Part shown: piece after piece, positions 1-64,000 of the stretch | How positions within the stretch are numbered: position 1 is the first letter of the stretch | How the letters are laid out: each line of letters opens with the position of its first letter | From: Gluconobacter albidus | GTDB lineage: Bacteria; Pseudomonadota; Alphaproteobacteria; Acetobacterales; Acetobacteraceae | Length of the DNA stretch: 64,000 nt | Assembly: GCF_002723915.1 (NCBI RefSeq) | Contig: NZ_BEWL01000001.1 | Location: forward strand, 372,001 to 436,000 | Reading direction: 5' to 3' | The notes under the pieces: generated by a model | The model's input: the letters and a program-made list of their open reading frames with translations, nothing else | Told to the model about the DNA's origin: nothing | The model's database searches: none | Program-made: the position numbers and the translations under genes

Positions 1-1041
1 GACAGGTTTGACATTCGGCCTCAGCCTTGACATCGCCGATCGTGCCAATTCCATCTGCTCGGCAGCACGGGTGTAGCGGGCGACTTCGCTGAGGCTCCGG
101 TGGCCTGTGATAGCGGCGATCTGGTGGGTTGTGCAGCCAGCTTCTGCGAGCCTTCGAGCTGCGGCCTTTCTAAGACCATGCGGGCTGCATCCGGGCAGCA
201 ATCCGGCTTCACGACACCAGTCGATAAACTGATTGTAGAAGTTGTTCACTGACATCGGCCGGCCTCGCTCAGTCGCCAGGAACGTCCCTGCCCCGTTCGG
301 TTGCCACTGATCCAGTTCGATGCGCAGCTGCTCGTGGATAGGGATCACCAGCTCGGTACCTGTCTTCTGCTGACGGAGATGAATGCCGTTCGCACTTACG
401 GAACTGGGGCCCATCTTCACAACGTCACTTCGGCGCTGCCCCGTATAGAGCAGTAAAGCCAAGGCCAGACGCTCTCTCGTGCCGCTTGGCCAGCGGGCTT
501 CGTATCGGGCAATCTCATCATCTGTCCATGAATGGATGCCGTCACTTTTAACCTTCATCCGCGGGACACCAGCCGTCGGATTACTTTCGGCCCAGCCCAT
601 GTGGATGGCATGCTCCATCAGCACCGAGAGCAACCGTAGCATGCGGTTGGCGGTCGTGGGCGAATCGTTATGTCGGCTCATGATCATCCGCACATGCCGG
701 CTCTCCATGAGCAGGACGGGATTGGCGGCGTAGTCTGCGCCTCTCATGCGTTCCAGCAAGCGCCGATAAACGGCCTTCGTGCTCTCTTCAAGCGTCTTGA
801 AATGCGCGGTGGCATACCAGGACTCAATCACATCTCTCAGGCTGCCGGTGGGCGTCACCTGCGCTGCGTCGAGCCCTCTCGGCTCTGCCCCCGCAACCGC
901 GGCCTGATAGGCGGATATGAAACCCGGATCCCGAAGATCCGGCAGCGCCATCCGCTTCTGGCCCTTCTTGCGGAAATAGTATCTGACCTTCCCATGCCGA
1001 TCCTTGAAACGCTGGATGTAGGGCAGTCTAAGGGTGGTCAA
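1..1041 (-). CDS. int: Tyrosine-type phage integrase (3' end beyond window)
   Basis: Site-specific recombinase expected to integrate and excise the prophage DNA. An open frame of 347 codons runs leftward off the window with no stop. The catalytic set is visible: Arg near residue 202 in TGQRRSD, HGLRK with His288, ITGH further on, and the Tyr323 nucleophile in ARYTRAA. About 24 residues follow the Tyr before the edge, so only a short tail is missing. The start is taken as TTG at 1041, which overlaps the stop of the excisionase-like gene (TTGA); no ATG in this frame lies nearby. Being last in the leftward operon and pointing outward, it puts one prophage end just left of position 1. Confidence 0.93.
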   Translation of the reverse strand, partial: MTTLRLPYIQRFKDRHGKVRYYFRKKGQKRMALPDLRDPGFISAYQAAVAGAEPRGLDAAQVTPTGSLRDVIESWYATAHFKTLEESTKAVYRRLLERMRGADYAANPVLLMESRHVRMIMSRHNDSPTTANRMLRLLSVLMEHAIHMGWAESNPTAGVPRMKVKSDGIHSWTDDEIARYEARWPSGTRERLALALLLYTGQRRSDVVKMGPSSVSANGIHLRQQKTGTELVIPIHEQLRIELDQWQPNGAGTFLATERGRPMSVNNFYNQFIDWCREAGLLPGCSPHGLRKAAARRLAEAGCTTHQIAAITGHRSLSEVARYTRAAEQMELARSAMSRLRPNVKPV

Positions 1042-1277
1042 CTCATCATGTCCCAAGGGTTGGCAGAAGCTGGCAGCTCTGTCCCGCCGCCAGCCTGCTG
1101 ATCGATCCAGCGGTCCAGATCCGAGACAAGATATCCCCGCCGACGAGCCGACAGGGCAATCTGGCGCACATGGGGAAGAACCTGAGTTCTGAACGTCCCG
1201 ACCGACATCGCCAGATAGGATGCCGCATCGCCAATATCGAGGACGCGTGGCGGCATCTGAACAATTTTCCCGCTCAT
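1038..1277 (-). CDS. Excisionase/AlpA-like HTH protein
   Basis: Small DNA-binding protein of 79 residues, probably the recombination directionality factor. A helix-turn-helix of the AlpA/HTH_17 kind spans about residues 11-45 (VLDIGDAASYLAMSVGTFR), followed by a basic stretch with SARRRGYLVSDLDRWI, the usual 'wing' of such proteins. ATG at 1277 has a strong GGGGAGG ribosome site and overlaps the stop of the upstream gene (ATGA); a longer frame to 1379 lacks such a site. Its stop overlaps the integrase start, the classic xis-int arrangement. Excisionase is inferred from size, fold and position; a transcription regulator is the alternative. Confidence 0.7.
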   Translation of the reverse strand: MSGKIVQMPPRVLDIGDAASYLAMSVGTFRTQVLPHVRQIALSARRRGYLVSDLDRWIDQQAGGGTELPASANPWDMMS

Positions 1278-1489
1278 GCCCGTTCCTCCCCGTCCATGGC
1301 TATATCCAATGTGTCTCGCAGGATTAGGCCACTGCTCAGTTTGCGGCACTGGGGCCCCGAATAATCCCAGATAATCCACATATTAACTCGATGGTTTGGG
1401 TCCCCTCCGAACTGATGGAAACCAGCGGTCAGTTTGTTAGCCTCCAACCAGTCCAGCCGCTCCGTGTCAGTGCGCTGGGTCATCACCAT
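1274..1489 (-). CDS. Hypothetical phage protein, 71 aa
   Basis: Not assigned to a known function. The N-terminus (TERLDWLEANK) resembles the start of many small phage early proteins that begin with a short acidic helix, and the middle is rich in aromatic residues (NMWIIWDYSG). It starts at ATG 1489, seven bases inside the 37-aa gene upstream, and ends in an ATGA overlap with the excisionase-like gene. Coding is supported mainly by the fit of both ends into a translationally coupled chain. Confidence 0.6.
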   Translation of the reverse strand: MVMTQRTDTERLDWLEANKLTAGFHQFGGDPNHRVNMWIIWDYSGPQCRKLSSGLILRDTLDIAMDGEERA

Positions 1490-1596
1490 GTATCCAGATG
1501 AATGTCGCTGCCCTGGTATTCGTCATCAGTCCACTTCGGAGGTGGCGCAGGCTCTGCAGTAAGGGCGCGCCAGATCTTCTTGAGCCATTTCTTCAT
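1483..1596 (-). CDS. Small ORF, 37 aa, phage early operon
   Basis: ATG at 1596 overlaps the stop of the preceding 21-aa ORF (ATGA), and the stop TGA at 1483-1485 lies inside the start of the next gene. The product begins with a basic amphipathic stretch (MKKWLKKIWRAL), continues with a proline-rich turn (EPAPPPKW) and ends acidic. No function is recognisable; the first segment could bind membrane or nucleic acid. Confidence 0.45.
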   Translation of the reverse strand: MKKWLKKIWRALTAEPAPPPKWTDDEYQGSDIHLDTW

Positions 1597-1658
1597 TTCG
1601 CGTTGGCCCTGAGTGCTTCCCGCTTGATCGTGGCGAGTGCGCTGTGGATTACATTCAT
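1593..1658 (-). CDS. Very small ORF, 21 aa
   Basis: A 21-codon frame whose ATG overlaps the stop of the 82-aa gene (ATGA at 1655-1658) and whose stop overlaps the ATG of the 37-aa ORF (ATGA at 1593-1596). The peptide would be a single basic helix ending in REALRANAK. It may be a real microprotein, or just a re-initiation bridge that keeps ribosomes coupled along the operon. Evidence is positional only. Confidence 0.35.
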   Translation of the reverse strand: MNVIHSALATIKREALRANAK

Positions 1659-1903
1659 GCGCAGCTGCTCCCGAATTCCGTCAGATCCACTGAAATCTTC
1701 CCAGCGAAAGACGGGGCGCTGACGGTGGCGACCAGGCGGTTGCCGAGATAGATGTCGTGGGCGCAGATCGTGCGGCGCGTGTCTTCCTTGGCGCGGCGTT
1801 CGGCGTCCCGGTATTCGGCAAACCCCTGATCCCGCTGGGGACTGGGGCGCATTCCCAAGACGGTAACGCGGAAGAGATCCGGCGAGCGGGCAGATGCTTT
1901 CAT
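1655..1903 (-). CDS. Hypothetical phage protein, 82 aa
   Basis: Unrecognised soluble protein. The first half is basic and polar (RDAERRAKEDTRRT), the second reads like a small beta domain (DIYLGNRLVATVSAPSF). ATG at 1903 overlaps the stop of the small membrane protein upstream, and its own stop overlaps the 21-aa ORF. A longer frame on the same strand covers this region but has poor composition and is taken as a shadow. Confidence 0.6.
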   Translation of the reverse strand: MKASARSPDLFRVTVLGMRPSPQRDQGFAEYRDAERRAKEDTRRTICAHDIYLGNRLVATVSAPSFAGKISVDLTEFGSSCA

Positions 1904-2037
1904 GGCACCTGCCTCCGGCCGAGGCCCTGCATCCAGTCATCTGCCTTGGCGATGACAAGGCCGGTGATGATCCCTACCCCATACAGCGCTACCACCAGAA
2001 CGCACGGGACCAGCACGTCCATGAGATCAGTGGACAT
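1900..2037 (-). CDS. Small single-pass membrane protein, 45 aa
   Basis: One hydrophobic segment at about residues 6-30 (VLVPCVLVVALYGVGIITGL) followed by a charged tail (AKADDWMQGLGRR) predicts a single membrane span, probably inner membrane. ATG at 2037 lies 11 bases inside the end of the 130-aa gene with a GGAGGG-like site upstream; the stop overlaps the next ATG. Function unknown; tiny membrane proteins in phage early operons are often involved in exclusion or host physiology, but nothing here proves that. Confidence 0.6.
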   Translation of the reverse strand: MSTDLMDVLVPCVLVVALYGVGIITGLVIAKADDWMQGLGRRQVP

Positions 2038-2419
2038 CGCGCCCTCCGGGAAGCAGGTCCGTGCAGAAGCGCAGGAAGCTCGCGAGGCGAAGACCGCGGA
2101 CTTGCGGGGCGGAATGCTCCAGCAGGTCGTCCAGCGTCTGCGGGCCGGATGCGGCAGGCGGCTCCGGGAACGGAACGGGATCGGCCGGGCGTGTTGCATG
2201 AAGCAGCGCCACCAGTTCGTCTTCGACCTCCTCGGCCGTCTTAGTGTAGGCAGCGGCAATGCCGGAATTCGGAGCGTCCTTGGCACGCTCACGGGCATAG
2301 ATCAGGCACACGCGACGTTCGCGGGCCTTCTGCTGCACCGCTACTGGACGGTCGGAAAGCAAAGCGGCGAAAGACTGGTCCGTATGACCGCGCAGGAGAG
2401 GATGAAGCTGGCGCATCAT
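2027..2419 (-). CDS. Hypothetical phage protein, 130 aa
   Basis: Mostly helical soluble protein with an acidic region (KTAEEVEDELVALLHA), a proline-rich linker (PVPFPEPPAASGPQ) and a C-terminal helix. No domain recognised. ATG at 2419 overlaps the stop of the preceding frame (ATGA at 2416-2419), fitting the overlap pattern of this operon; a GTG at 2512 would add 31 residues and cannot be excluded. Confidence 0.6.
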   Translation of the reverse strand: MMRQLHPLLRGHTDQSFAALLSDRPVAVQQKARERRVCLIYARERAKDAPNSGIAAAYTKTAEEVEDELVALLHATRPADPVPFPEPPAASGPQTLDDLLEHSAPQVRGLRLASFLRFCTDLLPGGRDVH

Positions 2420-2571
2420 GCCGCGCCCTGCGCCTTCAGAGATAGACTGAATATACGGGAGAATCGGTTGCCCAATTCTCCCGTTCTTTCCATCATTGGT
2501 GCGGACAAACACCCAATGAGGAAACTAATGGCCAAGCCACTTCCGCCGCCAATACAGGCCCCTGCACCCAA
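2416..2571 (-). CDS. Possible small glycine-rich membrane protein, 51 aa
   Basis: Frame opening at TTG 2571, five bases after a GGAG site, and ending in an ATGA overlap with the next gene. The N-terminal half is hydrophobic and glycine-rich (IGGGSGLAISFLIGCLSAP), consistent with one membrane segment; the rest is polar. The rare start codon and lack of homology make it tentative, but the gap between the neighbours would otherwise be the only one in the operon. Confidence 0.35.
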   Translation of the reverse strand: MGAGACIGGGSGLAISFLIGCLSAPMMERTGELGNRFSRIFSLSLKAQGAA

Positions 2572-2600
2572 GCCTACTCCACAGGTAAGCTGGCCTCCAT

Positions 2601-3158
2601 TTAAGACAGAAAAATTACCGCAACGCTTAAAGCCGCTGCTGCCATAAGACCCAGCGTTAATTTCATGAATACCGAAGCCCAGCCCAAACGAATATCGTTC
2701 AGCTTGATCCCCTGCTCGTCTCTCTGGGCGAGGGTTTCGCGTAGTTCTAGCTCTGTTTCGTACTGCAGGCTGTCGAGGTAGGACGGCAGATCGCCAGAAA
2801 TCTGCCACCGCAGCGGCCACAGGAGCAATGCCGCTGAAAATGAAGCCGCAGCTGTCAGAGTAGCCGGTATCCATATATAAGGTGGATGACTGTGGAGCCT
2901 CCAGGCCGCCGATAGCCCAATCGTTGCTGTCAGGCCCCATCCCACGAAACTTGCCCCTCGCGCCATGTAGCGCTCCAGCAGCTTCATCTGCGCGTCGATG
3001 CGATCCTTCGCAATCCGCTGTGCTTCGGTCGCCTTCCAGAGACGAAGAGTTTGCCGATCCGAAGAGGCCCCGACCTGTTCCGCGTCGTACAGTTCTTCCA
3101 TAGGCTGAGCCTCTTTCACGAATGACCCGGTAACGATTGGCGAGACTTCTGGGGTCAT
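2601..3158 (-). CDS. Multi-pass membrane protein, 185 aa
   Basis: First clear gene of the leftward operon. A polar N-terminal helix with many charges (about residues 30-65) is followed by two adjacent hydrophobic segments (about 70-87 and 93-112), a second charged coiled region (about 125-155), and a C-terminal membrane segment ending in AAAALSVAVIFLS. No enzyme motif is visible. The helix-TM-TM-helix-TM layout suggests a membrane-anchored accessory or exclusion protein, but this is inference. ATG 3158 has GGAG ten bases upstream and a stop codon just before it in frame. Confidence 0.75.
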   Translation of the reverse strand: MTPEVSPIVTGSFVKEAQPMEELYDAEQVGASSDRQTLRLWKATEAQRIAKDRIDAQMKLLERYMARGASFVGWGLTATIGLSAAWRLHSHPPYIWIPATLTAAASFSAALLLWPLRWQISGDLPSYLDSLQYETELELRETLAQRDEQGIKLNDIRLGWASVFMKLTLGLMAAAALSVAVIFLS

Positions 3159-3257
3159 GAACTTCAGGCTCCATCAGCTTAAGGCGCGGAGCAGATAGGT
3201 TAGCTAAATTTTCAGACAATGACATATCGATCTCCATCGCGTTCGTGCGATGGAGAT

Positions 3258-3311
3258 AGTTTCACCAGAAGAAACTTATTGGTCAATAAAAAATTTCATT
3301 AGAAGAAATTT
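3258..3311 (-). promoter_or_regulatory. Leftward early promoter with two operators (PL/OL-like)
   Basis: Two perfect inverted repeats with the same 7-base spacer: AGTTTC-N7-GAAACT at 3258-3276 and AAATTTC-N7-GAAATTT at 3291-3311. Between them, on the minus strand, lies TTGACC (3286-3281), a good -35 element; the -10 would be GAAACT at 17 bases or AACTAT at 19 bases and would fall in the first operator. The site lies between the repressor stop and the leftward operon, so repressor bound here should silence the genes leading to int. Confidence 0.65.
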
Positions 3312-3312
3312 C

Positions 3313-3663
3313 TTATTTTCCTTTCATTGCTTTTCCAGCATTGATCCACGCATCAAATGCTCCAGCGTCCAAGCTAGCTGCCAATGCAGCGGCCTCTTTA
3401 TATCGCTGTGACATATCGAGCTCAGAAGGATCGAAGAGAAGAGATTCCGGGGTAGTTTCAAGAATTTCTGCTACCCGCACGAATTGCGATAACGTCATAT
3501 TAACCTTGCCATTCAGCCATTTAGAGACTGACGGCTCGGACATATCTAATGCTTCAGCCAATTTTCGTTGCGTATATCCCTTGAGCTTCATCCATGCCTT
3601 AACAAACCGAAGAGTGTGACGGTTTTTGGCGACTTCTTGAGGGGAGAGCTCTTTCTCGATCAT
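3313..3663 (-). CDS. XRE-family phage repressor (CI-like)
   Basis: Helix-turn-helix transcription repressor expected to keep the prophage silent. The HTH is at about residues 28-55 (GYTQRKLAEALDMSEPSVSKWLNGKV), and the C-terminal half is a helical region without a recognisable LexA-type Ser-Lys peptidase, so RecA-driven self-cleavage is not evident. The chosen ATG 3663 follows a weak ribosome site; the frame is open back to 3792 but that would run through the operators. The gene is transcribed away from the cro-like gene and is flanked on both sides by the same operator motif, as in lambda. Confidence 0.85.
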   Translation of the reverse strand: MIEKELSPQEVAKNRHTLRFVKAWMKLKGYTQRKLAEALDMSEPSVSKWLNGKVNMTLSQFVRVAEILETTPESLLFDPSELDMSQRYKEAAALAASLDAGAFDAWINAGKAMKGK

Positions 3664-3711
3664 GCTGCCATTTTGGCGGCTAAAGCGAAGAAGCGGGATA
3701 CCTCCACATGA

Positions 3712-3749
3712 AAACTTTCTTGACCTGAAAGTTTCATCAGAATAAATTT
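3712..3749 (+). promoter_or_regulatory. Rightward early promoter with operators (PR/OR-like)
   Basis: TTGACC at 3720-3725 and TAAATT at 3743-3748, 17 bases apart, make a near-consensus promoter. The -35 lies in the spacer of a perfect repeat AAACTTTC-N7-GAAAGTTT (3712-3734), and a weaker copy AGTTTC-N7-TAAATT (3730-3748) covers the -10. The predicted transcription start is about the A of the cro-like ATG at 3755, so the mRNA would have almost no leader. Confidence 0.7.
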
Positions 3750-3754
3750 TCTGC

Positions 3755-3994
3755 ATGTCGTTGAAAGCTATCCTCATCGAGCGCGGAATCACCCAGACTC
3801 AATTGGCTGCACAAGTGCAAATGAGCGAGCCAACCGTATCCCGGTGGGTGAAAGGGGCTTCGTACATCCCCACGCACAAGCTGAGAGAAGTCGCGTCAGC
3901 TCTGAATGTCTCACTGGACGCTCTCGTGCCGCTTACTTCGACAAGATCCAATAACGATCCGCAGCAAGGTTCGACTAGGGGAGCAGCAGCATGA
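3755..3994 (+). CDS. Cro-like HTH regulator
   Basis: 79-residue XRE-family DNA-binding protein with the HTH in the first 45 residues (GITQTQLAAQVQMSEPTVSRWVKG) and a short polar tail. It is divergent from the repressor gene, in the position of lambda cro. There is no Shine-Dalgarno sequence; the -10 box ends six bases before ATG, so translation is probably from a leaderless transcript. It should bind the TTTC-N7-GAAA sites shared with the repressor. Confidence 0.85.
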   Translation: MSLKAILIERGITQTQLAAQVQMSEPTVSRWVKGASYIPTHKLREVASALNVSLDALVPLTSTRSNNDPQQGSTRGAAA

Positions 3995-4584
3995 GCATCC
4001 TTCATACCCTCAAACGTAAACTCCGCTCATGCCGCCGTCAGCAAGATGGTGTCTTGCTGAGCTTACAGTCTTTCATCTCACCTCCGATCCTTGCGATGAG
4101 TGAGACCTCTCCCTTCTTGCAGTTTTCGTTAAAGAGCAGGCTATTCGTTCCGATTTTTGAAGTAACCACCCGGGACGATCACGATAGTCAGCCTATTGTC
4201 AGAGGCTGGTCCTATGTACGGTGGCGACATTTTATCGCCCACATTCTCGTCGCAGGCTGGCCGGATCTTAGCGACGAGGCCAGTTTGCGGTCATTTCGTT
4301 ACAAGATTTTGTTGCAAATTGGCATCCGATGCTGCCCTGCCTATCGTTTTCAAAGCCGGGATTCTGATCATGCCAATCCAAGCAACGTTTCATGGAAAAA
4401 CGATCGAGTAAAGTTGACTGAAAATGGTTGCGCTCGCCTTTGGCTTCGAACTGCGCTCCGCATTTTTCGCAGCTGCCGATTTCATACATGCAAATCGTCT
4501 CCTGTTGGTTGTGAGAAACACAGGATGAACGATCACAGTCGAGGATGCGAGTCCTCGACTGTGCTTACTGGAGCAGCAGTGTGA
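3991..4584 (+). CDS. Uncertain ORF after cro, 197 aa
   Basis: ATG at 3991 overlaps the stop of the cro-like gene (ATGA) and follows GGGGAG at good spacing, so translation initiation here is plausible. The long downstream frame has no recognisable domain, is unusually rich in Cys, Arg and Ser, and is opposed by a well-started minus-strand ORF (4268-4489). Possibly only a short N-terminal part is meaningful. Position suggests a cII-like slot, but the sequence does not show it. Confidence 0.3.
   Translation: MSILHTLKRKLRSCRRQQDGVLLSLQSFISPPILAMSETSPFLQFSLKSRLFVPIFEVTTRDDHDSQPIVRGWSYVRWRHFIAHILVAGWPDLSDEASLRSFRYKILLQIGIRCCPAYRFQSRDSDHANPSNVSWKNDRVKLTENGCARLWLRTALRIFRSCRFHTCKSSPVGCEKHRMNDHSRGCESSTVLTGAAV
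4268..4489 (-). CDS. Small zinc-ribbon-like protein, 73 aa
   Basis: Begins with a CxxC knuckle in SCEKCGAQFEAKGER, typical of zinc-ribbon phage proteins; further Cys at about residues 36, 55 and 63 might complete a site. ATG 4489 has a strong AGGAGA site eight bases upstream, better than the opposing plus-strand frame. It is transcribed opposite to its neighbours. The C-terminal half is of poor composition, so the real product may be real only at its start. Confidence 0.4.
   Translation of the reverse strand: MYEIGSCEKCGAQFEAKGERNHFQSTLLDRFSMKRCLDWHDQNPGFENDRQGSIGCQFATKSCNEMTANWPRR
4534..4563. repeat. Perfect 12-bp inverted repeat
   Basis: CACAGTCGAGGA, six-base loop TGCGAG, TCCTCGACTGTG. 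There is no T-tract on either side, so it is unlikely to be a plain intrinsic terminator; it may be an operator for a dimeric regulator or an RNA hairpin between the cro region and the minus-strand genes. Confidence 0.6.
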
Positions 4585-4671
4585 GCATTTCCGACAATTT
4601 CTCGCGTGTGCTTGGATCAGACTGCTGCTCACAAAAAAGTATTGCGCAGGATGCGGTAAAATCAGCGGGCT

Positions 4672-4923
4672 TTAATGCATCTCGCCTTTGGGTTTCTGGA
4701 GAAGAATTTCGGCAGCGTCGAGCAGGTCGCGTCCCAGTTCAGCAGCCGTTTGCGGGGACAGGGAAAACTGCTCGAGCTTATCGCCCGCCGGGAAATGCTC
4801 TGGCGCTGTGGCCGCTTTCACCTGCAGCACGACAGCACCGTCCTGAATTACCACCGTGCGGAAACCCGTCAGGCTTGAGATATCGAGATTTCCGTCTTCC
4901 TTCAGTTTCCATTCGTCAGCCAT
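4672..4923 (-). CDS. Hypothetical phage protein, 83 aa
   Basis: Compact alpha/beta protein with alternating hydrophobic strands (TVVIQDGAVVLQVKAAT) and a C-terminal helix (TAAELGRDLLDAAEILLQ). ATG 4923 has AGGA at good spacing. It is a lone leftward gene between the immunity region and the rightward replication genes. Composition is clearly coding; function unknown. Confidence 0.65.
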   Translation of the reverse strand: MADEWKLKEDGNLDISSLTGFRTVVIQDGAVVLQVKAATAPEHFPAGDKLEQFSLSPQTAAELGRDLLDAAEILLQKPKGEMH

Positions 4924-4987
4924 GTGTCCTCGCTCCGTTCGCTATAGATGCGCGCAAGATGGCCGATCGTGCTGCGGGGGTGAAGCC

Positions 4988-5437
4988 ATGAATCACGCCC
5001 CCGCCCTCAAGACAGCCACGCAACTGGCCGTTCGTGCGATTGGCGGCATCGATGCCGCCGCAGCTGTCACACGCGTCGGTCGTGCCCGGATCTCGGAGTA
5101 TCAGAACCGGAATTCAACAACGACAGCCCCGGTCGATATCGCCATCGTGCTGGACGAGTTCGCCCAGGAGCCTTTCATTCTCCAGACCATGGCGCATGAG
5201 CTTGGCTACAATCTGACGCCGATCCAGTTGGGTCATGGCGATGTAGCCGAGATCATGGAAGACGTGGCGGACAAGGCCAACGATACCATGAAGATGACGA
5301 TCCGCGTTCTGGCGGATGGCATCGTGACGGTCGATGAAGCCCACAGCCTTGGCCATGAGCTGACCAAGCTGCGCCGCGTTGTCGATCATGCTCTCAAGAT
5401 CGTGCGCGGGATAGAAAAGACAGGAGCCTCGGCATGA
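4988..5437 (+). CDS. CII/CP76-like phage regulator
   Basis: 149-residue protein with an N-terminal region (LAVRAIGGIDAAAAVTRVG followed by RISEYQNRN) that matches the pattern of phage regulatory CII proteins (Phage_CP76): a helix, an HTH-like turn, then a statement of co-factors for 'DIAIVLDEFAQEPFILQ'. The C-terminal half is helical and probably oligomerises. ATG 4988 has GGGGG upstream. It overlaps the replication gene by four bases. Role as early transcription or replication regulator is inferred from family and position. Confidence 0.6.
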   Translation: MNHAPALKTATQLAVRAIGGIDAAAAVTRVGRARISEYQNRNSTTTAPVDIAIVLDEFAQEPFILQTMAHELGYNLTPIQLGHGDVAEIMEDVADKANDTMKMTIRVLADGIVTVDEAHSLGHELTKLRRVVDHALKIVRGIEKTGASA

Positions 5438-6636
5438 CGCTCCAGATCCCCGTCACGTTTGATCGTGACGACATTCCTGCCATGGCGTTCCTGAAGGTTC
5501 TACCGGCCGAGTTGCGCGGCGTGTTCCATTCTCTGATGGACGCTCTGAAATCTGCCCGTGACGTAGTGTTCCGCATTGGCGGTCGCGCGCTGGACGATGC
5601 TCAAGTCGCGCAGTTGGCGTGCGAGAACGTCGAGGTGCTGCGTCGCGTCTTGCCGGAACTCGAGTTCACCCGGTTCATCCTGCGAGACGAAGACGGCGCG
5701 CTCTACAGCCCGCACCTCGTGGAACGGCAGATCCGTCGTGAAGAACGGGCTCAGGCCCGTGCTGAAAAGCAACGTCGCCTGGAAGAGTTTCAGGAGCGTC
5801 AAGACGCGGGAGAATTCGCTCCAGGGGCATCTATAAAAAAGATGACCTCTCGCGCCAATGCTGCGAAGGGGGGACGCCCGCGCCAGGGCGAGAAGCCGGA
5901 AGAGGCTTATGCGCGGCGGGAGCGTGAAGCGATCGCACAGCGTGAAATGCGTTTGCTGTCGGCCGTGTCGGGTGGGCGGGTTTCGGAAACTGAAAACCAA
6001 AGCCAGTTTTCAAAAGCGGTTTTGGTTTCCGGGGTTTCGGTTTCAAAACCGGTTTCCGGGTTTTCCGTAGATCTAGAATTAGAGAAAGATATATCCCCTT
6101 CTGATTCTAATTCTACGAAACCGGCAGAAACCGAAACCGACAAACCGGCCCTGGAGATTTCGGAAGCACTGATCTCCCAGACCGTCGCCCGCGTCCTCAA
6201 GATTGGACGCCTGCCAGACGGCCAGGCCGGGTTCGCCAAGAGCATCTGCGGCCGTTTCTTGCGAGATGGTGTTCCAGCCGATGTGCTGGTTGAGGCTGTA
6301 AAGCAGCATGCCGAGAAAATGGCGCTGAATGGCGACACTGCTTACAAAATGGGCGCTTTCCGCAAGCCGATCGAGCGGTTCTGGGCCGATCATCAGGCGG
6401 GCGTATCAACCGCCCCTTCCCCGGAGCCAGTAGCTCGGGAAGACTGGGAAGATCGTGCGCTGGAAGTCTATGCCAGGGCGCAGAGGGTCTGGAATGAAGC
6501 CTTCCGCCTGAAGCGGGACTTCTCGGCCGTGAAACGGGACTGGCTGGAACTGACGAAGACCCATGACCTGCCTACCTGCCCCGTTGAGCGCGATGCATAT
6601 CTGGACTGGTACCGCCCGCAGGCGCAGGCCGCATGA
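5434..6636 (+). CDS. Phage replication initiator/helicase-loader-like protein
   Basis: 400-residue protein in the position of lambda O. The N-terminal part (about 1-110) resembles DUF1376-type replication proteins, ending in LYSPHLVERQIRREER and a charged helix; then a linker with SRANAAKGGRPRQGE. Residues about 180-240 are a low-complexity Ser/Thr/Glu/Lys linker encoded by repeated GGTTTC and GAAACC motifs, an origin-like element. The C-terminal part (about 240-400) is helical and may contact the replicative helicase. ATGA overlaps at both ends couple it to its neighbours. No catalytic helicase motif is seen, so it is an initiator or loader rather than a helicase. Confidence 0.65.
   Translation: MTLQIPVTFDRDDIPAMAFLKVLPAELRGVFHSLMDALKSARDVVFRIGGRALDDAQVAQLACENVEVLRRVLPELEFTRFILRDEDGALYSPHLVERQIRREERAQARAEKQRRLEEFQERQDAGEFAPGASIKKMTSRANAAKGGRPRQGEKPEEAYARREREAIAQREMRLLSAVSGGRVSETENQSQFSKAVLVSGVSVSKPVSGFSVDLELEKDISPSDSNSTKPAETETDKPALEISEALISQTVARVLKIGRLPDGQAGFAKSICGRFLRDGVPADVLVEAVKQHAEKMALNGDTAYKMGAFRKPIERFWADHQAGVSTAPSPEPVAREDWEDRALEVYARAQRVWNEAFRLKRDFSAVKRDWLELTKTHDLPTCPVERDAYLDWYRPQAQAA
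5978..6146. other. Candidate phage replication origin (iterons plus AT-rich segment)
   Basis: Four GGTTTC copies at 6024, 6033, 6039 and 6051 (and a fifth related one at 5979) lie left of an AT-rich stretch 6066-6118; three GAAACC copies in the opposite sense follow at 6117, 6127 and 6133. The AT-rich stretch is bounded by a perfect repeat TAGAATTAGA / TCTAATTCTA (6074-6083, 6106-6115). The layout inside the initiator gene copies that of lambda ori within gene O. Function is inferred. Confidence 0.55.
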
Positions 6637-6845
6637 AGGCGCTGCGGAGAGCCCTCGCCTCTTTCACCCATTCTGAATTCCTCACGGTCCGCTCTGAACG
6701 TGACCAGGCGCAGCATGCTGCCTTGGCACTGGAGCTGACTGTCGCGGATCAAGCCCTGGAGATTGTCACGCTCCAGGCCCGTTTGGCTCGGCTCACCTCG
6801 AACCGGGATGCCGACGGCCGATTTATGAAGCGCAACCCCACATGA
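6633..6845 (+). CDS. Small coiled-coil protein, 70 aa
   Basis: ATG overlaps the stop of the replication gene (ATGA). A single long helix with heptad-like leucines (AALALELTVADQALEIVTLQ) suggests a coiled coil; the ends are basic. No family recognised. Likely a coupled partner or accessory of the replication protein. Confidence 0.55.
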   Translation: MKALRRALASFTHSEFLTVRSERDQAQHAALALELTVADQALEIVTLQARLARLTSNRDADGRFMKRNPT

Positions 6846-6852
6846 ACGTGGA

Positions 6853-7353
6853 ATGCAAATGACTACTGCCACTGAGGCAACTCAAAATATCAGAGAAAAC
6901 ATCGTCCCGCTTGTCGGGGCTTGGGCTAACCGCTTCACCTTAACTGAGCTGGATTTAGGAAAAGACAGACCACCTGTCGAAGTCATTCGACGCGGTGTCG
7001 GGCTGTATAGCCTCCTCCGCAGCGGGAAGATTACACAGCGGCATGTAGATAATGCCGAACGATGGGCGCGGGATTTTGAAACGGGCATTATGGGCGCGTC
7101 TGATCCGGAGCGACGCTCAAACGGACAGGGTACGCTAGAAGACATGTTACTGGCGCGATCTGCGGCAGTGGCACGCTGTGAAGGCATACGCCGAACCTTG
7201 GGGCGATATGCAGCCGATTTGCTTGTTCTTCTGGTGCTAGACGGGCTGTCCATTGCGAAAATCGCAGAACTGTACGGTAAGAATCGTCAAGGCATGACAG
7301 GTGCAGTCGAGTTGCTGCTCGAGCAAGTCACAGACTATTATGATACGAACTGA
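6853..7353 (+). CDS. Putative HTH late regulator, 166 aa
   Basis: The C-terminal 50 residues (LLVLDGLSIAKIAELYGKNR and following) form a sigma-region-4-like helix-turn-helix, and the N-terminal half is helical (DNAERWARDFETGIMGA). This resembles DUF6456-like or RinA/ArpU-like phage regulators, which switch on packaging and structural genes. It lies at the end of the early rightward genes, where such an activator is expected. The family assignment is tentative. Confidence 0.5.
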   Translation: MQMTTATEATQNIRENIVPLVGAWANRFTLTELDLGKDRPPVEVIRRGVGLYSLLRSGKITQRHVDNAERWARDFETGIMGASDPERRSNGQGTLEDMLLARSAAVARCEGIRRTLGRYAADLLVLLVLDGLSIAKIAELYGKNRQGMTGAVELLLEQVTDYYDTN

Positions 7354-7379
7354 GATGTTTTTACAAAACAGGTTGTGAG

Positions 7380-7958
7380 ATGATGTTCAACTGCTTCTGG
7401 CATATTCCAGACTGGACCTTTGTAGATATTCTTGGGTTTGTTTGGGATGGGCTAAAAGCAGCTGCACCAGCTCTAGTTGCCTGGGTGGCATATAAAGTCT
7501 CTGTCGAAGCAAAAGATGCCACACAGGCCCAAAAGGACATTGCTGCAAACCAATATTTAATAAGCCTTTATGATGTGAGAAGATCGTCTTTATCAAAACT
7601 TACAACATGGCTAAAATCTAATGAAAACAAAATATTAGGAACGCGGGAGACAAATTCTGATATACCTGATATAATACAAGAAATAGAAGATACTTACTGT
7701 ATGAATTTTAATATCCGAGGCATAGATAAGCAAATAGCAGATATCTTGGCAGAAGAACTTCAAGCTTCTGTTCTCGATAAATGGGTCGAACGAGAAAGTG
7801 ACCATTCATCACAGGCCGTAAGAAATTCCCTCGCTGAAGCAGCTCACCATCGAGCGCGCCATGCTGAGTTCCAAAGATTGCTGGTCGATGATCTGGAGAA
7901 GATAGTTTTGAAATGCAGAGCTAAGTTGAAGGTTCCTGATCAGCCTTATCAAGCATAG
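7380..7958 (+). CDS. Membrane-anchored accessory protein, 192 aa
   Basis: One N-terminal hydrophobic segment at about residues 22-42 (GLKAAAPALVAWVAYKV) followed by a long soluble helical domain. Codon use is clearly more A/T-rich than in the neighbouring genes, and the gene is closed by its own terminator at 8009-8043, both signs of an independently acquired accessory gene. Topology (short N-terminal anchor, cytoplasmic domain) resembles superinfection-exclusion proteins, but no family motif is seen. Confidence 0.7.
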   Translation: MMFNCFWHIPDWTFVDILGFVWDGLKAAAPALVAWVAYKVSVEAKDATQAQKDIAANQYLISLYDVRRSSLSKLTTWLKSNENKILGTRETNSDIPDIIQEIEDTYCMNFNIRGIDKQIADILAEELQASVLDKWVERESDHSSQAVRNSLAEAAHHRARHAEFQRLLVDDLEKIVLKCRAKLKVPDQPYQA

Positions 7959-8008
7959 TTAGCTATTGACCTGAAACAGGAACGGACAGTAAACATCTAA
8001 GCTCTACG

Positions 8009-8043
8009 AAGGCGTGTGACCATTGAAGGTCCACGCCTTTTTT
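8009..8043 (+). terminator. Intrinsic terminator
   Basis: AAGGCGTG (8009-8016) pairs with CACGCCTT (8032-8039), with an inner GACC/GGTC pair, followed by a T-tract. It ends the transcript of the membrane-anchored accessory gene. Confidence 0.85.
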
Positions 8044-8081
8044 ATTGGCGTTTTCGCCCCTCTCCCAAAAGCGAATCAGAA

Positions 8082-8495
8082 ATGCGGACACTCGCCCCTG
8101 CGAGCGCAGGCGACGTGTGCCGTCGCGGCGCGCAGCACTATTGTGTGCTTGCGGTCGAGGGGAAACGGGCGCTTTGCGTGCCCGTCATCTTCAACCGCAC
8201 ATTCATTCATCGCGCTGATGTTTTCCTCTGGGACAGTCGGCGCGAAAAATCGCTTCAGCTGTCAGGGACAACGGTTGTCCGTTGCACAGATCATCGCTGG
8301 CGCGAGAATGGCTGGGATAGCTGCACGTTGCAGGTCAGCCCTTCAGTCATGCGAAAAATCCTCGCCAGTTTGTGTCGGGACAGTGAAGCCCAGGCAATCG
8401 AGACTGGCCGCTCCGGATTGTATCAATCCACTCTGGCGCGCGGGCCCAAGCTCGGTGATCGCGGTCGGAAGAAGGGTGGCTCACCATCCGACTGA
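8082..8495 (+). CDS. Hypothetical protein, 137 aa
   Basis: Protein with a plausible beta-rich core (CVLAVEGKRALCVPVIF) and a central WDSRREKSLQLSGTTVV segment, ending in a basic tail. No known family; a weak likeness to MazF/PemK-type barrels is not enough to call a toxin. The start is uncertain: ATG 8082 has no clear ribosome site, and the upstream GTG at 8016 falls inside the terminator hairpin. A second frame in the same direction (8023-8583) is judged a shadow. Confidence 0.45.
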   Translation: MRTLAPASAGDVCRRGAQHYCVLAVEGKRALCVPVIFNRTFIHRADVFLWDSRREKSLQLSGTTVVRCTDHRWRENGWDSCTLQVSPSVMRKILASLCRDSEAQAIETGRSGLYQSTLARGPKLGDRGRKKGGSPSD

Positions 8496-8526
8496 CAGGC
8501 GCGAAAGGCGACACGATAACCCGGAG

Positions 8527-8617
8527 TTATCTGACAAGCCTATCAAGACAGAGTGTCAGATAACCCGTCAGAAGGGTTCATAACCCGTCAGATAATACCT
8601 GTTATCTGACGGTTTTT
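8527..8617. repeat. dif-like 28-bp palindrome with extra half-sites, also a terminator
   Basis: At 8585-8612, CCGTCAGATAA, a 6-base centre TACCTG and TTATCTGACGG form an 11-6-11 layout with inner ATAA/TTAT ends, as in Xer dif sites, but with perfectly symmetric arms. Two more GTCAGATAA half-sites lie at 8527-8535 (reverse) and 8555-8563 (forward), and TAACCCGTCAGA is repeated at 8561 and 8581. The T-tract at 8613-8617 means the same palindrome can act as an intrinsic terminator. Confidence 0.6.
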
Positions 8618-8677
8618 CAGGGTCTCCGCAGGATCGGAAATCCTTATTATTCAACGACTTGTCGGAGAACTGGGCCA

Positions 8678-9529
8678 ATGGCACCAGCAACGGCCGCGAA
8701 AAGGCCCCGTATCTCTGATGACGATCGCCTCGTGAATATGTGGCTTCACAACCGCTCCGCGAACACGGCCCGCGCCTATCGTGCGGACGTGGATGCCTTT
8801 CGCCAGTGGGCCGACAAGCCGCTTGCGGATGTTGTGCTGGATGACCTGCAAGGCTGGTTTGACAGCCTCAAGGGATCGGACGCCACGCGCCGCCGAAAGC
8901 TGGCCTCCGTCAAATCGGCTCTGGCCTTCGGGGTCCGCGTCGGTTTTCTGGACGTAGACGTTGGCGCGGCGCTCCGTCTCGATCGTGGGCGAGATCGTCT
9001 CAGTGAGCGCATCCTCACGGAAGAGGATGTGCGGCGCGTCATCGACATGGAGGAATGCCCGCGAAAGCGGGTCGCCCTCCGCGTTTTGTATTTCATGGGA
9101 CTGCGCATCTCGGAGATGTGCAGCCTGACCTGGCGAGACATGACACGGCGTCAGCAGGGAGGCGTGGCCTCCGTGTTCGGCAAAGGGGGCAAGACACGCC
9201 ATGTGCTTGTTCCCGCAAAGCTGTGGAAAGAGATCGTGGCTGTGAGAGCTGACGACTGGCGTCCTGAAACGCCTGTTGTCCCCGGCCACGATGGGAGCCC
9301 GCTTCACTTGAGAGCTGCACATCGCCTCGTGAAGCGGGCGGCGAAGCGTGCCGGATTGCCAGATGCCTCGGCGCACTGGTTCCGGCACGCCCACGCATCA
9401 CACGCCCTGGACAATGGCGCACCCGCGCATGTCGTCCAGCAGACTTTGGGACATTCCGACCTGAAGACCACGACACGCTACGCCCACGTCCGCGAAGGCG
9501 ACGGTGGCGGCAATTACCTGAAAGACTGA
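8678..9529 (+). CDS. XerC/D-like tyrosine recombinase (second recombinase)
   Basis: 283-residue site-specific recombinase. The N-terminal SAM-like core-binding domain spans about 15-95 (NRSANTARAYRADVDAFRQW). The catalytic domain shows Arg143 (GLRISEM), Lys in GKGGKTRH, His233 and Arg236 (HWFRH), His259 (LGHSD) and Tyr268 (TRYAHV), so all key residues are present. It is shorter and more Xer-like than the integrase at the left end and sits between replication and packaging genes, directly after a dif-like palindrome. Likely roles are dimer resolution or circularisation of phage DNA, or recombination at host sites; this is inference. ATG 8678 has GGAG ten bases upstream. Confidence 0.9.
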   Translation: MAPATAAKRPRISDDDRLVNMWLHNRSANTARAYRADVDAFRQWADKPLADVVLDDLQGWFDSLKGSDATRRRKLASVKSALAFGVRVGFLDVDVGAALRLDRGRDRLSERILTEEDVRRVIDMEECPRKRVALRVLYFMGLRISEMCSLTWRDMTRRQQGGVASVFGKGGKTRHVLVPAKLWKEIVAVRADDWRPETPVVPGHDGSPLHLRAAHRLVKRAAKRAGLPDASAHWFRHAHASHALDNGAPAHVVQQTLGHSDLKTTTRYAHVREGDGGGNYLKD

Positions 9530-9571
9530 CGCCTCACGAAAAGGCAGCGTCGGCCATTACTGGAGAGCAAA

Positions 9572-9769
9572 ATGAGCACTCGATACCGACGCCGCCCCGA
9601 AACGCCTGAAGAGATCCAGGCGGAGCATGTCGATTTCTGGACCCGCGCAGCCGAGCGATACGAGCGCACGGCACAGCATGCGCGGATGCCGGGAATGAAG
9701 ATCTGGGCAGCCGCTGAAGCGCGCCGCGCCCGCGCAATCGAGGCCGATCGCAAGCGAGAACAGGCATGA
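9572..9769 (+). CDS. Small basic helical protein, 65 aa
   Basis: Highly charged helix with many Arg/Glu pairs (AAAEARRARAIEADRKREQ). GGAGAG precedes ATG at good spacing, and the stop overlaps the ATG of the DUF3164 gene (ATGA), indicating coupling. No family recognised. Confidence 0.6.
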   Translation: MSTRYRRRPETPEEIQAEHVDFWTRAAERYERTAQHARMPGMKIWAAAEARRARAIEADRKREQA

Positions 9770-10377
9770 GCCACAACCCCGACGATTACATGAAGGATTC
9801 CGCTGGCCGTCTGGTGCCACGGGCGAACGTGAAGCCGGAGGACCTGCTTCAGGACGAGCTGGTGCGCAAGCTATTCGAGCGCGCCCGCACCATCCGTGAA
9901 GGCATGCGCCAGTTTCGTGAGGATGCAGACAGCGACATTCGCGCCTTTCTGGATCTTCTGGCGGAGCAGTACGGAGCCAAGAAGGGCGGTGCCAAGGGCA
10001 ATCTGACGCTGGCGACCTATGACGGCTGCGAGCGCGTAACCATCGCCATCAGCGACACCATCACGTTCGGCCCAGAGCTTCAGATCGCCAAGGAACTGGT
10101 GGACAGCTGCCTGACGCGCTGGACGGAAGGCGGCAACGCCAATATCCGCGCCGTCGTCACCGATGCCTTTGACGTCGGCAAAGAAGGCAAGCTGAACGTG
10201 TCCAAGATCCTCGGACTGCGCCGGCTTTCGATCGACGATGATGAATGGAAGCGCGCCATGCAGGCCATCACTGACGCGGTGAAGGTGAACGCATCGCGCA
10301 GCTACATCCGTTTCCATGAGCGCGCCTCTCCGGACAGCGCGTTCATTCAGGTTCCCTTGGACATTGCCAAGGCATAA
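9766..10377 (+). CDS. DUF3164 family protein
   Basis: 203 residues matching DUF3164 along the whole length: an N-terminal DSAGRLVPRANVKPEDLLQD, the conserved GGAKGNLTLATYDGCERV core at about 74-91, and the C-terminal SRSYIRFHER signature. The family is common in Mu-like and other transposable or temperate phages; its biochemical role is not established. It follows the Xer-like recombinase and a coupled small gene, and is closed by a terminator. Confidence 0.85.
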   Translation: MSHNPDDYMKDSAGRLVPRANVKPEDLLQDELVRKLFERARTIREGMRQFREDADSDIRAFLDLLAEQYGAKKGGAKGNLTLATYDGCERVTIAISDTITFGPELQIAKELVDSCLTRWTEGGNANIRAVVTDAFDVGKEGKLNVSKILGLRRLSIDDDEWKRAMQAITDAVKVNASRSYIRFHERASPDSAFIQVPLDIAKA

Positions 10378-10383
10378 AAAAAG

Positions 10384-10405
10384 GCCGGAGCAATGTCCGG
10401 CTTTT
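10384..10405. terminator. Bidirectional intrinsic terminator
   Basis: GCCGGA (10384-10389) and TCCGGC (10396-10401) with an A-tract before and a T-tract after. It separates the rightward DUF3164 gene from the leftward toxin-antitoxin cluster and can serve both. Confidence 0.8.
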
Positions 10406-10437
10406 CGCAGTTAACGGCGCTTTGTCACGTTTCAGAA

Positions 10438-10743
10438 TCAACAAGCATAGTCTCTGAGCTGACATACGGACTGAGTATCGTCTTCAGGCAGCCTTACTCT
10501 GACGATGAATGCCATACCCGATTCGTTATTCGGATCCCGCATAATAGTTTTGAAGGATGATGGATCTGGCATGTCACATCCTTCCTCGATCATTCCTTCA
10601 ATGTGAAAAGCCAAAGCCTCGTAGGCCATGACGTGTGCTTCAGCCAATGTATCACCAACTGTTACGCAGCCCGGAAAGTCTGGGAAACTGACACCGAAAT
10701 CGCTATCGGGATCTTTGTGAACGAGACCAAGGTATTCAGTCAT
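10438..10743 (-). CDS. HicB-family antitoxin-like protein
   Basis: 101 residues with a HicB-type fold: FGVSFPDFPGCVTVGDTLAEA followed by a helix (YEALAFHIEGMIEEG). Such proteins normally neutralise the HicA RNase, but no HicA gene lies beside it. It starts nine bases after brnA and is therefore probably the third gene of that operon. It may be an orphan antitoxin, an extra regulator, or protect against a HicA elsewhere. Confidence 0.8.
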   Translation of the reverse strand: MTEYLGLVHKDPDSDFGVSFPDFPGCVTVGDTLAEAHVMAYEALAFHIEGMIEEGCDMPDPSSFKTIMRDPNNESGMAFIVRVRLPEDDTQSVCQLRDYAC

Positions 10744-10752
10744 TGCACCGTC

Positions 10753-11010
10753 TCAATGAGACAATGAGGCTTTAAGCGCCTCGTTGATTCTTGTCTGCCA
10801 ACCAGCACCTTGCCGCTTGAAAGCGTCCAGAACGTCAGCATCCAGCCGCAATGTGACCTGCTGCTTTCGATGCGGATTAGTCGGACGTCCGCGACGCACG
10901 ACCGTTTTACCGTTCCGAACGGTCGCGGCTTCAAAGAAAGCATCGGTGAGTTCCGGAGCATCGTCCGGATCAACCCATTCTGGCTTTCCACTGTTGTTCT
11001 TCGCGTTCAT
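10753..11010 (-). CDS. brnA: BrnA antitoxin
   Basis: Antitoxin of the BrnTA type II system. The C-terminal half has the ribbon-helix-helix DNA-binding region (RKQQVTLRLDADVLDAFKRQ then GWQTRINEALK), and the N-terminal half is an acidic toxin-binding segment (VDPDDAPELTDAFFEAAT). ATG 11010 sits eight bases after GAGG and is preferred to ATG 11016. It overlaps brnT by about 40 bases, as usual for this pair, and likely represses the operon with BrnT. Confidence 0.88.
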   Translation of the reverse strand: MNAKNNSGKPEWVDPDDAPELTDAFFEAATVRNGKTVVRRGRPTNPHRKQQVTLRLDADVLDAFKRQGAGWQTRINEALKASLSH

Positions 11011-11242
11011 GTGCATGCCTCATGGAGATAATGCGGCGAGCATCGCCACGTGGTGTCCAGACCATCACGACAAGGCGTTCATTCAACATCCCGGCCGTAA
11101 TGAAACGCTCTTCGCCATAGTCTTTTCGTAAGTCCGGCGCGGTTGCTGTCATGCCTTCGAAAACGGCAGCAGCGTCGGCGAAGTCGAGACCGCGTTCAGA
11201 CAAGGTTTTATCGCACTTGGCGTTATCGAACTCGACTTTCAT
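10970..11242 (-). CDS. brnT: BrnT toxin
   Basis: 90-residue RelE-fold ribonuclease toxin. Family features are visible: the N-terminal VEFDNAKCDKTLSERGLDF, the GEERFITAGMLNERLVVMVW core, and the C-terminal RIISMRHAHEREEQQW with the conserved Arg-rich catalytic end. Leftward, first in the operon, divergent from the HNH gene. BrnT cleaves mRNA when BrnA is lost, which can stabilise a prophage; that role here is inferred. Confidence 0.9.
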   Translation of the reverse strand: MKVEFDNAKCDKTLSERGLDFADAAAVFEGMTATAPDLRKDYGEERFITAGMLNERLVVMVWTPRGDARRIISMRHAHEREEQQWKARMG

Positions 11243-11249
11243 GAACTTG

Positions 11250-11301
11250 ATGTAGCTACGAATAATCCATAGAGCAAGGATATAATGTAGTTACAAATAA
11301 T
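11250..11301. promoter_or_regulatory. Direct repeats in the brnT/HNH intergenic region
   Basis: ATGTAGCTACGAATAAT at 11250-11266 is repeated as ATGTAGTTACAAATAAT at 11285-11301; both contain a small palindrome (GTAGCTAC, TGTAGTTACA). The position just upstream of brnT fits a BrnA operator. Confidence 0.5.
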
Positions 11302-11314
11302 AGTGAGAAGCATC

Positions 11315-11629
11315 ATGGCACTGCTGCGTTGCATCAACAGCGGGCTGGCAGTGCTGGACACCAGCATCGCCCACGAACCACCCAAGCGCGCAGACGCGTT
11401 CTATGTCTCGAAGGAATGGCGCGCCCTGATGGGCACCATCCTCAAGCAGCGTGGACGCGTCTGCGAGCGCTGCGGCCGGTCTGGCTGCCGGATCTTCGGC
11501 GACCACATCGTCGAACTGAAGGACGGCGGCGCCAAGCTCGATCCGGCGAACGTCCAGCTGCTCTGCGGCTCGTGCCACACGGCCAAGACGGCGCGGGCAA
11601 AAGCGCAGCGCGCGGCGAAAAGCTGGTGA
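11315..11629 (+). CDS. HNH endonuclease
   Basis: 104 residues with a full HNH signature: zinc Cys pair VCERCGRSGC, the catalytic DHI with its loop (GDHIVELKDGG), Asn in DPANVQ, and the second Cys pair LLCGSCHTAK. In HK97-like phages such a gene lies directly before the terminase and is needed for cos cleavage with TerS/TerL. ATG 11315 has GAGAAG upstream. Confidence 0.92.
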   Translation: MALLRCINSGLAVLDTSIAHEPPKRADAFYVSKEWRALMGTILKQRGRVCERCGRSGCRIFGDHIVELKDGGAKLDPANVQLLCGSCHTAKTARAKAQRAAKSW

Positions 11630-11819
11630 AAAACGGCTGAAAACCGTCATTTTCTCGCGTTTTCAACCCAAAAGGCGACCGAAACGGTACGGATTGAGGG
11701 GGGGGCGGGTCAAATCTTCGGCCCGACCCCAGGGGCGTAACCGCGCCAGTTCCACGCGTGAAAAATTTTCCTGAAATTACGAAATGAGGTGCGCACCATC
11801 CTGCGCAGGACGGTCCAGA
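11630..11819 (+). other. Intergenic cos-region candidate
   Basis: 190 bases between the HNH and small terminase genes. It holds an eight-G run (11698-11705), a GC-rich stretch with imperfect symmetry (GGGTC ... GACCC, about 11707-11728), and TGCGCA at 11790 and 11802. The location is where cos sites of HNH-containing phages are found. The cut position cannot be read from the sequence. Confidence 0.4.
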
Positions 11820-12419
11820 ATGTCGAAAAAACCGCCCGCAAACTGGGAGGAGATTGCCAGCGCCTACTGCGTAGGAAGCCTGTCAAATCGCCAGATTGCC
11901 AAGCAATTCGGGATTGCCGAAAGCACCCTGCGCAAGCGCATCGCGTCTGAAGGATGGGAGAAAACAGGTGCGCAAAAGGTGCGCACTCGCACTCCAAAAG
12001 TGCGCACCGCTGCGCACTCTGGAACAGCAACGCCAAAACGCCCTTCCCCGATCATCGCAGAAGCCATCCCGGACGACATCGAGGGCCGCCTGCTCTGCCT
12101 GGCAGAACGCATGACCGACGAACTGGAGCAGATCACGGCGCACCAGGGCGAAATCTCTGAAGCAATCGAAATTGAGACGATGGACGACGAAAACCCGCGC
12201 CGAAAAGAGGCAATGCTGAAAGCCATCAGTCACCCGATCCGGGCCAATTCGCTCAAGACGATCGCGCAGACCGTCGCGCTGCTCGGCGGCAAAGGGGCCA
12301 GCAAAAAGGGCAAGAAGGAGCAGCTCAAAGATGCTGCTGATACTGCATCCTCTGGGAAGTTTGCGCCCATGACTCAACCCAAACTGGTAGTGAACAATGG
12401 CAAGCGACGGGACAGTTAA
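11820..12419 (+). CDS. terS: Terminase small subunit
   Basis: 199-residue DNA-recognition subunit of the packaging motor. An N-terminal HTH (about 8-45: SLSNRQIAKQFGIAESTLRK) binds DNA; a basic linker follows, then a helical oligomerisation domain (ERMTDELEQITAHQGEISEA). ATG 11820 has AGGAC eight bases upstream. Its end overlaps the large subunit start by 23 bases. Four of six local TGCGCA repeats lie in the linker-coding part. Confidence 0.85.
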   Translation: MSKKPPANWEEIASAYCVGSLSNRQIAKQFGIAESTLRKRIASEGWEKTGAQKVRTRTPKVRTAAHSGTATPKRPSPIIAEAIPDDIEGRLLCLAERMTDELEQITAHQGEISEAIEIETMDDENPRRKEAMLKAISHPIRANSLKTIAQTVALLGGKGASKKGKKEQLKDAADTASSGKFAPMTQPKLVVNNGKRRDS

Positions 12420-14178
12420 AGTCAGCTCTCGGGGGCGGAAACCGGCATCGCGCCGGACCGGAATGCGCAAGGCTCTCAAGCAGGCTCCTGTCATTCCTGC
12501 GCTTACCTGGTCAACGGCGTGCCCCACCTGGGAAAAGCGCATTGTCGCCGGCGAAAGCATCATCCCCTGCCCGCCGCTTTTCCCTGAGGCTGCCAAACAG
12601 GGCATGGACGTCTTCAATGCCCTGAAGCTCGTCGACGTGATGGGCGAGCCGACAATCGGGGAATCCTGCCGGCCATGGCTGAAGGACTTCGCGGAATCCT
12701 TCTTCGGGTCCTACGATCCGGAAACCGGCGTTCGACACATCAGCGAGTTCTTCCTGCTGGTCAGCAAGAAGAACACCAAATCGACCATCGCAGCCGGCGT
12801 CATGCTGACCCAGCTGGTGCTGAACTGGCGGCGATCGGCTGAATTTCTGATCCTGGCACCAACCAAGGAAGCGGCTGACAACGCCTTCAAACCGGCACGG
12901 GACATGGTCCTGAACGATCCGGATCTGGACGCGATCTTCCACGTCCAGCAGTACAACCGCATCATCACCCACCGGCAGACCGGGGCGACGCTCAAGGTCG
13001 TGGCCGCTGACGGTCAGTCGGTGGTCGGCAAGAAGGCGACCGGCATTCTCGTCGACGAACTCTGGGAGTTTGGCAAGAAGCCGACAGGCGAGAACATGCT
13101 CATGGAAGCCATGGGCGGCATCTCGTCGCGCCCTGAAGGTTTTGTGATCTATCTGACCACCCAGTCAGAGGAAGAGCCAGCCGGCGTTTTCAAATCAAAG
13201 CTGGACTATGCCCGCTCCGTCCGCGACGGGAAGATCCAGAACAGGAAGTTCTTCCCGGTCATCTACGAGTTTCCGGCCGCGCTGATTGAGGCTGAGAAGC
13301 ACAAGGATCCGGATTACTGGTACGTCACCAATCCGAACCTCGGCCTGTCGGTCGGAACCGAGTTCCTGATCAGCCAGTTTGACCAGCAGAAAGAAGCTGG
13401 CGAAGGCCCGCTTCGGGTCTGGATGGCCAAGCACCTCAATGTGCAGGTCGGGCTTTCCCTGCGAGAGAAAGCCTGGGCAGGCGCGAAATACTGGGAGCAG
13501 CGAGGGGATCCCAACCTCACCCTGGACGATGTGGTCAGACGCTCCAGTGTCCTGGTCGTGGGGATCGACGGTGGCGGCCTGGACGATTTCCTGTCCATGG
13601 CCGTTCTGGGCTGCGATGCCGAGACCGATGAGTGGCTGCACTGGCAGCGCAGCTGGGTCTATTGCGACGTCCTCAAGACCCGCAAGGAAGAAGCGCCCCG
13701 TTATCTCGATTTCCAAAAACAGCGTGATCTCGTGCTGGTCACAACGATGCAGGACGACATCATCGAACTGGGCGAAATCGCCGCGGATCTGAACCGGTCG
13801 GGAAAACTGGCGCTGATCGGGCTCGACCCGGCTGGCGTGGCGGAGATCGTCTTCGAGCTACGCCGGCAGGAGATCGAGGAAAGCCAGATCGTCGGTGTCA
13901 GTCAGGGCTGGAAGCTCACCGGACCGATCAAGACGCTCGAGCGCAAACTGGCAGATGGCTCTTTCCACCATGGCGGCCGGCCGATCATGGCCTGGGCCGT
14001 TGGGAATGCGAAAGCCCAGGCCAAAGGCAACAACATCGAAATCACCAAGCAGTTGGCGGGCGGAAAGAAGATTGATCCTCTGATGGCGCTGTTCGATGCC
14101 GTGGCCTGCATGTCCAAAAACCCGGAGCCACCCGGACCGAAAAGCATTTTTGACCGTGAGGACCTATGGGATTCCTGA
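12397..14178 (+). CDS. terL: Terminase large subunit
   Basis: 593-residue ATPase-nuclease that drives DNA into the capsid and cuts it. Walker-A-like SKKNTKST at 123-130, Walker B GILVDEL with D220/E221, and a coupling TTQSEEE follow. The nuclease half shows acidic residues in GIDGGGLDDF (about 389-398) and GLDPAG (about 475). It matches the Terminase_1 family of HK97-like phages in length and layout. It overlaps terS and the portal gene, indicating a single packaging operon. Confidence 0.96.
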   Translation: MASDGTVKVSSRGRKPASRRTGMRKALKQAPVIPALTWSTACPTWEKRIVAGESIIPCPPLFPEAAKQGMDVFNALKLVDVMGEPTIGESCRPWLKDFAESFFGSYDPETGVRHISEFFLLVSKKNTKSTIAAGVMLTQLVLNWRRSAEFLILAPTKEAADNAFKPARDMVLNDPDLDAIFHVQQYNRIITHRQTGATLKVVAADGQSVVGKKATGILVDELWEFGKKPTGENMLMEAMGGISSRPEGFVIYLTTQSEEEPAGVFKSKLDYARSVRDGKIQNRKFFPVIYEFPAALIEAEKHKDPDYWYVTNPNLGLSVGTEFLISQFDQQKEAGEGPLRVWMAKHLNVQVGLSLREKAWAGAKYWEQRGDPNLTLDDVVRRSSVLVVGIDGGGLDDFLSMAVLGCDAETDEWLHWQRSWVYCDVLKTRKEEAPRYLDFQKQRDLVLVTTMQDDIIELGEIAADLNRSGKLALIGLDPAGVAEIVFELRRQEIEESQIVGVSQGWKLTGPIKTLERKLADGSFHHGGRPIMAWAVGNAKAQAKGNNIEITKQLAGGKKIDPLMALFDAVACMSKNPEPPGPKSIFDREDLWDS

Positions 14179-15491
14179 AGAGTATTTTCGGCGGTTCTCA
14201 ACGTCCTCTTCCGGAGCGCAGAGAGCCCGTCCTGGCGCAGATCCTCGAAAACCCCAGTACGCCACTGTCTGACATCGGCAACTGGAGCGAGTTTCTGGGA
14301 TTGCCGGGGACCAGTGATGACTGGATCCCGCCTACCAGCGAACGCACGGCGATGGCCTGCTCGGCCGTCTATCGCTGCGTGACGCTGGAAGCTGGCGTCA
14401 TCGCCGGACTGCCCCTGAAAATCTATCGCCTCTCGGTGGATGGCCAGCGCGAAGAACTGTCGAATCACCGGCTGATGCCGCTCCTTCAGACGGCGCCGTT
14501 TCCAGGACGTTCTCTAACAGCCTTCTCCTGGCGGGAACTCTGGGGCGTGAATGTCCTGCTCTGGGGTAACCACTACAGCGCAATCCGCTATGACGGCGCA
14601 GGCCGGGTCATCGGCTTTGACGCCTATATGCCCTGGCAGGTTCAGGTGGTGCGCCTTCCGGGCAAGCGTGGGGTCAATTTCTACGTTTGCACGGATGATG
14701 ACGGCAACAGTGAGGTCCTCCACCAGGAGGACATGCTGCACATTCCCGGTCCGGGCTTTGACGGGATCAAGGGTCTGTCCCGGATCCAGTCTTTCGCACG
14801 TGGCTCTGTCGGGCTGGCGCGCTCCATGGAAGAACGCACGGGCCGGGTCCATCAGAATGCCTCGATGCCGAGCGGCATCATGCAGGTGCAGGGCAAGATG
14901 TCGGATGATGGCTTTCGTCGCCTGAAACGCCAGCTTCAGGAAGCCCATTCCGGTGTCGCCAACTGGGGTAAGACCGTCATCGCAGATGAAGGGTCGAAAT
15001 ACACGCCCTTCCAGCTGTCTCCGCAGGATCTCCAGACGATCGAGGGCAGACGCTATCAGGTGGCCGATATTTCCCGCTTCTTCGGTGTGCCCCTGCATCT
15101 GTTGAACGAGACGGACAAGACGTCGTCCTGGGGGACGGGCCTGTCCGAGAACACGCTGGCTTATCTGATCTTCTCGCTTGATGCGGACCTGCGCCGGATC
15201 GAAAGCGAGCTGAACTACAAGCTGTTCTCGAACACCCGTCTTTTCGTGGAATTTGACCGTGATGGTTTGCTTTCCATGGATCCTGAAAAGACCGCGACAG
15301 TCATGCAGAGCGAGATCTCCAGCGGTGTCAGCACGATCAACGAGGCACGCCGGAAGAAAAATCGTCCACCTGTAACGGGCGGCGATACCCCGCTGATCAA
15401 CAGCACCAACGTGCCGTTGACGACACAGGCGGCAAAAGGGCCAGACAAGTCCTCGCCTGTTCCTCCACCTTCACCAGGGCAACAGGAATGA
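14166..15491 (+). CDS. Portal protein (HK97 family)
   Basis: 441 residues; forms the dodecameric channel at the capsid vertex. Family signs include the start MGFLKSIFGG, SAVYRCVTLEAGVIAGLPL, LWGVNVLLWGNHY, the crown/clip region, and the late PLHLLNETDKTSSWGTGLSE motif, followed by a polar Pro/Thr tail. It overlaps terL by 13 bases and the protease gene by four. Confidence 0.95.
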   Translation: MGFLKSIFGGSQRPLPERREPVLAQILENPSTPLSDIGNWSEFLGLPGTSDDWIPPTSERTAMACSAVYRCVTLEAGVIAGLPLKIYRLSVDGQREELSNHRLMPLLQTAPFPGRSLTAFSWRELWGVNVLLWGNHYSAIRYDGAGRVIGFDAYMPWQVQVVRLPGKRGVNFYVCTDDDGNSEVLHQEDMLHIPGPGFDGIKGLSRIQSFARGSVGLARSMEERTGRVHQNASMPSGIMQVQGKMSDDGFRRLKRQLQEAHSGVANWGKTVIADEGSKYTPFQLSPQDLQTIEGRRYQVADISRFFGVPLHLLNETDKTSSWGTGLSENTLAYLIFSLDADLRRIESELNYKLFSNTRLFVEFDRDGLLSMDPEKTATVMQSEISSGVSTINEARRKKNRPPVTGGDTPLINSTNVPLTTQAAKGPDKSSPVPPPSPGQQE

Positions 15492-16222
15492 AACGCTATG
15501 ATGCCCAGGCAGGCCGGTTCTCGAACCGAGCCCTTCTGGCCTTCACGCAGGCAGGGCTCCCGCAGACCCTGAGCAGCCGGCCACGGGCTGACGGCAAGCC
15601 GGCCGAGATCCTGCTGTATGACGAAATCGGCTTCTGGGGTGTGACGGCCAAGGACTTTGCCGGCCAGCTGGCGCAGGTCGGTCCCGGACCGATCAATCTG
15701 CGGATCAACAGCCCGGGCGGCGATGTCTTCGACGGCCTCGCCATCTATTCGTCGCTCAAGCAGCATGATGGCGCAGTCAACGTGATCATCGACGGTCTGG
15801 CTGCCTCGGCTGCCTCCTACATCGCCCTTGCTGGCGATACGGTCTCGATCGCGCCCAATGCCTTCATGATGATCCACAACGCCTGGGGGCTTGTGATCGG
15901 CAACAAGGCCGACATGACGGCAACGGCAGGTGTCATGTCCAAGATCGACGGCCAGATGGCGGCGCTCTATTCGGGCAAGACCGGCCAAAGCGTCGACGCC
16001 ATTTCGGCCCAGATGGATGCCGAGACCTGGTTCACGGCCCAGGAGGCCCTGGATGCAGGTCTGGCGGACGTCATCGTCGATGATGACCGCTCCGGCGGTA
16101 GTTCGCCCGCAGCCAAGGCAACACAGCCGCCGCCCGAGGACCTGCTCGCACAGGCCGGGGAAATTGCCCTTGCGTCGCGCCGGCGTATGGCCCGTCTGGC
16201 TGAGGCCGAAAACGCACTCTGA
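15488..16222 (+). CDS. ClpP-like prohead maturation protease
   Basis: 244-residue S14-family serine protease that trims the capsid scaffold. The fold is clear: INLRINSPGGDVFDGLAIYS, the nucleophile Ser in DGLAASAASYIAL, the His in AFMMIHNAWG, and the acidic residue downstream in MDAETWFTAQEA. The C-terminal tail (about 200-244) is the usual scaffold-like extension. Position between portal and capsid is canonical. Confidence 0.95.
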   Translation: MKRYDAQAGRFSNRALLAFTQAGLPQTLSSRPRADGKPAEILLYDEIGFWGVTAKDFAGQLAQVGPGPINLRINSPGGDVFDGLAIYSSLKQHDGAVNVIIDGLAASAASYIALAGDTVSIAPNAFMMIHNAWGLVIGNKADMTATAGVMSKIDGQMAALYSGKTGQSVDAISAQMDAETWFTAQEALDAGLADVIVDDDRSGGSSPAAKATQPPPEDLLAQAGEIALASRRRMARLAEAENAL

Positions 16223-16330
16223 CCATGTCCAGACCGACCTCCACGCGAGGCGGCATCAGGTCATGACCCTTCTAGAATGCCGCCAACATTGCGCGGCAGG
16301 TCCTCCTTCATTGCAAAAACAGGAATACCC

Positions 16331-17563
16331 ATGCGTTCCAAGGAACTGCGCGCCAAGCGTGCAAAGCTGATTGCTGACGCCCGCGCCCTGATCAACGGCG
16401 AGACCGTCACTGCCGAACAGAGTGCCCAGTTCGATGCCATGATGGCCGAGGCTGACGAGCTCAAGGCGCGGATCGACCGCATCGAGACCGCAGATGCGGC
16501 TGAAGCAGAACTGGTCGGCCAGATCGCGGCCCGTGGCGAACAGGAAGGCCGTGGGACTGACGAACAGCGCGATCGTGAGACGCAGGAAGTCCGCGTCTTC
16601 GGTGCCTGGCTTCGTGGTGGCATGGACAACCTTTCCGGTGAAGACCGCTTGTTCGCAATGCGCCAGGCGCAGCTCGGCACCGAACTCCGGGCAGCGCAGA
16701 GCACACAGACCGGTCAGGCTGGCGGCTATCTCGTGCCTCCGCTCTTCGAAAATCAGCTGCTGGTGGCCCTGAAAGCCTATTTCACGGCACTGGACCTGTT
16801 TGACGAAATCCCGACCGCAACAGGAGCCCCGCTGCCCTGGCCGACCAATGACGATACGTCTGCCCGTGCCAAGATCATCGGTGAGAACACCACGATCAGC
16901 ACCAGCGACATGAAGTTCGGTATCTCCAGCATCCTGGCCTATCTATACGCCACGGATGCTGTTCTGGTCCCCTGGACGCTGATGCAGGATTCCTTCCTGG
17001 ATCTGGATGCCTTCCTGCGCGGCGCTCTGGCTACCCGCTTCGGGCGCACGCTGGCAGACGATCTGACCAATGGGACTGGCACGAACATGCCGCAGGGTGT
17101 GTGCACGGCCGCAGGCGTAGGCCCCACCACGGCAACCGTCGCCATTGGCTATGACGACATCCTCGATCTGCAGCACAGTGTTGACCCCGCCTATCGTCAG
17201 GGCGCCTCGTTCATGCTGAACGACATGACGTTCAAGGCTCTGCGCAAGCTGAAGGATAACGAGGGCCGTCCGCTGTGGTCGCCGTCCATCGCTGCTGGCG
17301 CACCCGACATGTTCGCGGGCTCGCCGCTGAACATCAACCAGAGCATGCCCGACATTGCGGCCGGCAATAAGGCGATGCTGTTCGGCAACTTCAAAAACTA
17401 CAAGTTCCGCAACGTAAAGGGCCTGTCGGTGGTGCGTTTGAATGAGCGCTACGCTGATGCGCTGCAGACAGCTTACTTCGGATATGCCCGCTTTGGTGGT
17501 GGCGTTCCGGGGGCGGGCACGGCCATCAAGGCCCTGCAGACCGGTGCCCCGACTGGCGGCTGA
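16331..17563 (+). CDS. Major capsid protein (HK97 fold)
   Basis: 410 residues. The N-terminal 100 residues are a coiled-coil delta/scaffold domain (ELRAKRAKLIADARALING and onward) likely removed by the protease; the mature shell domain starts near QTGQAGGYLVPPLFENQLL and continues through the E-loop and P-domain to the end. ATG 16331 is chosen over an upstream ATG-like start at 16277 because it opens the scaffold helix. Confidence 0.95.
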   Translation: MRSKELRAKRAKLIADARALINGETVTAEQSAQFDAMMAEADELKARIDRIETADAAEAELVGQIAARGEQEGRGTDEQRDRETQEVRVFGAWLRGGMDNLSGEDRLFAMRQAQLGTELRAAQSTQTGQAGGYLVPPLFENQLLVALKAYFTALDLFDEIPTATGAPLPWPTNDDTSARAKIIGENTTISTSDMKFGISSILAYLYATDAVLVPWTLMQDSFLDLDAFLRGALATRFGRTLADDLTNGTGTNMPQGVCTAAGVGPTTATVAIGYDDILDLQHSVDPAYRQGASFMLNDMTFKALRKLKDNEGRPLWSPSIAAGAPDMFAGSPLNINQSMPDIAAGNKAMLFGNFKNYKFRNVKGLSVVRLNERYADALQTAYFGYARFGGGVPGAGTAIKALQTGAPTGG

Positions 17564-17583
17564 TCTGACGGAGGAGACGATCT

Positions 17584-18234
17584 ATGAGGAGCATTTCCAT
17601 CGGATCGGCTCCTGCGACGGTTCCCCTGGCATCCGTGCAGGATCTGATGACGGATCTGGGTATCACGGATGCCCAGGCCTTCGATCCCCTCGAGCGGCAT
17701 CTCCTGGATGCGACCGAGGCCGTTCTGGTCTTCATCGGCCGCCCGATCCTGTCCCAGACCTGGCAGGATCAGATCTTTGTCCGACACTTCCCACGAACCC
17801 TGTCCCTTCTGGTTGCGGCCTACCCTGTCCAGAAGGTTCTGGGGATCGTCCGCAACGGGACAGCGTTGTCTCAGGATGAAATCGACGGTCTCGTCATCGC
17901 GGATGAAACCGGCGAGATCTTCCGGCCGGATGCGGAGCGCCCGTTCTGGCATCCGGGGCGCTATGAGATCACCTATGAGGCCGGATACCAGCTTCCGGCC
18001 ACGCAGGACGATGGCACGGCGCTTCTTGGGAACATTCCCCGGCCGATCCAGCTCGCTGTCCGCAGGGTTGCGGCAGCGGCCTACTATGCGGAAGGCCGTG
18101 ACCCTTCCCTGAAGTCCGAAAGTGCCCAGGGCATCGGCTCGACCAGCTGGGTCACACCTGACCCTGCCCTGGGTGGCCTGACACCTGAAGCGGCTGGCCT
18201 CGTCCAGCGCTACCAGTCTCCGGGGACGGCGTGA
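17584..18234 (+). CDS. Head-tail connector (gp6-like)
   Basis: 216 residues. The pattern DLMTDLGITDAQAFDPLERH, a helix with FIGRPI, the FPRTLSLLVAAYPVQ strand and the late IQLAVRRVAAAAYY helix fit HK97 gp6/DUF-type connectors that extend the portal. Located right after the capsid gene; stop overlaps the next start. Confidence 0.8.
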   Translation: MRSISIGSAPATVPLASVQDLMTDLGITDAQAFDPLERHLLDATEAVLVFIGRPILSQTWQDQIFVRHFPRTLSLLVAAYPVQKVLGIVRNGTALSQDEIDGLVIADETGEIFRPDAERPFWHPGRYEITYEAGYQLPATQDDGTALLGNIPRPIQLAVRRVAAAAYYAEGRDPSLKSESAQGIGSTSWVTPDPALGGLTPEAAGLVQRYQSPGTA

Positions 18235-18560
18235 TGGGATACCAGGCAGACTGCCGTCGTCGGCAGATCCGCAAGAAAGGCCGGCTGATGACGCTATCAC
18301 GGCCGAACGAGGCCAACCCGGTCACGCTGATGGCCTATGCCGCACCGCCCGCGACGGCCGCACTGGAATCAGGCGTGTCGGTCATGCCCTTTGTGGCCGA
18401 GACCCTGAACGACGAACTGGCGGCAGCGGGTTACGGGCAACCCCGGAATGCCGACATCCTGACGGATGGCGGTCGTCAATACGCGCTGACAGATGCCACG
18501 CCTGTCTATGACGGCAGCCTGCTCTGCGGCTGGAAACTTTTTGCAGCAGGTGGAACATGA
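18234..18560 (+). CDS. Head closure/head-tail adaptor, 108 aa
   Basis: Small protein of the stopper size class between connector and tail-completion genes. Sequence similarity is weak; the call rests on order and size. ATG 18234 overlaps the previous stop and has GGGG upstream; ATG 18288 with AAGG is a possible alternative. Confidence 0.55.
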   Translation: MGYQADCRRRQIRKKGRLMTLSRPNEANPVTLMAYAAPPATAALESGVSVMPFVAETLNDELAAAGYGQPRNADILTDGGRQYALTDATPVYDGSLLCGWKLFAAGGT

Positions 18561-18979
18561 CCTCTCCCGTCGTCTGGCAGGATGCCTTTGACCGCGCCAC
18601 GGCCGCCGCCACATCGCTGGGACTGGTGGTCAAGGATGCACTCGCACAGGATCAAGAGACGAACACCGGCCCGTGGATCTATTTCGAGACGGCCAGCGCC
18701 TCCTCCGGACGTCTGGGCATGGGCGAGATCGTCGACGAAGAAACCGGCCAGATCTGGCTGCACCTGATGGTGCGGCGCGGAACGGGCGCGATCGACGCCG
18801 TCACGAAACGCAAGGCTCTGTCCGTCGCGTTCCGGGTTCCGGTCGCGCCGCTGCCTGCCGGTCTGTTCTACGACGATCAGGGCTTCGATCCGCCCGATGA
18901 CGATCAGACCGGCAACTGGGTCCGCTTCTCCCTGATGGTGGATTATCGCTATCAGGACATCGTCCTGCCGGCATCCTGA
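18557..18979 (+). CDS. Tail terminator/completion protein, 140 aa
   Basis: Protein of gpU size with an alpha/beta layout (TGQIWLHLMVRRGTGAIDAV, a helix, then WVRFSLMVDYRYQDIVLPAS) typical for tail terminators before the tail tube gene. Overlaps the adaptor by four bases and is followed by a terminator. Confidence 0.65.
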   Translation: MTSPVVWQDAFDRATAAATSLGLVVKDALAQDQETNTGPWIYFETASASSGRLGMGEIVDEETGQIWLHLMVRRGTGAIDAVTKRKALSVAFRVPVAPLPAGLFYDDQGFDPPDDDQTGNWVRFSLMVDYRYQDIVLPAS

Positions 18980-18992
18980 AATTCCTGACGCA

Positions 18993-19015
18993 GCCACCTT
19001 CGGGTGGCTTTTTTT
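18993..19015 (+). terminator. Intrinsic terminator before tail tube gene
   Basis: GCCACC-TTCG-GGTGGC with a seven-T tract that ends 12 bases before the tail tube ATG. It may attenuate read-through from the head genes; the tail tube gene then needs its own promoter or partial read-through. Confidence 0.85.
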
Positions 19016-19027
19016 ATGAGGTGAAAC

Positions 19028-19984
19028 ATGGCCTTTACCGGTGCCACGGCAGGCTATCAGGCCGCCGCGCAGGCGAACGATACTGCGATTTCCTATGCGA
19101 TGGAGCCGAATTACGGCGTCCCGGCCACGGGAAACTACCAGCGCACCCGCTTTACGGGTGAGAACTTCAAGCCGACGGACACGACCCAGCGTCCGGACGA
19201 AATCAATGCCGACATCGAGGCAGCGCAGGCTGTCCTGACGCAGACGGCCGTCGCTGGCACACTGTCGGGTGCGCTGTCTTACGGCACCTACGACGACATG
19301 CTGGCGGCCGTGCTCGGCGCAGACTGGGCAAACAACGTCGCGCAGAATGGCCCTGTCGTGAAGACCTGGACCATCATCGAAAAGATGAACGGCAAATGGG
19401 TGGTGCGTCCGGGCAGCTACTGCACTCAGGCGCAGCTGACCTTTGCCCAAGGCAGCTTTGCGTCGACGTCTTTCGACTTCTCCTGCAAGCAGCAGACGCT
19501 GGCGGATGCCGACCCGGCTGCAACCTACACCGATGCGCCGTCCGGCCGCGTGTTCAACACGGTCGATAACTTCGTCGGCATGACCGTGAACGGCGTGGCT
19601 CCGGATGGCTGCGTCAAGCAGATCCAGATCACGCTCGATCGTGATGGCTCGGGTTCGGATTACGGCATGGGCCATGCCGATGCCTGTGGCATCCGCGTCG
19701 GTCAGCTGCTGGCTTCGGGCTCGGCGCAGATCTTCTTCAAGACCTGGGACATGTATCAGGTCTGGGCCAGTGGCACGCAGGGGCCGATCGTCACCACGGT
19801 CAAGGACGCGGACGGCAACAGCTACGTCCTGACCTTCCTGAATGCGGCGCTGCGCAATCCGGTCATCAATGCCGGCAGCAAGAACTCCTCGATCGTCGCC
19901 ACCTTCGACATCGAGGGCAATCCGCAGGCCGGTGGTGGCACCTTCAAGATCCAGCGCATCCCGGCAGTTGCTCCGGGCGGCTGA
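19028..19984 (+). CDS. Major tail tube protein
   Basis: 318 residues, Phage_tube_2-like. The N-terminus carries AMEPNYGVPATGNYQRTRFTG followed by DTTQRPDEINADIEAAQ, a typical start of this family; the rest is beta-rich with an Ig-like C-terminal part. Preceded by a terminator and AGGTG ribosome site, followed by the tail chaperone genes. High expression is expected. Confidence 0.85.
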   Translation: MAFTGATAGYQAAAQANDTAISYAMEPNYGVPATGNYQRTRFTGENFKPTDTTQRPDEINADIEAAQAVLTQTAVAGTLSGALSYGTYDDMLAAVLGADWANNVAQNGPVVKTWTIIEKMNGKWVVRPGSYCTQAQLTFAQGSFASTSFDFSCKQQTLADADPAATYTDAPSGRVFNTVDNFVGMTVNGVAPDGCVKQIQITLDRDGSGSDYGMGHADACGIRVGQLLASGSAQIFFKTWDMYQVWASGTQGPIVTTVKDADGNSYVLTFLNAALRNPVINAGSKNSSIVATFDIEGNPQAGGGTFKIQRIPAVAPGG

Positions 19985-20035
19985 TCCCCGGAAATCTGCG
20001 CTTTTTATCCCTCATTTCAGACTGGAAAAATTCAC

Positions 20036-20449
20036 ATGCCGAAACTTTCAGACCTCAAGATCGACAGTGCCTCCATCAACGACGGCGTCTGGGTCGATAT
20101 CGAACAGTTCCCCGGCCTGCGGATCCGCACGCGTGGCTACACTGACGCCTTTGTCGACGCGCAGAACCGGCGTCTGGCTGTGGCTGCGGAGAAGTTCCGC
20201 AATGATCCGTCCCGCATTCCAAACGCTGTGCGTCGCGCGATCAACGCAGGCCTGCTGGCTGACTTCCTGATCCTCGATGTCGACGGTCTGTATGCGGACG
20301 ATGCCGAAACCCAGAAGGTCTCGGTGGAAGACTTCGGAAAGCTGATTGCCGATCCCGAATATGCGCGCCTGATGCGCTGCTGCTGGGAGGCTGCCAGCCT
20401 CGTCGCCAACGGCGCGGTTGAGCAGGCCGAGGCCGCTTCGGGAAACTGA
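20036..20449 (+). CDS. Tail assembly chaperone (gpG-like)
   Basis: 137-residue helical protein between tube and tape measure genes, the canonical chaperone slot. The last codons contain the slippery GGGAAAC immediately before the TGA stop, so a fraction of ribosomes should shift to the -1 frame and make the G-T product. Confidence 0.85.
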   Translation: MPKLSDLKIDSASINDGVWVDIEQFPGLRIRTRGYTDAFVDAQNRRLAVAAEKFRNDPSRIPNAVRRAINAGLLADFLILDVDGLYADDAETQKVSVEDFGKLIADPEYARLMRCCWEAASLVANGAVEQAEAASGN

Positions 20450-20805
20450 CGCGGGCGCTGGCATGGTGGCTGGAATGGGGAGAATACCCCGAATTCTGGG
20501 ATGACCTGGAGGGGGAAGATGCCGTGCGTGTCGATCCGGAGCCGCAGTGGCTCTGGATCTGGCGCGCCTGGCATCGTCTTTCTTCAGAACGCCATGAAGC
20601 GCCCCATGGCATCATGATGCCGATGGGTGGCGGTCTGATCAGTGGCCGCCCCCGACAGATCCCCTGGTCATCCGTGCAGCTCTGGGCCGAACACCATGGG
20701 ATGTCCATGCAGGAAATGGCCCTGCTCGATCGCTGTATCGTTCTGATGGACGAAGTTTTCATTCGCCGATGGGTCGAAAAACAGGAGCGGCAGAGAGCAT
20801 CATGA
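20036..20805 (+). CDS. Frameshifted tail chaperone G-T fusion
   Basis: Predicted product of a -1 shift at 20440-20446: 137 residues of the G protein, then 119 residues read from 20446 to 20805. The -1 frame is open without interruption from the slip site and begins TRALAWWLEWGEYPEFWDD, rich in Trp and acidic residues like other T domains. The alternative is an independent start at GTG 20524, which also has a GGAGGGG site nearby; either way the T domain is translated. Confidence 0.75.
20440..20446 (+). promoter_or_regulatory. Programmed -1 frameshift site GGGAAAC
   Basis: In frame G GGA AAC, directly before TGA, an X-XXY-YYZ heptamer differing in one base from the lambda G-T site GGGAAAG. The adjacent stop codon could add pausing. 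Confidence 0.75.
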
Positions 20806-21542
20806 GGCGACGGTCATCTGCTCTGAAATGGTCGGAAGTGATGCATCGGCAGATTGCGATCAACACGACTGCCGCTCTTTCCAGCCCGGCCCTTCATGCC
20901 CTTGTGGCGCAGGAGAGCCGGAGCCTGCGCGATGACGCCATCCACCAGGGACTGGCGTCGGGGGCGTATACGACCCGTGTCGATGGGCAGCTGGGGCGCC
21001 TGGAGGAAGAGGTCCGCCTCGATGGCGGGATCATCACTTATGTCTTCAGTGATCTGGCACAGGCCGCGAACTGGGCGCTGTCAGAATGCCGCAAGCGCTC
21101 ACCCGTGAAGAGCGGGGCCTTCCGCAAGAGCTGGACCATCCTGGTCGACGAAAAGGAATGGACGCAGCCGGCTGCGAAGATCCCAACGGGATCGACAGTC
21201 TGGATCGTCAACACGATGCCCTATGCCCGCAAGATTGACGTTGGTGGCCAGAAAGTCCGCGTCGATCCAAAGATCGTGGAGAGCGTCCGCAGCAGCATGG
21301 GAAGCCGTTTCCCTTCTGTGAAAGCAGAGCGTGGCTTTCAGGCTCTGAAAGGCGGCCGCGATGCCCGTGGTGGGGCAGTTCCTTACATCCTGAAAAGTGC
21401 TGGCATCGCGTCGGGCCTGAGCTGGACCAAAAAGGCCGGCTGGAGCCGGAAACACAAGGCCTATGCCAGCCGTCGACCCGACCGGCAGGCCGGGCAGCAG
21501 ATGCGTTATCCTACCCTTATCCTGACTGAACGGATCTCATAG
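20802..21542 (+). CDS. Minor tail / HK97 gp10-like protein
   Basis: 246-residue basic protein before the tape measure. It contains SPVKSGAFRKSWTI and MPYARKIDVGG, patterns found in HK97-gp10/minor tail proteins, and a strongly basic C-terminus (WSRKHKAYASRRPDRQ). ATG 20802 overlaps the T-frame stop (ATGA). The exact family is uncertain. Confidence 0.6.
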   Translation: MRRRSSALKWSEVMHRQIAINTTAALSSPALHALVAQESRSLRDDAIHQGLASGAYTTRVDGQLGRLEEEVRLDGGIITYVFSDLAQAANWALSECRKRSPVKSGAFRKSWTILVDEKEWTQPAAKIPTGSTVWIVNTMPYARKIDVGGQKVRVDPKIVESVRSSMGSRFPSVKAERGFQALKGGRDARGGAVPYILKSAGIASGLSWTKKAGWSRKHKAYASRRPDRQAGQQMRYPTLILTERIS

Positions 21543-21544
21543 CC

Positions 21545-24500
21545 ATGGCGACCCTCACGCAGATCAACAAGATCGTCAACGATGTCAGCGTTGAGGATAA
21601 CACTGCGGCGGGGGCAGAAAGCGCAGGTAAAAACCTCGATGCGCTCCAGGAGAAAAGTGACTCTGTTGCGGACTCCCTTTCCGGCATCGGGACCGCTGCC
21701 CAGGAAGCAGTGGAGGCCGTCGCGAAGACGGCGGACACGGCCTCGTCTGCTCTGGAAGATACGGCACAGTCCGGGGTCAAAAGCCTTTCCACGCTCCGAC
21801 GCGCCGTCACAGGCCTCCGTCAGGAGGAAAAGGCCCTTCAGGAAGATCTCGACCGTTCCTCTGCTGCGGGCGCAGACACTACTGCCATCACGTCCAGGCT
21901 GTCCGAAGTTCAGGATACCCTGGGCAAGACCCGTGATCAGATCGCAGACCTGACGCAGCGCCAGAAAGCGGCGGCGGATGCGCAGGCCGCATGGAATGGC
22001 GAGCTGGGACAGGGCAGCGCGGCCACACTGGGCATGCGTGATGCGCTGATGTCTCTGGATCAGGCCCAGAAGGGTGTGGCCGGTGGTTTACAGGGCAGCA
22101 TGACGGGATCCCTGAAATCCTTCCTTCAGATGTCGGCTGCGGCTGGCGATGAAGTCGCAAGCCTGACGCTCCGGTTGCAAAAAGAGCAGGACCGGCTTGA
22201 GCAGATGCGGGTTCAGGCCGCAGATGCCGTCGCTGACGGCATGTCGCAGTCTGATGCCGATGCCGGCGTGTCCAGCCAGCAGGCAAAAGTCGACACGACT
22301 TCCCAGCGCCTGAATGATGCCAGACGTCTGCGGGATGCGCTTGATCAGGAAGCCGAGGGACACAGGAACAACAGCAATGCCGCCAAGCTGGAAAGCTACC
22401 AGCTCAACATCCTGATGGATGAAGCTCACAAGTTTCTGGACATGGTCCTCTCAGGCGGCAATCCGCTTCAGGCCGCATTTTATGAAGTGCCGAACGCCGT
22501 GGGTGTCCTGGGTGGGTTTCGCAAGTCTGTCGATCTGGCGGTTAATGCCATGACGGGGCCAGCAGGGTATGTCGCGGCAGCGGCAGCTGTTGGTGCGGGT
22601 CTGTATAAAATGGGGTCCATGGCCGAGGAAGAGCAGTCCCGTCTTGCCAAACTCTCGACGCAGCTCAAGGCCACGCGAGACGATGCCCAGCATATGGCTG
22701 GCGCCATCATGTCTGCCTCTGACAGCCTCAAGGCCATGCCGGGATGGGATGAAAGCTCCGCCCGTACCGCTGCGACCACGATCGGCGGAACGTATAATTT
22801 CACCGGGTCGAGCACGGATATTTCGACGCTATCCGGGATTGCGCGCGATGCCGGAGCCATCTTCGGCAGTCTGGAGGACGGCCTCAAGGCGGTTCAGACC
22901 GCCATGGTCGATCCGACAGCCGAGATCGAGGCGCTGTACAAGCAGCACCTTCCTGGGGTGGATGCCGCCCTGGTCGAGCAGGTCAAAAACCTTCAGGCCA
23001 GTGGGCAGCAGGGTGTGGCTTACGCGCTGGTCATCGGCAAGATCCGGGATGCGTCGAAAGATGCCTATGATCAGGGCCTGACGCCGTTCCAGCGGTCTCT
23101 GGAGAACCTGGAGAAAGCGGCCTCGCCCGTCACCCATGCCATCAGTGATCTGGTGACAGGCATGGGCGGCCGCCTGCTGGAATGGCTGACGGATCTGATC
23201 AAACTGATCCCGACGACCACGAGGCCCACGACAGATGGTCTCGCCGGCAAGCAGCTTCTGGACAATTATGCCGGCGGAAATCATCACTACGGACTGGGTC
23301 AGGTCGATCCCCGCTATTCCTCCGGATATGACGTCAGCACGCCGCAGGGAAACATCGATGCGGCGATCAAGATTTTCCAGGAAGCAAACACCCGTGCAGG
23401 TGGAAACTGGGATAACACGCTCGCCTATTACAGCGGGAACAAGGTCGGAAGCTCCGGCCAGAAATCCTATAATTCCTCTGTCTATGGCTACGACATCAAC
23501 ACGCTGCCTTCTGACACGTCCAGCCTGATCGACACGGAAACGTCCCGCCTGGGCCTGTCCTCCCGTCTGGTCAATCTCTTCAAGGGCGTCATCGGTCATG
23601 AGAGCGGTGGTCACCAGTATGTTGATCACGCAGGCGGGGTGTCCGGATCTGCTGCGGCGGTCCAGCACGCCACATCCGCTGCGGTCATCGACAACACCCG
23701 CTCTGTCGCAGGAGGCGCGGCCGATGTAGCCGGTGGCTATTCGTCCAGCAGCTGGTCGGAGCAGCGGGCCGGGATCGAAGCCTATATCGAGGCGCAGCAG
23801 AAGCTCCAGACGACCCAGAAAGCGGGTTCCGAAGCCTGGCAGGAAACCCAGGAGCGCATCACCACGGCCAGGGTGGCGCTGGCCGACACACTGAGCCCGC
23901 AGGAGAAAATCACTCAGGGGCTGACGGACAGTCTCGATCCACTGAAAGCCCAGACGGGTTATTGGCGCAGCATGGCTGAGGTCGTGGCGCAGTTCGATCA
24001 GACGACGCGCGGTACCGGAACGGACCAGCAGGCCCTGACGGCTGCCATGGCGGCCAAGCAGAGGCAGCTTGCGGCCGCCTATGATGACGGAACGGTTTCG
24101 GCCGAACGTCAGGCGCGGTCTCAGGCGGCCATTGCCGACGCTGCGGGCGGATCTGCCGTGGCTCTTCAGCATGCCACGAATTACCAGCAGGCTTACACGG
24201 AAGCCCAGAACGACTTCAGCACGACGTCGCCTGAATTTGCCGCTGCGGTGGCAAAGCGGACGGCTGCGCTCGATGCCAGCACGGCTGCCCAGATAAAGAC
24301 CCAGCAGCTTCAGCAGAATGCCGGACTGTCGGACAATCTGGATATGATCCAGGCCGAGACGGCCTCGATCGGACAGAATGCGGAGCAACGTCAGGTCAAT
24401 CTGGCCGTCATGCAGGCGGAGCTGGAAAAGCACCGGCAGTATGGCGACGTTCTACCGCAGGAAGCGCAGGATTATATTGATCTGACCGGCCGTGTCGCAG

Positions 24501-26593
24501 AGGCCTCGGCAGAGTATCAGCATCAGCAGGAGACCTTGCAGGAGCTGACGGGAGATATTTCGTCGATGGCGGACACGCTGTCGAGCGATGTCACCCAGGC
24601 TTTCGTCGATGCCTCGAATGGCGGCGTGACCTTCAAGTCCGTCATGCAGGGACTGGAAACCCAGATCATCTCCATGGTGGCCAAGCTGGCGCTGATCAAT
24701 CCGCTGCTGAATGCGATTGACGGTCAGAGCCGGACGACACTGGGGGATATTTCTTCTGTGCTTTCCGGGGCATCGTCATCCGGTAGCTTCGGGAGCGGAA
24801 GCATCGGGAGTGATCCTTTCGGCGGAGCGGGGACCACCATTGAGAATTTCTCTTCGGGGGGAGCATCTTCATCTGTCCTTGGCGGTTCCACGTCCTGGCT
24901 GTCCTCCGGCCTCAAGACCAACCTGTTTGGCACGGCCACGGTGGGCAACCTCCTGAGCGGGATTGGTGGGGGCTTCGGGCTCGGCTCGGCCCTGTCCGGC
25001 ATCGGCGGCGGGACAAAGACCAACGGCATGATCGGAAGCGGCGGCGGAGCTGCAGCAGGCGCTGCAGCCGGATCGTTCATTCCGGTGGTCGGCACCATGC
25101 TGGGCGGTCTGATCGGCGGCGGTCTGGGCGGTCTTCTGGGCGGCCTCTTCGGGCACAAGAAAAACCCGTACACGATCGACCAGGTCATGACGACGGGAGG
25201 CTCGCTGTCGCTTGGCAAGACCTGGAACCAGGCCCAGACCGATCAGATCACGGAGCAGCTCAAATCCGACATCGCATCGTTCAACAAGGTCCTGTCCACG
25301 GACGGGGTCACGATCGGCGGCGGCAATGGCGGGCTACTGGGCACGGTCCGCGATGACAAGAACAACAAGGACAAGTCCCTCCAGTCCGTCTCGCTCACGG
25401 ATCTGCTGAAACAGGCGACCTACAGCACGTCGGACGCCACGTTCCAGCAGGCCCTGCAACAGGGGCTGCCGAGCGATGCAACATCCGTCTCGGATTATGC
25501 AACGGCGATCGCCAACCTGAAGACCATGGCCGACACGGTCGACCAGCTGGGCGTTGCCGTCTCGAAGTTCAATTCGGACGGTACGGTCACGGTCGGCAGT
25601 TTCACCAAGGCCACCGGGGACCTGAAAACGGCTCTGGACACGGCGCTTGATGGCAAGTCGCTGTCGACGTCGGATCTCCAGACCCAGATCTCCACCATCA
25701 CGACCTTCGTCGACACGACGATGCCGGGGCTGCTCAAGGCCACGGTCTCGGGGCAGCAGTCCTGGGTGGATCAGATGGCCGCGCTGAAACAGACCTATGA
25801 GGCAGCCGCCTCGCAGGCCAGTCAGTACGGGCTGGACGGCACCCAGCTGAATGCGAAGTACCAGTCGCTTTACGACCAGGGCTTTGCCTCCCAGCTGGAC
25901 ACGCTGCGGCAGAGCGATCTGTCGGTCCAGGCGCGGTACCAGACGGCCACGGGCGATGATGAAGGGGCCGCGCTGACGAACTTCGACGTCAGCGCGGACC
26001 AGCAGCGCCAGCAGCTGGCGGACGACTGGAAGAACTTCCTCGGGGACGCCTACACGTCCCAGAAGGAATATATCAGCCAGTCGGCCGACCTGGAAAAGAC
26101 GCTCTCGGCCGAGCGCCTGAAGATCCAGCAACAGTACAATGACCAGGCGCTGCAAAGCGCTGAAAGCGTCATGTCCAGCCTGGAGACCTATGGCGCGGGT
26201 CTGGCCACGTCGGATGCCTCTCCGCTGTCGGCCGCCGATCAGTACAAGGTCGCGAATGACAACTTCACGACCGATCTGACGGCAGCCCAGGGCGGCAGCT
26301 TCACGGCGCTTCAGGCGATGCAGGGCGACATGCAGACCCTGCTGGCGCAGAGCAAGACCTTCAACGGGTCGGGCACGGCCTATGCCAATGACTATGACAG
26401 AGTCCTTCAGGCAATGCGCAGTCTTGGCAACATCAGCACGGACAGCCTGACGGCCTCCGCCATGAAGGAGCTGATGAAGTCCTCGACCGATACGCTCAAG
26501 GCCACGATGGACCAAATGGTCGATCTGACTGGAAAGGTGTTGAGCGAAATCCGCATGCAGAGCATGAAATCCACCACCGGAAAGGCAGCATGA
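21545..26593 (+). CDS. Tail tape measure protein
   Basis: 1682 residues, the longest gene, setting tail length. It has long coiled coils at about 10-150 and 200-290, a hydrophobic segment near 340-360, Gly-rich membrane-like stretches near 1160-1205 (IGGGLGGLLGGLFG), and coiled C-terminus. Residues about 577-700 carry lysozyme/transglycosylase-like motifs in swapped order: YGLGQV (about 580) and AYYSG (about 626) come before HESGGH (about 685). This would give peptidoglycan hydrolysis at DNA entry. Length divided by 0.15 nm per residue predicts a tail near 250 nm, a rule-of-thumb inference. Confidence 0.93.
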   Translation: MATLTQINKIVNDVSVEDNTAAGAESAGKNLDALQEKSDSVADSLSGIGTAAQEAVEAVAKTADTASSALEDTAQSGVKSLSTLRRAVTGLRQEEKALQEDLDRSSAAGADTTAITSRLSEVQDTLGKTRDQIADLTQRQKAAADAQAAWNGELGQGSAATLGMRDALMSLDQAQKGVAGGLQGSMTGSLKSFLQMSAAAGDEVASLTLRLQKEQDRLEQMRVQAADAVADGMSQSDADAGVSSQQAKVDTTSQRLNDARRLRDALDQEAEGHRNNSNAAKLESYQLNILMDEAHKFLDMVLSGGNPLQAAFYEVPNAVGVLGGFRKSVDLAVNAMTGPAGYVAAAAAVGAGLYKMGSMAEEEQSRLAKLSTQLKATRDDAQHMAGAIMSASDSLKAMPGWDESSARTAATTIGGTYNFTGSSTDISTLSGIARDAGAIFGSLEDGLKAVQTAMVDPTAEIEALYKQHLPGVDAALVEQVKNLQASGQQGVAYALVIGKIRDASKDAYDQGLTPFQRSLENLEKAASPVTHAISDLVTGMGGRLLEWLTDLIKLIPTTTRPTTDGLAGKQLLDNYAGGNHHYGLGQVDPRYSSGYDVSTPQGNIDAAIKIFQEANTRAGGNWDNTLAYYSGNKVGSSGQKSYNSSVYGYDINTLPSDTSSLIDTETSRLGLSSRLVNLFKGVIGHESGGHQYVDHAGGVSGSAAAVQHATSAAVIDNTRSVAGGAADVAGGYSSSSWSEQRAGIEAYIEAQQKLQTTQKAGSEAWQETQERITTARVALADTLSPQEKITQGLTDSLDPLKAQTGYWRSMAEVVAQFDQTTRGTGTDQQALTAAMAAKQRQLAAAYDDGTVSAERQARSQAAIADAAGGSAVALQHATNYQQAYTEAQNDFSTTSPEFAAAVAKRTAALDASTAAQIKTQQLQQNAGLSDNLDMIQAETASIGQNAEQRQVNLAVMQAELEKHRQYGDVLPQEAQDYIDLTGRVAEASAEYQHQQETLQELTGDISSMADTLSSDVTQAFVDASNGGVTFKSVMQGLETQIISMVAKLALINPLLNAIDGQSRTTLGDISSVLSGASSSGSFGSGSIGSDPFGGAGTTIENFSSGGASSSVLGGSTSWLSSGLKTNLFGTATVGNLLSGIGGGFGLGSALSGIGGGTKTNGMIGSGGGAAAGAAAGSFIPVVGTMLGGLIGGGLGGLLGGLFGHKKNPYTIDQVMTTGGSLSLGKTWNQAQTDQITEQLKSDIASFNKVLSTDGVTIGGGNGGLLGTVRDDKNNKDKSLQSVSLTDLLKQATYSTSDATFQQALQQGLPSDATSVSDYATAIANLKTMADTVDQLGVAVSKFNSDGTVTVGSFTKATGDLKTALDTALDGKSLSTSDLQTQISTITTFVDTTMPGLLKATVSGQQSWVDQMAALKQTYEAAASQASQYGLDGTQLNAKYQSLYDQGFASQLDTLRQSDLSVQARYQTATGDDEGAALTNFDVSADQQRQQLADDWKNFLGDAYTSQKEYISQSADLEKTLSAERLKIQQQYNDQALQSAESVMSSLETYGAGLATSDASPLSAADQYKVANDNFTTDLTAAQGGSFTALQAMQGDMQTLLAQSKTFNGSGTAYANDYDRVLQAMRSLGNISTDSLTASAMKELMKSSTDTLKATMDQMVDLTGKVLSEIRMQSMKSTTGKAA

Positions 26594-26594
26594 C

Positions 26595-28271
26595 ATGACA
26601 GTGATCCGGGCAGTCGAGATCGACCTGGTCGATACCCTGGCTGTCCAGGTCGATGACCTTCCGGCCCATGGCAGCCGGCCACGCGGAACGCTGCGGCGGA
26701 GTGCGGGGTCTCTGGAGACGATCGAGACCCTGCGCTTCTCCGATATGGGTTACGTCGATGAAAACCATGTTCCCTATGTCCCGATCGTCACCCAGGCGTT
26801 CGATCTGGACCGCGGCATTTCCCTGACCTCGGACGCCCTCGGGGGCACGTCGTCATTCGGCTCGGTCACGCTGATCAATGATGGCTCCCTCGACACGCTC
26901 GTGGCCAGCCGCACGAATGACCATCTGCCCATCCGGATCCTGAGCGGGCGTAAGATTTTCGACCGGGACCGGGGGATCTGGCAGGATCCGAAGCGCTCGG
27001 ATCTTCAGCCGGTCTTTGCGGGTCTGGGCACGCTCTGGCAGCCCGGACGTCGCACCCTGACCGTGCCCCTGCTCGGGGCGCTGTCCTGGCTCGATGTCAC
27101 CATGGCAGGTCGGATCTATGGAGGCACGGGCCGTCTGGACGGAGATGCCAACGTCTCCGGCCGCGTCATGCCGACCCTGCGGGGGACGGCGTGCAACATC
27201 ACACCCGTCCTGATTGATGCGGTCAATTACGTCTATCAGGTCAGCGATGCGCCGGCCGAGATTTCCGCGCTCTATGAGGGCGGCTTTGCGGGTGGCATCG
27301 CCTTCGGTGGTCTGGTCTCAGATCTCTATGCCCAGTCTCCTGCTCCTGGAACCTACCAGATCCAGAGAGGGGGAACCGGCACATGGATCCGGCTGGGAAC
27401 ACGTCCTGTCTATGGCATCACCGTGGACGCAGTCGGGTCGTTCCCCTCCGGAGCCGCGCCGCAGAACGTCCTGGACATCCTGCGCACGATGCTCCTGGAG
27501 GACTTCGTTCTTCCGGAATCCTACATCGACGTCCAGTGGCCAGCGCAGAGCCCGCTGGCCCCCTGGCGGGCAGGGTGGTTCTGGGATGGAACAGAAACGG
27601 TCACGGGACAGGACGTCGTCCGGACGCTGCTCTCGGGGCTGGCGCTTTCGATCGTGCCAACCCGGTCGGGCACGCTGCGGCCTGTCCTGCTGGAAGCGGT
27701 CGATGACCTGACCGCCTCGACCCTGACGCTGGATGCGACTGTCATCACCGACATCCAGTCCGTGTCTCTGGATGCCTCGCTCAATCCTCCGACATGGCGC
27801 TGGCGCATGGGGTGGCAGCATAATTTCACGGTCCAGACGGCCGGATCGGGTCTGCACCCGCAGGCCCCGGCCGACCGGCAGGCCCTGATCGCCGCAGCCG
27901 ATCGCAATGCCGTCTGGTCCGATGCGACCCTGCGGACGCGCTGGCGGGTTCCGAACGATCCGACGCCGGTCGTCACGGCCCTGGCATCCGCGGAAGACGC
28001 CCAGACCGTCGCAAATTCACATGGCCAGCTCTGGGGTGCCTATCGCACCCTCTGGGCCATCACCATTCCGGTGGAACTGAGCTGGCAGGTCGACCTTGGC
28101 GATACCGTCTTGATTCAGGCTCCCATTCCAGGGCTGTCCTATGCATGCCTGGGCGTGGTTGTCGCGGAGCATGTCCGGGGCGGCGATGCGACGGCAACCC
28201 TTCAGATCCTGACCCTGTGGACCGTCCCGCAAGACGTGGACGGCGGTGATTTCGGGCCAGATATTATGTGA
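26595..28271 (+). CDS. Distal tail/tail hub protein
   Basis: 558 residues, beta-rich, with a Trp-rich central region (WPAQSPLAPWRAGWFWDG) and a C-terminal beta domain. It lies directly after the tape measure, where the baseplate hub of siphoviruses is encoded. No specific domain recognised beyond position and composition. It begins one base after the tape-measure stop. Confidence 0.65.
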   Translation: MTVIRAVEIDLVDTLAVQVDDLPAHGSRPRGTLRRSAGSLETIETLRFSDMGYVDENHVPYVPIVTQAFDLDRGISLTSDALGGTSSFGSVTLINDGSLDTLVASRTNDHLPIRILSGRKIFDRDRGIWQDPKRSDLQPVFAGLGTLWQPGRRTLTVPLLGALSWLDVTMAGRIYGGTGRLDGDANVSGRVMPTLRGTACNITPVLIDAVNYVYQVSDAPAEISALYEGGFAGGIAFGGLVSDLYAQSPAPGTYQIQRGGTGTWIRLGTRPVYGITVDAVGSFPSGAAPQNVLDILRTMLLEDFVLPESYIDVQWPAQSPLAPWRAGWFWDGTETVTGQDVVRTLLSGLALSIVPTRSGTLRPVLLEAVDDLTASTLTLDATVITDIQSVSLDASLNPPTWRWRMGWQHNFTVQTAGSGLHPQAPADRQALIAAADRNAVWSDATLRTRWRVPNDPTPVVTALASAEDAQTVANSHGQLWGAYRTLWAITIPVELSWQVDLGDTVLIQAPIPGLSYACLGVVVAEHVRGGDATATLQILTLWTVPQDVDGGDFGPDIM

Positions 28272-28277
28272 GACTTC

Positions 28278-29033
28278 ATGGAAAACTGTGGACTTGGCTA
28301 TCAGAACGCCGTGCTCTCCGCTGTCCTGTCGACCGACAGCGCCGCCGCAACGCTGCCTGTCACGAACCTGACCTCCCCGCAGGGCAATCCGGCCTATGCC
28401 TGGCGGGCGGACGCCACGACAGCGACCCTGACGGTGGCGCTGTCGCAGCGCGGGGGCGTGCGGGTCGTCTCGGTGCATCGCACCAACCTGACGGCGCAGG
28501 CCAGCTGGCGGATCGTCGTCAGCAGCGCCGGCAACGTCCTGCATGATGCAACCCAGCCCATGGCGATCGTGGCGGGTCAGGCGGTCTGCGTTCTGCCGGC
28601 CGAGCTGCAATGTGACGTCGTGGCGATCACGATCGCGGATCCGGGCAATCCGGACGGGTATCTCTCGGTCCCGCTGGCCTATGTCGGGCCGCTCTGGCAG
28701 CCGGTCCGCAACTTCTCCACCGACAGCAGCTCGGGCTTCAATCTTGGCGTCGATGAAGTAACGGCGCTGTCTGGCGCGGAATTTCCGCAGATGCGCTGGA
28801 TCCAGCGAAAGGCCTCGATTGCGCATCAGTCCTATGGCGCGGCCGAGACCGCAACCTTGCGGGAGATCCAGCGGGTCGCGGCGGTCGGGGAGAATATTCT
28901 CTTCCTTCCGGATCCGGCGGCGGCCTCGCAGGAGGAGGCGATCTTCGGGCGTCTGAGCGGCGGCGACATCGGCAATCCTTACGGCCCCGCCGATCGGCGG
29001 AGCTGGACCTTCACCCAGACGGAGCGACTGTAA
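28278..29033 (+). CDS. Tail tip protein, 251 aa
   Basis: Beta-rich protein with repeated Ala/Val/Thr strands in the N-terminal half and a C-terminal RRSWTFTQTERL. Order suggests a hub-associated tail protein. It ends in a TAATG overlap with the fibre gene, so it is coupled to it. Family not recognised. Confidence 0.6.
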   Translation: MENCGLGYQNAVLSAVLSTDSAAATLPVTNLTSPQGNPAYAWRADATTATLTVALSQRGGVRVVSVHRTNLTAQASWRIVVSSAGNVLHDATQPMAIVAGQAVCVLPAELQCDVVAITIADPGNPDGYLSVPLAYVGPLWQPVRNFSTDSSSGFNLGVDEVTALSGAEFPQMRWIQRKASIAHQSYGAAETATLREIQRVAAVGENILFLPDPAAASQEEAIFGRLSGGDIGNPYGPADRRSWTFTQTERL

Positions 29034-30112
29034 TGACCATGCTGGCCAATTTTGTTCTGGAGACCGCCAGCAGTCCGGGCGTCGGGGACTTCGTGCTGAA
29101 CGGCGCGGTCGCGGATCGCAGGGCGTTCTCCCAGGCATTTCCAAACGGCGGCCGGGTCTTCTATTTCGCGGATGACGGGACGCAGGCGGAATGGGGCGTG
29201 GGGACGCTGACGATCGGCAATCCCTGCACGCTGGCCCGCAGCCGGGTGATCGGCAACACGCAGAACACCACGGACCTCCTCCGCTTCTCCGGAGGGGTGC
29301 AGGTCTATAACGAGATCCCGGCCGAGTTTCTGGTCCAGCTGGATGAGAACGGCGCGGCGAGCCTCAAATCGCTGACCGTGCTTTCTGAACTGCTGGTCCC
29401 GCAGGTTTCAGACTGGAGCAGTAATCAGGCTGTCGGAGCCGTGGATGCCAAAAACCAGTTCGTCAAACAGGGCTGGAATTTCGCCAATTTCGGCACGAAT
29501 CAGATTTATGCCGGCTGGCGCACGGATGGGTCAGGCCTTGGCCTTGCGGTGGACAAAACGGATCTCGGGAATGTGGCGTTCCAGTCCTGGGTTGGGCAGA
29601 ACTATGCAACCACGATTCAGCTCAATACAGCGATGTCATCCGCCAACTCTGCCCAGGGAACAGCAAACTCCGCGCTTGCAGCGGCAAATACTGCGAACGG
29701 CACCAAGCTCAATATTACCGATGGGACGGCGACCCGCCTGACGGTCCTTTATGGTGCCATGCGCGCTCAATACCAGGACGACGGGAATTTCGTTATCTAC
29801 TCCGGGACTGCGCCTGTGCTCAGTGTCAGCTCCCAGTCCATCAACTGGAACGGGCATGGCTTCGCCTTCACGGAAGACCTGCCCACGGATCCGGGGCAGA
29901 AAATCGTCATGGACGTCGCGACAAGCGTGTCCGCCGGTGGTCGCGTGACCTTCGCGGTGCCGTTTTCGGATACGCCGAAGGTCATGGCCCAGAATTTCGG
30001 GGATGGTGACGTGAACTGTCACGCCTATGCGCCGGACAAGAACGGCTTCTCGCTGCACATCAACAATGGCGGGACGACGGACATCACCTACATCGCCAAG
30101 GGTCCGAAGTAA
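29033..30112 (+). CDS. Tail fibre/receptor-binding protein
   Basis: 359 residues. Residues 1-110 form a conserved attachment domain (ANFVLETASSPGVGDFVLNG, GRVFYFADDGTQAEWGVGTL) known from many phage tail proteins; a helical Ala/Asn/Ser repeat (SSANSAQGTANSALAAANTA) is the shaft; the C-terminal 90 residues (GGRVTFAVPFSDTPKVMAQN, ending in TDITYIAKGPK) match gp53-like/H-type-lectin-like fibre tips. Probably binds the host surface. Confidence 0.8.
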   Translation: MTMLANFVLETASSPGVGDFVLNGAVADRRAFSQAFPNGGRVFYFADDGTQAEWGVGTLTIGNPCTLARSRVIGNTQNTTDLLRFSGGVQVYNEIPAEFLVQLDENGAASLKSLTVLSELLVPQVSDWSSNQAVGAVDAKNQFVKQGWNFANFGTNQIYAGWRTDGSGLGLAVDKTDLGNVAFQSWVGQNYATTIQLNTAMSSANSAQGTANSALAAANTANGTKLNITDGTATRLTVLYGAMRAQYQDDGNFVIYSGTAPVLSVSSQSINWNGHGFAFTEDLPTDPGQKIVMDVATSVSAGGRVTFAVPFSDTPKVMAQNFGDGDVNCHAYAPDKNGFSLHINNGGTTDITYIAKGPK

Positions 30113-30145
30113 CCAGCCGCCCTGCCGCTCCGCATTCTTCTGTCA

Positions 30146-30169
30146 GCCGCCTTCAAGGTGGCTTTTTTT
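30146..30169 (+). terminator. Intrinsic terminator after tail fibre
   Basis: GCCGCCTT-CA-AAGGTGGC-like hairpin (one G-U pair) followed by seven Ts ending 11 bases before the next ATG. Confidence 0.8.
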
Positions 30170-30180
30170 ATGGAAAAACG

Positions 30181-30510
30181 ATGCCTGTCTCTCAGACTCC
30201 CGAAGACATTTTCGCTAGCCTGCGGGCTGAAATCCGCACCCTTCAGGATCGTACGCTCAAGCTCGAAACCTATGCAGACGGACTGAACGACAAGCACGAC
30301 ACCCTGCGCAGTGAAGTCCGCACGGAGATTGCCTCTCTCCGCAACCAGATCGCCAGTCTGGAGACGAAAATGGAAACGGCGAACAAGCAGATCAACACGA
30401 AGCTGGACCGCCTGTTCGGTGCCCGCTCCGTCGTCACGGCCGCCATCACCCTGCTGACCTCAATCCTTGGATCGGGAGTCGTTCATCTGGTTGTATCGAT
30501 CGGGAAGTAA
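30181..30510 (+). CDS. Coiled-coil membrane protein, 109 aa
   Basis: Residues 10-75 form a coiled coil with heptad spacing (LRNQIASLETKMETANKQI) and the C-terminus is a membrane segment (VTAAITLLTSILGSGVVHLVVSI). Layout resembles small phage proteins near lysis genes (Bdr-like or holin-accessory) but a holin normally has more than one span. GGAA precedes ATG. Confidence 0.65.
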   Translation: MPVSQTPEDIFASLRAEIRTLQDRTLKLETYADGLNDKHDTLRSEVRTEIASLRNQIASLETKMETANKQINTKLDRLFGARSVVTAAITLLTSILGSGVVHLVVSIGK

Positions 30511-30779
30511 AATTGAAAACAGCAGAGCAAATAAAAGGATCAGTATTTAATTTTTTTTCAAAAAATATAAATTTACTAAGTAGTATTTCGCCTTCAATCT
30601 GATAATTTTCGTGTAAGCAAACATATATTTAGATATTATCATTCAAATATATAGGAACAACCAATAGACCATCGAAATCCTTGATTTAGTGCGGCAGAGA
30701 GGTGACTATAATTCATTTCGCCTTAGATGCCTGCTTTTCTATCATTGATAGAGCAGGAACGTTCAATCAGGATCCCCCC
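30511..30779 (+). other. AT-rich intergenic region upstream of AAA gene
   Basis: About 270 bases with a composition much lower in GC than the flanking phage genes. No gene is supported. A GTG at 30702 with GAGAG could open the AAA frame early. The region probably carries the promoter of the AAA gene. Confidence 0.5.
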
Positions 30780-32747
30780 ATGCGCATCTCGCTTTCCAAT
30801 AATTACAAATCAATTCCTGCTTTCGACAGTATTGAATTGCCTAATTTTACGGTAATTATTGGCTTGAACGGAACAGGAAAATCACAGCTATTAGAAGCAA
30901 TTAAATCCCGTAAAGTTGACTGTGATGCGCTTGCGCCTGAGATGTTAGGAAGACTATCTCAAGAAAATCCAAGCGCAGTTATACTTACGAATACGTCATT
31001 AAAACTTGACTCGGATTTATATATAGAAAAAAACATAGAAGACAACGGTCTTTTAAAGGATAATTTTGAGAAAAACCGAAACGAAGCAATAAAGAAAATA
31101 GATAATGATGTAAAAAATATATTCATTAATACAAAATATAGAGATTTGTCTACATTAGAAATTACAAAAAAGCCAATAGAAGAAATTATTCTAGCTTTAG
31201 GGGGTTCTGAAATTGATGAAATAATAAAAAATAATATTGAAACAATATTGTCTTCTTTTAATAGTTCCCTTTTTAGTCATAGCAATAAACTAGAATTAAG
31301 AAAAATTCAAAACCAAATACATAGAGTAACCAATAATTCTGGCATAGAAGCCAGGTTTTTGAGTTTTGATGATGTCATTGGATTTGGGTCTTGGGGAATA
31401 CAAAATATATTTCATTACAAACTTACAAAATTATTTTATGGATATCGTAATGAATATATTGAAAATATTAAAAAATCCCCTCAAGGAGGGCGTCCTGCTA
31501 GCAATGACTGGCTTACCGACAGTGAATTTCAAAATAAATTTGGAATTCCGCCATGGGAGCAGATATCCGCTAGCATGAAGCTGTTTGATCTCAATTACCG
31601 TTGTGCGCCGCCAGGCGTAAGAAAAATTGATCCAGTTGTTTTGTATTTCGAGCGCTTAGACGAAGAGGGCACGCATGTTGAATTCTCTTCACTTTCCGCG
31701 GGAGAGAAAGTGCTGGTCCTCCTATCTATTTCGATGCTTAATATTGATTCTTCCAGAGTTATTATTCAAAAGCCTCCATTGCTTTTACTAGATGAAATTG
31801 ATGCATCGCTACATCCCGCAGTTCTTCATCAGTGGATAAAGACGATACAAGACAAAGTTGTCGGGAAGATGGGGATTCCGTGTATTATGACGACACACTC
31901 TCCGGTAACTGTGGCTTTAGCACCGGAAGAAGCCTTATTTGAGATGCGTCGCGAAAATATTCCATTATCGAAGATCTCCACGCGCGAAGCGTTGAACAAA
32001 TTAACGGTCGGACTACCATCCATGGAGGTAGATTTTACGCAGCGTCGGCAAATTTTCGTCGAAGCTGACGTCGATGCCGAGGCTTATGATCGGCTCCACA
32101 CGCTTATGAAAGCTAAACTACAGCTTCGTCGATCCCTTAATTTTCTATCGACCGGAATTAAAAACAAACAAGGAATCGAGCAAGGCACTGGTTGCGCGGC
32201 TGTCGGAAAAGTCGTCAGCGGATTGGCTGACTTCGGCAGTCTTTCTACCTTCGGTTTACTTGATTGGGATGGGGATAGAACGCCCAGTGGCCGAATCCAC
32301 ATCTTAGCTCAAGGAACTCACTATGCATTTGACAATGTAATTTTACACCCATTACTGATTGGATTGCTGTTGATCCGAAATAGAAAACCTCCTTCTGAAA
32401 ACTTACCACCTTTCGTAGGTATTGATCGCCTTAAATCCACCCGTCTTCAAGAGATAGCGGACGCCGTCCAATCGAAACTTAAATACCCAGCCGGGGCTTC
32501 GGAGGAGAAAGTTCCGGTAAAGTTTGTTAATGATCTAATTATCATGACGGATGAGGCATTCTGTCAAAGCAACGGCCATAAGATGGAAGAAGCGCTCTCT
32601 ACAGCGTTTCCTTCGCTGAAACAATTTACTATGCAAAAGGGTAAGCTGGCACTTGCCGTAATCGACCAAGTCCTAGAAGATTGCCCTGACTTGTGCCCAA
32701 AACCACTGGCTGAGGCTTTCAGAACACTTTCCGAAGCAAATCCTTGA
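30780..32747 (+). CDS. AAA ATPase with TOPRIM/DUF4435-like C-terminus (candidate defence protein)
   Basis: 655 residues. The N-terminus is an ABC/SMC-like AAA_15/21 ATPase: Walker A GLNGTGKS (28-35), signature SLSAGEK (about 302-308), Walker B LLLLDEIDASLHP (about 333-345), and H-loop TTHSP (about 371). The C-terminal part has a TOPRIM-like acidic start (IFVEADVDAEAYDRL, about 422-436), a DxD-type GLLDWDGDR (about 490-498) and a hydrophobic HPLLIGLLLI, as in DUF4435 domains. This combination is seen in OLD nucleases and in PARIS (AriA ATPase plus AriB DUF4435), where fused versions are known. The first third is strongly AT-rich. ATG 30780 is chosen because MRISLSNNYKSI is the usual AAA_15 start. 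Role in anti-phage defence is inference. Confidence 0.8.
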   Translation: MRISLSNNYKSIPAFDSIELPNFTVIIGLNGTGKSQLLEAIKSRKVDCDALAPEMLGRLSQENPSAVILTNTSLKLDSDLYIEKNIEDNGLLKDNFEKNRNEAIKKIDNDVKNIFINTKYRDLSTLEITKKPIEEIILALGGSEIDEIIKNNIETILSSFNSSLFSHSNKLELRKIQNQIHRVTNNSGIEARFLSFDDVIGFGSWGIQNIFHYKLTKLFYGYRNEYIENIKKSPQGGRPASNDWLTDSEFQNKFGIPPWEQISASMKLFDLNYRCAPPGVRKIDPVVLYFERLDEEGTHVEFSSLSAGEKVLVLLSISMLNIDSSRVIIQKPPLLLLDEIDASLHPAVLHQWIKTIQDKVVGKMGIPCIMTTHSPVTVALAPEEALFEMRRENIPLSKISTREALNKLTVGLPSMEVDFTQRRQIFVEADVDAEAYDRLHTLMKAKLQLRRSLNFLSTGIKNKQGIEQGTGCAAVGKVVSGLADFGSLSTFGLLDWDGDRTPSGRIHILAQGTHYAFDNVILHPLLIGLLLIRNRKPPSENLPPFVGIDRLKSTRLQEIADAVQSKLKYPAGASEEKVPVKFVNDLIIMTDEAFCQSNGHKMEEALSTAFPSLKQFTMQKGKLALAVIDQVLEDCPDLCPKPLAEAFRTLSEANP

Positions 32748-32781
32748 ACTCGGACACTATTGACCCGGTCTCCCTACCCAA

Positions 32782-32807
32782 GCCGCCCTAACCGGGCGGC
32801 TTTTTTT
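32782..32807 (+). terminator. Intrinsic terminator
   Basis: GCCGCCC-TAACC-GGGCGGC and seven Ts, ending 13 bases before the endolysin ATG. Confidence 0.88.
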
Positions 32808-32820
32808 ATGGAAAATCCCC

Positions 32821-33324
32821 ATGCATGAAACCGCCATCACTCTGGCGACGGCGCTGCTGCGGCGGCCGGGGTTCGAGGGCTTTTGCGCATCGCCCTATGT
32901 CTGCCCGGCCGGGTACTGGACGATCGGGTATGGCAGCCGGTGGCTGGCCAACGGACAGCCCGTCACGGCCCGGACCGCTTCCATTGATGAGGCAGCCGCC
33001 AGCAGTCTCCTGCTCCGGACCGTGACAGCGCTGGATGCGGCGCTCTCCCGTCTGGTCCGGGTGGCGCTGTCGGACGTCCAGCGCGCGGCCCTGCTGTCCT
33101 GGCAGTACAATGTCGGGACACCCGCCGTCGAAAGCTCGACCCTGCTGCGCAAGCTGAATGCCGGAGATTATGCCGGCGCGGCTGACGAGCTGCTGCGCTG
33201 GGACAAGGCCACCATGCGCGGCCATCTGGTCGAGCTGGCTGGCCTGAAAAATCGCCGTGCCCGTGAGCGGGCGCTTTTTCTTGGCCCCGGCATGCCCCTG
33301 ACACTGAAGAATGGAAACGTCTGA
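32821..33324 (+). CDS. Endolysin, T4-type lysozyme (GH24)
   Basis: 167-residue peptidoglycan hydrolase. The catalytic Glu lies in PGFEGFCASPYVCP, then WTIGYGSRW with the conserved TIGYG, and a C-terminal helical half with LSWQYNVGTPAVESSTLLRKLN, typical for GH24. There is no signal peptide, so release depends on a holin. The neighbouring holin-like gene at 34927 fits. Terminator just upstream. Confidence 0.92.
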   Translation: MHETAITLATALLRRPGFEGFCASPYVCPAGYWTIGYGSRWLANGQPVTARTASIDEAAASSLLLRTVTALDAALSRLVRVALSDVQRAALLSWQYNVGTPAVESSTLLRKLNAGDYAGAADELLRWDKATMRGHLVELAGLKNRRARERALFLGPGMPLTLKNGNV

Positions 33325-33410
33325 TGGTCCAGAGTTTTACACTGCTCCGAAAATCCGCCATCGGTACAGGAGAACTCTCCTCACGGTGCGACATGACCGG
33401 AGCAATGAAA

Positions 33411-34862
33411 ATGCGGGTATTTCCTCTTATCGTCGCATGGACGTTTCTGGCTGTGCCTTCAGCCTTTGGACAAAGCATGCCGCTCTGGAAATCCGTTACC
33501 CAGACGGGGAGCATCAGAGATCTCGTTCTTTCGGCCGGAAATGACAATTCGGTTGCTGCATGGCTGGGAAAAAAGGCTGATACCCAGAACGGCCACCTCC
33601 AAAATCCAGTCATCAATCAACGGGCCATTACCAGTGGCCCGCTGCAGATGTCTGATATCGGATCTCCTCTTGGCGTTGCCGCGCTGGACGCCCACAGCGT
33701 TGTCCAATCAACTGGAGTGGCAAACTTCGACTATTCGGGCATAAACCCAGCGTCCTCGACAGAGCGTCTTCGGGTTCCGGTCCCTTCGATGATGTGCCCG
33801 GGCACGATGGGCACGACGTCTCCGTCGGCACAATGCATTGCAGTTCAGGCCACCACCGACAGTCCCGCTGTCGTGGGACAGATGATCGGTGTTGTGAACG
33901 AGGACAAATCGACTGACACCCAGAAGTATCAGGTCATCCAGGCCCTTGGCGGCCTACAGGACAGTCCGAACTCTGCGCTGTGGGGGCAGAATATTGTCCT
34001 GACGCAAGGCCCCGGCACAGCGGGCATCGCGGGGATGGAAATAGACATGAACCGCGCGGCAACCTGTGACACCGCCGTTGACAGTTGGTCCGATCCGAAA
34101 TGCCCCGGTAACACAGGCGTTTGGGTCACTGGCCTGCAACTCAGTAATCACGTGGGAAGTCCGGCCTTTGTGGTGGCGGCCAATCCGTTTGCCACGTCCC
34201 CCCTGTTTAATGTGGGGTATATGGTGCAGGGGAACTCTGTGCGCGATACCGGCTTTCTAGATGCCTCAAGCACATCAGTGGCGTCGCTCCGGATGTATTA
34301 CGGGCACACCTATGGGGTGGATTGCTCTAATGCCGTATTTTTCAACTCGTGCATTGCCATGCTGGATAGTGGCACGAGCGAGGGCGGCCAGCAGGAAATC
34401 GCATGGTATAATCAGAAGTCCACAGCAGCGGGAACGCTCACGAAATCCTCTCGGATTTATACCGCATCGGGATTGGTTCATGTGGACGCCATGGCGACAG
34501 GCGTGGTCAACGTGAATGACGATACGACCACACCTCTCACTGAGCTAAACCTTGGCTCCACGAAGACAGCGCAGTCCACCAGTATCAACCTACACTCCGG
34601 GGGGACGACGAACCATTTTGATGCTCAGATCAGATCTGATGGTGGCACTTCGGGGGCAGATGATGGCGGTACTCTCCAGATCACCGCCTCTCGAATTAAA
34701 CTCAATGGTGTCACCAGCATTCAGGAACTGACGAAAGCGCAGATCCTGGGCGTCGCCAATCCGATTGAGGGGACAATCCTCAATGACAGCGATGACCATG
34801 TGCCTGTCGTTTACGAAAATGGGCACTGGTATCCGATGACACTCGGGCCCGCTCTTCAGTAA
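33411..34862 (+). CDS. Exported beta-rich prophage protein, 483 aa
   Basis: Begins with a clear Sec signal peptide (MRVFPLIVAWTFLAVPSAFG, cut near FGQS). The mature part is Thr/Ser/Gly-rich and beta-like with Cys pairs (MCPGTMG, TCDTAVDSWSDPKCPG) and a C-terminal VVYENGHWYPM, similar to the ends of fibre-like proteins. ATG 33411 is eight bases after GGAG; ATG 33405 and an earlier in-frame start at 33324 are alternatives. It lies between endolysin and holin-like genes. Secretion of a phage-encoded protein suggests a cell-surface or lysogenic-conversion role, but function is unknown. Confidence 0.65.
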   Translation: MRVFPLIVAWTFLAVPSAFGQSMPLWKSVTQTGSIRDLVLSAGNDNSVAAWLGKKADTQNGHLQNPVINQRAITSGPLQMSDIGSPLGVAALDAHSVVQSTGVANFDYSGINPASSTERLRVPVPSMMCPGTMGTTSPSAQCIAVQATTDSPAVVGQMIGVVNEDKSTDTQKYQVIQALGGLQDSPNSALWGQNIVLTQGPGTAGIAGMEIDMNRAATCDTAVDSWSDPKCPGNTGVWVTGLQLSNHVGSPAFVVAANPFATSPLFNVGYMVQGNSVRDTGFLDASSTSVASLRMYYGHTYGVDCSNAVFFNSCIAMLDSGTSEGGQQEIAWYNQKSTAAGTLTKSSRIYTASGLVHVDAMATGVVNVNDDTTTPLTELNLGSTKTAQSTSINLHSGGTTNHFDAQIRSDGGTSGADDGGTLQITASRIKLNGVTSIQELTKAQILGVANPIEGTILNDSDDHVPVVYENGHWYPMTLGPALQ

Positions 34863-34888
34863 GCGACAGAACATATCTTTTAGAACAG

Positions 34889-34908
34889 CCGCCTCCGGGC
34901 GGTTTTTT
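34889..34908 (+). terminator. Intrinsic terminator
   Basis: CCGCC-TCCG-GGCGG followed by six Ts, 18 bases before the next ATG. Confidence 0.8.
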
Positions 34909-34926
34909 CATGTCTGGAGAACTGAA

Positions 34927-35262
34927 ATGGACTGGACAACCCTGTTCCAGACGGTCCTGCCGTACCTGCCTGCGCGGTATGCGGGGGATATCGTCTCGAT
35001 CCTCACCTTCCTGATCGCGGCGGCCGCGCTGGCCATGCGCTTCTGGAAACCGCCTGCGGCCGGCAGCAGGCTGGCGCTGCTCTACAAGATCGTTTCCAGC
35101 CTGGCGCAGTCGAAAGGATGGAACACGAACGCCTATCAGCCCGATGCCAAGGCCCTGATGATCCCGGCCGAAGCCAGCCGCACGATCGAAGCCGCCAAGC
35201 TGGGCCTCGATCCGGCCTCCACCCATCCCAAGGCAGGCGCGCCTCCCAAACCGACCGCCTGA
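34927..35262 (+). CDS. Holin-like small membrane protein, 111 aa
   Basis: Short hydrophilic N-terminus, one membrane span at about residues 20-40 (DIVSILTFLIAAAALAMRFW), and a polar C-terminus. Size, hydrophobic profile and position near the endolysin suggest a holin or holin-associated protein, but only one clear span is present, so class III holin or a spanin partner are possible. Confidence 0.5.
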   Translation: MDWTTLFQTVLPYLPARYAGDIVSILTFLIAAAALAMRFWKPPAAGSRLALLYKIVSSLAQSKGWNTNAYQPDAKALMIPAEASRTIEAAKLGLDPASTHPKAGAPPKPTA

Positions 35263-35307
35263 CCCGAAGGAGGCAGGCTCCCGCCTGTCAGACCGCTCTT
35301 TCTTCCG

Positions 35308-35330
35308 CCGCCCTCCGAGGCGGTTTTTTT
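35308..35330 (+). terminator. Intrinsic terminator
   Basis: CCGCC-CTCCGA-GGCGG with seven Ts, 15 bases before the lipoprotein ATG. Confidence 0.8.
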
Positions 35331-35345
35331 ATGTCCGGAGACTTC

Positions 35346-35846
35346 ATGCGCAATCGCTTTCTCGCCTTCAGCCTTGGTGCCCTTCTTCTCGGCTCCACGG
35401 CGGCCTGCACCACGACCGCCAACACGGCCAGCTTCAACACGGCAGCGCTCAACAATGACGCCACGGCCATCGCCTATGCCGTCCAGGCGATCGAGGGCAT
35501 CCCCGAACTGGAAAGCCATCTCTCCGCCTCCGAGAAGGCGAAGTTCGACAACCTCGTCGCACAGATCCGCAGCGTGACGGCACAGGTCGCGGCCAACTCG
35601 AACGGCTCGATTACGGTGGCGACCGGCAAGGACTGGGCGAAGAGCCTCGGCACGGATCTCGAAACCCTGCTGGCGATCGCGACCCCGATCGTGAAGGTCT
35701 ACTCGCCCTCGGCCGCGACCTACATGCAGACCGTCCAGGCGATGATTCCGCTGGTTGAGGCGCTGGCCGGTGTAACGGCTACGCCCTATGCCGCGCCTCT
35801 CCAGTCGCCGGAGCTGGTCCGCGCCCGGATCTATCAGGGCGTCTGA
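35346..35846 (+). CDS. Prophage lipoprotein, 166 aa
   Basis: Signal peptide with lipobox: MRNRFLAFSLGALLLGSTAAC, cleavage before Cys21. The mature protein is helical and polar (ELESHLSASEKAKFDNLVAQ). GGAG six bases before ATG 35346 supports this start over the in-frame ATG at 35331. It could be an outer-membrane spanin part or a surface-exclusion lipoprotein; neither is proven. Confidence 0.75.
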   Translation: MRNRFLAFSLGALLLGSTAACTTTANTASFNTAALNNDATAIAYAVQAIEGIPELESHLSASEKAKFDNLVAQIRSVTAQVAANSNGSITVATGKDWAKSLGTDLETLLAIATPIVKVYSPSAATYMQTVQAMIPLVEALAGVTATPYAAPLQSPELVRARIYQGV

Positions 35847-35870
35847 CCATATTCCCGACGTCGGGAAAAA

Positions 35871-35902
35871 GGGGAGCGGCTTCGGCTGCTCCCCTCTTTT
35901 TT
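35871..35902 (+). terminator. Intrinsic terminator
   Basis: GGGGAGCGGC-TTCG-GCTGCTCCCC (one mismatch, UUCG loop) followed by a T-rich stretch, 20 bases before the next ATG. Confidence 0.88.
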
Positions 35903-35921
35903 GTTTCCGGAGATCTCGCAC

Positions 35922-36689
35922 ATGAGTGCACCTTTTGTCGGCGGACGCTGCCTGGGCAAGCGCGCCCCGAAACATGATTCGCGCACCTACCGCCTCGGCC
36001 GGGTGCTGGCCGTGCGCCTGCCGGCCGTGCCCGCCGCGCAGGACTGGTCGCAGAACGTGCCCTATCAGATGTGGGGCAATGACCGTTTCGGCTGCTGCGC
36101 TTTCGCCGCTCACGCCGCCCTGGTGGCGACCTGGACGAAGGCTGCGCAGAGCCTTGTGATGCTCTCGACCGAAACCGTGCTGGACAACTATGCGGCGCTG
36201 ACAGGCTTCGATCCGGCCACCGGGGCCAATGATGACGGCACCATCCTGCTGGACGAACTCAACGCCTGGCGCCGTGACGGCCTGCTCCGGCCGGGACAGA
36301 CGCGCGATTACCTGACCGCCTATGGCTCGATTGTGCCCACGGACGTCGTGGGCATCCGCCGTGCCATTGCCTATCTGGGCGGCGTGCTGGCCGGGGTGCA
36401 GGTGCCGCAAGGCTTCCTCGATCTGGGTCTCGGTGAAACCTGGGACTGGAATGCCATCTCCGACCATACGCCTGCCGGGGGCCATGCCATCGCGCTTGTC
36501 GGCTACAACCCGGACGGCGTGTTCTTCAACACCTGGGGCACGCGGACCTTCATGCCGTGGGGAACCTTCACGCGGATCGCGGATGAAGCCTATGGCCTGC
36601 TGTCGCGCGAGAACTGGCTGGGCATTCCCGGCACGGCTCCGACCGGTGAGGACTTCGACGCGCTCCTGGCGGAAGTGACGGCCGCATGA
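35922..36689 (+). CDS. Papain-like cysteine peptidase, 255 aa
   Basis: C1/C39-type fold is suggested by AAQDWSQNV (papain-like DW), the nucleophile region GNDRFGCCAFAAHAAL with Cys58/59, His in PAGGHAIALVGYNPDG, and Asn in FFNTWG, in the right order. No signal peptide. GGAG eight bases before ATG 35922. The stop overlaps the start of the collagen-like fibre gene, so it is coupled to a fibre and may process it, or act during lysis or on the host. The role is inferred; the catalytic triad is visible. Confidence 0.7.
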   Translation: MSAPFVGGRCLGKRAPKHDSRTYRLGRVLAVRLPAVPAAQDWSQNVPYQMWGNDRFGCCAFAAHAALVATWTKAAQSLVMLSTETVLDNYAALTGFDPATGANDDGTILLDELNAWRRDGLLRPGQTRDYLTAYGSIVPTDVVGIRRAIAYLGGVLAGVQVPQGFLDLGLGETWDWNAISDHTPAGGHAIALVGYNPDGVFFNTWGTRTFMPWGTFTRIADEAYGLLSRENWLGIPGTAPTGEDFDALLAEVTAA

Positions 36690-38128
36690 CCACGGTTCAC
36701 AATCTCACGCCGTCTCCGCTGCGGACGGTGACGCTCCAGTCCTGCACCGAGCTGTTTGCCCAGGTGATGTGGACACCAAAGGCCTCGGCCGACTGTCTGG
36801 ACTATGTTCTGGACTTCTCCACCCTGCTGGCTGGCACGGGCGACACGCTGACCGCAATCCGCTCCGCCGTCGTCACGACAGCTACAGGCGGGGAGTATGA
36901 CCTCAAAGTCATGTGGTCGGCCGTGGCCGGACCTCTGGTCGTGGCCTTCCTTGCCAGCGGGCAGCCGAACACGGCGCAGAAGATCCTCTTTGAGATCACG
37001 ACCGCTCAGGGCCGCGTCTATTCCGTGATGGCTGTGCTTCAGATCACGCCGCTGACGGCGGCAACGGCCCCGCCCGGTGATTTCCCGGCCGATACTCTGA
37101 CGAACGGCAAGGTGCTGATTGCCGGCATCGAGGCGCTCCCTTCGGGATATTCGTCGAACGGCCGCGTGGTTATGGCGACGGAAGACGCGGCTCCTGTGGG
37201 CACGCCGTCCTTTGAGAGCGTGACGGCCGGGACCTATGCGGGCGATGGCTCCGGGCTGGAGGTCACGTCCGACGGCAAGGCCCAGACCATCGGCCAGTGG
37301 ATTGCGGCCCTGTCTTCGGGCGGGACTCAGGGCGTCGGGATCAAGGCGATCAACCTGACGCAGGATCCTGTCGTCGCGGGCCAGCCGTCGACCGTGACGC
37401 TGACGGCCACGCTCACGGACGGCACGACAACCGCCCCTGCCACCTTTGAGCTTCCAGCCGGCGCTGCAGGAGCAGCCGGTGTGCCTGGCCCACAGGGCAT
37501 CAAGGGCGATACAGGGGCGAGCGGGGCAACCGGGCCAGCTGGTGCACCGGGGTCCGATGCGAATGTCACGGCGGCCAATATCAAGACGGCGCTTGGATAC
37601 GCCCCGGCAGCCACGGTGCCGCAATGCACGGCTGCTGAACTGCCGAAGCGCGGCACGGTCGGGGACGCCGTCTTCTGCACGGATGCGACCAGTGGTCTTC
37701 AGGGCCAGACATTCCCGGCGGAGGGATGCTATCTCTTCTGGAACGGGGCTGCATGGGTCGATTACATGGGGTTCGCCTACACCACGGGGAATTTCCCAGG
37801 CGGTACGGCCCATATCACTGCCCAGAAAATCACGGCGTCGTACGAAGCTGACATCGCAGCTGGATACGTCTACGGGTATTTTGCTTTCCAGAGCGATGCA
37901 GTTCTGGACATGCAGAATAAGACAACGATCACCAGCAGCACCGGCAACACGCTCGCGGCCATCAAAGCCAACGCCAGTACATCCCAGAATGTCGCCAGTG
38001 CGATGGCCTGGGCGAAAGATGCCCGGGGCCCAGGCGAAGCGGCGGGCGCGGGTACCGGGCGCTGGATCTATAAAAACACTGCGGGCGTATGGTGCGATTT
38101 CGCGACCGGGACGGAGGCTCTGGCATGA
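36686..38128 (+). CDS. Fibre-like protein with collagen repeat, 480 aa
   Basis: N-terminal beta domain (about 1-120), a linker domain with TAGTYAGDGSGLEVTSDGK, a short collagen-like stretch of Gly-X-Y triplets at about 258-292 (GVPGPQGIKGDTGASGATGP), a small carbohydrate-binding-like region (TFPAEGCYLFWNGAAWVDYM) and a C-terminal domain. Collagen triplets trimerise phage fibres. Probably a second tail or surface fibre. Overlaps genes on both sides by four bases. Confidence 0.75.
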   Translation: MTTVHNLTPSPLRTVTLQSCTELFAQVMWTPKASADCLDYVLDFSTLLAGTGDTLTAIRSAVVTTATGGEYDLKVMWSAVAGPLVVAFLASGQPNTAQKILFEITTAQGRVYSVMAVLQITPLTAATAPPGDFPADTLTNGKVLIAGIEALPSGYSSNGRVVMATEDAAPVGTPSFESVTAGTYAGDGSGLEVTSDGKAQTIGQWIAALSSGGTQGVGIKAINLTQDPVVAGQPSTVTLTATLTDGTTTAPATFELPAGAAGAAGVPGPQGIKGDTGASGATGPAGAPGSDANVTAANIKTALGYAPAATVPQCTAAELPKRGTVGDAVFCTDATSGLQGQTFPAEGCYLFWNGAAWVDYMGFAYTTGNFPGGTAHITAQKITASYEADIAAGYVYGYFAFQSDAVLDMQNKTTITSSTGNTLAAIKANASTSQNVASAMAWAKDARGPGEAAGAGTGRWIYKNTAGVWCDFATGTEALA

Positions 38129-38730
38129 GAGCGCTGGCTTTCTGCGGGCTTCTGGCCCTCTCGGCCTGCTCGGCCGGATCGGTCGCGCCTGTGACGATCA
38201 GTCAGGCCATTGCCGGCGTTCAGGCCGATCTGACGAAGGCCGGTGTGGTCAGCGTGTCTGGTATCCAAACATGGACAGCGGATCAGGCCGCCCGGTTCGA
38301 CGCGAACGTTCGGGCGCTTCAGTGCGCCCAGCAGACGTCAGATCCGGTCGTGGCGATGATTGCCGGGCCGGTCACGATGGACCTGTCCGGGACATTCAGC
38401 CAGTCGGGATCGTTCTCAGTATCAGCATCATCAGCTCTGCCGGTCTTCGGGCTGCAAGCCGATGCCAGCCGGACGAAAGGCCAGACGATGAACGTCCCGG
38501 TGCAGTTCGTGCCGCTCTCTGCCTTGGCTGATGCCGAGGCTGGACGGGAGGTCGGTTATGCGGGAGCACTGCTCGGGCAAAACGATGCTGTGCGGCAGGA
38601 GGTGGCCGCACGAATTGAGAAAAGCCGATCTGCGCTGGCAGCTCACATTACGGCGTTACTCTCGGGATACTCTGAGATCTGCCATCAGAATGAAGGGCGA
38701 TCATTCGTAGGAATGCGGCACGGTGCATGA
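38125..38730 (+). CDS. Prophage lipoprotein, 201 aa
   Basis: Short lipoprotein signal MRALAFCGLLALSAC with lipobox before Cys15. The mature protein is Ala/Ser/Val-rich with a C-terminal helix (RQEVAARIEKSRSALAAHIT). ATG overlaps the fibre stop (ATGA). It is the last recognisable prophage gene and may act in the envelope during lysis or exclusion. Confidence 0.7.
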   Translation: MRALAFCGLLALSACSAGSVAPVTISQAIAGVQADLTKAGVVSVSGIQTWTADQAARFDANVRALQCAQQTSDPVVAMIAGPVTMDLSGTFSQSGSFSVSASSALPVFGLQADASRTKGQTMNVPVQFVPLSALADAEAGREVGYAGALLGQNDAVRQEVAARIEKSRSALAAHITALLSGYSEICHQNEGRSFVGMRHGA

Positions 38731-39006
38731 CCTCTCCCACCTTACGAGAGCAAATTTAGGTTTGACACTAGGACGATTCGGCCCTTGATATTCCGTTAGA
38801 GAAATTTGCAGGTTTTACCATATAAGACATTGTTTTATATGGTTTTATCTAGTTGCGTCAGGTCCACCAAATTCCTCAGACTTCAAGAAATTCAGATGCT
38901 TTTGGCTGATCTCATTGCCTGCGGGAGTCAGAACATTCTGTTCGTGACAACGGTGTAATCCGCTCTGGTATCCAGACCCAGAGCGTGAGCTACATCAGGA
39001 CGACAT
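38731..39006. other. Prophage right-end region
   Basis: AT-rich gap of 276 bases with no supported gene, containing a hairpin at 38817-38843. The prophage right attachment site should lie in or near here, but the matching left site is outside the window, so it cannot be placed. AGGTTTGACA at 38758-38767 also occurs at 4-13 near the integrase end. Confidence 0.45.
38817..38843. terminator. Hairpin with T-tract at the prophage end
   Basis: ACCATATAA (38817-38825) pairs with TTATATGGT (38835-38843) and is followed by TTTA on the plus strand. Weak AT-rich stem; may end the prophage late transcript. Confidence 0.45.
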
Positions 39007-40014
39007 TCAGATGAAAAATCGTGTTGTTTTCAGGTAGTTCATTAGCCTCCGACGTCGCAGGATAACGCGCCAAGGCGTCAGAATACGGGTCAGGAGCCAC
39101 ATTCTGTTCGCATGGCGGTCTATCCTGCTCAGACCGGCTTGTCCTGATGAATGGAAATACTGTTTGAGCGAATAAAAAGCCTCAAGTTGTGGGAACTGCT
39201 TCAGAAGCTCGACATAAGATGCAATAAAGCGCCCCTGCCACGGCCGTGCTTTTGAGAACCATGGTTTTTCAGCGCCCGTGAAATGAATGATCGACGGCCG
39301 CACAGTGTTCACGAAATTATTTTCGGCGAACATGGTCGTGAAATTGTATTTGGGTGACATAGGCAGTCTTCTGCCGACACACACGGCGTTTAGAGCGCTC
39401 TGATCGTGGAACATGCAGTCTTTGGAGTGATTGACGAAATAATCAAATCCTTCTTTGCAGAGATTGATCCATGTCTCACGCTTTGCAGCCAGAATTCCTG
39501 CATTGAAATAATCCGACTCATGCGAAACCCCGAGTTTTTTGAGGTATTCGCGCGTTTTTTCTCCGGATTTGTCATGTTCTTTTGCTTTAAGAAAATGTCG
39601 ATCAATAGCACCCAACATTTTGCCATCCGGAATGTCGGCATTCGCCAGATCGAAAATTGACCCGACGACCTGAACGTCCCCGTCAATATACAGGATGTTC
39701 TCATATTTCGGATCTATACACGGACCTGTGAAAAAACGTCCCAAAGTTGAAATCGAAATATGTGTTTCTCTGAACGAAAGAGATTCCTGTTCGCTCAATA
39801 CTTTATCAAGATCAAGCTTGATGGTCGTAATGCCGTGATCTGTGACGAGATCCGTGATCGTACGGAAATCTTCATCATTAAGATCCGTTGTGAACAAGAA
39901 GAGATCCGCGACACTCATCGTATCTTTCTGTCGGCTGATCTGCAGCATCGCGAGGATGCTTGGTACCAGGAAATTCCTATCCGCGACAAAGATAATTGCA
40001 GTTTTATGTCCCAA
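39007..40014 (-). CDS. Family 8 glycosyltransferase
   Basis: 335-residue retaining sugar transferase of the LgtC/GT8 type. Features: N-terminal IIFVADRNFLVPS, the metal-binding DxD in ILYIDGDVQVVGSI at about 112-120, NAGILAAKRETW, and IIHFTGAEKPWF near residue 245. The start is TTG 40014, preceded by AAGG. GC content is clearly lower than in the genes to the right. Such enzymes usually modify lipopolysaccharide or exopolysaccharide; next to a prophage end this could be lysogenic conversion or a chromosomal island gene. Confidence 0.85.
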   Translation of the reverse strand: MGHKTAIIFVADRNFLVPSILAMLQISRQKDTMSVADLFLFTTDLNDEDFRTITDLVTDHGITTIKLDLDKVLSEQESLSFRETHISISTLGRFFTGPCIDPKYENILYIDGDVQVVGSIFDLANADIPDGKMLGAIDRHFLKAKEHDKSGEKTREYLKKLGVSHESDYFNAGILAAKRETWINLCKEGFDYFVNHSKDCMFHDQSALNAVCVGRRLPMSPKYNFTTMFAENNFVNTVRPSIIHFTGAEKPWFSKARPWQGRFIASYVELLKQFPQLEAFYSLKQYFHSSGQAGLSRIDRHANRMWLLTRILTPWRVILRRRRLMNYLKTTRFFI

Positions 40015-40243
40015 AACAGGATCCCTTCTCGTTACAACGCCGTCAGATTTTCTTTTGAAGATGCCATACTATTTCATAACTGTTTAGTTAATATTTTTCT
40101 CGGCATTGTCCTGTCGATCGCTCTGCAGGATAACGGAAAAATAATCTCACAATAACGGATTGCAGACATAGTATTCATTGCCTGCATCCATCTGGCATTA
40201 GAGGTAATCATATCAATGGCTGCCCTGCGGAGCAGCACTGATG

Positions 40244-41941
40244 TCACACCAGACTCATGTTGCGGACGTCGATCATTCCGAAATCCGTAATCTTGAGATG
40301 GGGGATGACCGGGAGGGGCAGGAACGCCAGTTGCAGGAACGGCTCCTCTAAAACCACGCCCATCTCTTTCGCGGCCTGTCGCAACACGATCAGATCATCG
40401 CGCACCTGTTCATAGGGGGCGTCGCTCATCAGGCCTGCTACGGGAAGACGCAGTTCCGCCAGCACCTGTCCATCACGGACGGCCACGAAACCGCCGCCAG
40501 TCTTTTCCAGATGGTTCACCGCGCAGGCCATATCGGCGTCACTGGTTCCGACGACACAGATATTATGGCTGTCGTGTCCGACTGAGGATGCCAGTGCTCC
40601 GCGTCCGAGGCCGAAGCCACGAACAAAACCGCGCCCGATATTGTCGTTATGCCCGTGCCGCGCCACGACGCAGACCTTTGCGATATCCTGCGCGGGGTCA
40701 GGCAGAACGGCACCATCGTCTTCCGGAAGATCCAGACGCAGGAATTCGGTAATGATCTGTCCCGGAATGATCCCCATGACCGGACGATCTGTGCCGCTGC
40801 CTTCAATCCGCATATCCCGCGCGCTCACCGGGTTTGGCAGCTGCACGCTGTCCAGCCCGACGGGCGCCACGATCTCGCGCCCTGCAAACAGTGCATCGTT
40901 CACCAGACGCCCGGCGGAAATGACATCGGACACCTGACAACGTTCCAGATCGTCGAGCAGGACGATATCCGCGCGTTTGCCGGGCGCGATCTGTCCGCGA
41001 TCTTTCAGGCCAAAGGCGGTTGCGGCCGAGAGCGAAGCCGCCCGGTATGCAGCCAGAGGCTCCACACCGAGTTCGATCGCCCGGCGGATCAGGAAATCCA
41101 GATGGCCTTCATGAGCAATTTCGAGCGGATTGCGGTCATCGGTGCAGAAGGCAAAGAACGGCGATGTGGCGACGTTCAGCAGCGGGACCAGGGCTTCAAG
41201 ATCCTTGCAGACAGAGCCTTCGCGGATCAGGACTGTCATGCCTTTCCGGACTTTCTCCAGCGCTTCTTCGGCTGCTGTCGCCTCGTGATCGGTCGAAATT
41301 CCGGCTGCCAGATAGCCGTTGAGGGCCTTGCCGCGCATGAGAGGCGCATGGCCGTCGATATGGCCGTCCGCAAAGGCCGCGAGTTTGTCCAAGCAGCCCG
41401 GATCGCCGTTCAGAACGCCCGGGATATTCATGAATTCGGCCAGGCCGATTACTTTGGGATGGTTTCGATAGGGCAGCAGATCATCGACATTCAGAACCGC
41501 TCCTGACGTCTCCATAGCCGTTGCCGGTACGCAGCTTGAGAGATTGACCCGCAAGTCCATGATGGTCCGCTCGGCCGCGGCCAGAAAATAATCGAATGCG
41601 GCGCGGCCCAGCACATTGGCCATTTCGTGCGGATCACAGATGGCGGTCGTTACGCCATGCGGCAGGACGCAACGGTCGAATTCAAACGGCGTGACGAGTG
41701 ATGATTCAACATGCAGATGCGTGTCGATGAAGCCCGGCACGGCGATCCGGCCTGCACCGTCAATCGTCTGCACACCGTCATAGTTACCATAAGTCCCGAC
41801 GATCCGGTCGCCACATATGGCGATATCGGTGGGAACAAGATCACCCGTAACCAGATCGAACAGCCGGACATTGCGGATGACCAGATCGGCGGGTTCGCGT
41901 CCCTGCCCCTGAGCCACCCGGCGCATGATGGTTTTCTGCAT
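40244..41941 (-). CDS. ade: Adenine deaminase
   Basis: 565-residue amidohydrolase converting adenine to hypoxanthine and ammonia in purine salvage. Metal-binding motifs are present: [36 protein letters not shown], plus the C-terminal [12 protein letters not shown] and [13 protein letters not shown] typical of the Ade family. GGAGGA precedes ATG 41941. It is 58 bases after panC on the same strand and may be co-transcribed. Length agrees with bacterial Ade enzymes. Confidence 0.95.
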
Positions 41942-41999
41942 GTCTGAAATCCTCCGTCCGTCAGCAATTCATGCTTATACCGCACGAAGGAGACAGATC

Positions 42000-42827
42000 T
42001 CAAAGCGGCATGTTGTCGATCAGCCGGACCGCCCCTGCCTGCACAGCCAGAAGCGCCAGCGCGTTTTCGGAACAGGGGTCTTCGCGGCGGAATGTGTCTG
42101 CATTTACGACCGTAGCATAGTCGATGTCCGGCACGCCGGCCTTTATCAGGCTGACGCGCAGAGCTCCCTCCAGAACGTCCGCGTTACGTTCACCGCTGCG
42201 GAACAGTCGCGATGCTTCCTGCAAAGCCTCATACAGCACCGGGGCTTTCTGGCGGTTTTCTAGCGTCAGGCGCACATTGCGGCTGGACCGCGCGAGGCCG
42301 TCTGTTTCCCGGGCGATGTCGCAGACCACGATTTCGACGGGGATATCCAGATCCGCCACAAAACGGCGGACGACCGCGCATTGCTGGGCATCCTTCTGTC
42401 CGAAATAGGCCCGCTGCGGCTGGACGATGTTGAACAGCTTCGTCACCACCGTTGCCACACCGGAGAAATGTCCGGGGCGGGACTGGCCTTCGAGTTCGTC
42501 CGCAACGCCGCCGACTTCAATGCGGGTTGCGAAACCCGGTGGATAAAGCACGTCCGGCGTTGGCAGGAAGACCAGATCGGCTCCGGCGTCTTTCAGAAGT
42601 GCCAGATCACGGTCCGGATCGCGGGGATAGGAAGCATAGTCTTCGTTCGGGCCGAACTGCGTCGGGTTCACGAAAATGCTGACGGCCACCGCACCATTTT
42701 CGGCCCTGGCTCTGCGGACGAGGCCCAGATGGCCTTCATGCAGGAACCCCATCGTAGGAACGAAGCCGAGCGTCGCATAGCCTTTCCGGGCGGTCCGCAA
42801 CGCCGCGATTGTCTCAAAAACCTGCAT
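42000..42827 (-). CDS. panC: Pantoate--beta-alanine ligase
   Basis: 275-residue pantothenate synthetase (pantoate + beta-alanine + ATP to pantothenate). Shows FVPTMGFLHEGHLGLV with the HIGH-like HEGH, VNPTQFGPNEDYASYPR, GQKDAQQCAVVRR and SSRNVRLT of the family. ATG 42827 with AGGAAAC upstream is preferred over an extension to 42884. Divergent from the flavoprotein gene at 42902; shares a 74-base promoter region with it. Confidence 0.95.
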   Translation of the reverse strand: MQVFETIAALRTARKGYATLGFVPTMGFLHEGHLGLVRRARAENGAVAVSIFVNPTQFGPNEDYASYPRDPDRDLALLKDAGADLVFLPTPDVLYPPGFATRIEVGGVADELEGQSRPGHFSGVATVVTKLFNIVQPQRAYFGQKDAQQCAVVRRFVADLDIPVEIVVCDIARETDGLARSSRNVRLTLENRQKAPVLYEALQEASRLFRSGERNADVLEGALRVSLIKAGVPDIDYATVVNADTFRREDPCSENALALLAVQAGAVRLIDNMPL

Positions 42828-42901
42828 CTGTGTTTCCTTTCCGGCCAGAACCCGCCGCGCAGAACCTGACAAACCCTGCCGCACATGGCAATCAGACGCC
42901 T

Positions 42902-44137
42902 ATGACTACTGCGTCCCCTTCCCCGTCCATCGGCCCATCCATCGCCATTATAGGAGCCGGTCCGGCAGGGCTGTTCGCAGCCGAAATCCTGGCTGCGCGG
43001 GGATGCAGGGTGCAGGTCTTCGACCGGATGCCAAGCGTGGGGCGAAAGCTGCTCATGGCCGGACGCAGCGGGCTGAACCTGACGCATTCGGAACCGCTGG
43101 ACAGGTTTCTGAAGCGTTATGGCAACGCGCAGGACTGGCTCGAACCCGCCATCCGCGCCTTTCCGCCAGAGGCGCTGAGGCAATGGGCGGAAGGCCTCGG
43201 ACAGCCATGTTTTTCCGGCTCTTCAGGGCGGGTGTTTCCCAAAGCCATGAAAGCCTCTCCGCTCCTGCGGGCATGGCTTGAGCGTCTCGCGCAGCAGGGC
43301 GTGACGATCCGGACCCGGCATCGTTTCGTCAGCTGGGAGGGTTCGGACCCTGTTTTCGATACTCCTGACGGCCGGATTTCCGTTCAGGCCGATGCGACCC
43401 TCCTGACACTGGGGGGCGCAAGCTGGTCCCGTCTGGGGTCGGACGGTCTCTGGGCAGACCTGCTGCCGGATGACACCGCGCCTTTCGCACCCGCAAACTG
43501 CGGCTTCCTGCCCGACTGGCCAGCCGATTTCGCAGCAAGGCACGACGGTAGCGTCCTGCATTCGGTCGGGCTGTCTTTTAACGAACAACACAGCCGGGGC
43601 GACCTGACCATCACGGCCCGCGGGCTTGAAGGATCGGCGCTTTATGCGCTCTCGGCTGCATTGCGGGACGCGATCCGGCGCGACGGGCGGGCAGTTCTCA
43701 CGCTCGATCTACGCCCCACACTTTCGAACGACGAGGTTCTGAAACGCCTGCTGGCCCAGCGCGAGCGTGAAAGCCAGACCAACCGCCTGCGGAAAGCACT
43801 CGCACTGGATGCGCTGTCCCGCGAGCTTCTGAAGTTCGCTACTTCCAAAGACGCCACGCCCCTTCAGCTGGCCCACACCCTCAAGGCCCTCCCCCTGCCG
43901 CTGATCGGCATGGACACGCTCGATCGTGCCATCTCGACCGCAGGCGGTGTGCGGCGGGACGCCATGGATGCACGCTTCATGCTGACGTCCCGCCCCGGCG
44001 TGTTTGTGGCCGGGGAAATGCTGGACTGGGAGGCCCCAACGGGCGGCTATCTGCTTCAGGGGTGTTTTTCCACCGCTTATGCGGCGGCAAATGGTGTCCT
44101 TGGGTGGCTAGAATCGCGCAACTCGGCTATCGCCTGA
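42902..44137 (+). CDS. FAD-dependent flavoprotein (HI0933/PP_4765-like)
   Basis: 411 residues with an N-terminal Rossmann FAD fingerprint (IAIIGAGPAGLFAAEILAAR, then MPSVGRKLLMAGRSGLNLTH) and a C-terminal DWEAPTGGYLLQGCFSTAYA, diagnostic of the BaiN/HI0933-like family, PP_4765 branch. The reaction is not established for this branch. The gene lies four bases before the HerA-like ATPase and is probably co-transcribed with it. Confidence 0.88.
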   Translation: MTTASPSPSIGPSIAIIGAGPAGLFAAEILAARGCRVQVFDRMPSVGRKLLMAGRSGLNLTHSEPLDRFLKRYGNAQDWLEPAIRAFPPEALRQWAEGLGQPCFSGSSGRVFPKAMKASPLLRAWLERLAQQGVTIRTRHRFVSWEGSDPVFDTPDGRISVQADATLLTLGGASWSRLGSDGLWADLLPDDTAPFAPANCGFLPDWPADFAARHDGSVLHSVGLSFNEQHSRGDLTITARGLEGSALYALSAALRDAIRRDGRAVLTLDLRPTLSNDEVLKRLLAQRERESQTNRLRKALALDALSRELLKFATSKDATPLQLAHTLKALPLPLIGMDTLDRAISTAGGVRRDAMDARFMLTSRPGVFVAGEMLDWEAPTGGYLLQGCFSTAYAAANGVLGWLESRNSAIA

Positions 44138-44141
44138 CACC

Positions 44142-45581
44142 ATGACATCCATCGTTCTCGGACAGGGCCGCGACGGCTCCGACACCTGCATTGATCTGCC
44201 GGAACTCCTGGCCACGCGCCTGCTGGTCCAGGGCAATTCCGGCTCTGGGAAATCGCATCTCCTGCGACGCCTGCTGGAGCAGACGGCAACCCTCGTCCAG
44301 CAGGTGATGATTGATCCGGAAGGCGATTTCGTCACTCTCGCCGACCATTACGGCCATCTGGTAATCGACGTCGAAGACCAGTCCGAAGCCAGCCTTCGCG
44401 CCGCAGGTGAGCGCGTGCGGGCGCATCGGGCCTCCGTGGTGCTGAACCTCGAACAGGTTGAAGCCGAAATGCAGCTTCGGGCGGCCGGCGCGTTCCTCAA
44501 CGGCATGTTCGAAGCCCCACGTGCGCACTGGTATCCTGCCCTCGTGGTGGTGGACGAAGCGCAGCTTTTCGCCCCCGTGACCAGCGGCGACACATCGGAC
44601 GAAGCGCGCCGCCTGTCGCTTGGCGCCATGACGAACCTGATGTGCCGTGGCCGAAAACGCGGTCTGGCAGGCGTGATCGCCACCCAGCGTCTGGCGAAGC
44701 TGGCGAAGAACGTTGCGGCAGAAGCGTCCAACTTCCTGATGGGCCGGACGTTCCTCGATATCGACATGGCGCGCGCGGCCGACCTTCTGGGCATGGAGCG
44801 ACGGGCGGCGGAATCCTTCCGCGATCTGGCGCGCGGTCAGTTCATGGCGCTTGGCCCGGCGCTGAGCCGACGTCCGAAACTCGTGGCCATCGGCCCTGTC
44901 ACAACCGCAAGCCATGCCACCGGTCCGGTTCTCGTGCCGCTTGAGCCGGTTTCAGCCGAAGACCTGCGGGACATCATTCTCGAGCCGGTCCATGAGTTCA
45001 CGCCCCGCGCGCGTCGGGAATCCCGCCCCCCTCCGCCGGACCTTCTCGCCCAGCTCGATGCCTACGGGGCCGAGCGTGAGGCCGAAGAACCCGCTCCCGC
45101 CGCCATCAGCGTCGAGGCCGACCCCGACCAGCTGTGGTCGCTGGTTACCGAAGTCGTGGCCGGAGACGGGTCGGACTACAAACCGCTGGCGACCCTGTAT
45201 CAGGACTTCCAGCTCAGGGCACGTATTCAGGGCCTGTCGCGCAATGTGCTTGAACTGGGATCTTTCAACCGGATGCTGGCCACGATCCGCGCTGGGATGG
45301 ACCGGGAGCGCTCCGAAAGCGAAGAGTGGAAGCAGGCCCAGACAGTCGCCGCGACCCTGCCGGAAGACGTGCAGGGCGTTTTCCTGCTGCTCGCCCGCAC
45401 GGCGCTGGATGCGGAAATCTGCCCGGACGATGATGCGCTGGCCCGCGCCTATGGGACGCATTCTCTGGGCCGTGCGCGCCGTCAGCTCAACTATCTGGAA
45501 GAGCGGGAGGTCATCGTTCTTCAGGATACGCCTCTGGGGCGCCGGGTCGCGATCGTCGGGCTGGGCTGGCAAACGGCCTGA
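44142..45581 (+). CDS. HerA-like DUF87 ATPase
   Basis: 479 residues. Walker A GNSGSGKSHLL near residue 32, Walker B ALVVVDEAQLFAP, and ATQRLAKLAKNV with sensor residues place it with HerA/FtsK-like DUF87 ATPases, hexameric DNA motors or helicases. The C-terminal third (about 330-479) is a helical region with a winged-helix-like end (LNYLEEREVIVLQDTPLGRR). No NurA nuclease gene is adjacent, so its partner is unknown. Confidence 0.85.
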   Translation: MTSIVLGQGRDGSDTCIDLPELLATRLLVQGNSGSGKSHLLRRLLEQTATLVQQVMIDPEGDFVTLADHYGHLVIDVEDQSEASLRAAGERVRAHRASVVLNLEQVEAEMQLRAAGAFLNGMFEAPRAHWYPALVVVDEAQLFAPVTSGDTSDEARRLSLGAMTNLMCRGRKRGLAGVIATQRLAKLAKNVAAEASNFLMGRTFLDIDMARAADLLGMERRAAESFRDLARGQFMALGPALSRRPKLVAIGPVTTASHATGPVLVPLEPVSAEDLRDIILEPVHEFTPRARRESRPPPPDLLAQLDAYGAEREAEEPAPAAISVEADPDQLWSLVTEVVAGDGSDYKPLATLYQDFQLRARIQGLSRNVLELGSFNRMLATIRAGMDRERSESEEWKQAQTVAATLPEDVQGVFLLLARTALDAEICPDDDALARAYGTHSLGRARRQLNYLEEREVIVLQDTPLGRRVAIVGLGWQTA

Positions 45582-45621
45582 CTGTCATAATTCTGTCACT
45601 GCACGTTCACAGGAGCTTCAC
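45582..45621 (+). promoter_or_regulatory. Pho-box-like direct repeats upstream of TonB receptor
   Basis: CTGTCAT (45582), CTGTCAC (45593), CGTTCAC (45604) and GCTTCAC (45615) are spaced exactly 11 bases apart. The first two with their 4-base AATT spacer match the PhoB binding consensus. They lie 70-110 bases before the TonB receptor ATG. Confidence 0.72.
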
Positions 45622-45689
45622 ACGCAGTTCTTTAAGGAAAGATTAGGGTCCGCCGCGTCCGATCCCTTCTTGCTCCGGAAAGATCTTCG

Positions 45690-48083
45690 ATGCCGCGCAA
45701 CCTGCTGCGTTCCCGCCTGCTCCTGACTGTTTTCTGCTCGCCATTTGCGCTGGCTGCCGCTCTTCCCCACCCCGCCAGTGCCGCTGCGACTGGAACGAAA
45801 AAAGCCACACCGGCCAAACATGCTGCCAAAAACGACGCCAAACACAAGGCTAGGGTGGATGCCGTGGCCGGGGGGACGGAACAGCTTGTCATCACGGCAC
45901 GGCGCACACGTTCCGAACAGGGGCTGAGCCATGTGCAGATCCAGCGGATCCTTCCGGGCGTGAACCCGGTCAAGGCGCTGGAAATGCTGCCGGGCGTCGT
46001 GTTCAACAACGCCGATCCCTGGGGTAACAACGAGCAGAACTCCTCGCTTTATGTTCACGGGTTCAACCAGAACCAGCTCGGCTACACGCTCGACGGCATT
46101 CCGCTCGGCGATCAGGCTTACGGCAACTACAACGGCCTCTCTCCGCAGCGCGCAGCCATCAGCGAGAACATCGGATCGGCTTCGGTTTCGTCCGGTGCAG
46201 GTGCGCTTGGCACAGCCTCCACGTCCAACCTTGGCGGAACGCTCCAGTTCACCACGCAGGACCCGCTGAAGAAGCGCGGCGCGCAGATCGAGCAGGTTTT
46301 CGGAAGCTGGTCTACGTTCCGCACCTTCGCCCGCCTCGATACGGGTGAGTTCGGCAATGGCAACTCAGCCTATGTTTCTTTCGCACGTCAGGACGCACGC
46401 GCCTGGGACTTCGCCGGCCATCAGGGCGGCTATCAGGTCAACGCGAAGTTCGTCCACAACAGCGAACATGACCATTTCTCGACGTTCTTCGACTGGTCCC
46501 AGAAGGTCGAGCCCAACGAAGACAGCGTTACGCTGCCGCAGGGTTATGGCATTTATGTTCGCCCGTTCACCTATCCCAATTTCAATTACGCCAAGGCCAA
46601 CGCCAATGCGGTCGGCCTGAACTATCGCAATTATTACTCTGCGGCCCAGCGCGAGGACTTCCTCGCCTATTCCAAGTGGACGCATGATTTCAGCGAAAAC
46701 CTGCACTGGGACAACAGCATCTATTATCACCATGATCTGGGTGAAGGTGTTGTAGCCGGTCCGATTTCGGCCGCCGGCCTGCCGACGCTGTTCGCCGCCT
46801 ATTTCCCGGGTCAGGATCTGAACACCGTCTTCGGCGGTTCGGGCTATGCAACCCGCACGACCGAATACTGGGACAACCGCGGTGGCCTGATGTCCACGCT
46901 GCGCTACCATCTCGGCAAGCACTCGATCGAGCTTGGCGGCTGGTATGAGCGCAACAACAACACCCAGGCCCGTCGCTGGTATCCGCTGAACGCCAACAAC
47001 CCGACCACGCCTTACGAGCGCCAGCAGAACGCCCTGATCGACCAGTACACCAACAATTTCTACACCAACACGTTCGTCACGCATCTGCAGGACAACTGGC
47101 AGATCTCCAAGAATTTCTCGCTGATGGCGGGCTTCAAGTCCGAACTGGTCTATACCAACGGCACGCTTCCGGTGGCCGCAAAGCCGGGTTCGCTTTCCCC
47201 GTCCTATGCCGTGACGGCACCGGGTGGCGAAATCGACGCCGCCAAGCCGTTCCTGCCCGCTTTCGGCGCAGTCTGGGATATCACGAAGCACGAGCAGTGG
47301 TTTGCCAACATCCAGGAGAACATGCGCTCCTTCCAGGATGCGGGCTATGGCAACGCCACCCCGTGGGGCGCGACCAGCCAGGCCGCTTTCGAAGAGTTCA
47401 AGAAGAACGGCAAGCCCGAAACCTCATGGACCTACGAAACCGGTCTGCGTGAGCACCGCCAGATCCATCTCGGCCCGCTGACGGCGATCGAAGGTCAGGT
47501 CGAATACTATCACGTTCACTTCTCAAACCGCCTGCTGGCCGTCGCAACGACGCAGACCCTGTCGTCCATCATCGGCTCGGCCACCACGCTTGCGAACGTG
47601 GGTTCGGTTACGACGGATGGTATGGATTTCTCCTTCACCACCCATTTCGGTCCGCATTTCTCGCTGTACAACGCGCTGTCCTACAACAAGTCCACCTACA
47701 ACGATAACTACAGCACGGGTTCGAGCATCATCCACACGGCAGGTAAGGACGTTGTGGGCATGCCGGACTGGTCGGAGAAGTTCGTCTTCACCACCAACTG
47801 GGGCAATGCCTACGGCCAGTTCACCGGTGATGTCATCGGCAAGCGTTATGCGACCTACACCAACGACATGTGGGCTGCACCCTACGCCCAGTTCAACTTG
47901 AACGCAGGTTATACGTTCCACAATATTCCGCATCTGGCGTCGCTGAAGGTTCAGGGCAATATTACCAACCTGACAAACACGAAGGGATGGTCCACGATCA
48001 ATGCCACCCAGACTGCGGGTCAGTTCTCGGCCTTTCCCATCGCGCCGCGCATGTTCTTCCTGAGCCTGAGCGCCGCCCTGTAA
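45690..48083 (+). CDS. TonB-dependent outer membrane receptor
   Basis: 797 residues. A Sec signal peptide (about 1-33), then a short basic linker and a TonB-box-like EQLVITARR, plug domain (VNPVKALEMLPGVVFNNADP, YVHGFNQNQLGYTLDGIPLG) and a beta-barrel ending in MFFLSLSAAL. It is followed after 13 bases by a glycerophosphodiesterase and preceded by a Pho-box-like site, so the substrate may be a phosphorylated compound rather than a siderophore. That substrate is inference. Confidence 0.93.
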   Translation: MPRNLLRSRLLLTVFCSPFALAAALPHPASAAATGTKKATPAKHAAKNDAKHKARVDAVAGGTEQLVITARRTRSEQGLSHVQIQRILPGVNPVKALEMLPGVVFNNADPWGNNEQNSSLYVHGFNQNQLGYTLDGIPLGDQAYGNYNGLSPQRAAISENIGSASVSSGAGALGTASTSNLGGTLQFTTQDPLKKRGAQIEQVFGSWSTFRTFARLDTGEFGNGNSAYVSFARQDARAWDFAGHQGGYQVNAKFVHNSEHDHFSTFFDWSQKVEPNEDSVTLPQGYGIYVRPFTYPNFNYAKANANAVGLNYRNYYSAAQREDFLAYSKWTHDFSENLHWDNSIYYHHDLGEGVVAGPISAAGLPTLFAAYFPGQDLNTVFGGSGYATRTTEYWDNRGGLMSTLRYHLGKHSIELGGWYERNNNTQARRWYPLNANNPTTPYERQQNALIDQYTNNFYTNTFVTHLQDNWQISKNFSLMAGFKSELVYTNGTLPVAAKPGSLSPSYAVTAPGGEIDAAKPFLPAFGAVWDITKHEQWFANIQENMRSFQDAGYGNATPWGATSQAAFEEFKKNGKPETSWTYETGLREHRQIHLGPLTAIEGQVEYYHVHFSNRLLAVATTQTLSSIIGSATTLANVGSVTTDGMDFSFTTHFGPHFSLYNALSYNKSTYNDNYSTGSSIIHTAGKDVVGMPDWSEKFVFTTNWGNAYGQFTGDVIGKRYATYTNDMWAAPYAQFNLNAGYTFHNIPHLASLKVQGNITNLTNTKGWSTINATQTAGQFSAFPIAPRMFFLSLSAAL

Positions 48084-48096
48084 GGAACACTGCTCC

Positions 48097-49203
48097 ATGC
48101 TGACACGTCGCCAGAGCCTCGGCCTGCTCGCAGCAGGGCTTCCCGCCCTGCATCTGCGGGCGAAAGCCGCGCCCTCACTGGCGCCGAAGCCACTCGTATT
48201 CGCCCATCGCGGGGCTTCGGCCCTGCGCCCCGAACACACGCTGGCCTCCTATGCCCGCGCCATGATGGATGGCGCGGATTTCATCGAGCCGGATCTCGTC
48301 ATGACGCGCGACGGTCATCTGGTTGTCCGCCACGAAAGCAACATTGTCGGGACCACGGATGTTTCGGAACGTCCGGAATTCGCTTCCCGTCACCGGTCTC
48401 TCAAGATCGACGGACGGGTCGAAACCGGCTGGTTCACCACGGACTTCACGCTGGCCGAACTCAAAACCCTCCGTGCCCGTGAGCGCCTGTCCACGATCCG
48501 CGTCCACAACACGCGCTATGACGACCACTTCGAAATCCCGACCTTCGAGGAGGTCATCGAACAGGTCGCGGCTCAGTCGGCGGCGACGGGCAAGGTTTTC
48601 GGTCTGGTGCCGGAAATCAAGCACTCCACTTATTTCAACAGCCTTGGCCTCAATCCCGAAGCCGCGTTTCTCCAGACCATCGCGGCACACGACTACACCC
48701 GGCAGGCACCGCTGGAACTCCAGTCCTTCGAAACCGGAAATCTGGGACGCATCCGGGCTGATGTCCTCTCCATCAATCCGCAGGCGCGTCTCATGCTGCT
48801 GATGGGTGAGCGCAAGGACATACCGCCCGATCTTCTGGCAGACGGCAAGACCACGACTTTTGGCGATCTCATGACGCCTGAAGGCCTTAAGGAAGTCCGG
48901 CGCTATGCCGACGTGATCGGACCGTCCAACACGGACCTGATCCCGCGTGACAGCAAGGGCGCGTGGATGGAGCCATCCAGCCTCGTCACGGATGCCCATC
49001 GTGCCGGGCTTCTGGTGCATTCCTATACGGCACGGCCGGAAAACCATTTCCTCCCCGCACAGCTTCGCAGTACCGCAGGCGATGCGGCTCGCAATCCCGA
49101 GGGCATGATCGCGGAACTGCGCCGCTATCTGGACATGGGCATCGACGGCTTCTTTACCGACGATCCCGCTCTAGGGCGCAAAGCCGTCGATGGAACGATC
49201 TGA
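48097..49203 (+). CDS. glpQ: Periplasmic glycerophosphodiester phosphodiesterase
   Basis: 368-residue enzyme hydrolysing glycerophosphodiesters to glycerol 3-phosphate and an alcohol. N-terminal twin-arginine signal (TRRQSLGLLAAG). Catalytic GDPD signature: FAHRGASALRPEHTL, FIEPDLVMTRDGHLVVRHE, a later VPEIKHS and C-terminal GIDGFFTDDP. Follows E. coli GlpQ in layout and length. Probably in one transcript with the TonB receptor; a strong terminator follows. Confidence 0.93.
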   Translation: MLTRRQSLGLLAAGLPALHLRAKAAPSLAPKPLVFAHRGASALRPEHTLASYARAMMDGADFIEPDLVMTRDGHLVVRHESNIVGTTDVSERPEFASRHRSLKIDGRVETGWFTTDFTLAELKTLRARERLSTIRVHNTRYDDHFEIPTFEEVIEQVAAQSAATGKVFGLVPEIKHSTYFNSLGLNPEAAFLQTIAAHDYTRQAPLELQSFETGNLGRIRADVLSINPQARLMLLMGERKDIPPDLLADGKTTTFGDLMTPEGLKEVRRYADVIGPSNTDLIPRDSKGAWMEPSSLVTDAHRAGLLVHSYTARPENHFLPAQLRSTAGDAARNPEGMIAELRRYLDMGIDGFFTDDPALGRKAVDGTI

Positions 49204-49216
49204 CGCCAGCCAGATC

Positions 49217-49265
49217 CCCACAAAAAAGGAGGCTCTCCCAAAAGGGGCGCCTCCTTTTTTGTGGG
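49217..49265. terminator. Strong bidirectional intrinsic terminator
   Basis: CCCACAAAAAAGGAGGC (49217-49233) pairs over 17 bases with GCCTCCTTTTTTGTGGG (49249-49265). It lies between the convergent glpQ and DJ-1-like genes and can end both transcripts. Confidence 0.93.
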
Positions 49266-49278
49266 ACCGTCAGGGACT

Positions 49279-49806
49279 TCAGGCAAGCCTGAAATGCCTG
49301 AGCATGGCCTTGTTGAAAGCTGGAATATCGGCCGGACAACGGGAAAAAACATAAGGGCCGTCAACCACAACGGCGTTGTCCACCCAGATCGCCCCGGCAT
49401 TTTCCAGATCGCGGCGGATGGCTGGCCAGGACGTAACGGTCCGCCCCTTGAGTTCATTGACCTCAATCAGCGTCTGCACACCATGACAGATGGCCGCGAT
49501 GGGCTTGTTTGCCTTCACGAACGCTCTCGCAAACGCCACCACGTCCCGGTTCATGCGCAACGCATCTGGAGACGCCACCCCGCCGGGAAGCAGCAGGGCA
49601 TGATAGTCGTTTGGATTTGCATCGGCGATCGCCAGATCGGCCCGGATTTTATGGGAGGGATAGATATCCTTGCTCACGGCCTGAAACTCACCGGCCCGGA
49701 GGGAAATAACCGTAACGGTCGCACCGGCTTTTTCAAGCGCGGAGCGAGGCGCGACCAGTTCTATTTCCTCAAGGCCATCCGTAGCCAGGACAGCAACTTT
49801 TACCAT
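49279..49806 (-). CDS. DJ-1/PfpI family protein
   Basis: 175 residues of the class I glutamine amidotransferase-like fold. Glu in LATDGLEEIELVAP and the nucleophilic-elbow Cys in IAAICHGVQTLIE match PfpI/YhbO-like proteins; the end FSRCPADIPAFNKAML is also typical. Members act as glyoxalases, deglycases or chaperones in stress. It lies 56 bases after the aldehyde dehydrogenase on the same strand, which suggests a shared role in aldehyde detoxification. Confidence 0.92.
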   Translation of the reverse strand: MVKVAVLATDGLEEIELVAPRSALEKAGATVTVISLRAGEFQAVSKDIYPSHKIRADLAIADANPNDYHALLLPGGVASPDALRMNRDVVAFARAFVKANKPIAAICHGVQTLIEVNELKGRTVTSWPAIRRDLENAGAIWVDNAVVVDGPYVFSRCPADIPAFNKAMLRHFRLA

Positions 49807-49862
49807 AATCCCGATCCCCTCCAGAAAAAACGGGCGACCGCCAAGAGCCGTCCGTCAGGCCG

Positions 49863-51305
49863 TTACGCGTTGAGGTAAATGGTTTTGGTCTGAACGTAGG
49901 CTTCCATACCGTGCTGCCCGTCCTCGCCTCCCAGACCACTCTCTTTGTAACCATGATGGAAGCCCTGCGGGGCCTCTCCGCCCGGCCGATTCACATAGAC
50001 TTCACCGAATTCAAGTTCGCGGGTCATACGCAGGACCCGGCCCAGATCATTCGTGAAGAGATAGGCTGACAGGCCGTAACGGCAGTCATTGGCCCACGCG
50101 ATGGCCTGATCGAAGTCCTTCACCCGGATCAGCGACATGACCGGGCCAAACACTTCGTTATGAACGACGTCCATGTCCTGGGTGACATCGGTCAGAAGCG
50201 TCGGGGCATAGAAATAGCCCTTGTCATACACGCCACCCCTCAGCCGCTTGCCACCGATAGCGAGACGCGCGCCCTGCCTGATAGCGTTTTCGACCATGCC
50301 ATGAACCTTGTTCAGCTCGTCTTCACTGACCTTTGGCCCCATATCCGTACTGTCGTCCGTCGGCAGTCCGACCTTCAGCGCCTCGATTTTCTCGCGGATT
50401 TTCTGGACGAAGCGGTCGTAAATAGCCTCATGGATATAGGTGCGTTCGTTGGACGTGCAGACCTGCCCGCCATTGCCAAAACGCGCAGCCACCGCTGCAT
50501 CGGCGGCCTTGTCCAGATCGGCATCTTCCATGACCATGAATGGCGCCTTGCCGCCCAGTTCCAGCCGGACTTCCTTCAGCGTTTCGGATGCGGCTGCCAT
50601 GATCTTCTTGCCTGCCGGGGTAGAGCCCGTCATCGTAATGAGCCGGACATCTTTATGCGCCACCAGTGGCACACCAACATCCTGGCCATCTCCCGTCACG
50701 ATATTGATGACGCCATGAGGAATTCGCGCTTCGCCAACTAGCTTTGCCAGATGCAGACAGGTCAGCGGCGTCAGTTCATGCGGCTTGAGAACGATGGTAT
50801 TTCCCGCCGCCACGGCGGGCCCTATCTTTCTTGCACACAACGCCAGCGGGAAGTTCCAGGCCGTGATGGCACCAATAACGCCCAGCGGCACGCGGTCGAT
50901 CAGGATTTTCTCGTTCGGCGAGCTTCCCGAAATGATCTCGCCCTGAAGGCGCAAAACATTTTCCGCAGCAAAACGCAGCAGGCCAATCGCAAAATCAACC
51001 TCGATCCGGGCTTCCTTCAGCGGTTTGCCCATTTCAGAAGTGATGAGAGCGGCCAGTTTTTCCCGATCCCGCTTTACCAAATTCTTCAGCGCGTGAATGT
51101 AATCGGCCCGTTCAGTCGCCGTACGGTGGCTCCAGCCGGCAAAGGCTGCTTTCGCAGCCGCGACAGCCGCATCCACATCCGCCTGTCCGCCTTTGGCAAC
51201 CTCGCCAATCACCGCTTTCGTGGCCGGATTTTCAACCGTGATCCATTCGCCACCCTTCGGTGAGACCCAGCTGCCGTTAATGAAAAGAGTGCTTTTCTCA
51301 GTCAT
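49863..51305 (-). CDS. NAD(P)-dependent aldehyde dehydrogenase (AldA-like)
   Basis: 480 residues. Rossmann and catalytic parts are complete: ITAWNFPLALCARKIGPA, MTGSTPAGKKI, Glu in RLELGGKAPFM, Cys in NGGQVCTSNERTY, and EVFGPVMSLI. The C-terminal GFHHGYKESGLGGEDGQHG is close to E. coli AldA (lactaldehyde/glycolaldehyde dehydrogenase). ATG 51305 with the start MTEKSTLFINGSW is preferred to a longer frame to 51359. Substrate cannot be read; glycolaldehyde or lactaldehyde is likely. Confidence 0.93.
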   Translation of the reverse strand: MTEKSTLFINGSWVSPKGGEWITVENPATKAVIGEVAKGGQADVDAAVAAAKAAFAGWSHRTATERADYIHALKNLVKRDREKLAALITSEMGKPLKEARIEVDFAIGLLRFAAENVLRLQGEIISGSSPNEKILIDRVPLGVIGAITAWNFPLALCARKIGPAVAAGNTIVLKPHELTPLTCLHLAKLVGEARIPHGVINIVTGDGQDVGVPLVAHKDVRLITMTGSTPAGKKIMAAASETLKEVRLELGGKAPFMVMEDADLDKAADAAVAARFGNGGQVCTSNERTYIHEAIYDRFVQKIREKIEALKVGLPTDDSTDMGPKVSEDELNKVHGMVENAIRQGARLAIGGKRLRGGVYDKGYFYAPTLLTDVTQDMDVVHNEVFGPVMSLIRVKDFDQAIAWANDCRYGLSAYLFTNDLGRVLRMTRELEFGEVYVNRPGGEAPQGFHHGYKESGLGGEDGQHGMEAYVQTKTIYLNA

Positions 51306-51695
51306 GGAGTTTCCTGCATTCCTGTGTGACGACTTGCGCCTGTCACGAAACAGACGCATCAGGACGCCGGCAGTTCACTCAACAACTGCAAAAGAGCGAC
51401 ATTCTTTCATAATCAAAAGCGGAAACTTGTGAATCTTCGGTTTATTTTGCGCCTGAATTGTCATCAGGCGGCGAATGAAGCGGAAATCTCTGATCCGGGA
51501 CATTCAGTCTCCGAACACGCCAGATGAAGTAGAAGATGCTCCCGTCGATGGCCTCCAGGATGGAAATTCGCCCCCGTCCCGACGCTGACTTTCAATCCCT
51601 CAGAGGATACTGCTTAGCAAACAGAGTTCATGAAATTTATGGGGAAAATATTCCATCGGAAGCGGCTTTTCCCGCGCGAGAAGATATCCCCAGAA
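51306..51695. other. Intergenic region between ald and yaiI-family gene
   Basis: 390 bases. It should hold the promoter of the leftward aldehyde dehydrogenase gene and the end of the pentose phosphate operon. A plus-strand 84-codon frame (51536-51790) overlaps the yaiI-family gene and lacks a ribosome site, so it is not called. No hairpin with T-tract was seen. Confidence 0.5.
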
Positions 51696-52223
51696 TCAGG
51701 GAACATCTCCGGGGAAGGGCCTGTGGATTGTTTCTGAAGAAGTGGGGAGCGATTGCGCCAGAGCAGCTTTCCTGCGGAGTCGCACGATGAGTGTATCGAG
51801 TGCGGATAAAAACCGGCTTCGGTCGTTTTTGCCGAAAGACGGATTATAGGTCGTAACCGCTCCCGTCTCGCGCAGACCCTGCATCAGATCCCGCATCGCC
51901 GATACCATGCCGACAGAGCGCTCGTCGATTTCCTCGCCGTTTGGACGCAGGACCGTGCCTTTCCTGGCAAGGCAGCGCACGGCCAGCGGAATATCGCTGG
52001 TAATGACGATATCGGAAGCTGTCACCTGCTCCGCAATCCAGTCATCCGCCACGTCTGGCCCTTCAGGGACCACAACACGTTCGATGAGCGGAGACTGCGG
52101 GATATTCATCCAGCTATTGGCGACAATGACCGTTTTCAGGCCGTAGCGCGCCCCGACCCGATAGATTTCATCCTTGACCGGACACGCATCGGCATCCACC
52201 AAAATCCGGGTGGTATCTGCCAT
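51696..52223 (-). CDS. YaiI/YqxD (DUF188) family protein
   Basis: 175 residues of the PIN-like DUF188 family: ILVDADACPVKDEIYRVG, VVPEGPDVADDWIAE, DIVITSDIPLAVRCL and the late NDRSRFLSALDTLI. Conserved acidic residues resemble PIN nucleases but activity is not known. It starts three bases after gntK and is therefore the last gene of the pentose phosphate operon. Confidence 0.92.
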   Translation of the reverse strand: MADTTRILVDADACPVKDEIYRVGARYGLKTVIVANSWMNIPQSPLIERVVVPEGPDVADDWIAEQVTASDIVITSDIPLAVRCLARKGTVLRPNGEEIDERSVGMVSAMRDLMQGLRETGAVTTYNPSFGKNDRSRFLSALDTLIVRLRRKAALAQSLPTSSETIHRPFPGDVP

Positions 52224-52226
52224 GGA

Positions 52227-52769
52227 TCAGCCCTCCGTCTGGAAGTGACGGATCAGATCCTCCAGCACCACGTCGGGGTGCTTTTCGCCTGAAACGCGAA
52301 TCACCGGCTCATCGTCACCCGGCACTTCAAGCGTGGCGAGCTGGCTTGGCAGCAGGCTGGCGGGCATGAAGTGCCCTTCCCGTCGCTCCAGACGCGCCGC
52401 AAGTTCAGTGGCAGACGTGTCAATATGCACGAATTCAATCGGTAGCCCGTTGGCGCGAAGCTGTTCACGATAGGCGCGTTTGAGCGCGGAGCACGTCAGA
52501 ACCGCACCATGGCCAGCCTCGACCTGTGCCCGCAGCCAGTCATGGCACAATGCGAGCCAAGGGGCGCGATCCGCATCGGTCAGCGGACGACCGGTGCTCA
52601 TCTTTTCAACATTCGCAGGAGGGTGCAGGGCATCGCCTTCCTGAAAATGCCAGCCAAGCCGGGTCGCCAGTCCGGTGGCGATCGTCGTTTTTCCTGTCCC
52701 AGAGACGCCCATGACAACGAGAAAACGCGGCTCCAGACCCATCTTCACCCGTGCTGCCGAAGCCGTCAT
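52227..52769 (-). CDS. gntK: Gluconokinase
   Basis: 180-residue P-loop kinase phosphorylating gluconate to 6-phosphogluconate, feeding oxidised glucose back into the pentose phosphate pathway. Walker A MGVSGTGKTTI, EGDALHPPANVEKMSTGRPL for gluconate binding, and CSALKRAYRE are diagnostic. ATG 52769 overlaps the rpiA stop (ATGA). Fits a gluconate-producing acetic acid bacterium. Confidence 0.95.
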   Translation of the reverse strand: MTASAARVKMGLEPRFLVVMGVSGTGKTTIATGLATRLGWHFQEGDALHPPANVEKMSTGRPLTDADRAPWLALCHDWLRAQVEAGHGAVLTCSALKRAYREQLRANGLPIEFVHIDTSATELAARLERREGHFMPASLLPSQLATLEVPGDDEPVIRVSGEKHPDVVLEDLIRHFQTEG

Positions 52770-53461
52770 GGCTCCCACCGCTCCACGCCTTCTGTGGTGG
52801 CGACCAGAACGTCCGAAGCCATGTTGAGGAACATGCCATGCTCCACCACGCCGACGATCCGGTCGATTTTCTCCGCCAGATCTTCGGGATTTTCGATCGG
52901 TCCGAAATGGCAGTCCAGAATCATGTTTCCCGTATCCGTCACGAACAGCGATCCGGCACGGTCCGCTCTCGGCTTTACACCGCGAGCGCCACAGGCCGCC
53001 AGACGTTCGGCCGTGCATTCCCAGCCGAAGGAAATGACTTCCACGGGAACAGGCGCGCGCTCTCCCAGCAGATCGACAGGCTTGGTGCCATCGACGATCA
53101 CCACGAAACGCTTTGCAGCCTGTGCCACGATTTTTTCGCGAAGGAGCGCGCCGCCCAGACCCTTGATCAGGTTGAGCGAACCGCGCTGGACCTCGTCCGC
53201 CCCGTCAATCGCAATGTCGATCCGGCGATGCGCGCTGAAATCCGTCAGCGGAATTCCGGCCTTGATCGCCTTGTCTTCGCTGTCATCGGAGGTCGGAATG
53301 CCAAAAATTTCCAGACCTTCCGCAACACGCTCACCCAGGCGCTCAATCATATAAGCGGCTGTGCTGCCCGTTCCGAGCCCCACGACCATGCCGCTCTTAA
53401 CCATATCAGCCGCTTCACGCGCCGCGGTGCGCTTGTGAACGCTCATATCGGACACTGTCAT
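52766..53461 (-). CDS. rpiA: Ribose-5-phosphate isomerase A
   Basis: 231 residues interconverting ribose 5-phosphate and ribulose 5-phosphate. Family motifs: VVGLGTGSTAAYMIERLG, AIDGADEV, LIKGLGGALLREKIVA with the catalytic Glu and Lys nearby, and DTGNMILDCHFG. Overlaps pgl and gntK by four bases each. Confidence 0.95.
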   Translation of the reverse strand: MTVSDMSVHKRTAAREAADMVKSGMVVGLGTGSTAAYMIERLGERVAEGLEIFGIPTSDDSEDKAIKAGIPLTDFSAHRRIDIAIDGADEVQRGSLNLIKGLGGALLREKIVAQAAKRFVVIVDGTKPVDLLGERAPVPVEVISFGWECTAERLAACGARGVKPRADRAGSLFVTDTGNMILDCHFGPIENPEDLAEKIDRIVGVVEHGMFLNMASDVLVATTEGVERWEP

Positions 53462-54198
53462 GCCCCTTCTCCGACCGCTGCGCGATCTGCAAGAACGACG
53501 ATCCGGCCTTCGCTCGTCACGCGGGCGGAGGGGATGGAACTGTCGCCTTCGACCAGACGCTCCAGCATCTCGACCTTGGACGCTCCCGTCACGAGAAACA
53601 CCACCAGCGCGCTGGACTGAATAGCGGGATAGGTCAGCGTGATGCGTTCATAAGGCGCGGTGGACGGTGCGGCTGTTCCGACCCAGGCTTTGCGTTCCTT
53701 CAGGACCGGCTGTCCCGGAAACAGCGAGGCCGTATGACCATCCGTGCCGAGGCCCAGCATGACCAGATCGAACAGCGGGCGCTTCGGATCGAGTTCCGTA
53801 GCACCATAAGAGGTCTGAAGGGTTTTCTCGTAAGCCTGTGCGTCCGCCTCCACCGTATCGCCGGTCGGGATGGCATGGACGTTCTGCGCGGGCACCGGAA
53901 CATGCGACAGCAGGACGGACTGGCCGACCGTGTGGTTGCTGTCCGCATGGCCTTCCGGCACATGGCGCTCGTCACCATAGAAAATCTCGACCCGCTCCCA
54001 CGGAACCAGCTTTGCCCGCGACGGCGTGGCGAGGATCTCGAACAGGCGCTTGGGCGTGGAGCCACCAGAAAGCGCCACCCGGAACAGGCCATCCGTTTTG
54101 GCGAGAACGCCTTCGATGAAGAGCTCGGCCATCCGCAGGGCTACGGCTTCCGAATCAGGGAGGGTTTCCAGAGTGGCGGTACGAATGTCGGTCGTCAT
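53458..54198 (-). CDS. pgl: 6-phosphogluconolactonase
   Basis: 246-residue DevB-type lactonase hydrolysing 6-phosphogluconolactone. Shows VALSGGSTPKRLFEIL, IFYGDERHVPEGHADSN, MLGLGTDGHTASLFPG and the late RITLTYPAI. ATGA overlaps at both ends couple it to the HAD phosphatase and rpiA. Confidence 0.95.
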   Translation of the reverse strand: MTTDIRTATLETLPDSEAVALRMAELFIEGVLAKTDGLFRVALSGGSTPKRLFEILATPSRAKLVPWERVEIFYGDERHVPEGHADSNHTVGQSVLLSHVPVPAQNVHAIPTGDTVEADAQAYEKTLQTSYGATELDPKRPLFDLVMLGLGTDGHTASLFPGQPVLKERKAWVGTAAPSTAPYERITLTYPAIQSSALVVFLVTGASKVEMLERLVEGDSSIPSARVTSEGRIVVLADRAAVGEGA

Positions 54199-55055
54199 GA
54201 ATGGGGAACCCTCGGCAGAATATAGCGCTCGACAGCCTTGGCCCAGCCATCGCGCTCGTTGGTGTCCGTGAAAACCTGCGCGGCGGCTTTCACGTCCTCT
54301 TCAGCCTGTCCCATGGCAATTCCCAGCCCTGCGACAGAAAACATCGGCAGGTCGTTATGGGCATCGCCAAGGCAGGCCACCTCATGCGGCGCAATGCCGT
54401 GGGCAACCGCCAGTTCGCGGATCGCCTCGCCCTTGTTGGCAAGCGCTGGCGTCACATCAAGAAGAATATCGGAAGAGCGGCGCACGCTCGCATCCCCCTG
54501 AAGCATCGCGCCGAGTTCGGTCTCGACGTCCTGCAACAGGCTGGTATTACTGCTCACGCCCATCACCTTTCCGATGCCCTCGAATTCCCTGCGCAGGTCG
54601 GGAACCTGATTTGGCGTCAGGCCGGTAATGCCCCGCTCATGCTGAACGAACGGCGTATGTGCATCCTGCACCATCCAGTAGGACTGCCGCAGGAACCATG
54701 TTTCAATCCCGTGCAGATGCAGCATGTCATACACGATCGACAGCACATCCGGCGCAAGGACGCGGCTGACGGTCGTGCTACCGTCAGGTTTGAAGATGAT
54801 GCCGCCGTTAAATCCGGCGTTCTGACCGGTCAGACCGAGCTGCTCTATATAGGGTACCATGGCGGCTGGAGGCCGCGCACTGGCGAGACAGAGGGGAATT
54901 CCCCGTTCCTGAAGCGCTTTCACCATCGCCAGGGTAGATGGCGCGATGGTCTTGTCTGGCGTCAGGAGTGTGCCATCCATGTCGGACACGACCATCCGGA
55001 TGGTCTTTGGCAGCGGCGGCAGATCCGCGTGGATGGCGTCGAGGTCAACGGACAT
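54195..55055 (-). CDS. Cof-type HAD phosphatase
   Basis: 286 residues of HAD subfamily IIB: nucleophile motif VVSDMDGTLLTPDKT, cap domain, and C-terminal GDAHNDLPMF with Mg-binding Asp. Substrate is probably a sugar phosphate, as it lies among pentose phosphate genes, but this class is promiscuous. ATG 55055 with AGGGG upstream is preferred to a start at 55142, which would run over a terminator hairpin. Confidence 0.88.
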   Translation of the reverse strand: MSVDLDAIHADLPPLPKTIRMVVSDMDGTLLTPDKTIAPSTLAMVKALQERGIPLCLASARPPAAMVPYIEQLGLTGQNAGFNGGIIFKPDGSTTVSRVLAPDVLSIVYDMLHLHGIETWFLRQSYWMVQDAHTPFVQHERGITGLTPNQVPDLRREFEGIGKVMGVSSNTSLLQDVETELGAMLQGDASVRRSSDILLDVTPALANKGEAIRELAVAHGIAPHEVACLGDAHNDLPMFSVAGLGIAMGQAEEDVKAAAQVFTDTNERDGWAKAVERYILPRVPHS

Positions 55056-55067
55056 AAAAGCCCCTGT

Positions 55068-55096
55068 AAAAACCCCCGTCAGAGTCTTTGCGGGGG
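55068..55096 (-). terminator. Intrinsic terminator inside the pentose phosphate operon
   Basis: On the minus strand CCCCCG, a 12-base loop and CGGGGG are followed by TTTTT. It lies after gnd and 13 bases before the HAD gene, and could reduce expression of HAD-pgl-rpiA-gntK relative to tkt-tal/pgi-gnd. Confidence 0.7.
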
Positions 55097-55162
55097 CTGG
55101 CTGGTCAGCAATGGCAAAAACCATACCCTGCCAGCCAGTCATTGCCCATGAGGGGCGTAGTC

Positions 55163-56161
55163 TTATTTCTTTTCGACGTGGCCGCCGAAACCGAAACGCT
55201 GGGCCGAGAGCACTTTCTCGGCAAAGTTGTTGCCGGACCGGGAGCGGAAACGCGTAAACAGCGCGGCCGTCATGACCGGAGCCGGTACGTCTTCCTCGAT
55301 GGCGGCCTCGATCGTCCAGCGGCCTTCACCGGAATCCGCGACTTCGCCGGAGAACTCGTTGAGGGTTTCCGAACGGGTCAGGGCCTCGGCCGTCAGGTCC
55401 AGCAGCCAGGACGATACGACACTGCCGCGGCGCCAGACTTCGGCGATATCGCCCATGTTGAGCTCGAACCGGTCTTTTTCCGCAAGAACCGGGGAGTTCT
55501 TGCTTTTCATGATGTCGAAACCTTCGGCGAAGGCCTGCATCATGCCGTATTCGATGCCGTTATGGACCATCTTCACGAAGTGCCCTGAACCGGCGGGACC
55601 ACAGTGCAGATAGCCCTGCTCGGCCCGCGGATCGTGACCCGCAGCGTCACGGCCAGGCGTGCGCGGCACGTCCCCGATGCCCGGCGCCAGCGCGCTGAGG
55701 ATCGGATCAATATATTCGGCGGTCTCTTTCGTGCCGCCGAACATCATGCAGTAACCACGCTCCAGACCCCAGACGCCGCCCGAGGTGCCAACATCCACGT
55801 AGGAGATGCCCTTTTCGGCCAGTTCGGCCGAACGGCGGACGTCATCCTTGTAATAGGTGTTACCACCGTCGATGATGACATCCCCGCGCCCCAGAAGGCC
55901 ACCGAGTTCCTGAACGCAGGCTTCGGTGATGGCACCCGCCGGAAGCATGACCCACACCACGCGGTGTTCGTCACCTTCGAGCAGCTTCGCCATCTCGGCC
56001 ACGGAACTGGCGGGCGTCGCGCGCCCCGCTTCGCAGCGGCCGACGACCGAGGCCGTCACTTCCGGCGTACGGTCGTGCACGACGACATCATGTCCGTGGC
56101 GCGTCAGACGGACGGCAATATTGCCGCCCATCCGTCCCAGTCCGATGATTCCGATCCGCAT
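55163..56161 (-). CDS. gnd: 6-phosphogluconate dehydrogenase, decarboxylating (short form)
   Basis: 332 residues, shorter than the 470-residue E. coli type and like the NAD-preferring GntZ/YqeC class. Motifs: [16 protein letters not shown] for the nucleotide, [12 protein letters not shown], catalytic Lys in [19 protein letters not shown]. Makes ribulose 5-phosphate and CO2. Starts three bases after tal/pgi. Cofactor preference is inferred from family. Confidence 0.95.
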
Positions 56162-56164
56162 GAC

Positions 56165-59038
56165 TTATGCTCCTGCCAGTGCTTCGTGGATTGCCGTTTC
56201 CAGAGCCTTCAGCCCCTCTTCCAGCGGTCCATCAATATGAACGCGAAGGGCACGCCGGCCGCGGGCCGCGAGTACCTCGAAATCGCCTCTTGCCTGCGCC
56301 GCCTTGACGACGCTGAAGCTGAAGCCATGACCCGGAACCGGCACATCCGCCGCATCCGTTGCCGTGACCTGAAGGAACACGCCGCTGTCAGGGCCGCCCT
56401 TGTAAGCCTGACCTGTCGAATGCAGGAACCGGGGGCCGAATTCGGCGGCTGTCGCCACCTTCAGCGTGTCCCGGAGCTCCATACGAACGGACTGTGCCCA
56501 GTCCCGCGTCTGCTGGTCGCGGCGGATATAGGCCAGAAGACCAACATAGTCGCCAGGCTTCACACGATCGAAAAGCGTCCTGAGAATGGAGACCGCATCG
56601 CTTTTGCTTCCAGCGGCTTCCGTGTTCTTCGCATCCGCGTAGAAGGACAGCGGGCCGTCCTTGGCGAACGGTGTTTCCGGCGGCAGCGATCCCGTTTCGG
56701 CATAGGCGGAGGTCAGCTTGCGCGTCTCAAGCTTGCTGAATTCCACATCCGGCTGATCGAACGGGTCGATGCCGAGCACCGCGCCGGCCACGGCCGTCGC
56801 AAATTCGAACAGGAAGAATGCCTGTCCGATCTGGGACGCATCGGCCAGACGGATGGTGACGACCGGCGCACCAGCTTCGCGCAGAGCGCCAAGACGGCTG
56901 TCGGGAACGTCATCGCCCAGTAGAAGGTCCACGAAAATGCGGTCCGTCCCATAGACATCCGGCGCGCCGAGTTCTTCCTCGTCAATGGGAATAAGGCCGA
57001 GGCCCTTCTTGCCCGTGCTTTCTGCAATGAGCTGTTCCAGCCAGGCACCCAGCGAGGCAATGCCGTCAGAGGCGAGGATCGTCACCTTGTCGCGGCCGAA
57101 GCAGTGCGCGGCATGACCCAGGATCAGGCCCAGCACCGCGCCTGGATTGGCCGCAGGAGGCGCGCTTCCGTCACAGGATTCCACCATCAGGCGCGTGACC
57201 ATCAGCAGCTTGCGGACGTCAATGCCGCTTGCCGCCGCCGGAACGAGACCGAAGTTGGACAGGACCGAATAACGCCCGCCGATTTTTGGATCACCGTAGA
57301 ACACGCGCCAGAAGCCGTTTTCCTCGGCCACTTTCTGCATGTGCGAGCCGGGATCGGTGATGGCGATGAAGCTGTCACCGGGTTTCTTGCCCAGAGCCTG
57401 ACCGGCCACCTGCCAGAAATGCGCGAACAGGATGTTCGGCTCCAGCGTTCCGCCGGATTTGCTGGCCACGATGAACAGCGTGTTCTTGGGGTCAATGGCT
57501 TTCTCGAACGCCGTGACCTGCTGGGGGTCCGTGCTGTCGAGGACGTGCAGTTTCGGCCAACCTTCGCGCTGTCCAAACGTCTCGGCCAGAACCTCAGGAC
57601 CGAGGCTCGAACCACCCATGCCCAGAAGCAGGATGTCCTTGAAGCCGCGACTGCGGACATCGCGGGCCAGAACTTCCAGCTCCTCAACGTTCCAGAGGCG
57701 ATCCTGCACGATCGTCAGCCAGTTCAGCCAGCCAGCTTCCGGGCCGTTCGTCCAGACCGACGGGTCTTTCTGCCAGATCCGGCGAAGACCGCCGCTCAGG
57801 CTCCAGTCCTTTTCAGCCCCCGCGACATCATCACGCAGTTCCGGCGGCAGGTCCGCGCTGACACGCAGCAGGCGCTTGCCGATGACGGCTTCACGCTTGG
57901 TTGCCACGGCCGTCAGCAGCGTGTCGAACGACACGCTGAAGGACGCACAGCCTTCCTTGACGAGCTTTGTCGTCACACCATCCAGATCCAGACCAAGGCG
58001 TTCGGCCTCGGCCAGAACATGCCGCGCCTCCTCGACGTTTTCCGTCAGACTGGCGCGGGCCTTGCCGTGATCACGGAACGCATCAAACGTTGCGGGAGGG
58101 ATGGTGTTGACCGTCTCGGGGCCAATCAGCTCCTCGACATACAGGACATCGGAATAGGCCTTGTCCTTGGTTCCGGTGCTGGCCCAGAGCAGACGCTGCG
58201 GGTTGGCGCCCTTCTCGGCGAGTGCTTTCCAGCGCGGGCTGTTACGGACATCCAGATAATACTGATATGCCATCTTCGCATTGGCGATCGCAACCTTGCC
58301 GCGAACGGCCTTCAGCGCTTCGGCGTCTGCATCTCCAGCGGCGATGCGACGGTCGATTTCGCCATCAATCTTGGCGTCGATACGGCTGACGAAGAACGAA
58401 GCCACGCTGGAAATGCGCGAAATGTCTTCGCCGCGGGCGGCACGGGCCTCAAGTCCGGAAATATAGGCTTCCAGAACCGCCTTGTAGGCTTCCAGCGAGA
58501 ACAGCAGCGTCACGTTGACATTGATGCCGTCCGCAATGGCTTCGCGGATGGCGCCCGTGCCTTCTGACGTGCCGGGGATCTTGATCATCAGATTGTCGCG
58601 CGCGACGGTTTTCCACAGACGGCGGGCTTCCGTGATCGTCCCGTGCGCATCGAATGCCAGATAGGGCGAAACTTCGAGACTGACATAGCCGTCCAGCCCC
58701 TTGGTCTTCTCGAACACCGGATACAGAACCGCGCAGGCGGAACGGATGTCGTCAATCGCCAGATGCTCGTACAGATCACCGGGGGGAAGGCCCTCGCCTT
58801 CCAGCAGCTTGCGGATTTGCGGATCGTATTCGGTGCCGTGACCAATGGCCTTCTCGAAGATGGCCGGGTTGGACGTGACGCCCCGCAGGCCGTCTTCGTC
58901 CACCAGCTTACGGAGGCTTCCATTCTCCGTGAAGCTGCGCTGGATGAAATCCAGCCAGGGAGACTGGCCGTATTTCTCAAGCTCGCGCAGCACGCTGCCG
59001 ACTTCGTTCAGACCGGTATTGGAGATTGTGTCTGCCAC
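56165..59038 (-). CDS. tal/pgi: Bifunctional transaldolase / glucose-6-phosphate isomerase
   Basis: 957 residues in two domains. Residues 1-370 are transaldolase: TSNPAIFEKAIGHG, Schiff-base Lys in NLMIKIPGTSEG, and RLLWASTGTKDKAYSDVLYV. Residues about 390-957 are phosphoglucose isomerase: LLGMGGSSLGPEVLAETF, FIVASKSGGTLEPN, GGRYSVLSNFGL. The fusion is known from Gluconobacter and some other bacteria and joins two steps of the non-oxidative and upper sugar phosphate network. Same operon as tkt (12-base gap) and gnd. Confidence 0.97.
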   Translation of the reverse strand: MADTISNTGLNEVGSVLRELEKYGQSPWLDFIQRSFTENGSLRKLVDEDGLRGVTSNPAIFEKAIGHGTEYDPQIRKLLEGEGLPPGDLYEHLAIDDIRSACAVLYPVFEKTKGLDGYVSLEVSPYLAFDAHGTITEARRLWKTVARDNLMIKIPGTSEGTGAIREAIADGINVNVTLLFSLEAYKAVLEAYISGLEARAARGEDISRISSVASFFVSRIDAKIDGEIDRRIAAGDADAEALKAVRGKVAIANAKMAYQYYLDVRNSPRWKALAEKGANPQRLLWASTGTKDKAYSDVLYVEELIGPETVNTIPPATFDAFRDHGKARASLTENVEEARHVLAEAERLGLDLDGVTTKLVKEGCASFSVSFDTLLTAVATKREAVIGKRLLRVSADLPPELRDDVAGAEKDWSLSGGLRRIWQKDPSVWTNGPEAGWLNWLTIVQDRLWNVEELEVLARDVRSRGFKDILLLGMGGSSLGPEVLAETFGQREGWPKLHVLDSTDPQQVTAFEKAIDPKNTLFIVASKSGGTLEPNILFAHFWQVAGQALGKKPGDSFIAITDPGSHMQKVAEENGFWRVFYGDPKIGGRYSVLSNFGLVPAAASGIDVRKLLMVTRLMVESCDGSAPPAANPGAVLGLILGHAAHCFGRDKVTILASDGIASLGAWLEQLIAESTGKKGLGLIPIDEEELGAPDVYGTDRIFVDLLLGDDVPDSRLGALREAGAPVVTIRLADASQIGQAFFLFEFATAVAGAVLGIDPFDQPDVEFSKLETRKLTSAYAETGSLPPETPFAKDGPLSFYADAKNTEAAGSKSDAVSILRTLFDRVKPGDYVGLLAYIRRDQQTRDWAQSVRMELRDTLKVATAAEFGPRFLHSTGQAYKGGPDSGVFLQVTATDAADVPVPGHGFSFSVVKAAQARGDFEVLAARGRRALRVHIDGPLEEGLKALETAIHEALAGA

Positions 59039-59050
59039 AGGATCTCTCCC

Positions 59051-61108
59051 TTACTTGCCGCGCAGGGCCTGACGCTTTGCCGCGTCAAGAACCGCTTCCG
59101 GCGTGAAACCGAATTTCGTGAGAAGTGCGGAGGCCGGGGCCGACGCACCGAACGTGTTCATTGCAATAATCGCACCGCCGATGCCGACATACCGGTCCCA
59201 TCCGAACGCTGCGGCCTGCTCGACCGCGACGCGGCCGATGACATCCGGCGGCAGAACGGAATCGCGGTATTCCTGGCTCTGCTCTTCGAAGAGATCGAAG
59301 CTCGGCATGGAGACGACGCGGGCTTTGATGCCCTCCTCCGTCAGCTTCTCGTAAGCCGTCACCACGAGGCTGACTTCCGAACCCGAAGCGATCAGGATCA
59401 CGTCGGGCTTGCCGTCACAGCTCGCCAGTACATAGCCACCCTTCGCCAGACCGGCGGCGGAGGCATATTTCGTGCGGTCGATCGTCGGCAGGTTCTGACG
59501 GCTCAGCGCAAGCACGGCCGGCTTGTGCGTCATCGGGATCAGCGTGCGCCAGGCTTCGGACACTTCGTTGGCGTCAGACGGGCGGATCGTCATGATGCCC
59601 GGCGTGGCGCGAAGCTGTGCAAGCTGCTCGATCGGCTGATGCGTCGGTCCGTCTTCGCCCACACCGATGGAGTCATGCGTGAAGATATACAGAACCGGCA
59701 GTTCCATGATGGCCGACAGACGGATCGGCGCTTTCATGTAATCGGAGAAGATCAGGAAGCCCGAACCGTAGGAGCGGATACCCGACAGTGCGATACCGTT
59801 ACAGATGGAGCCCATCGCATGTTCGCGCACACCGAAATGCAGGTTCCGGCCACCATAGGTGCCGTTCCATTTTTCCGGCTGGAAAGACCCGCCGCCCTTG
59901 ATGTCCGTCTTGGTGGACGGCGTGAGGTCTGCGGACCCGCCGATCATCCAGGGCAGGTTCTTCGCAACCGCATTCAGCACCTGACCCGAGCTGGCACGCG
60001 AGGCAACGCCCTTCGCATCGGCTTCGAAGGTCGGGATGTCCTTGTCCCAGCCTTCCGGCAGACGATGCTCGATGATGCAGTCGATTTCAGCCGCGAGTTC
60101 CGGATGCGCTTCGCGATAGGCCGAGAACAGCTCGCGCCATTCCGCATGGGCTTCAGCGCCACGCTTGCCGAGACCTTCTGCGAAATGCTCCTTCACGCCG
60201 TCCGGGACATAGAAGTCCGGAGCATCTTCCGGCCAGCCATAGACAGCCTTCGCGCCTTTGATTTCGTCCGCACCCAGCGGCTCGCCATGGGCCGAAGCTG
60301 TACCGGCCTTCTTGGGAGCGCCATAGCCGATGACCGTCTTGAGAACGATCATGCTCGGACGATCCGTCACGGCACGGGCGGCCTTCAGAGCAGCGAGAAT
60401 GGCCTCGACGTCGTTACCATCCGTCAGGGTCTGGACATGCCAGCCATAGGCTTCGAAACGCTTGCCCACGTTTTCCGTGAAGGCCAGGTCCGTCGACCCC
60501 TCGATGGAAATCTGGTTCGAATCATAGATCCAGGTCAGGTTGCCAAGTGCGAGATGGCCAGCGGTGGAAGCGGCTTCCGAGGCCACGCCTTCCATCATGT
60601 CGCCATCGCCACAGAACACCGTCACGTGATAGTCGAACAGCTTGAAGCCCGGGCGGTCATAACGCGCGGACATCCATTTCTGGGCGATCGCCATACCGAC
60701 AGAATTGCCACAACCCTGTCCGAGCGGGCCGGTCGTGGTCTCCACACCAGCGGTAAAGCGGTATTCCGGGTGACCCGGCGTCTTGGAGTTCAGCTGACGG
60801 AACTGCGACAGGTCTTCGACGGTAAGGGACGGCGCGTCAACGACCTTGCCATCCTGGATATCCTTCACGCCTGTGAGGAACAGGGTGGAGTACAGCAGCA
60901 TCGACGCATGACCGACCGAAAGGACGAAACGGTCACGGGCGGGCCAGCACGGATCGGCCGGATCATATTTCAGATCATGCTGCCAGACCGCATACATCGC
61001 GGGGGCGAGGGCCATGGCCGTGCCGGGATGGCCGGAATTGGCGCGCTCGACACCTTCCATCGAAAGGGTACGGATCGTATTGATGGTGAGCTGAGGAAGC
61101 GTACTCAT
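59051..61108 (-). CDS. tkt: Transketolase
   Basis: 685-residue thiamine diphosphate enzyme moving two-carbon units between sugar phosphates. Shows ERANSGHPGTAMALAPAMYA, the TPP motif CGDGDMMEGVASEAASTAGH followed by DSNQISIEG, THDSIGVGEDGPTHQP and RPSDANE. First gene of the leftward pentose phosphate operon; GGAG lies upstream of ATG 61108. Divergent from the metallo-beta-lactamase-fold gene. Confidence 0.97.
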   Translation of the reverse strand: MSTLPQLTINTIRTLSMEGVERANSGHPGTAMALAPAMYAVWQHDLKYDPADPCWPARDRFVLSVGHASMLLYSTLFLTGVKDIQDGKVVDAPSLTVEDLSQFRQLNSKTPGHPEYRFTAGVETTTGPLGQGCGNSVGMAIAQKWMSARYDRPGFKLFDYHVTVFCGDGDMMEGVASEAASTAGHLALGNLTWIYDSNQISIEGSTDLAFTENVGKRFEAYGWHVQTLTDGNDVEAILAALKAARAVTDRPSMIVLKTVIGYGAPKKAGTASAHGEPLGADEIKGAKAVYGWPEDAPDFYVPDGVKEHFAEGLGKRGAEAHAEWRELFSAYREAHPELAAEIDCIIEHRLPEGWDKDIPTFEADAKGVASRASSGQVLNAVAKNLPWMIGGSADLTPSTKTDIKGGGSFQPEKWNGTYGGRNLHFGVREHAMGSICNGIALSGIRSYGSGFLIFSDYMKAPIRLSAIMELPVLYIFTHDSIGVGEDGPTHQPIEQLAQLRATPGIMTIRPSDANEVSEAWRTLIPMTHKPAVLALSRQNLPTIDRTKYASAAGLAKGGYVLASCDGKPDVILIASGSEVSLVVTAYEKLTEEGIKARVVSMPSFDLFEEQSQEYRDSVLPPDVIGRVAVEQAAAFGWDRYVGIGGAIIAMNTFGASAPASALLTKFGFTPEAVLDAAKRQALRGK

Positions 61109-61230
61109 CGGAATGGGATCTCCGGCTTGTGACTGACAGGAAGAAAAGCAACGATATCTTCCATACCTTCTGCTGCCACGGCATGACGCGAAGTCGCGCC
61201 GGACGCAATGGCTGATCGGTAAACCATATT

Positions 61231-62250
61231 GTGAAACACGCTCTTGTGCTTGATGACAACCTGCCGCATTTCGACGGGCGTCATTACCGAAACCCCGAAA
61301 ACTGGCGCCCGGACGAGGCCCGGACGGCCCGCAGCCCTTCGCAGCGGATCGGGAACATCTTCCGCTGGCAGATGGGGCTCAGACCACGCTGGCCAGACGC
61401 CTTTCCCCCGCAGAAAACCTACCCTCAGGTCACGCCTGCTGCCGGGGAATGCTGTGTCACGTTTGTCGGTCATGCGACCGTTCTGCTCCAGTTCGGCCGT
61501 ACAGGACGCGCGCCTCTGCGGATCATCACTGATCCGGTTTTTTCCGAACGCTGCTCCCCCTTCCGCAGTTTCGGACCCCGCCGCGTCTGCCCTCCCGGCA
61601 TCGCACTGGATGCCCTTCCTCGCATCGACATCATCCTCGTCTCGCACTGCCATTACGACCACATGGACCTGCCGAGCCTGCGGGCGCTGGCCGAACGTGA
61701 CGATCCGCTCTGCATTTCCCTCCCGGGCAACCGTCGCCATCTGAAAAAGGCCGCTCTTCCGCGCATCGTCGAGCTGGACTGGTGGGAAGGCATGGCCGAT
61801 GACGGCGCGCACATCACGGCGACGCCGGCCCTGCACGGAAGCGCGCGCACGCCGTTCGATTCCAACCGTGCGCTCTGGGGCGGTTTCACGATCAAAGCGG
61901 ACGGCCACACCGTGTTTTTCGCGGGGGATACGGCCTGGGGCAGGCATTTCGACGCGATCCACCGCCGCTGGCCCACCATCGACCTCGCGATCCTCCCCAT
62001 CGGAGCTTACGACCCGCGAAACCTGATGCGCCGCGTTCACATGTCTCCCGAAGAAGCGCTCATGGCTTTTGATACGCTCGGAGCAAAACAGGGCCTCCCC
62101 ATCCATTTCGGGACGTTCCAGCTCACGGACGAGGCCATTCTGGAGCCGCCCACCCGTCTGGAGTTCGCCTGCCGTCCCGCAGGCCGCCCATTCCGGGCCC
62201 TCGAAAACGGTGACAGCCTCACTCTTCCGCCAACTGACACAAAAAGCTAA
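61231..62250 (+). CDS. Metallo-beta-lactamase-fold hydrolase (UlaG/NAPE-PLD-like)
   Basis: 339 residues. Metal site motif SHCHYDHMDLPSL, GHATVLLQF, FFAGDTAWGRHFD and a late IHFGTF fit the L_lactamase_B / NAPE-PLD-like branch. The N-terminal HFDGRHYRNPENWRP is also typical. Start GTG 61231 is the only good option. Substrate unknown, possibly a phospholipid or lactone. Confidence 0.88.
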   Translation: MKHALVLDDNLPHFDGRHYRNPENWRPDEARTARSPSQRIGNIFRWQMGLRPRWPDAFPPQKTYPQVTPAAGECCVTFVGHATVLLQFGRTGRAPLRIITDPVFSERCSPFRSFGPRRVCPPGIALDALPRIDIILVSHCHYDHMDLPSLRALAERDDPLCISLPGNRRHLKKAALPRIVELDWWEGMADDGAHITATPALHGSARTPFDSNRALWGGFTIKADGHTVFFAGDTAWGRHFDAIHRRWPTIDLAILPIGAYDPRNLMRRVHMSPEEALMAFDTLGAKQGLPIHFGTFQLTDEAILEPPTRLEFACRPAGRPFRALENGDSLTLPPTDTKS

Positions 62251-62300
62251 ACTCTCCCCTGACACCTCCTGTCGAGAGACACCGCCATGTGGAAACCGTC

Positions 62301-62801
62301 ATGAACGCCCAGAACGTCACTTTCACGTCAGACCAGATCACTGCCCTGTTCATCGACGCGGCCCGTGAAGGCGATACCGACCTCCTGACCCAGTTTCTGG
62401 ATGCCGGCATGGCCATTGATACGCCCGACAGCCGTGGCTACACCGCCCTGATCGTCGCCACCTATAACGGCCACACGGATGCCGCGCGCCTGCTGCTGGA
62501 CCGGAGCGCCGACACGGAAGCCACCGATCTCAAAGGGGCTACTGCGCTCTCGGGCGTGGCCTTCAAGGGCCTGAGCGACATCGCGACACTTCTGCTCGAT
62601 CATGGCGCCGAGGTGGATCATGCCAATCATGCCGGCCGCACGCCGCTGATGTTTTCCATCATGTTCAACCGCGAAGACATGGCAAAAAAGCTTCTTGCCG
62701 CCGGCGCAAACCCGGACCTGAAGGACGCGGATGGCGTCTCCGCCCGCGATCTGGCCGAACGTCAGCTTATGACCGGCCTGTTCGCCGGAGTGTCCGCATG
62801 A
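62301..62801 (+). CDS. Ankyrin repeat protein, 166 aa
   Basis: Four ankyrin repeats cover about residues 10-150 (RGYTALIVATYNGHTDAARL, KGATALSGVAFKGLSDIATL, AGRTPLMFSIMFNREDMAKK). Such proteins mediate protein contacts. No signal peptide. GGAA before ATG 62301 is preferred to GTG 62289. Stop overlaps the hisC start (ATGA), so the two are coupled. Confidence 0.9.
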   Translation: MNAQNVTFTSDQITALFIDAAREGDTDLLTQFLDAGMAIDTPDSRGYTALIVATYNGHTDAARLLLDRSADTEATDLKGATALSGVAFKGLSDIATLLLDHGAEVDHANHAGRTPLMFSIMFNREDMAKKLLAAGANPDLKDADGVSARDLAERQLMTGLFAGVSA

Positions 62802-63865
62802 GCCGTTTCTGGAATCGCCGCGTTCAGGGCCTGCACCCCTATGTGCCGGGCGAACAGCCCAGACTCGCGGACCTGCTGAAGCTCAACACGAACGAGTCTC
62901 CCTACGGTCCGAGCCCGAAAGTGCTCGATGCCATCCGTGACGTGGCCTCTGACGACCTGCGCCTTTATCCGGACCCAACAGCAGCAGACCTGCGGGACAC
63001 CATCGCCACCCGGTTCGGAACCACCACCGACCGCGTTTTCGTCGGCAACGGTTCCGACGAAGTGCTGGCCCATGCTTTCCGCGCGCTGTTCCATGACGAC
63101 GCGCCGGTCCTGTTCTCGGACGTGACCTACGGCTTTTATCCGGTTTATTGCGGCCTGTTCGAACAGCCGTTCCGCCACATCCCGCTCAATGACGATTTCA
63201 CGATCGACATCGACGCCTATACCGGCGAATGCGGCGGCATCGCCGTTGCCAATCCGAATGCCAATACGGGAATCGCCCTGCCGCTGGAGCAGATCGAAAC
63301 CCTCCTGAACCGCTTTCCGGACCGGACCGTCATCATTGACGAAGCCTATGTTGATTTCGGTGCCCGATCTGCCATTGAACTGACACATCGTCATGACAAT
63401 CTTCTGGTGGTCCAGACGCTGTCAAAGTCCTACGCTCTGGCAGGACTGCGTGTGGGTTTTGCGATCGGCTCCCCGGAACTGATCGAGGGTCTCATCCGCG
63501 TCAAGGACAGTTTCAATTCCTACCCCCTCTCCCGCCCGGCCCAGGCCGGGGCCATCGCCGCGATCCAGGATACCGACTGGCTTGCGGACATCACGACGCG
63601 CACAGTTGCCAGCCGTGACCGTCTGGTCCCGGACCTGCAAAATCTTGGCTTCCAAGTCCTGCCGTCCTGTGCCAATTTCATTCTTGTGCACCACCCGGAG
63701 CACAAGGCCGGAGCCATCGCCGCAGCCCTGCGCGAGCGTGCGATCCTTGTCCGGCATCTCTCAACCCCGCGCATCCAGGACTGGCTGCGTATCTCGATCG
63801 GAACGGACGAAGCCTGCACCCGCCTGACAGACGTTTTGCGGGACATTCTCTCTCCCCGGTCCTGA
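62798..63865 (+). CDS. hisC: Histidinol-phosphate aminotransferase
   Basis: 355-residue PLP enzyme of histidine synthesis. Motifs: KLNTNESPYGPSPKVLDAI, YPDPTAADLRD, FVGNGSDEVLAHAFRA, NPNANTGIALP, IIDEAYVDFG and the PLP Lys in TLSKSYALAGLRVGF. Could also act on tyrosine or phenylalanine precursors as in some relatives. Coupled to the ankyrin gene. Confidence 0.95.
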   Translation: MSRFWNRRVQGLHPYVPGEQPRLADLLKLNTNESPYGPSPKVLDAIRDVASDDLRLYPDPTAADLRDTIATRFGTTTDRVFVGNGSDEVLAHAFRALFHDDAPVLFSDVTYGFYPVYCGLFEQPFRHIPLNDDFTIDIDAYTGECGGIAVANPNANTGIALPLEQIETLLNRFPDRTVIIDEAYVDFGARSAIELTHRHDNLLVVQTLSKSYALAGLRVGFAIGSPELIEGLIRVKDSFNSYPLSRPAQAGAIAAIQDTDWLADITTRTVASRDRLVPDLQNLGFQVLPSCANFILVHHPEHKAGAIAAALRERAILVRHLSTPRIQDWLRISIGTDEACTRLTDVLRDILSPRS

Positions 63866-63978
63866 ATTAACCGGACGGTAATATTCCGTCCCCCATAATC
63901 ATGAGCCAGACAGGGCCAGACGGGCGCGTTTCTGCGCGCTCCATCCCACCACCCTCCGGGTGAACGGGAGGCCTGTGG

Positions 63979-64000
63979 ATGTTTCATGCGGAAAGACCGA
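63979..64000 (+). CDS. Possible start of next gene (truncated by window)
   Basis: GGGAGG seven bases before ATG 63979, with an open frame to the edge (MFHAERP). Only the ribosome site supports it. Confidence 0.3.

Follow-up and report, generated by a model that had tools for sequence, protein, structure and literature searches.

A single-chain ABC ATPase–TOPRIM gene in the cargo slot of a Gluconobacter prophage, with an AriB-like C-terminal domain

A prophage of Gluconobacter albidus carries, between two conserved phage genes, a single gene whose product joins a complete ABC ATPase to a TOPRIM domain, and the nearest characterised relative of this domain is taken to be AriB of the PARIS system. 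The gene is found in a stretch of 64,000 nucleotides of contig NZ_BEWL01000001.1 (positions 372,001 to 436,000), referred to here as the window, and all coordinates below are counted from its first base (Table 1). Defence by single-chain ATPase-TOPRIM proteins is already known, as are fused forms of PARIS. However, among the matches listed in a search of the open-access literature, no title or abstract describes a branch that combines this ATPase with an AriB-like TOPRIM. Since the gene occupies a cargo slot, and since a sensor ATPase is joined in it to an AriB-like domain that probably cuts RNA or DNA, the protein probably serves as a weapon against competing viruses, and we lean, by a little, toward a prophage-carried, one-gene abortive-infection system that would act like AriA and AriB of PARIS, but in a single chain.

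Table 1. Features of the gene, its protein and its slot (positions in the window)
Feature	Position	Strand	Evidence
109-aa gene, left edge of cargo slot	30181..30510	+	protein homologue in nine of the 11 sister loci
Single-chain ABC ATPase-TOPRIM gene	30780..32747	+	655 aa, GC 0.40; intact open frame and Pfam
Walker A, GLNGTGKS, residues 28-35 (K34)	30861..30884	+	G28, N30, G31, G33, K34 in 55 of 56 aligned, 1 gap
Fast-evolving, mostly helical insert, residues 61-205	30960..31394	+	column conservation and model
ABC signature, LSAGEK, residues 305-310	31692..31709	+	S306, G308, E309 in 56 of 56
Walker B / D-loop, LLLLDEIDASLHP, residues 334-346	31779..31817	+	D338, E339, D341, L344, H345, P346 in 56 of 56
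Switch histidine H373 (TTHSP)	31896..31898	+	56 of 56
AriB-like TOPRIM domain, about residues 420-655	32037..32744	+	structure model and hhalign
TOPRIM acidic motif, E-A-D-V-D (E428, D432)	32061..32075	+	E428 in 56 of 56
TOPRIM D-W-D motif (D495, D497)	32262..32270	+	both D in 56 of 56
DN...HP, residues 518-524	32331..32351	+	relatives have EN...DP
Intrinsic-terminator-like hairpin behind cargo	32780..32802	+	sequence scan
Endolysin, right edge of cargo slot	32821..33324	+	phrog_7 endolysin, E 4.4e-44

An Intact Gene of Foreign Composition

The reading frame is uninterrupted over its 655 codons, compared with a longest stop-free run of 200 codons in shuffles of the gene (n = 1000) and of 348 codons in shuffles of the window (n = 200). 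The ATG at 30780 supplies the methionine present in every row of the first family alignment, which has five rows, and an in-frame GTG is found upstream of it, at 30702. The foreign composition pointed out in an earlier note on this DNA, made from the sequence alone, is borne out: GC is 0.40 and GC3 0.35, versus 0.56-0.67 and 0.62-0.83, respectively, in the eight other genes measured, with the part coding for residues 61-245 going down to a GC of 0.28.

The window contains a tailed-phage prophage, with the genes for the terminase large subunit, the portal, the head protease and the major head protein all upstream of the gene in question. An ORF of 1682 aa, which has no PHROG match, is read as the tape measure from its length and place, and three more genes separate it from the slot, two matching PHROGs of unknown function and one matching none. 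The earlier note had placed the gene between a tail fibre and an endolysin; the endolysin stands, but the tail fibre is not confirmed, as the gene at 29033-30112, which precedes the 109-aa gene, has no PHROG match, and the collagen-like tail-fibre matches sit at 36686-38128 instead. The 109-aa gene itself presents weak coiled-coil matches, below the cut-off. In a check against named phages, the terminase matches 811 and the endolysin 1713 phage records, every one at less than 60% identity, and no plasmid record is matched by the stretch 26595-30510. A scan with a simple sigma-70-like consensus finds no promoter in 30510-30780, so that expression in the lysogen stays a presumption; in 30400-33000 there are five promoter-like sites versus 5.2 expected. 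A search for border repeats, each border being searched by itself, gives one 10-base direct repeat (30585, 30715), within the left stretch, and none in the right stretch.

A Cargo Slot Beside the Endolysin Gene

With the stretch to the right of the gene as a query, related DNA is found in 23 of the 26 genomes of the genus, the own genome counted. Sister loci in which the match covers at least 450 bases around the endolysin gene were fetched, 11 in all, the window's own locus being extra, and in nine of these both flanking genes, the homologue of the 109-aa gene and the endolysin, are kept. Seven of the loci (L160, L161, L163, L164, L166, L168, L170) have 478-2357 bases of other DNA in the slot, the window having 2310, and in two (L165, L169) the slot is empty, with 6 bases separating the flanking genes. 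The other two are L162, in whose fetched stretch the left gene is missing, and L167, which stops at a contig end. Compared at the DNA level (blastn, E 1e-3), the seven cargoes are related neither to one another nor to that of the window. The gene is thus a prophage cargo gene (a 'moron', the position proposed for it in the earlier note), lying between conserved phage genes, replaced or absent in relatives, and of foreign composition.

On the left, DNA homology ends at 30508-30511 in six of the nine loci and at 30503 and 30520 in two (L164, L170), and in L165 it is lost before the 109-aa gene. On the right, it begins at 32769-32793 in eight of the 11 sister loci and at 32820-32821 in the other three. 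The terminator-like hairpin behind the cargo falls within the right homology of L160, L161, L162, L163, L166, and L168, and partly within that of L164 and L167, while it is outside that of L170 and of the two loci with the empty slot. The closest case is L160, from the same genome, with 91% identity up to 30508 and 92% from 32772.

This locus (G000:C12:33500-43500) belongs to a second prophage, whose slot holds a sodium/proton exchanger gene that runs against the direction of the late genes. Overall, eight cargo ORFs, picked as the longest, include the exchanger, one with a weak likeness to GhoS, below the cut-off (93 aa, in L164), and six without a Pfam match. The cargo ORFs of L161, L163, L164, L166, L168, and L170 range from 90 to 358 aa, those of L161, L163, L164, and L170 run opposite to the late genes, and four of these six cargoes have a GC of 0.31-0.37. 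The slot beside the endolysin in prophages of this genus is a place to seek unfamiliar cargo, much of it AT-rich.

The Family and Its Distribution

In an initial tblastn search, four relatives on plasmids were found, with identities of 30-35%; for one of them, L005, the match covers only 37% of the query. A profile of five rows (the window protein, three plasmid relatives and one genome relative) finds 117 relatives, 80 of them retained, in the contigs of 84,980 genomes. In IMG/VR it finds 21 related stretches, where a scan with the single sequence gave nine pattern matches, none of them a relative. Against 50,697 named phage records, tblastn gave no match, either for the protein or for two of its relatives. 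As three of the IMG/VR loci (L096, L100, L103) have the same scores as the genome loci L028, L040, and L036, and seem to represent the same genes, the genome and IMG/VR collections are not independent. Closer to the window, the gene is rare: it occurs in three of 385 genomes of the class (the own genome counted, and one of the three occurrences being partial) and in three of 249 genomes of the taxonomic family, where it is full-length in the own genome only.

Conservation was scored in an alignment of 56 rows. Besides the window protein and L056 (125 bits), these represent 54 loci, taken from the 69 in which the best frame reaches at least 140 bits. The 15 loci omitted (L014, L030, L033, L035, L041-L045, L049, L058, L096, L100, L103, L104) are fragments, near-copies and a few outliers, and a count such as 56 of 56 therefore holds for the aligned rows.

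No fixed partner gene is apparent: among 122 of the 167 neighbour proteins of the relatives, no Pfam family occurs in more than three by raw counts, and in the list of 25 families, out of 99, DNA methylases, TIR proteins and integrases are each represented one to three times per family. Three of the eight IMG/VR loci whose neighbours were tested have an integrase or tail gene. The comparison with PHROGs took in 10 genes close to the relatives, from eight viral contigs, and gave an integrase (L088), a tail fibre (L089), a tail protein (L091) and, in L103, a kinase and an acetyltransferase, the remaining five proteins giving no match. Two plasmid settings may be mentioned. In a Caballeronia plasmid (NZ_AP024328.1; L005, 2685-14741) a distant relative of the ATPase is flanked by two large TIR-domain proteins, with an integrase near. 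In a Croceicoccus plasmid (NZ_CP019604.1; L002, 1983-9344) the relative sits behind the S and R genes of a type I restriction system, where a guard against anti-restriction proteins would be well placed.

The ATPase Half

The ATPase half scores above the Pfam cut-offs for both AAA_15 (53.5 bits, cut-off 32.1) and AAA_21 (49.9 bits, cut-off 27), and the Walker A, signature, Walker B and H-loop motifs are all conserved in the family (Table 1), in agreement with the earlier reading of a complete ABC ATPase with K34 as the Walker A lysine. The least conserved part of the protein is the insert of residues 61-205, in which 10 of 145 columns have a majority of 50% or more, versus 63 of 110 in residues 301-410, and which we consider a candidate sensor surface for recognition of a trigger.

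In comparisons of the whole protein, the best single PADLOC match is ATPase-Toprim_I-B, at 68.1 bits, chiefly over the ATPase part, and the PADLOC AriAB model matches in two pieces (21.2 and 18.7 bits), both within the ATPase. A search of PDB sequences with the single protein returns six weak rows, and the five-row profile returns ATPase matches only (retron and Septu PtuA-type to 1.6e-9, AriA at 0.0045). Likewise, whole-chain structure searches match almost exclusively ATPases (SMC heads, PtuA, RecN, and AriA, 8v46_B, at Z 12.7).

The C-Terminal Domain

As the whole-chain searches probed almost only the ATPase, the C-terminus was modelled by itself, by AlphaFold, from residues 410-655 and an input alignment of relatives, giving a pLDDT of 94.3 and a pTM of 0.91. 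In VIA-align this model matches best the AriB chains of PARIS, 8ux9_A at Z 11.1 (196 residues aligned, 4.5 A) and 8v46_D at Z 10.7 (188 residues), followed by C-terminal domains of OLD proteins at Z 8.0-6.6, the third match overall being the TOPRIM of a class 2 OLD protein (6nk8_A, Z 8.0), and by retron Eco2 at 6.4 and GajA at 6.3. The AriB matches are realignments of the 1000 best candidate chains of Foldseek, which in plain use has no match for the C-terminus at E 0.001 or below, its top rows being unrelated enzymes. That the C-terminus is a TOPRIM domain we regard as established; the structure search, set in the earlier note as a test that could refute the proposal, places it within TOPRIM, and the fusion of an ATPase to a TOPRIM proposed there is supported. 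The C-terminal profile was also run against PDB sequences, and the designed knot proteins that it matched, exclusively and on a helical stretch, are read as chance.

Profile evidence for this half comes from the family. The profile search suggested in the earlier note finds AAA_15 and AAA_21, as above, but not DUF4435 (PF14491), residues 420-655 of the window protein matching no Pfam family at E 1. Ten of the 56 aligned members match DUF4435 at E 0.01, and none is over the cut-off of 27 bits, the best (L107) reaching 26.7 bits (E 5.7e-6). The PADLOC AriB model matches four of ten family C-termini, those of L039 (6e-11), L107 (1.3e-8, positions 4-227 of 236), L003 (3.8e-8) and L094 (5.8e-4), and, weakly, that of L017 (0.023). 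The other five have no AriB match at E 0.5: L095 matches AriAB (4.5e-4) and retron type I-B (0.007) and nothing else, and L009, L036, L093 and the window protein have no match to any PADLOC model, the C-terminus of the latter being compared with all families at E 0.5. In hhalign, the C-terminal profile of the family pairs with four fused AAA-DUF4435 proteins at 93.8% (E 1.8e-7) and with five stand-alone DUF4435 proteins at 75.9%, VES..D falling on VEG..D, GLIDWD on GLIDRD, and EN on EN. PADLOC, hhalign and VIA-align agree in placing the C-terminus closer to AriB and DUF4435 than to OLD or GajA, as had been surmised.

The acidic residues of the second active site, like the motifs of the first, are conserved in the family (Table 1), with position 432 being D in 54 and E in two of the 56 aligned. 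The window copy departs from the consensus at three otherwise conserved TOPRIM positions. One is 429, within the VEA..D of V427-D432, which the earlier note had proposed as the mark of a new branch: S is present in 54 of 56, H in one, and A solely in the window copy, and VEA is therefore a deviation of this copy within a VES family. The others are 518 (E in 54 of 56, D in the window copy) and 523 (D in 51 of 56, H in the window copy).

An ATPase Shared by Proteins with Different C-Termini

The ATPase of the family is not restricted to AriB-like C-termini. The same scans recovered two unnamed protein groups, A7 (EGITD type) and A8 (WDCD type), whose ATPase halves are very close in profile to that of the window family (hhalign E 1.3e-81 and 2.2e-85, respectively), whereas the ATPase of 'fused AriAB' (our label for proteins with a DUF4435 match and an ATPase, recognised by its motifs, in one chain) is distant, at 3.4e-13. 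Members of the two groups (L052, L070, L045, and L059, for example), several of them from candidate-phylum genomes, differ in their C-termini, which the TOPRIM profile of the window family does not match (1.0% for A7, 0.5% for A8) and which, from their E-G and D-x-D motifs alone, may be read as TOPRIM-like.

A maximum-likelihood tree of ATPase halves was built from 81 of the 82 rows gathered (L007, in which the motif used for cutting was not found, was dropped); its group labels derive from motifs, and its rows comprise neither stand-alone AriA nor class 1 OLD sequences. The four fused AriAB proteins form a clade of their own with support of 100/99, and branches of 2.81 and 2.86 flank the midpoint root, so the tree is to be read with a warning of long branches and with weak forks. 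A7 and A8 are interleaved, each with six label changes versus one needed, of which well-supported branches force three each, and two proteins with the AriB-like effector (L047, L048) group with two A7 types at 100/99. With the ATPase common to proteins with two other TOPRIM-like C-termini, and with the groups mixed in the tree, an exchange of effectors around one sensor ATPase is suggested.

A broader interpretation, which we hold tentatively and with somewhat less than even confidence, is of a modular family of phage sensors, in which one conserved ATPase chassis, different from the one in fused PARIS, bears interchangeable TOPRIM effectors. The window protein would then belong to a new class, additional to the five classes of OLD that have names. 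The effector types would be the AriB-like 'VES/DWD' of the window protein, 'EGITD/FDFD' and 'EG-NT/WDCD'; the trigger would be set by the helical insert and the mode of killing by the effector swapped in; and the 'VES' type, found in at least Pseudomonadota, Cyanobacteriota, Bacteroidota, and Verrucomicrobiota, would be loaded into prophage cargo slots. If the same ATPase is indeed joined to different effectors, as it seems to be, trigger and effector should be separable by domain swaps.

Relation to the Known Systems

PARIS is described as a two-gene cassette that also occurs as single-gene fusions, and the source gives rules for its detection: AAA_15 or AAA_21 over the cut-off, DUF4435 over 27 bits, and fusion profiles of AAA plus DUF4435 at 80 and 20 bits (PMC9122126). 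The window protein is over the limit for the ATPase part (53.5 and 49.9 bits) and has no match at E 1 for the DUF4435 part. It resembles PARIS in having an ABC ATPase with a TOPRIM effector whose best structural match is AriB, and in the order of motifs, VE(G/S)..D, G-I/L-I-D-x-D and EN, shared with fused AAA-DUF4435 proteins. It differs in that its ATPase is on a branch separate from that of fused AriAB (100/99), in exceeding the four fused proteins (A5) by some 100 residues, and in having VES/VEA in place of VEG. Given that every aligned member stays below the DUF4435 cut-off, and given the wide distance between its ATPase and that of fused AriAB, we do not file the protein as PARIS.

In the wider sense the protein belongs with the OLD superfamily, having a complete ABC ATPase followed by a TOPRIM with E and D-x-D. 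Class 1 OLD proteins, such as P2 Old, which is prophage-carried, and the T. scotoductus OLD (6p74), likewise have the ATPase and then the TOPRIM in one chain from one gene (PMC10568477), and no fixed partner gene is seen among the 122 neighbour proteins mentioned above; however, AriB matches the TOPRIM model more closely than any of the listed OLD domains does, and 6p74 is a weak whole-chain match in Foldseek (TMq 0.19). GajA of Gabija (OLD class 2) shares the chain of ATPase and TOPRIM and has an anti-phage role, but the C-terminus is only at Z 6.3 to it, and general PHROGs and Pfam scans give no helicase match for the endolysin and the near neighbours, the partner of GajA in Gabija being the UvrD-like helicase GajB. 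A survey counts at least 11 uncharacterised OLD clades, one of which was then characterised (PMC12796447), and the window family may be among them.

Proposed Function and Alternatives

In PARIS, the TOPRIM tRNase is held in check by the ATPase and becomes active once a phage protein binds (PMC12409363). By analogy, the ABC ATPase half and its fast-evolving helical insert would keep the TOPRIM half inactive until it binds some protein or structure that a superinfecting phage produces; binding, together with ATP, would rearrange the oligomer and bring the TOPRIM domains together; nucleic acid would next be cut at the metal site formed by E428, D495, and D497, with host tRNA, which AriB cuts, as the likeliest target, and translation would stop before the rival phage finishes its cycle. 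The trigger, the oligomer, the tRNA as substrate and the defence itself are all what we infer from the comparison with PARIS.

The main competitor to such an abortive-infection system, which we consider rather unlikely, is a single-gene DNA nuclease of the OLD type, like P2 Old or like GajA acting without its helicase, that would nick or degrade the DNA of the rival phage or kill the cell when host DNA repair is attacked. The layout is that of class 1 OLD, the TOPRIM of a class 2 OLD is third among the structural matches, and the substrate is not revealed by the sequence; against this, AriB is about 3 Z units higher and covers 196 versus 163 residues, and the profile evidence favours DUF4435. 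Loss of function in a decayed or catalytically weakened cargo gene is improbable: A429 for S, D518 for E and H523 for D at conserved TOPRIM positions and the negative promoter scan of 30510-30780 would agree with it, but the frame is full-length, the ATPase motifs, E428, D495, and D497 are intact, and D518 is still acidic.

Slightly less probable again is a role outside defence, in regulation of the cell cycle or of phage development, for which there is a precedent in the archaeal Cran1, an OLD-family protein without an apparent antiviral role (PMC12796447); the gene of the window is co-directional with the late genes, but the patchy spread, the occurrence on plasmids and in viral contigs, and the unrelated DNA, or nothing, in the same place of sister prophages speak against it. 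As to retrons, the effectors of type I-B (Eco8 type) are ATPase-TOPRIM proteins, and theirs is the top PADLOC model by whole-protein score, chiefly, as stated, through the ATPase. Reverse transcriptase (PF00078) has no match in the whole genome of the window, nor in the 13 IMG/VR records tested, and it is present somewhere in four of 10 other genomes tested, at whatever distance from the gene. Because the genome has no reverse transcriptase, identity as a retron effector, to which we give next to no credence, is rejected for the window gene. The one-gene abortive-infection system thus remains the preferred reading, and single-chain ATPase-TOPRIM proteins represent a large and mostly untried part of phage immunity.

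Other Genes in the Window

Two genes away from the slot deserve a brief mention. The gene at 39007-40014 (minus strand), without a PHROG match and by eye a glycosyltransferase, is found in an AT-rich stretch (39001-40000, GC 0.46) downstream of the late genes of the prophage and on the opposite strand. For the gene at 45690-48083, outside the phage genes, the nearest relative is a TonB-receptor gene on Acetobacter pasteurianus plasmids (73%).
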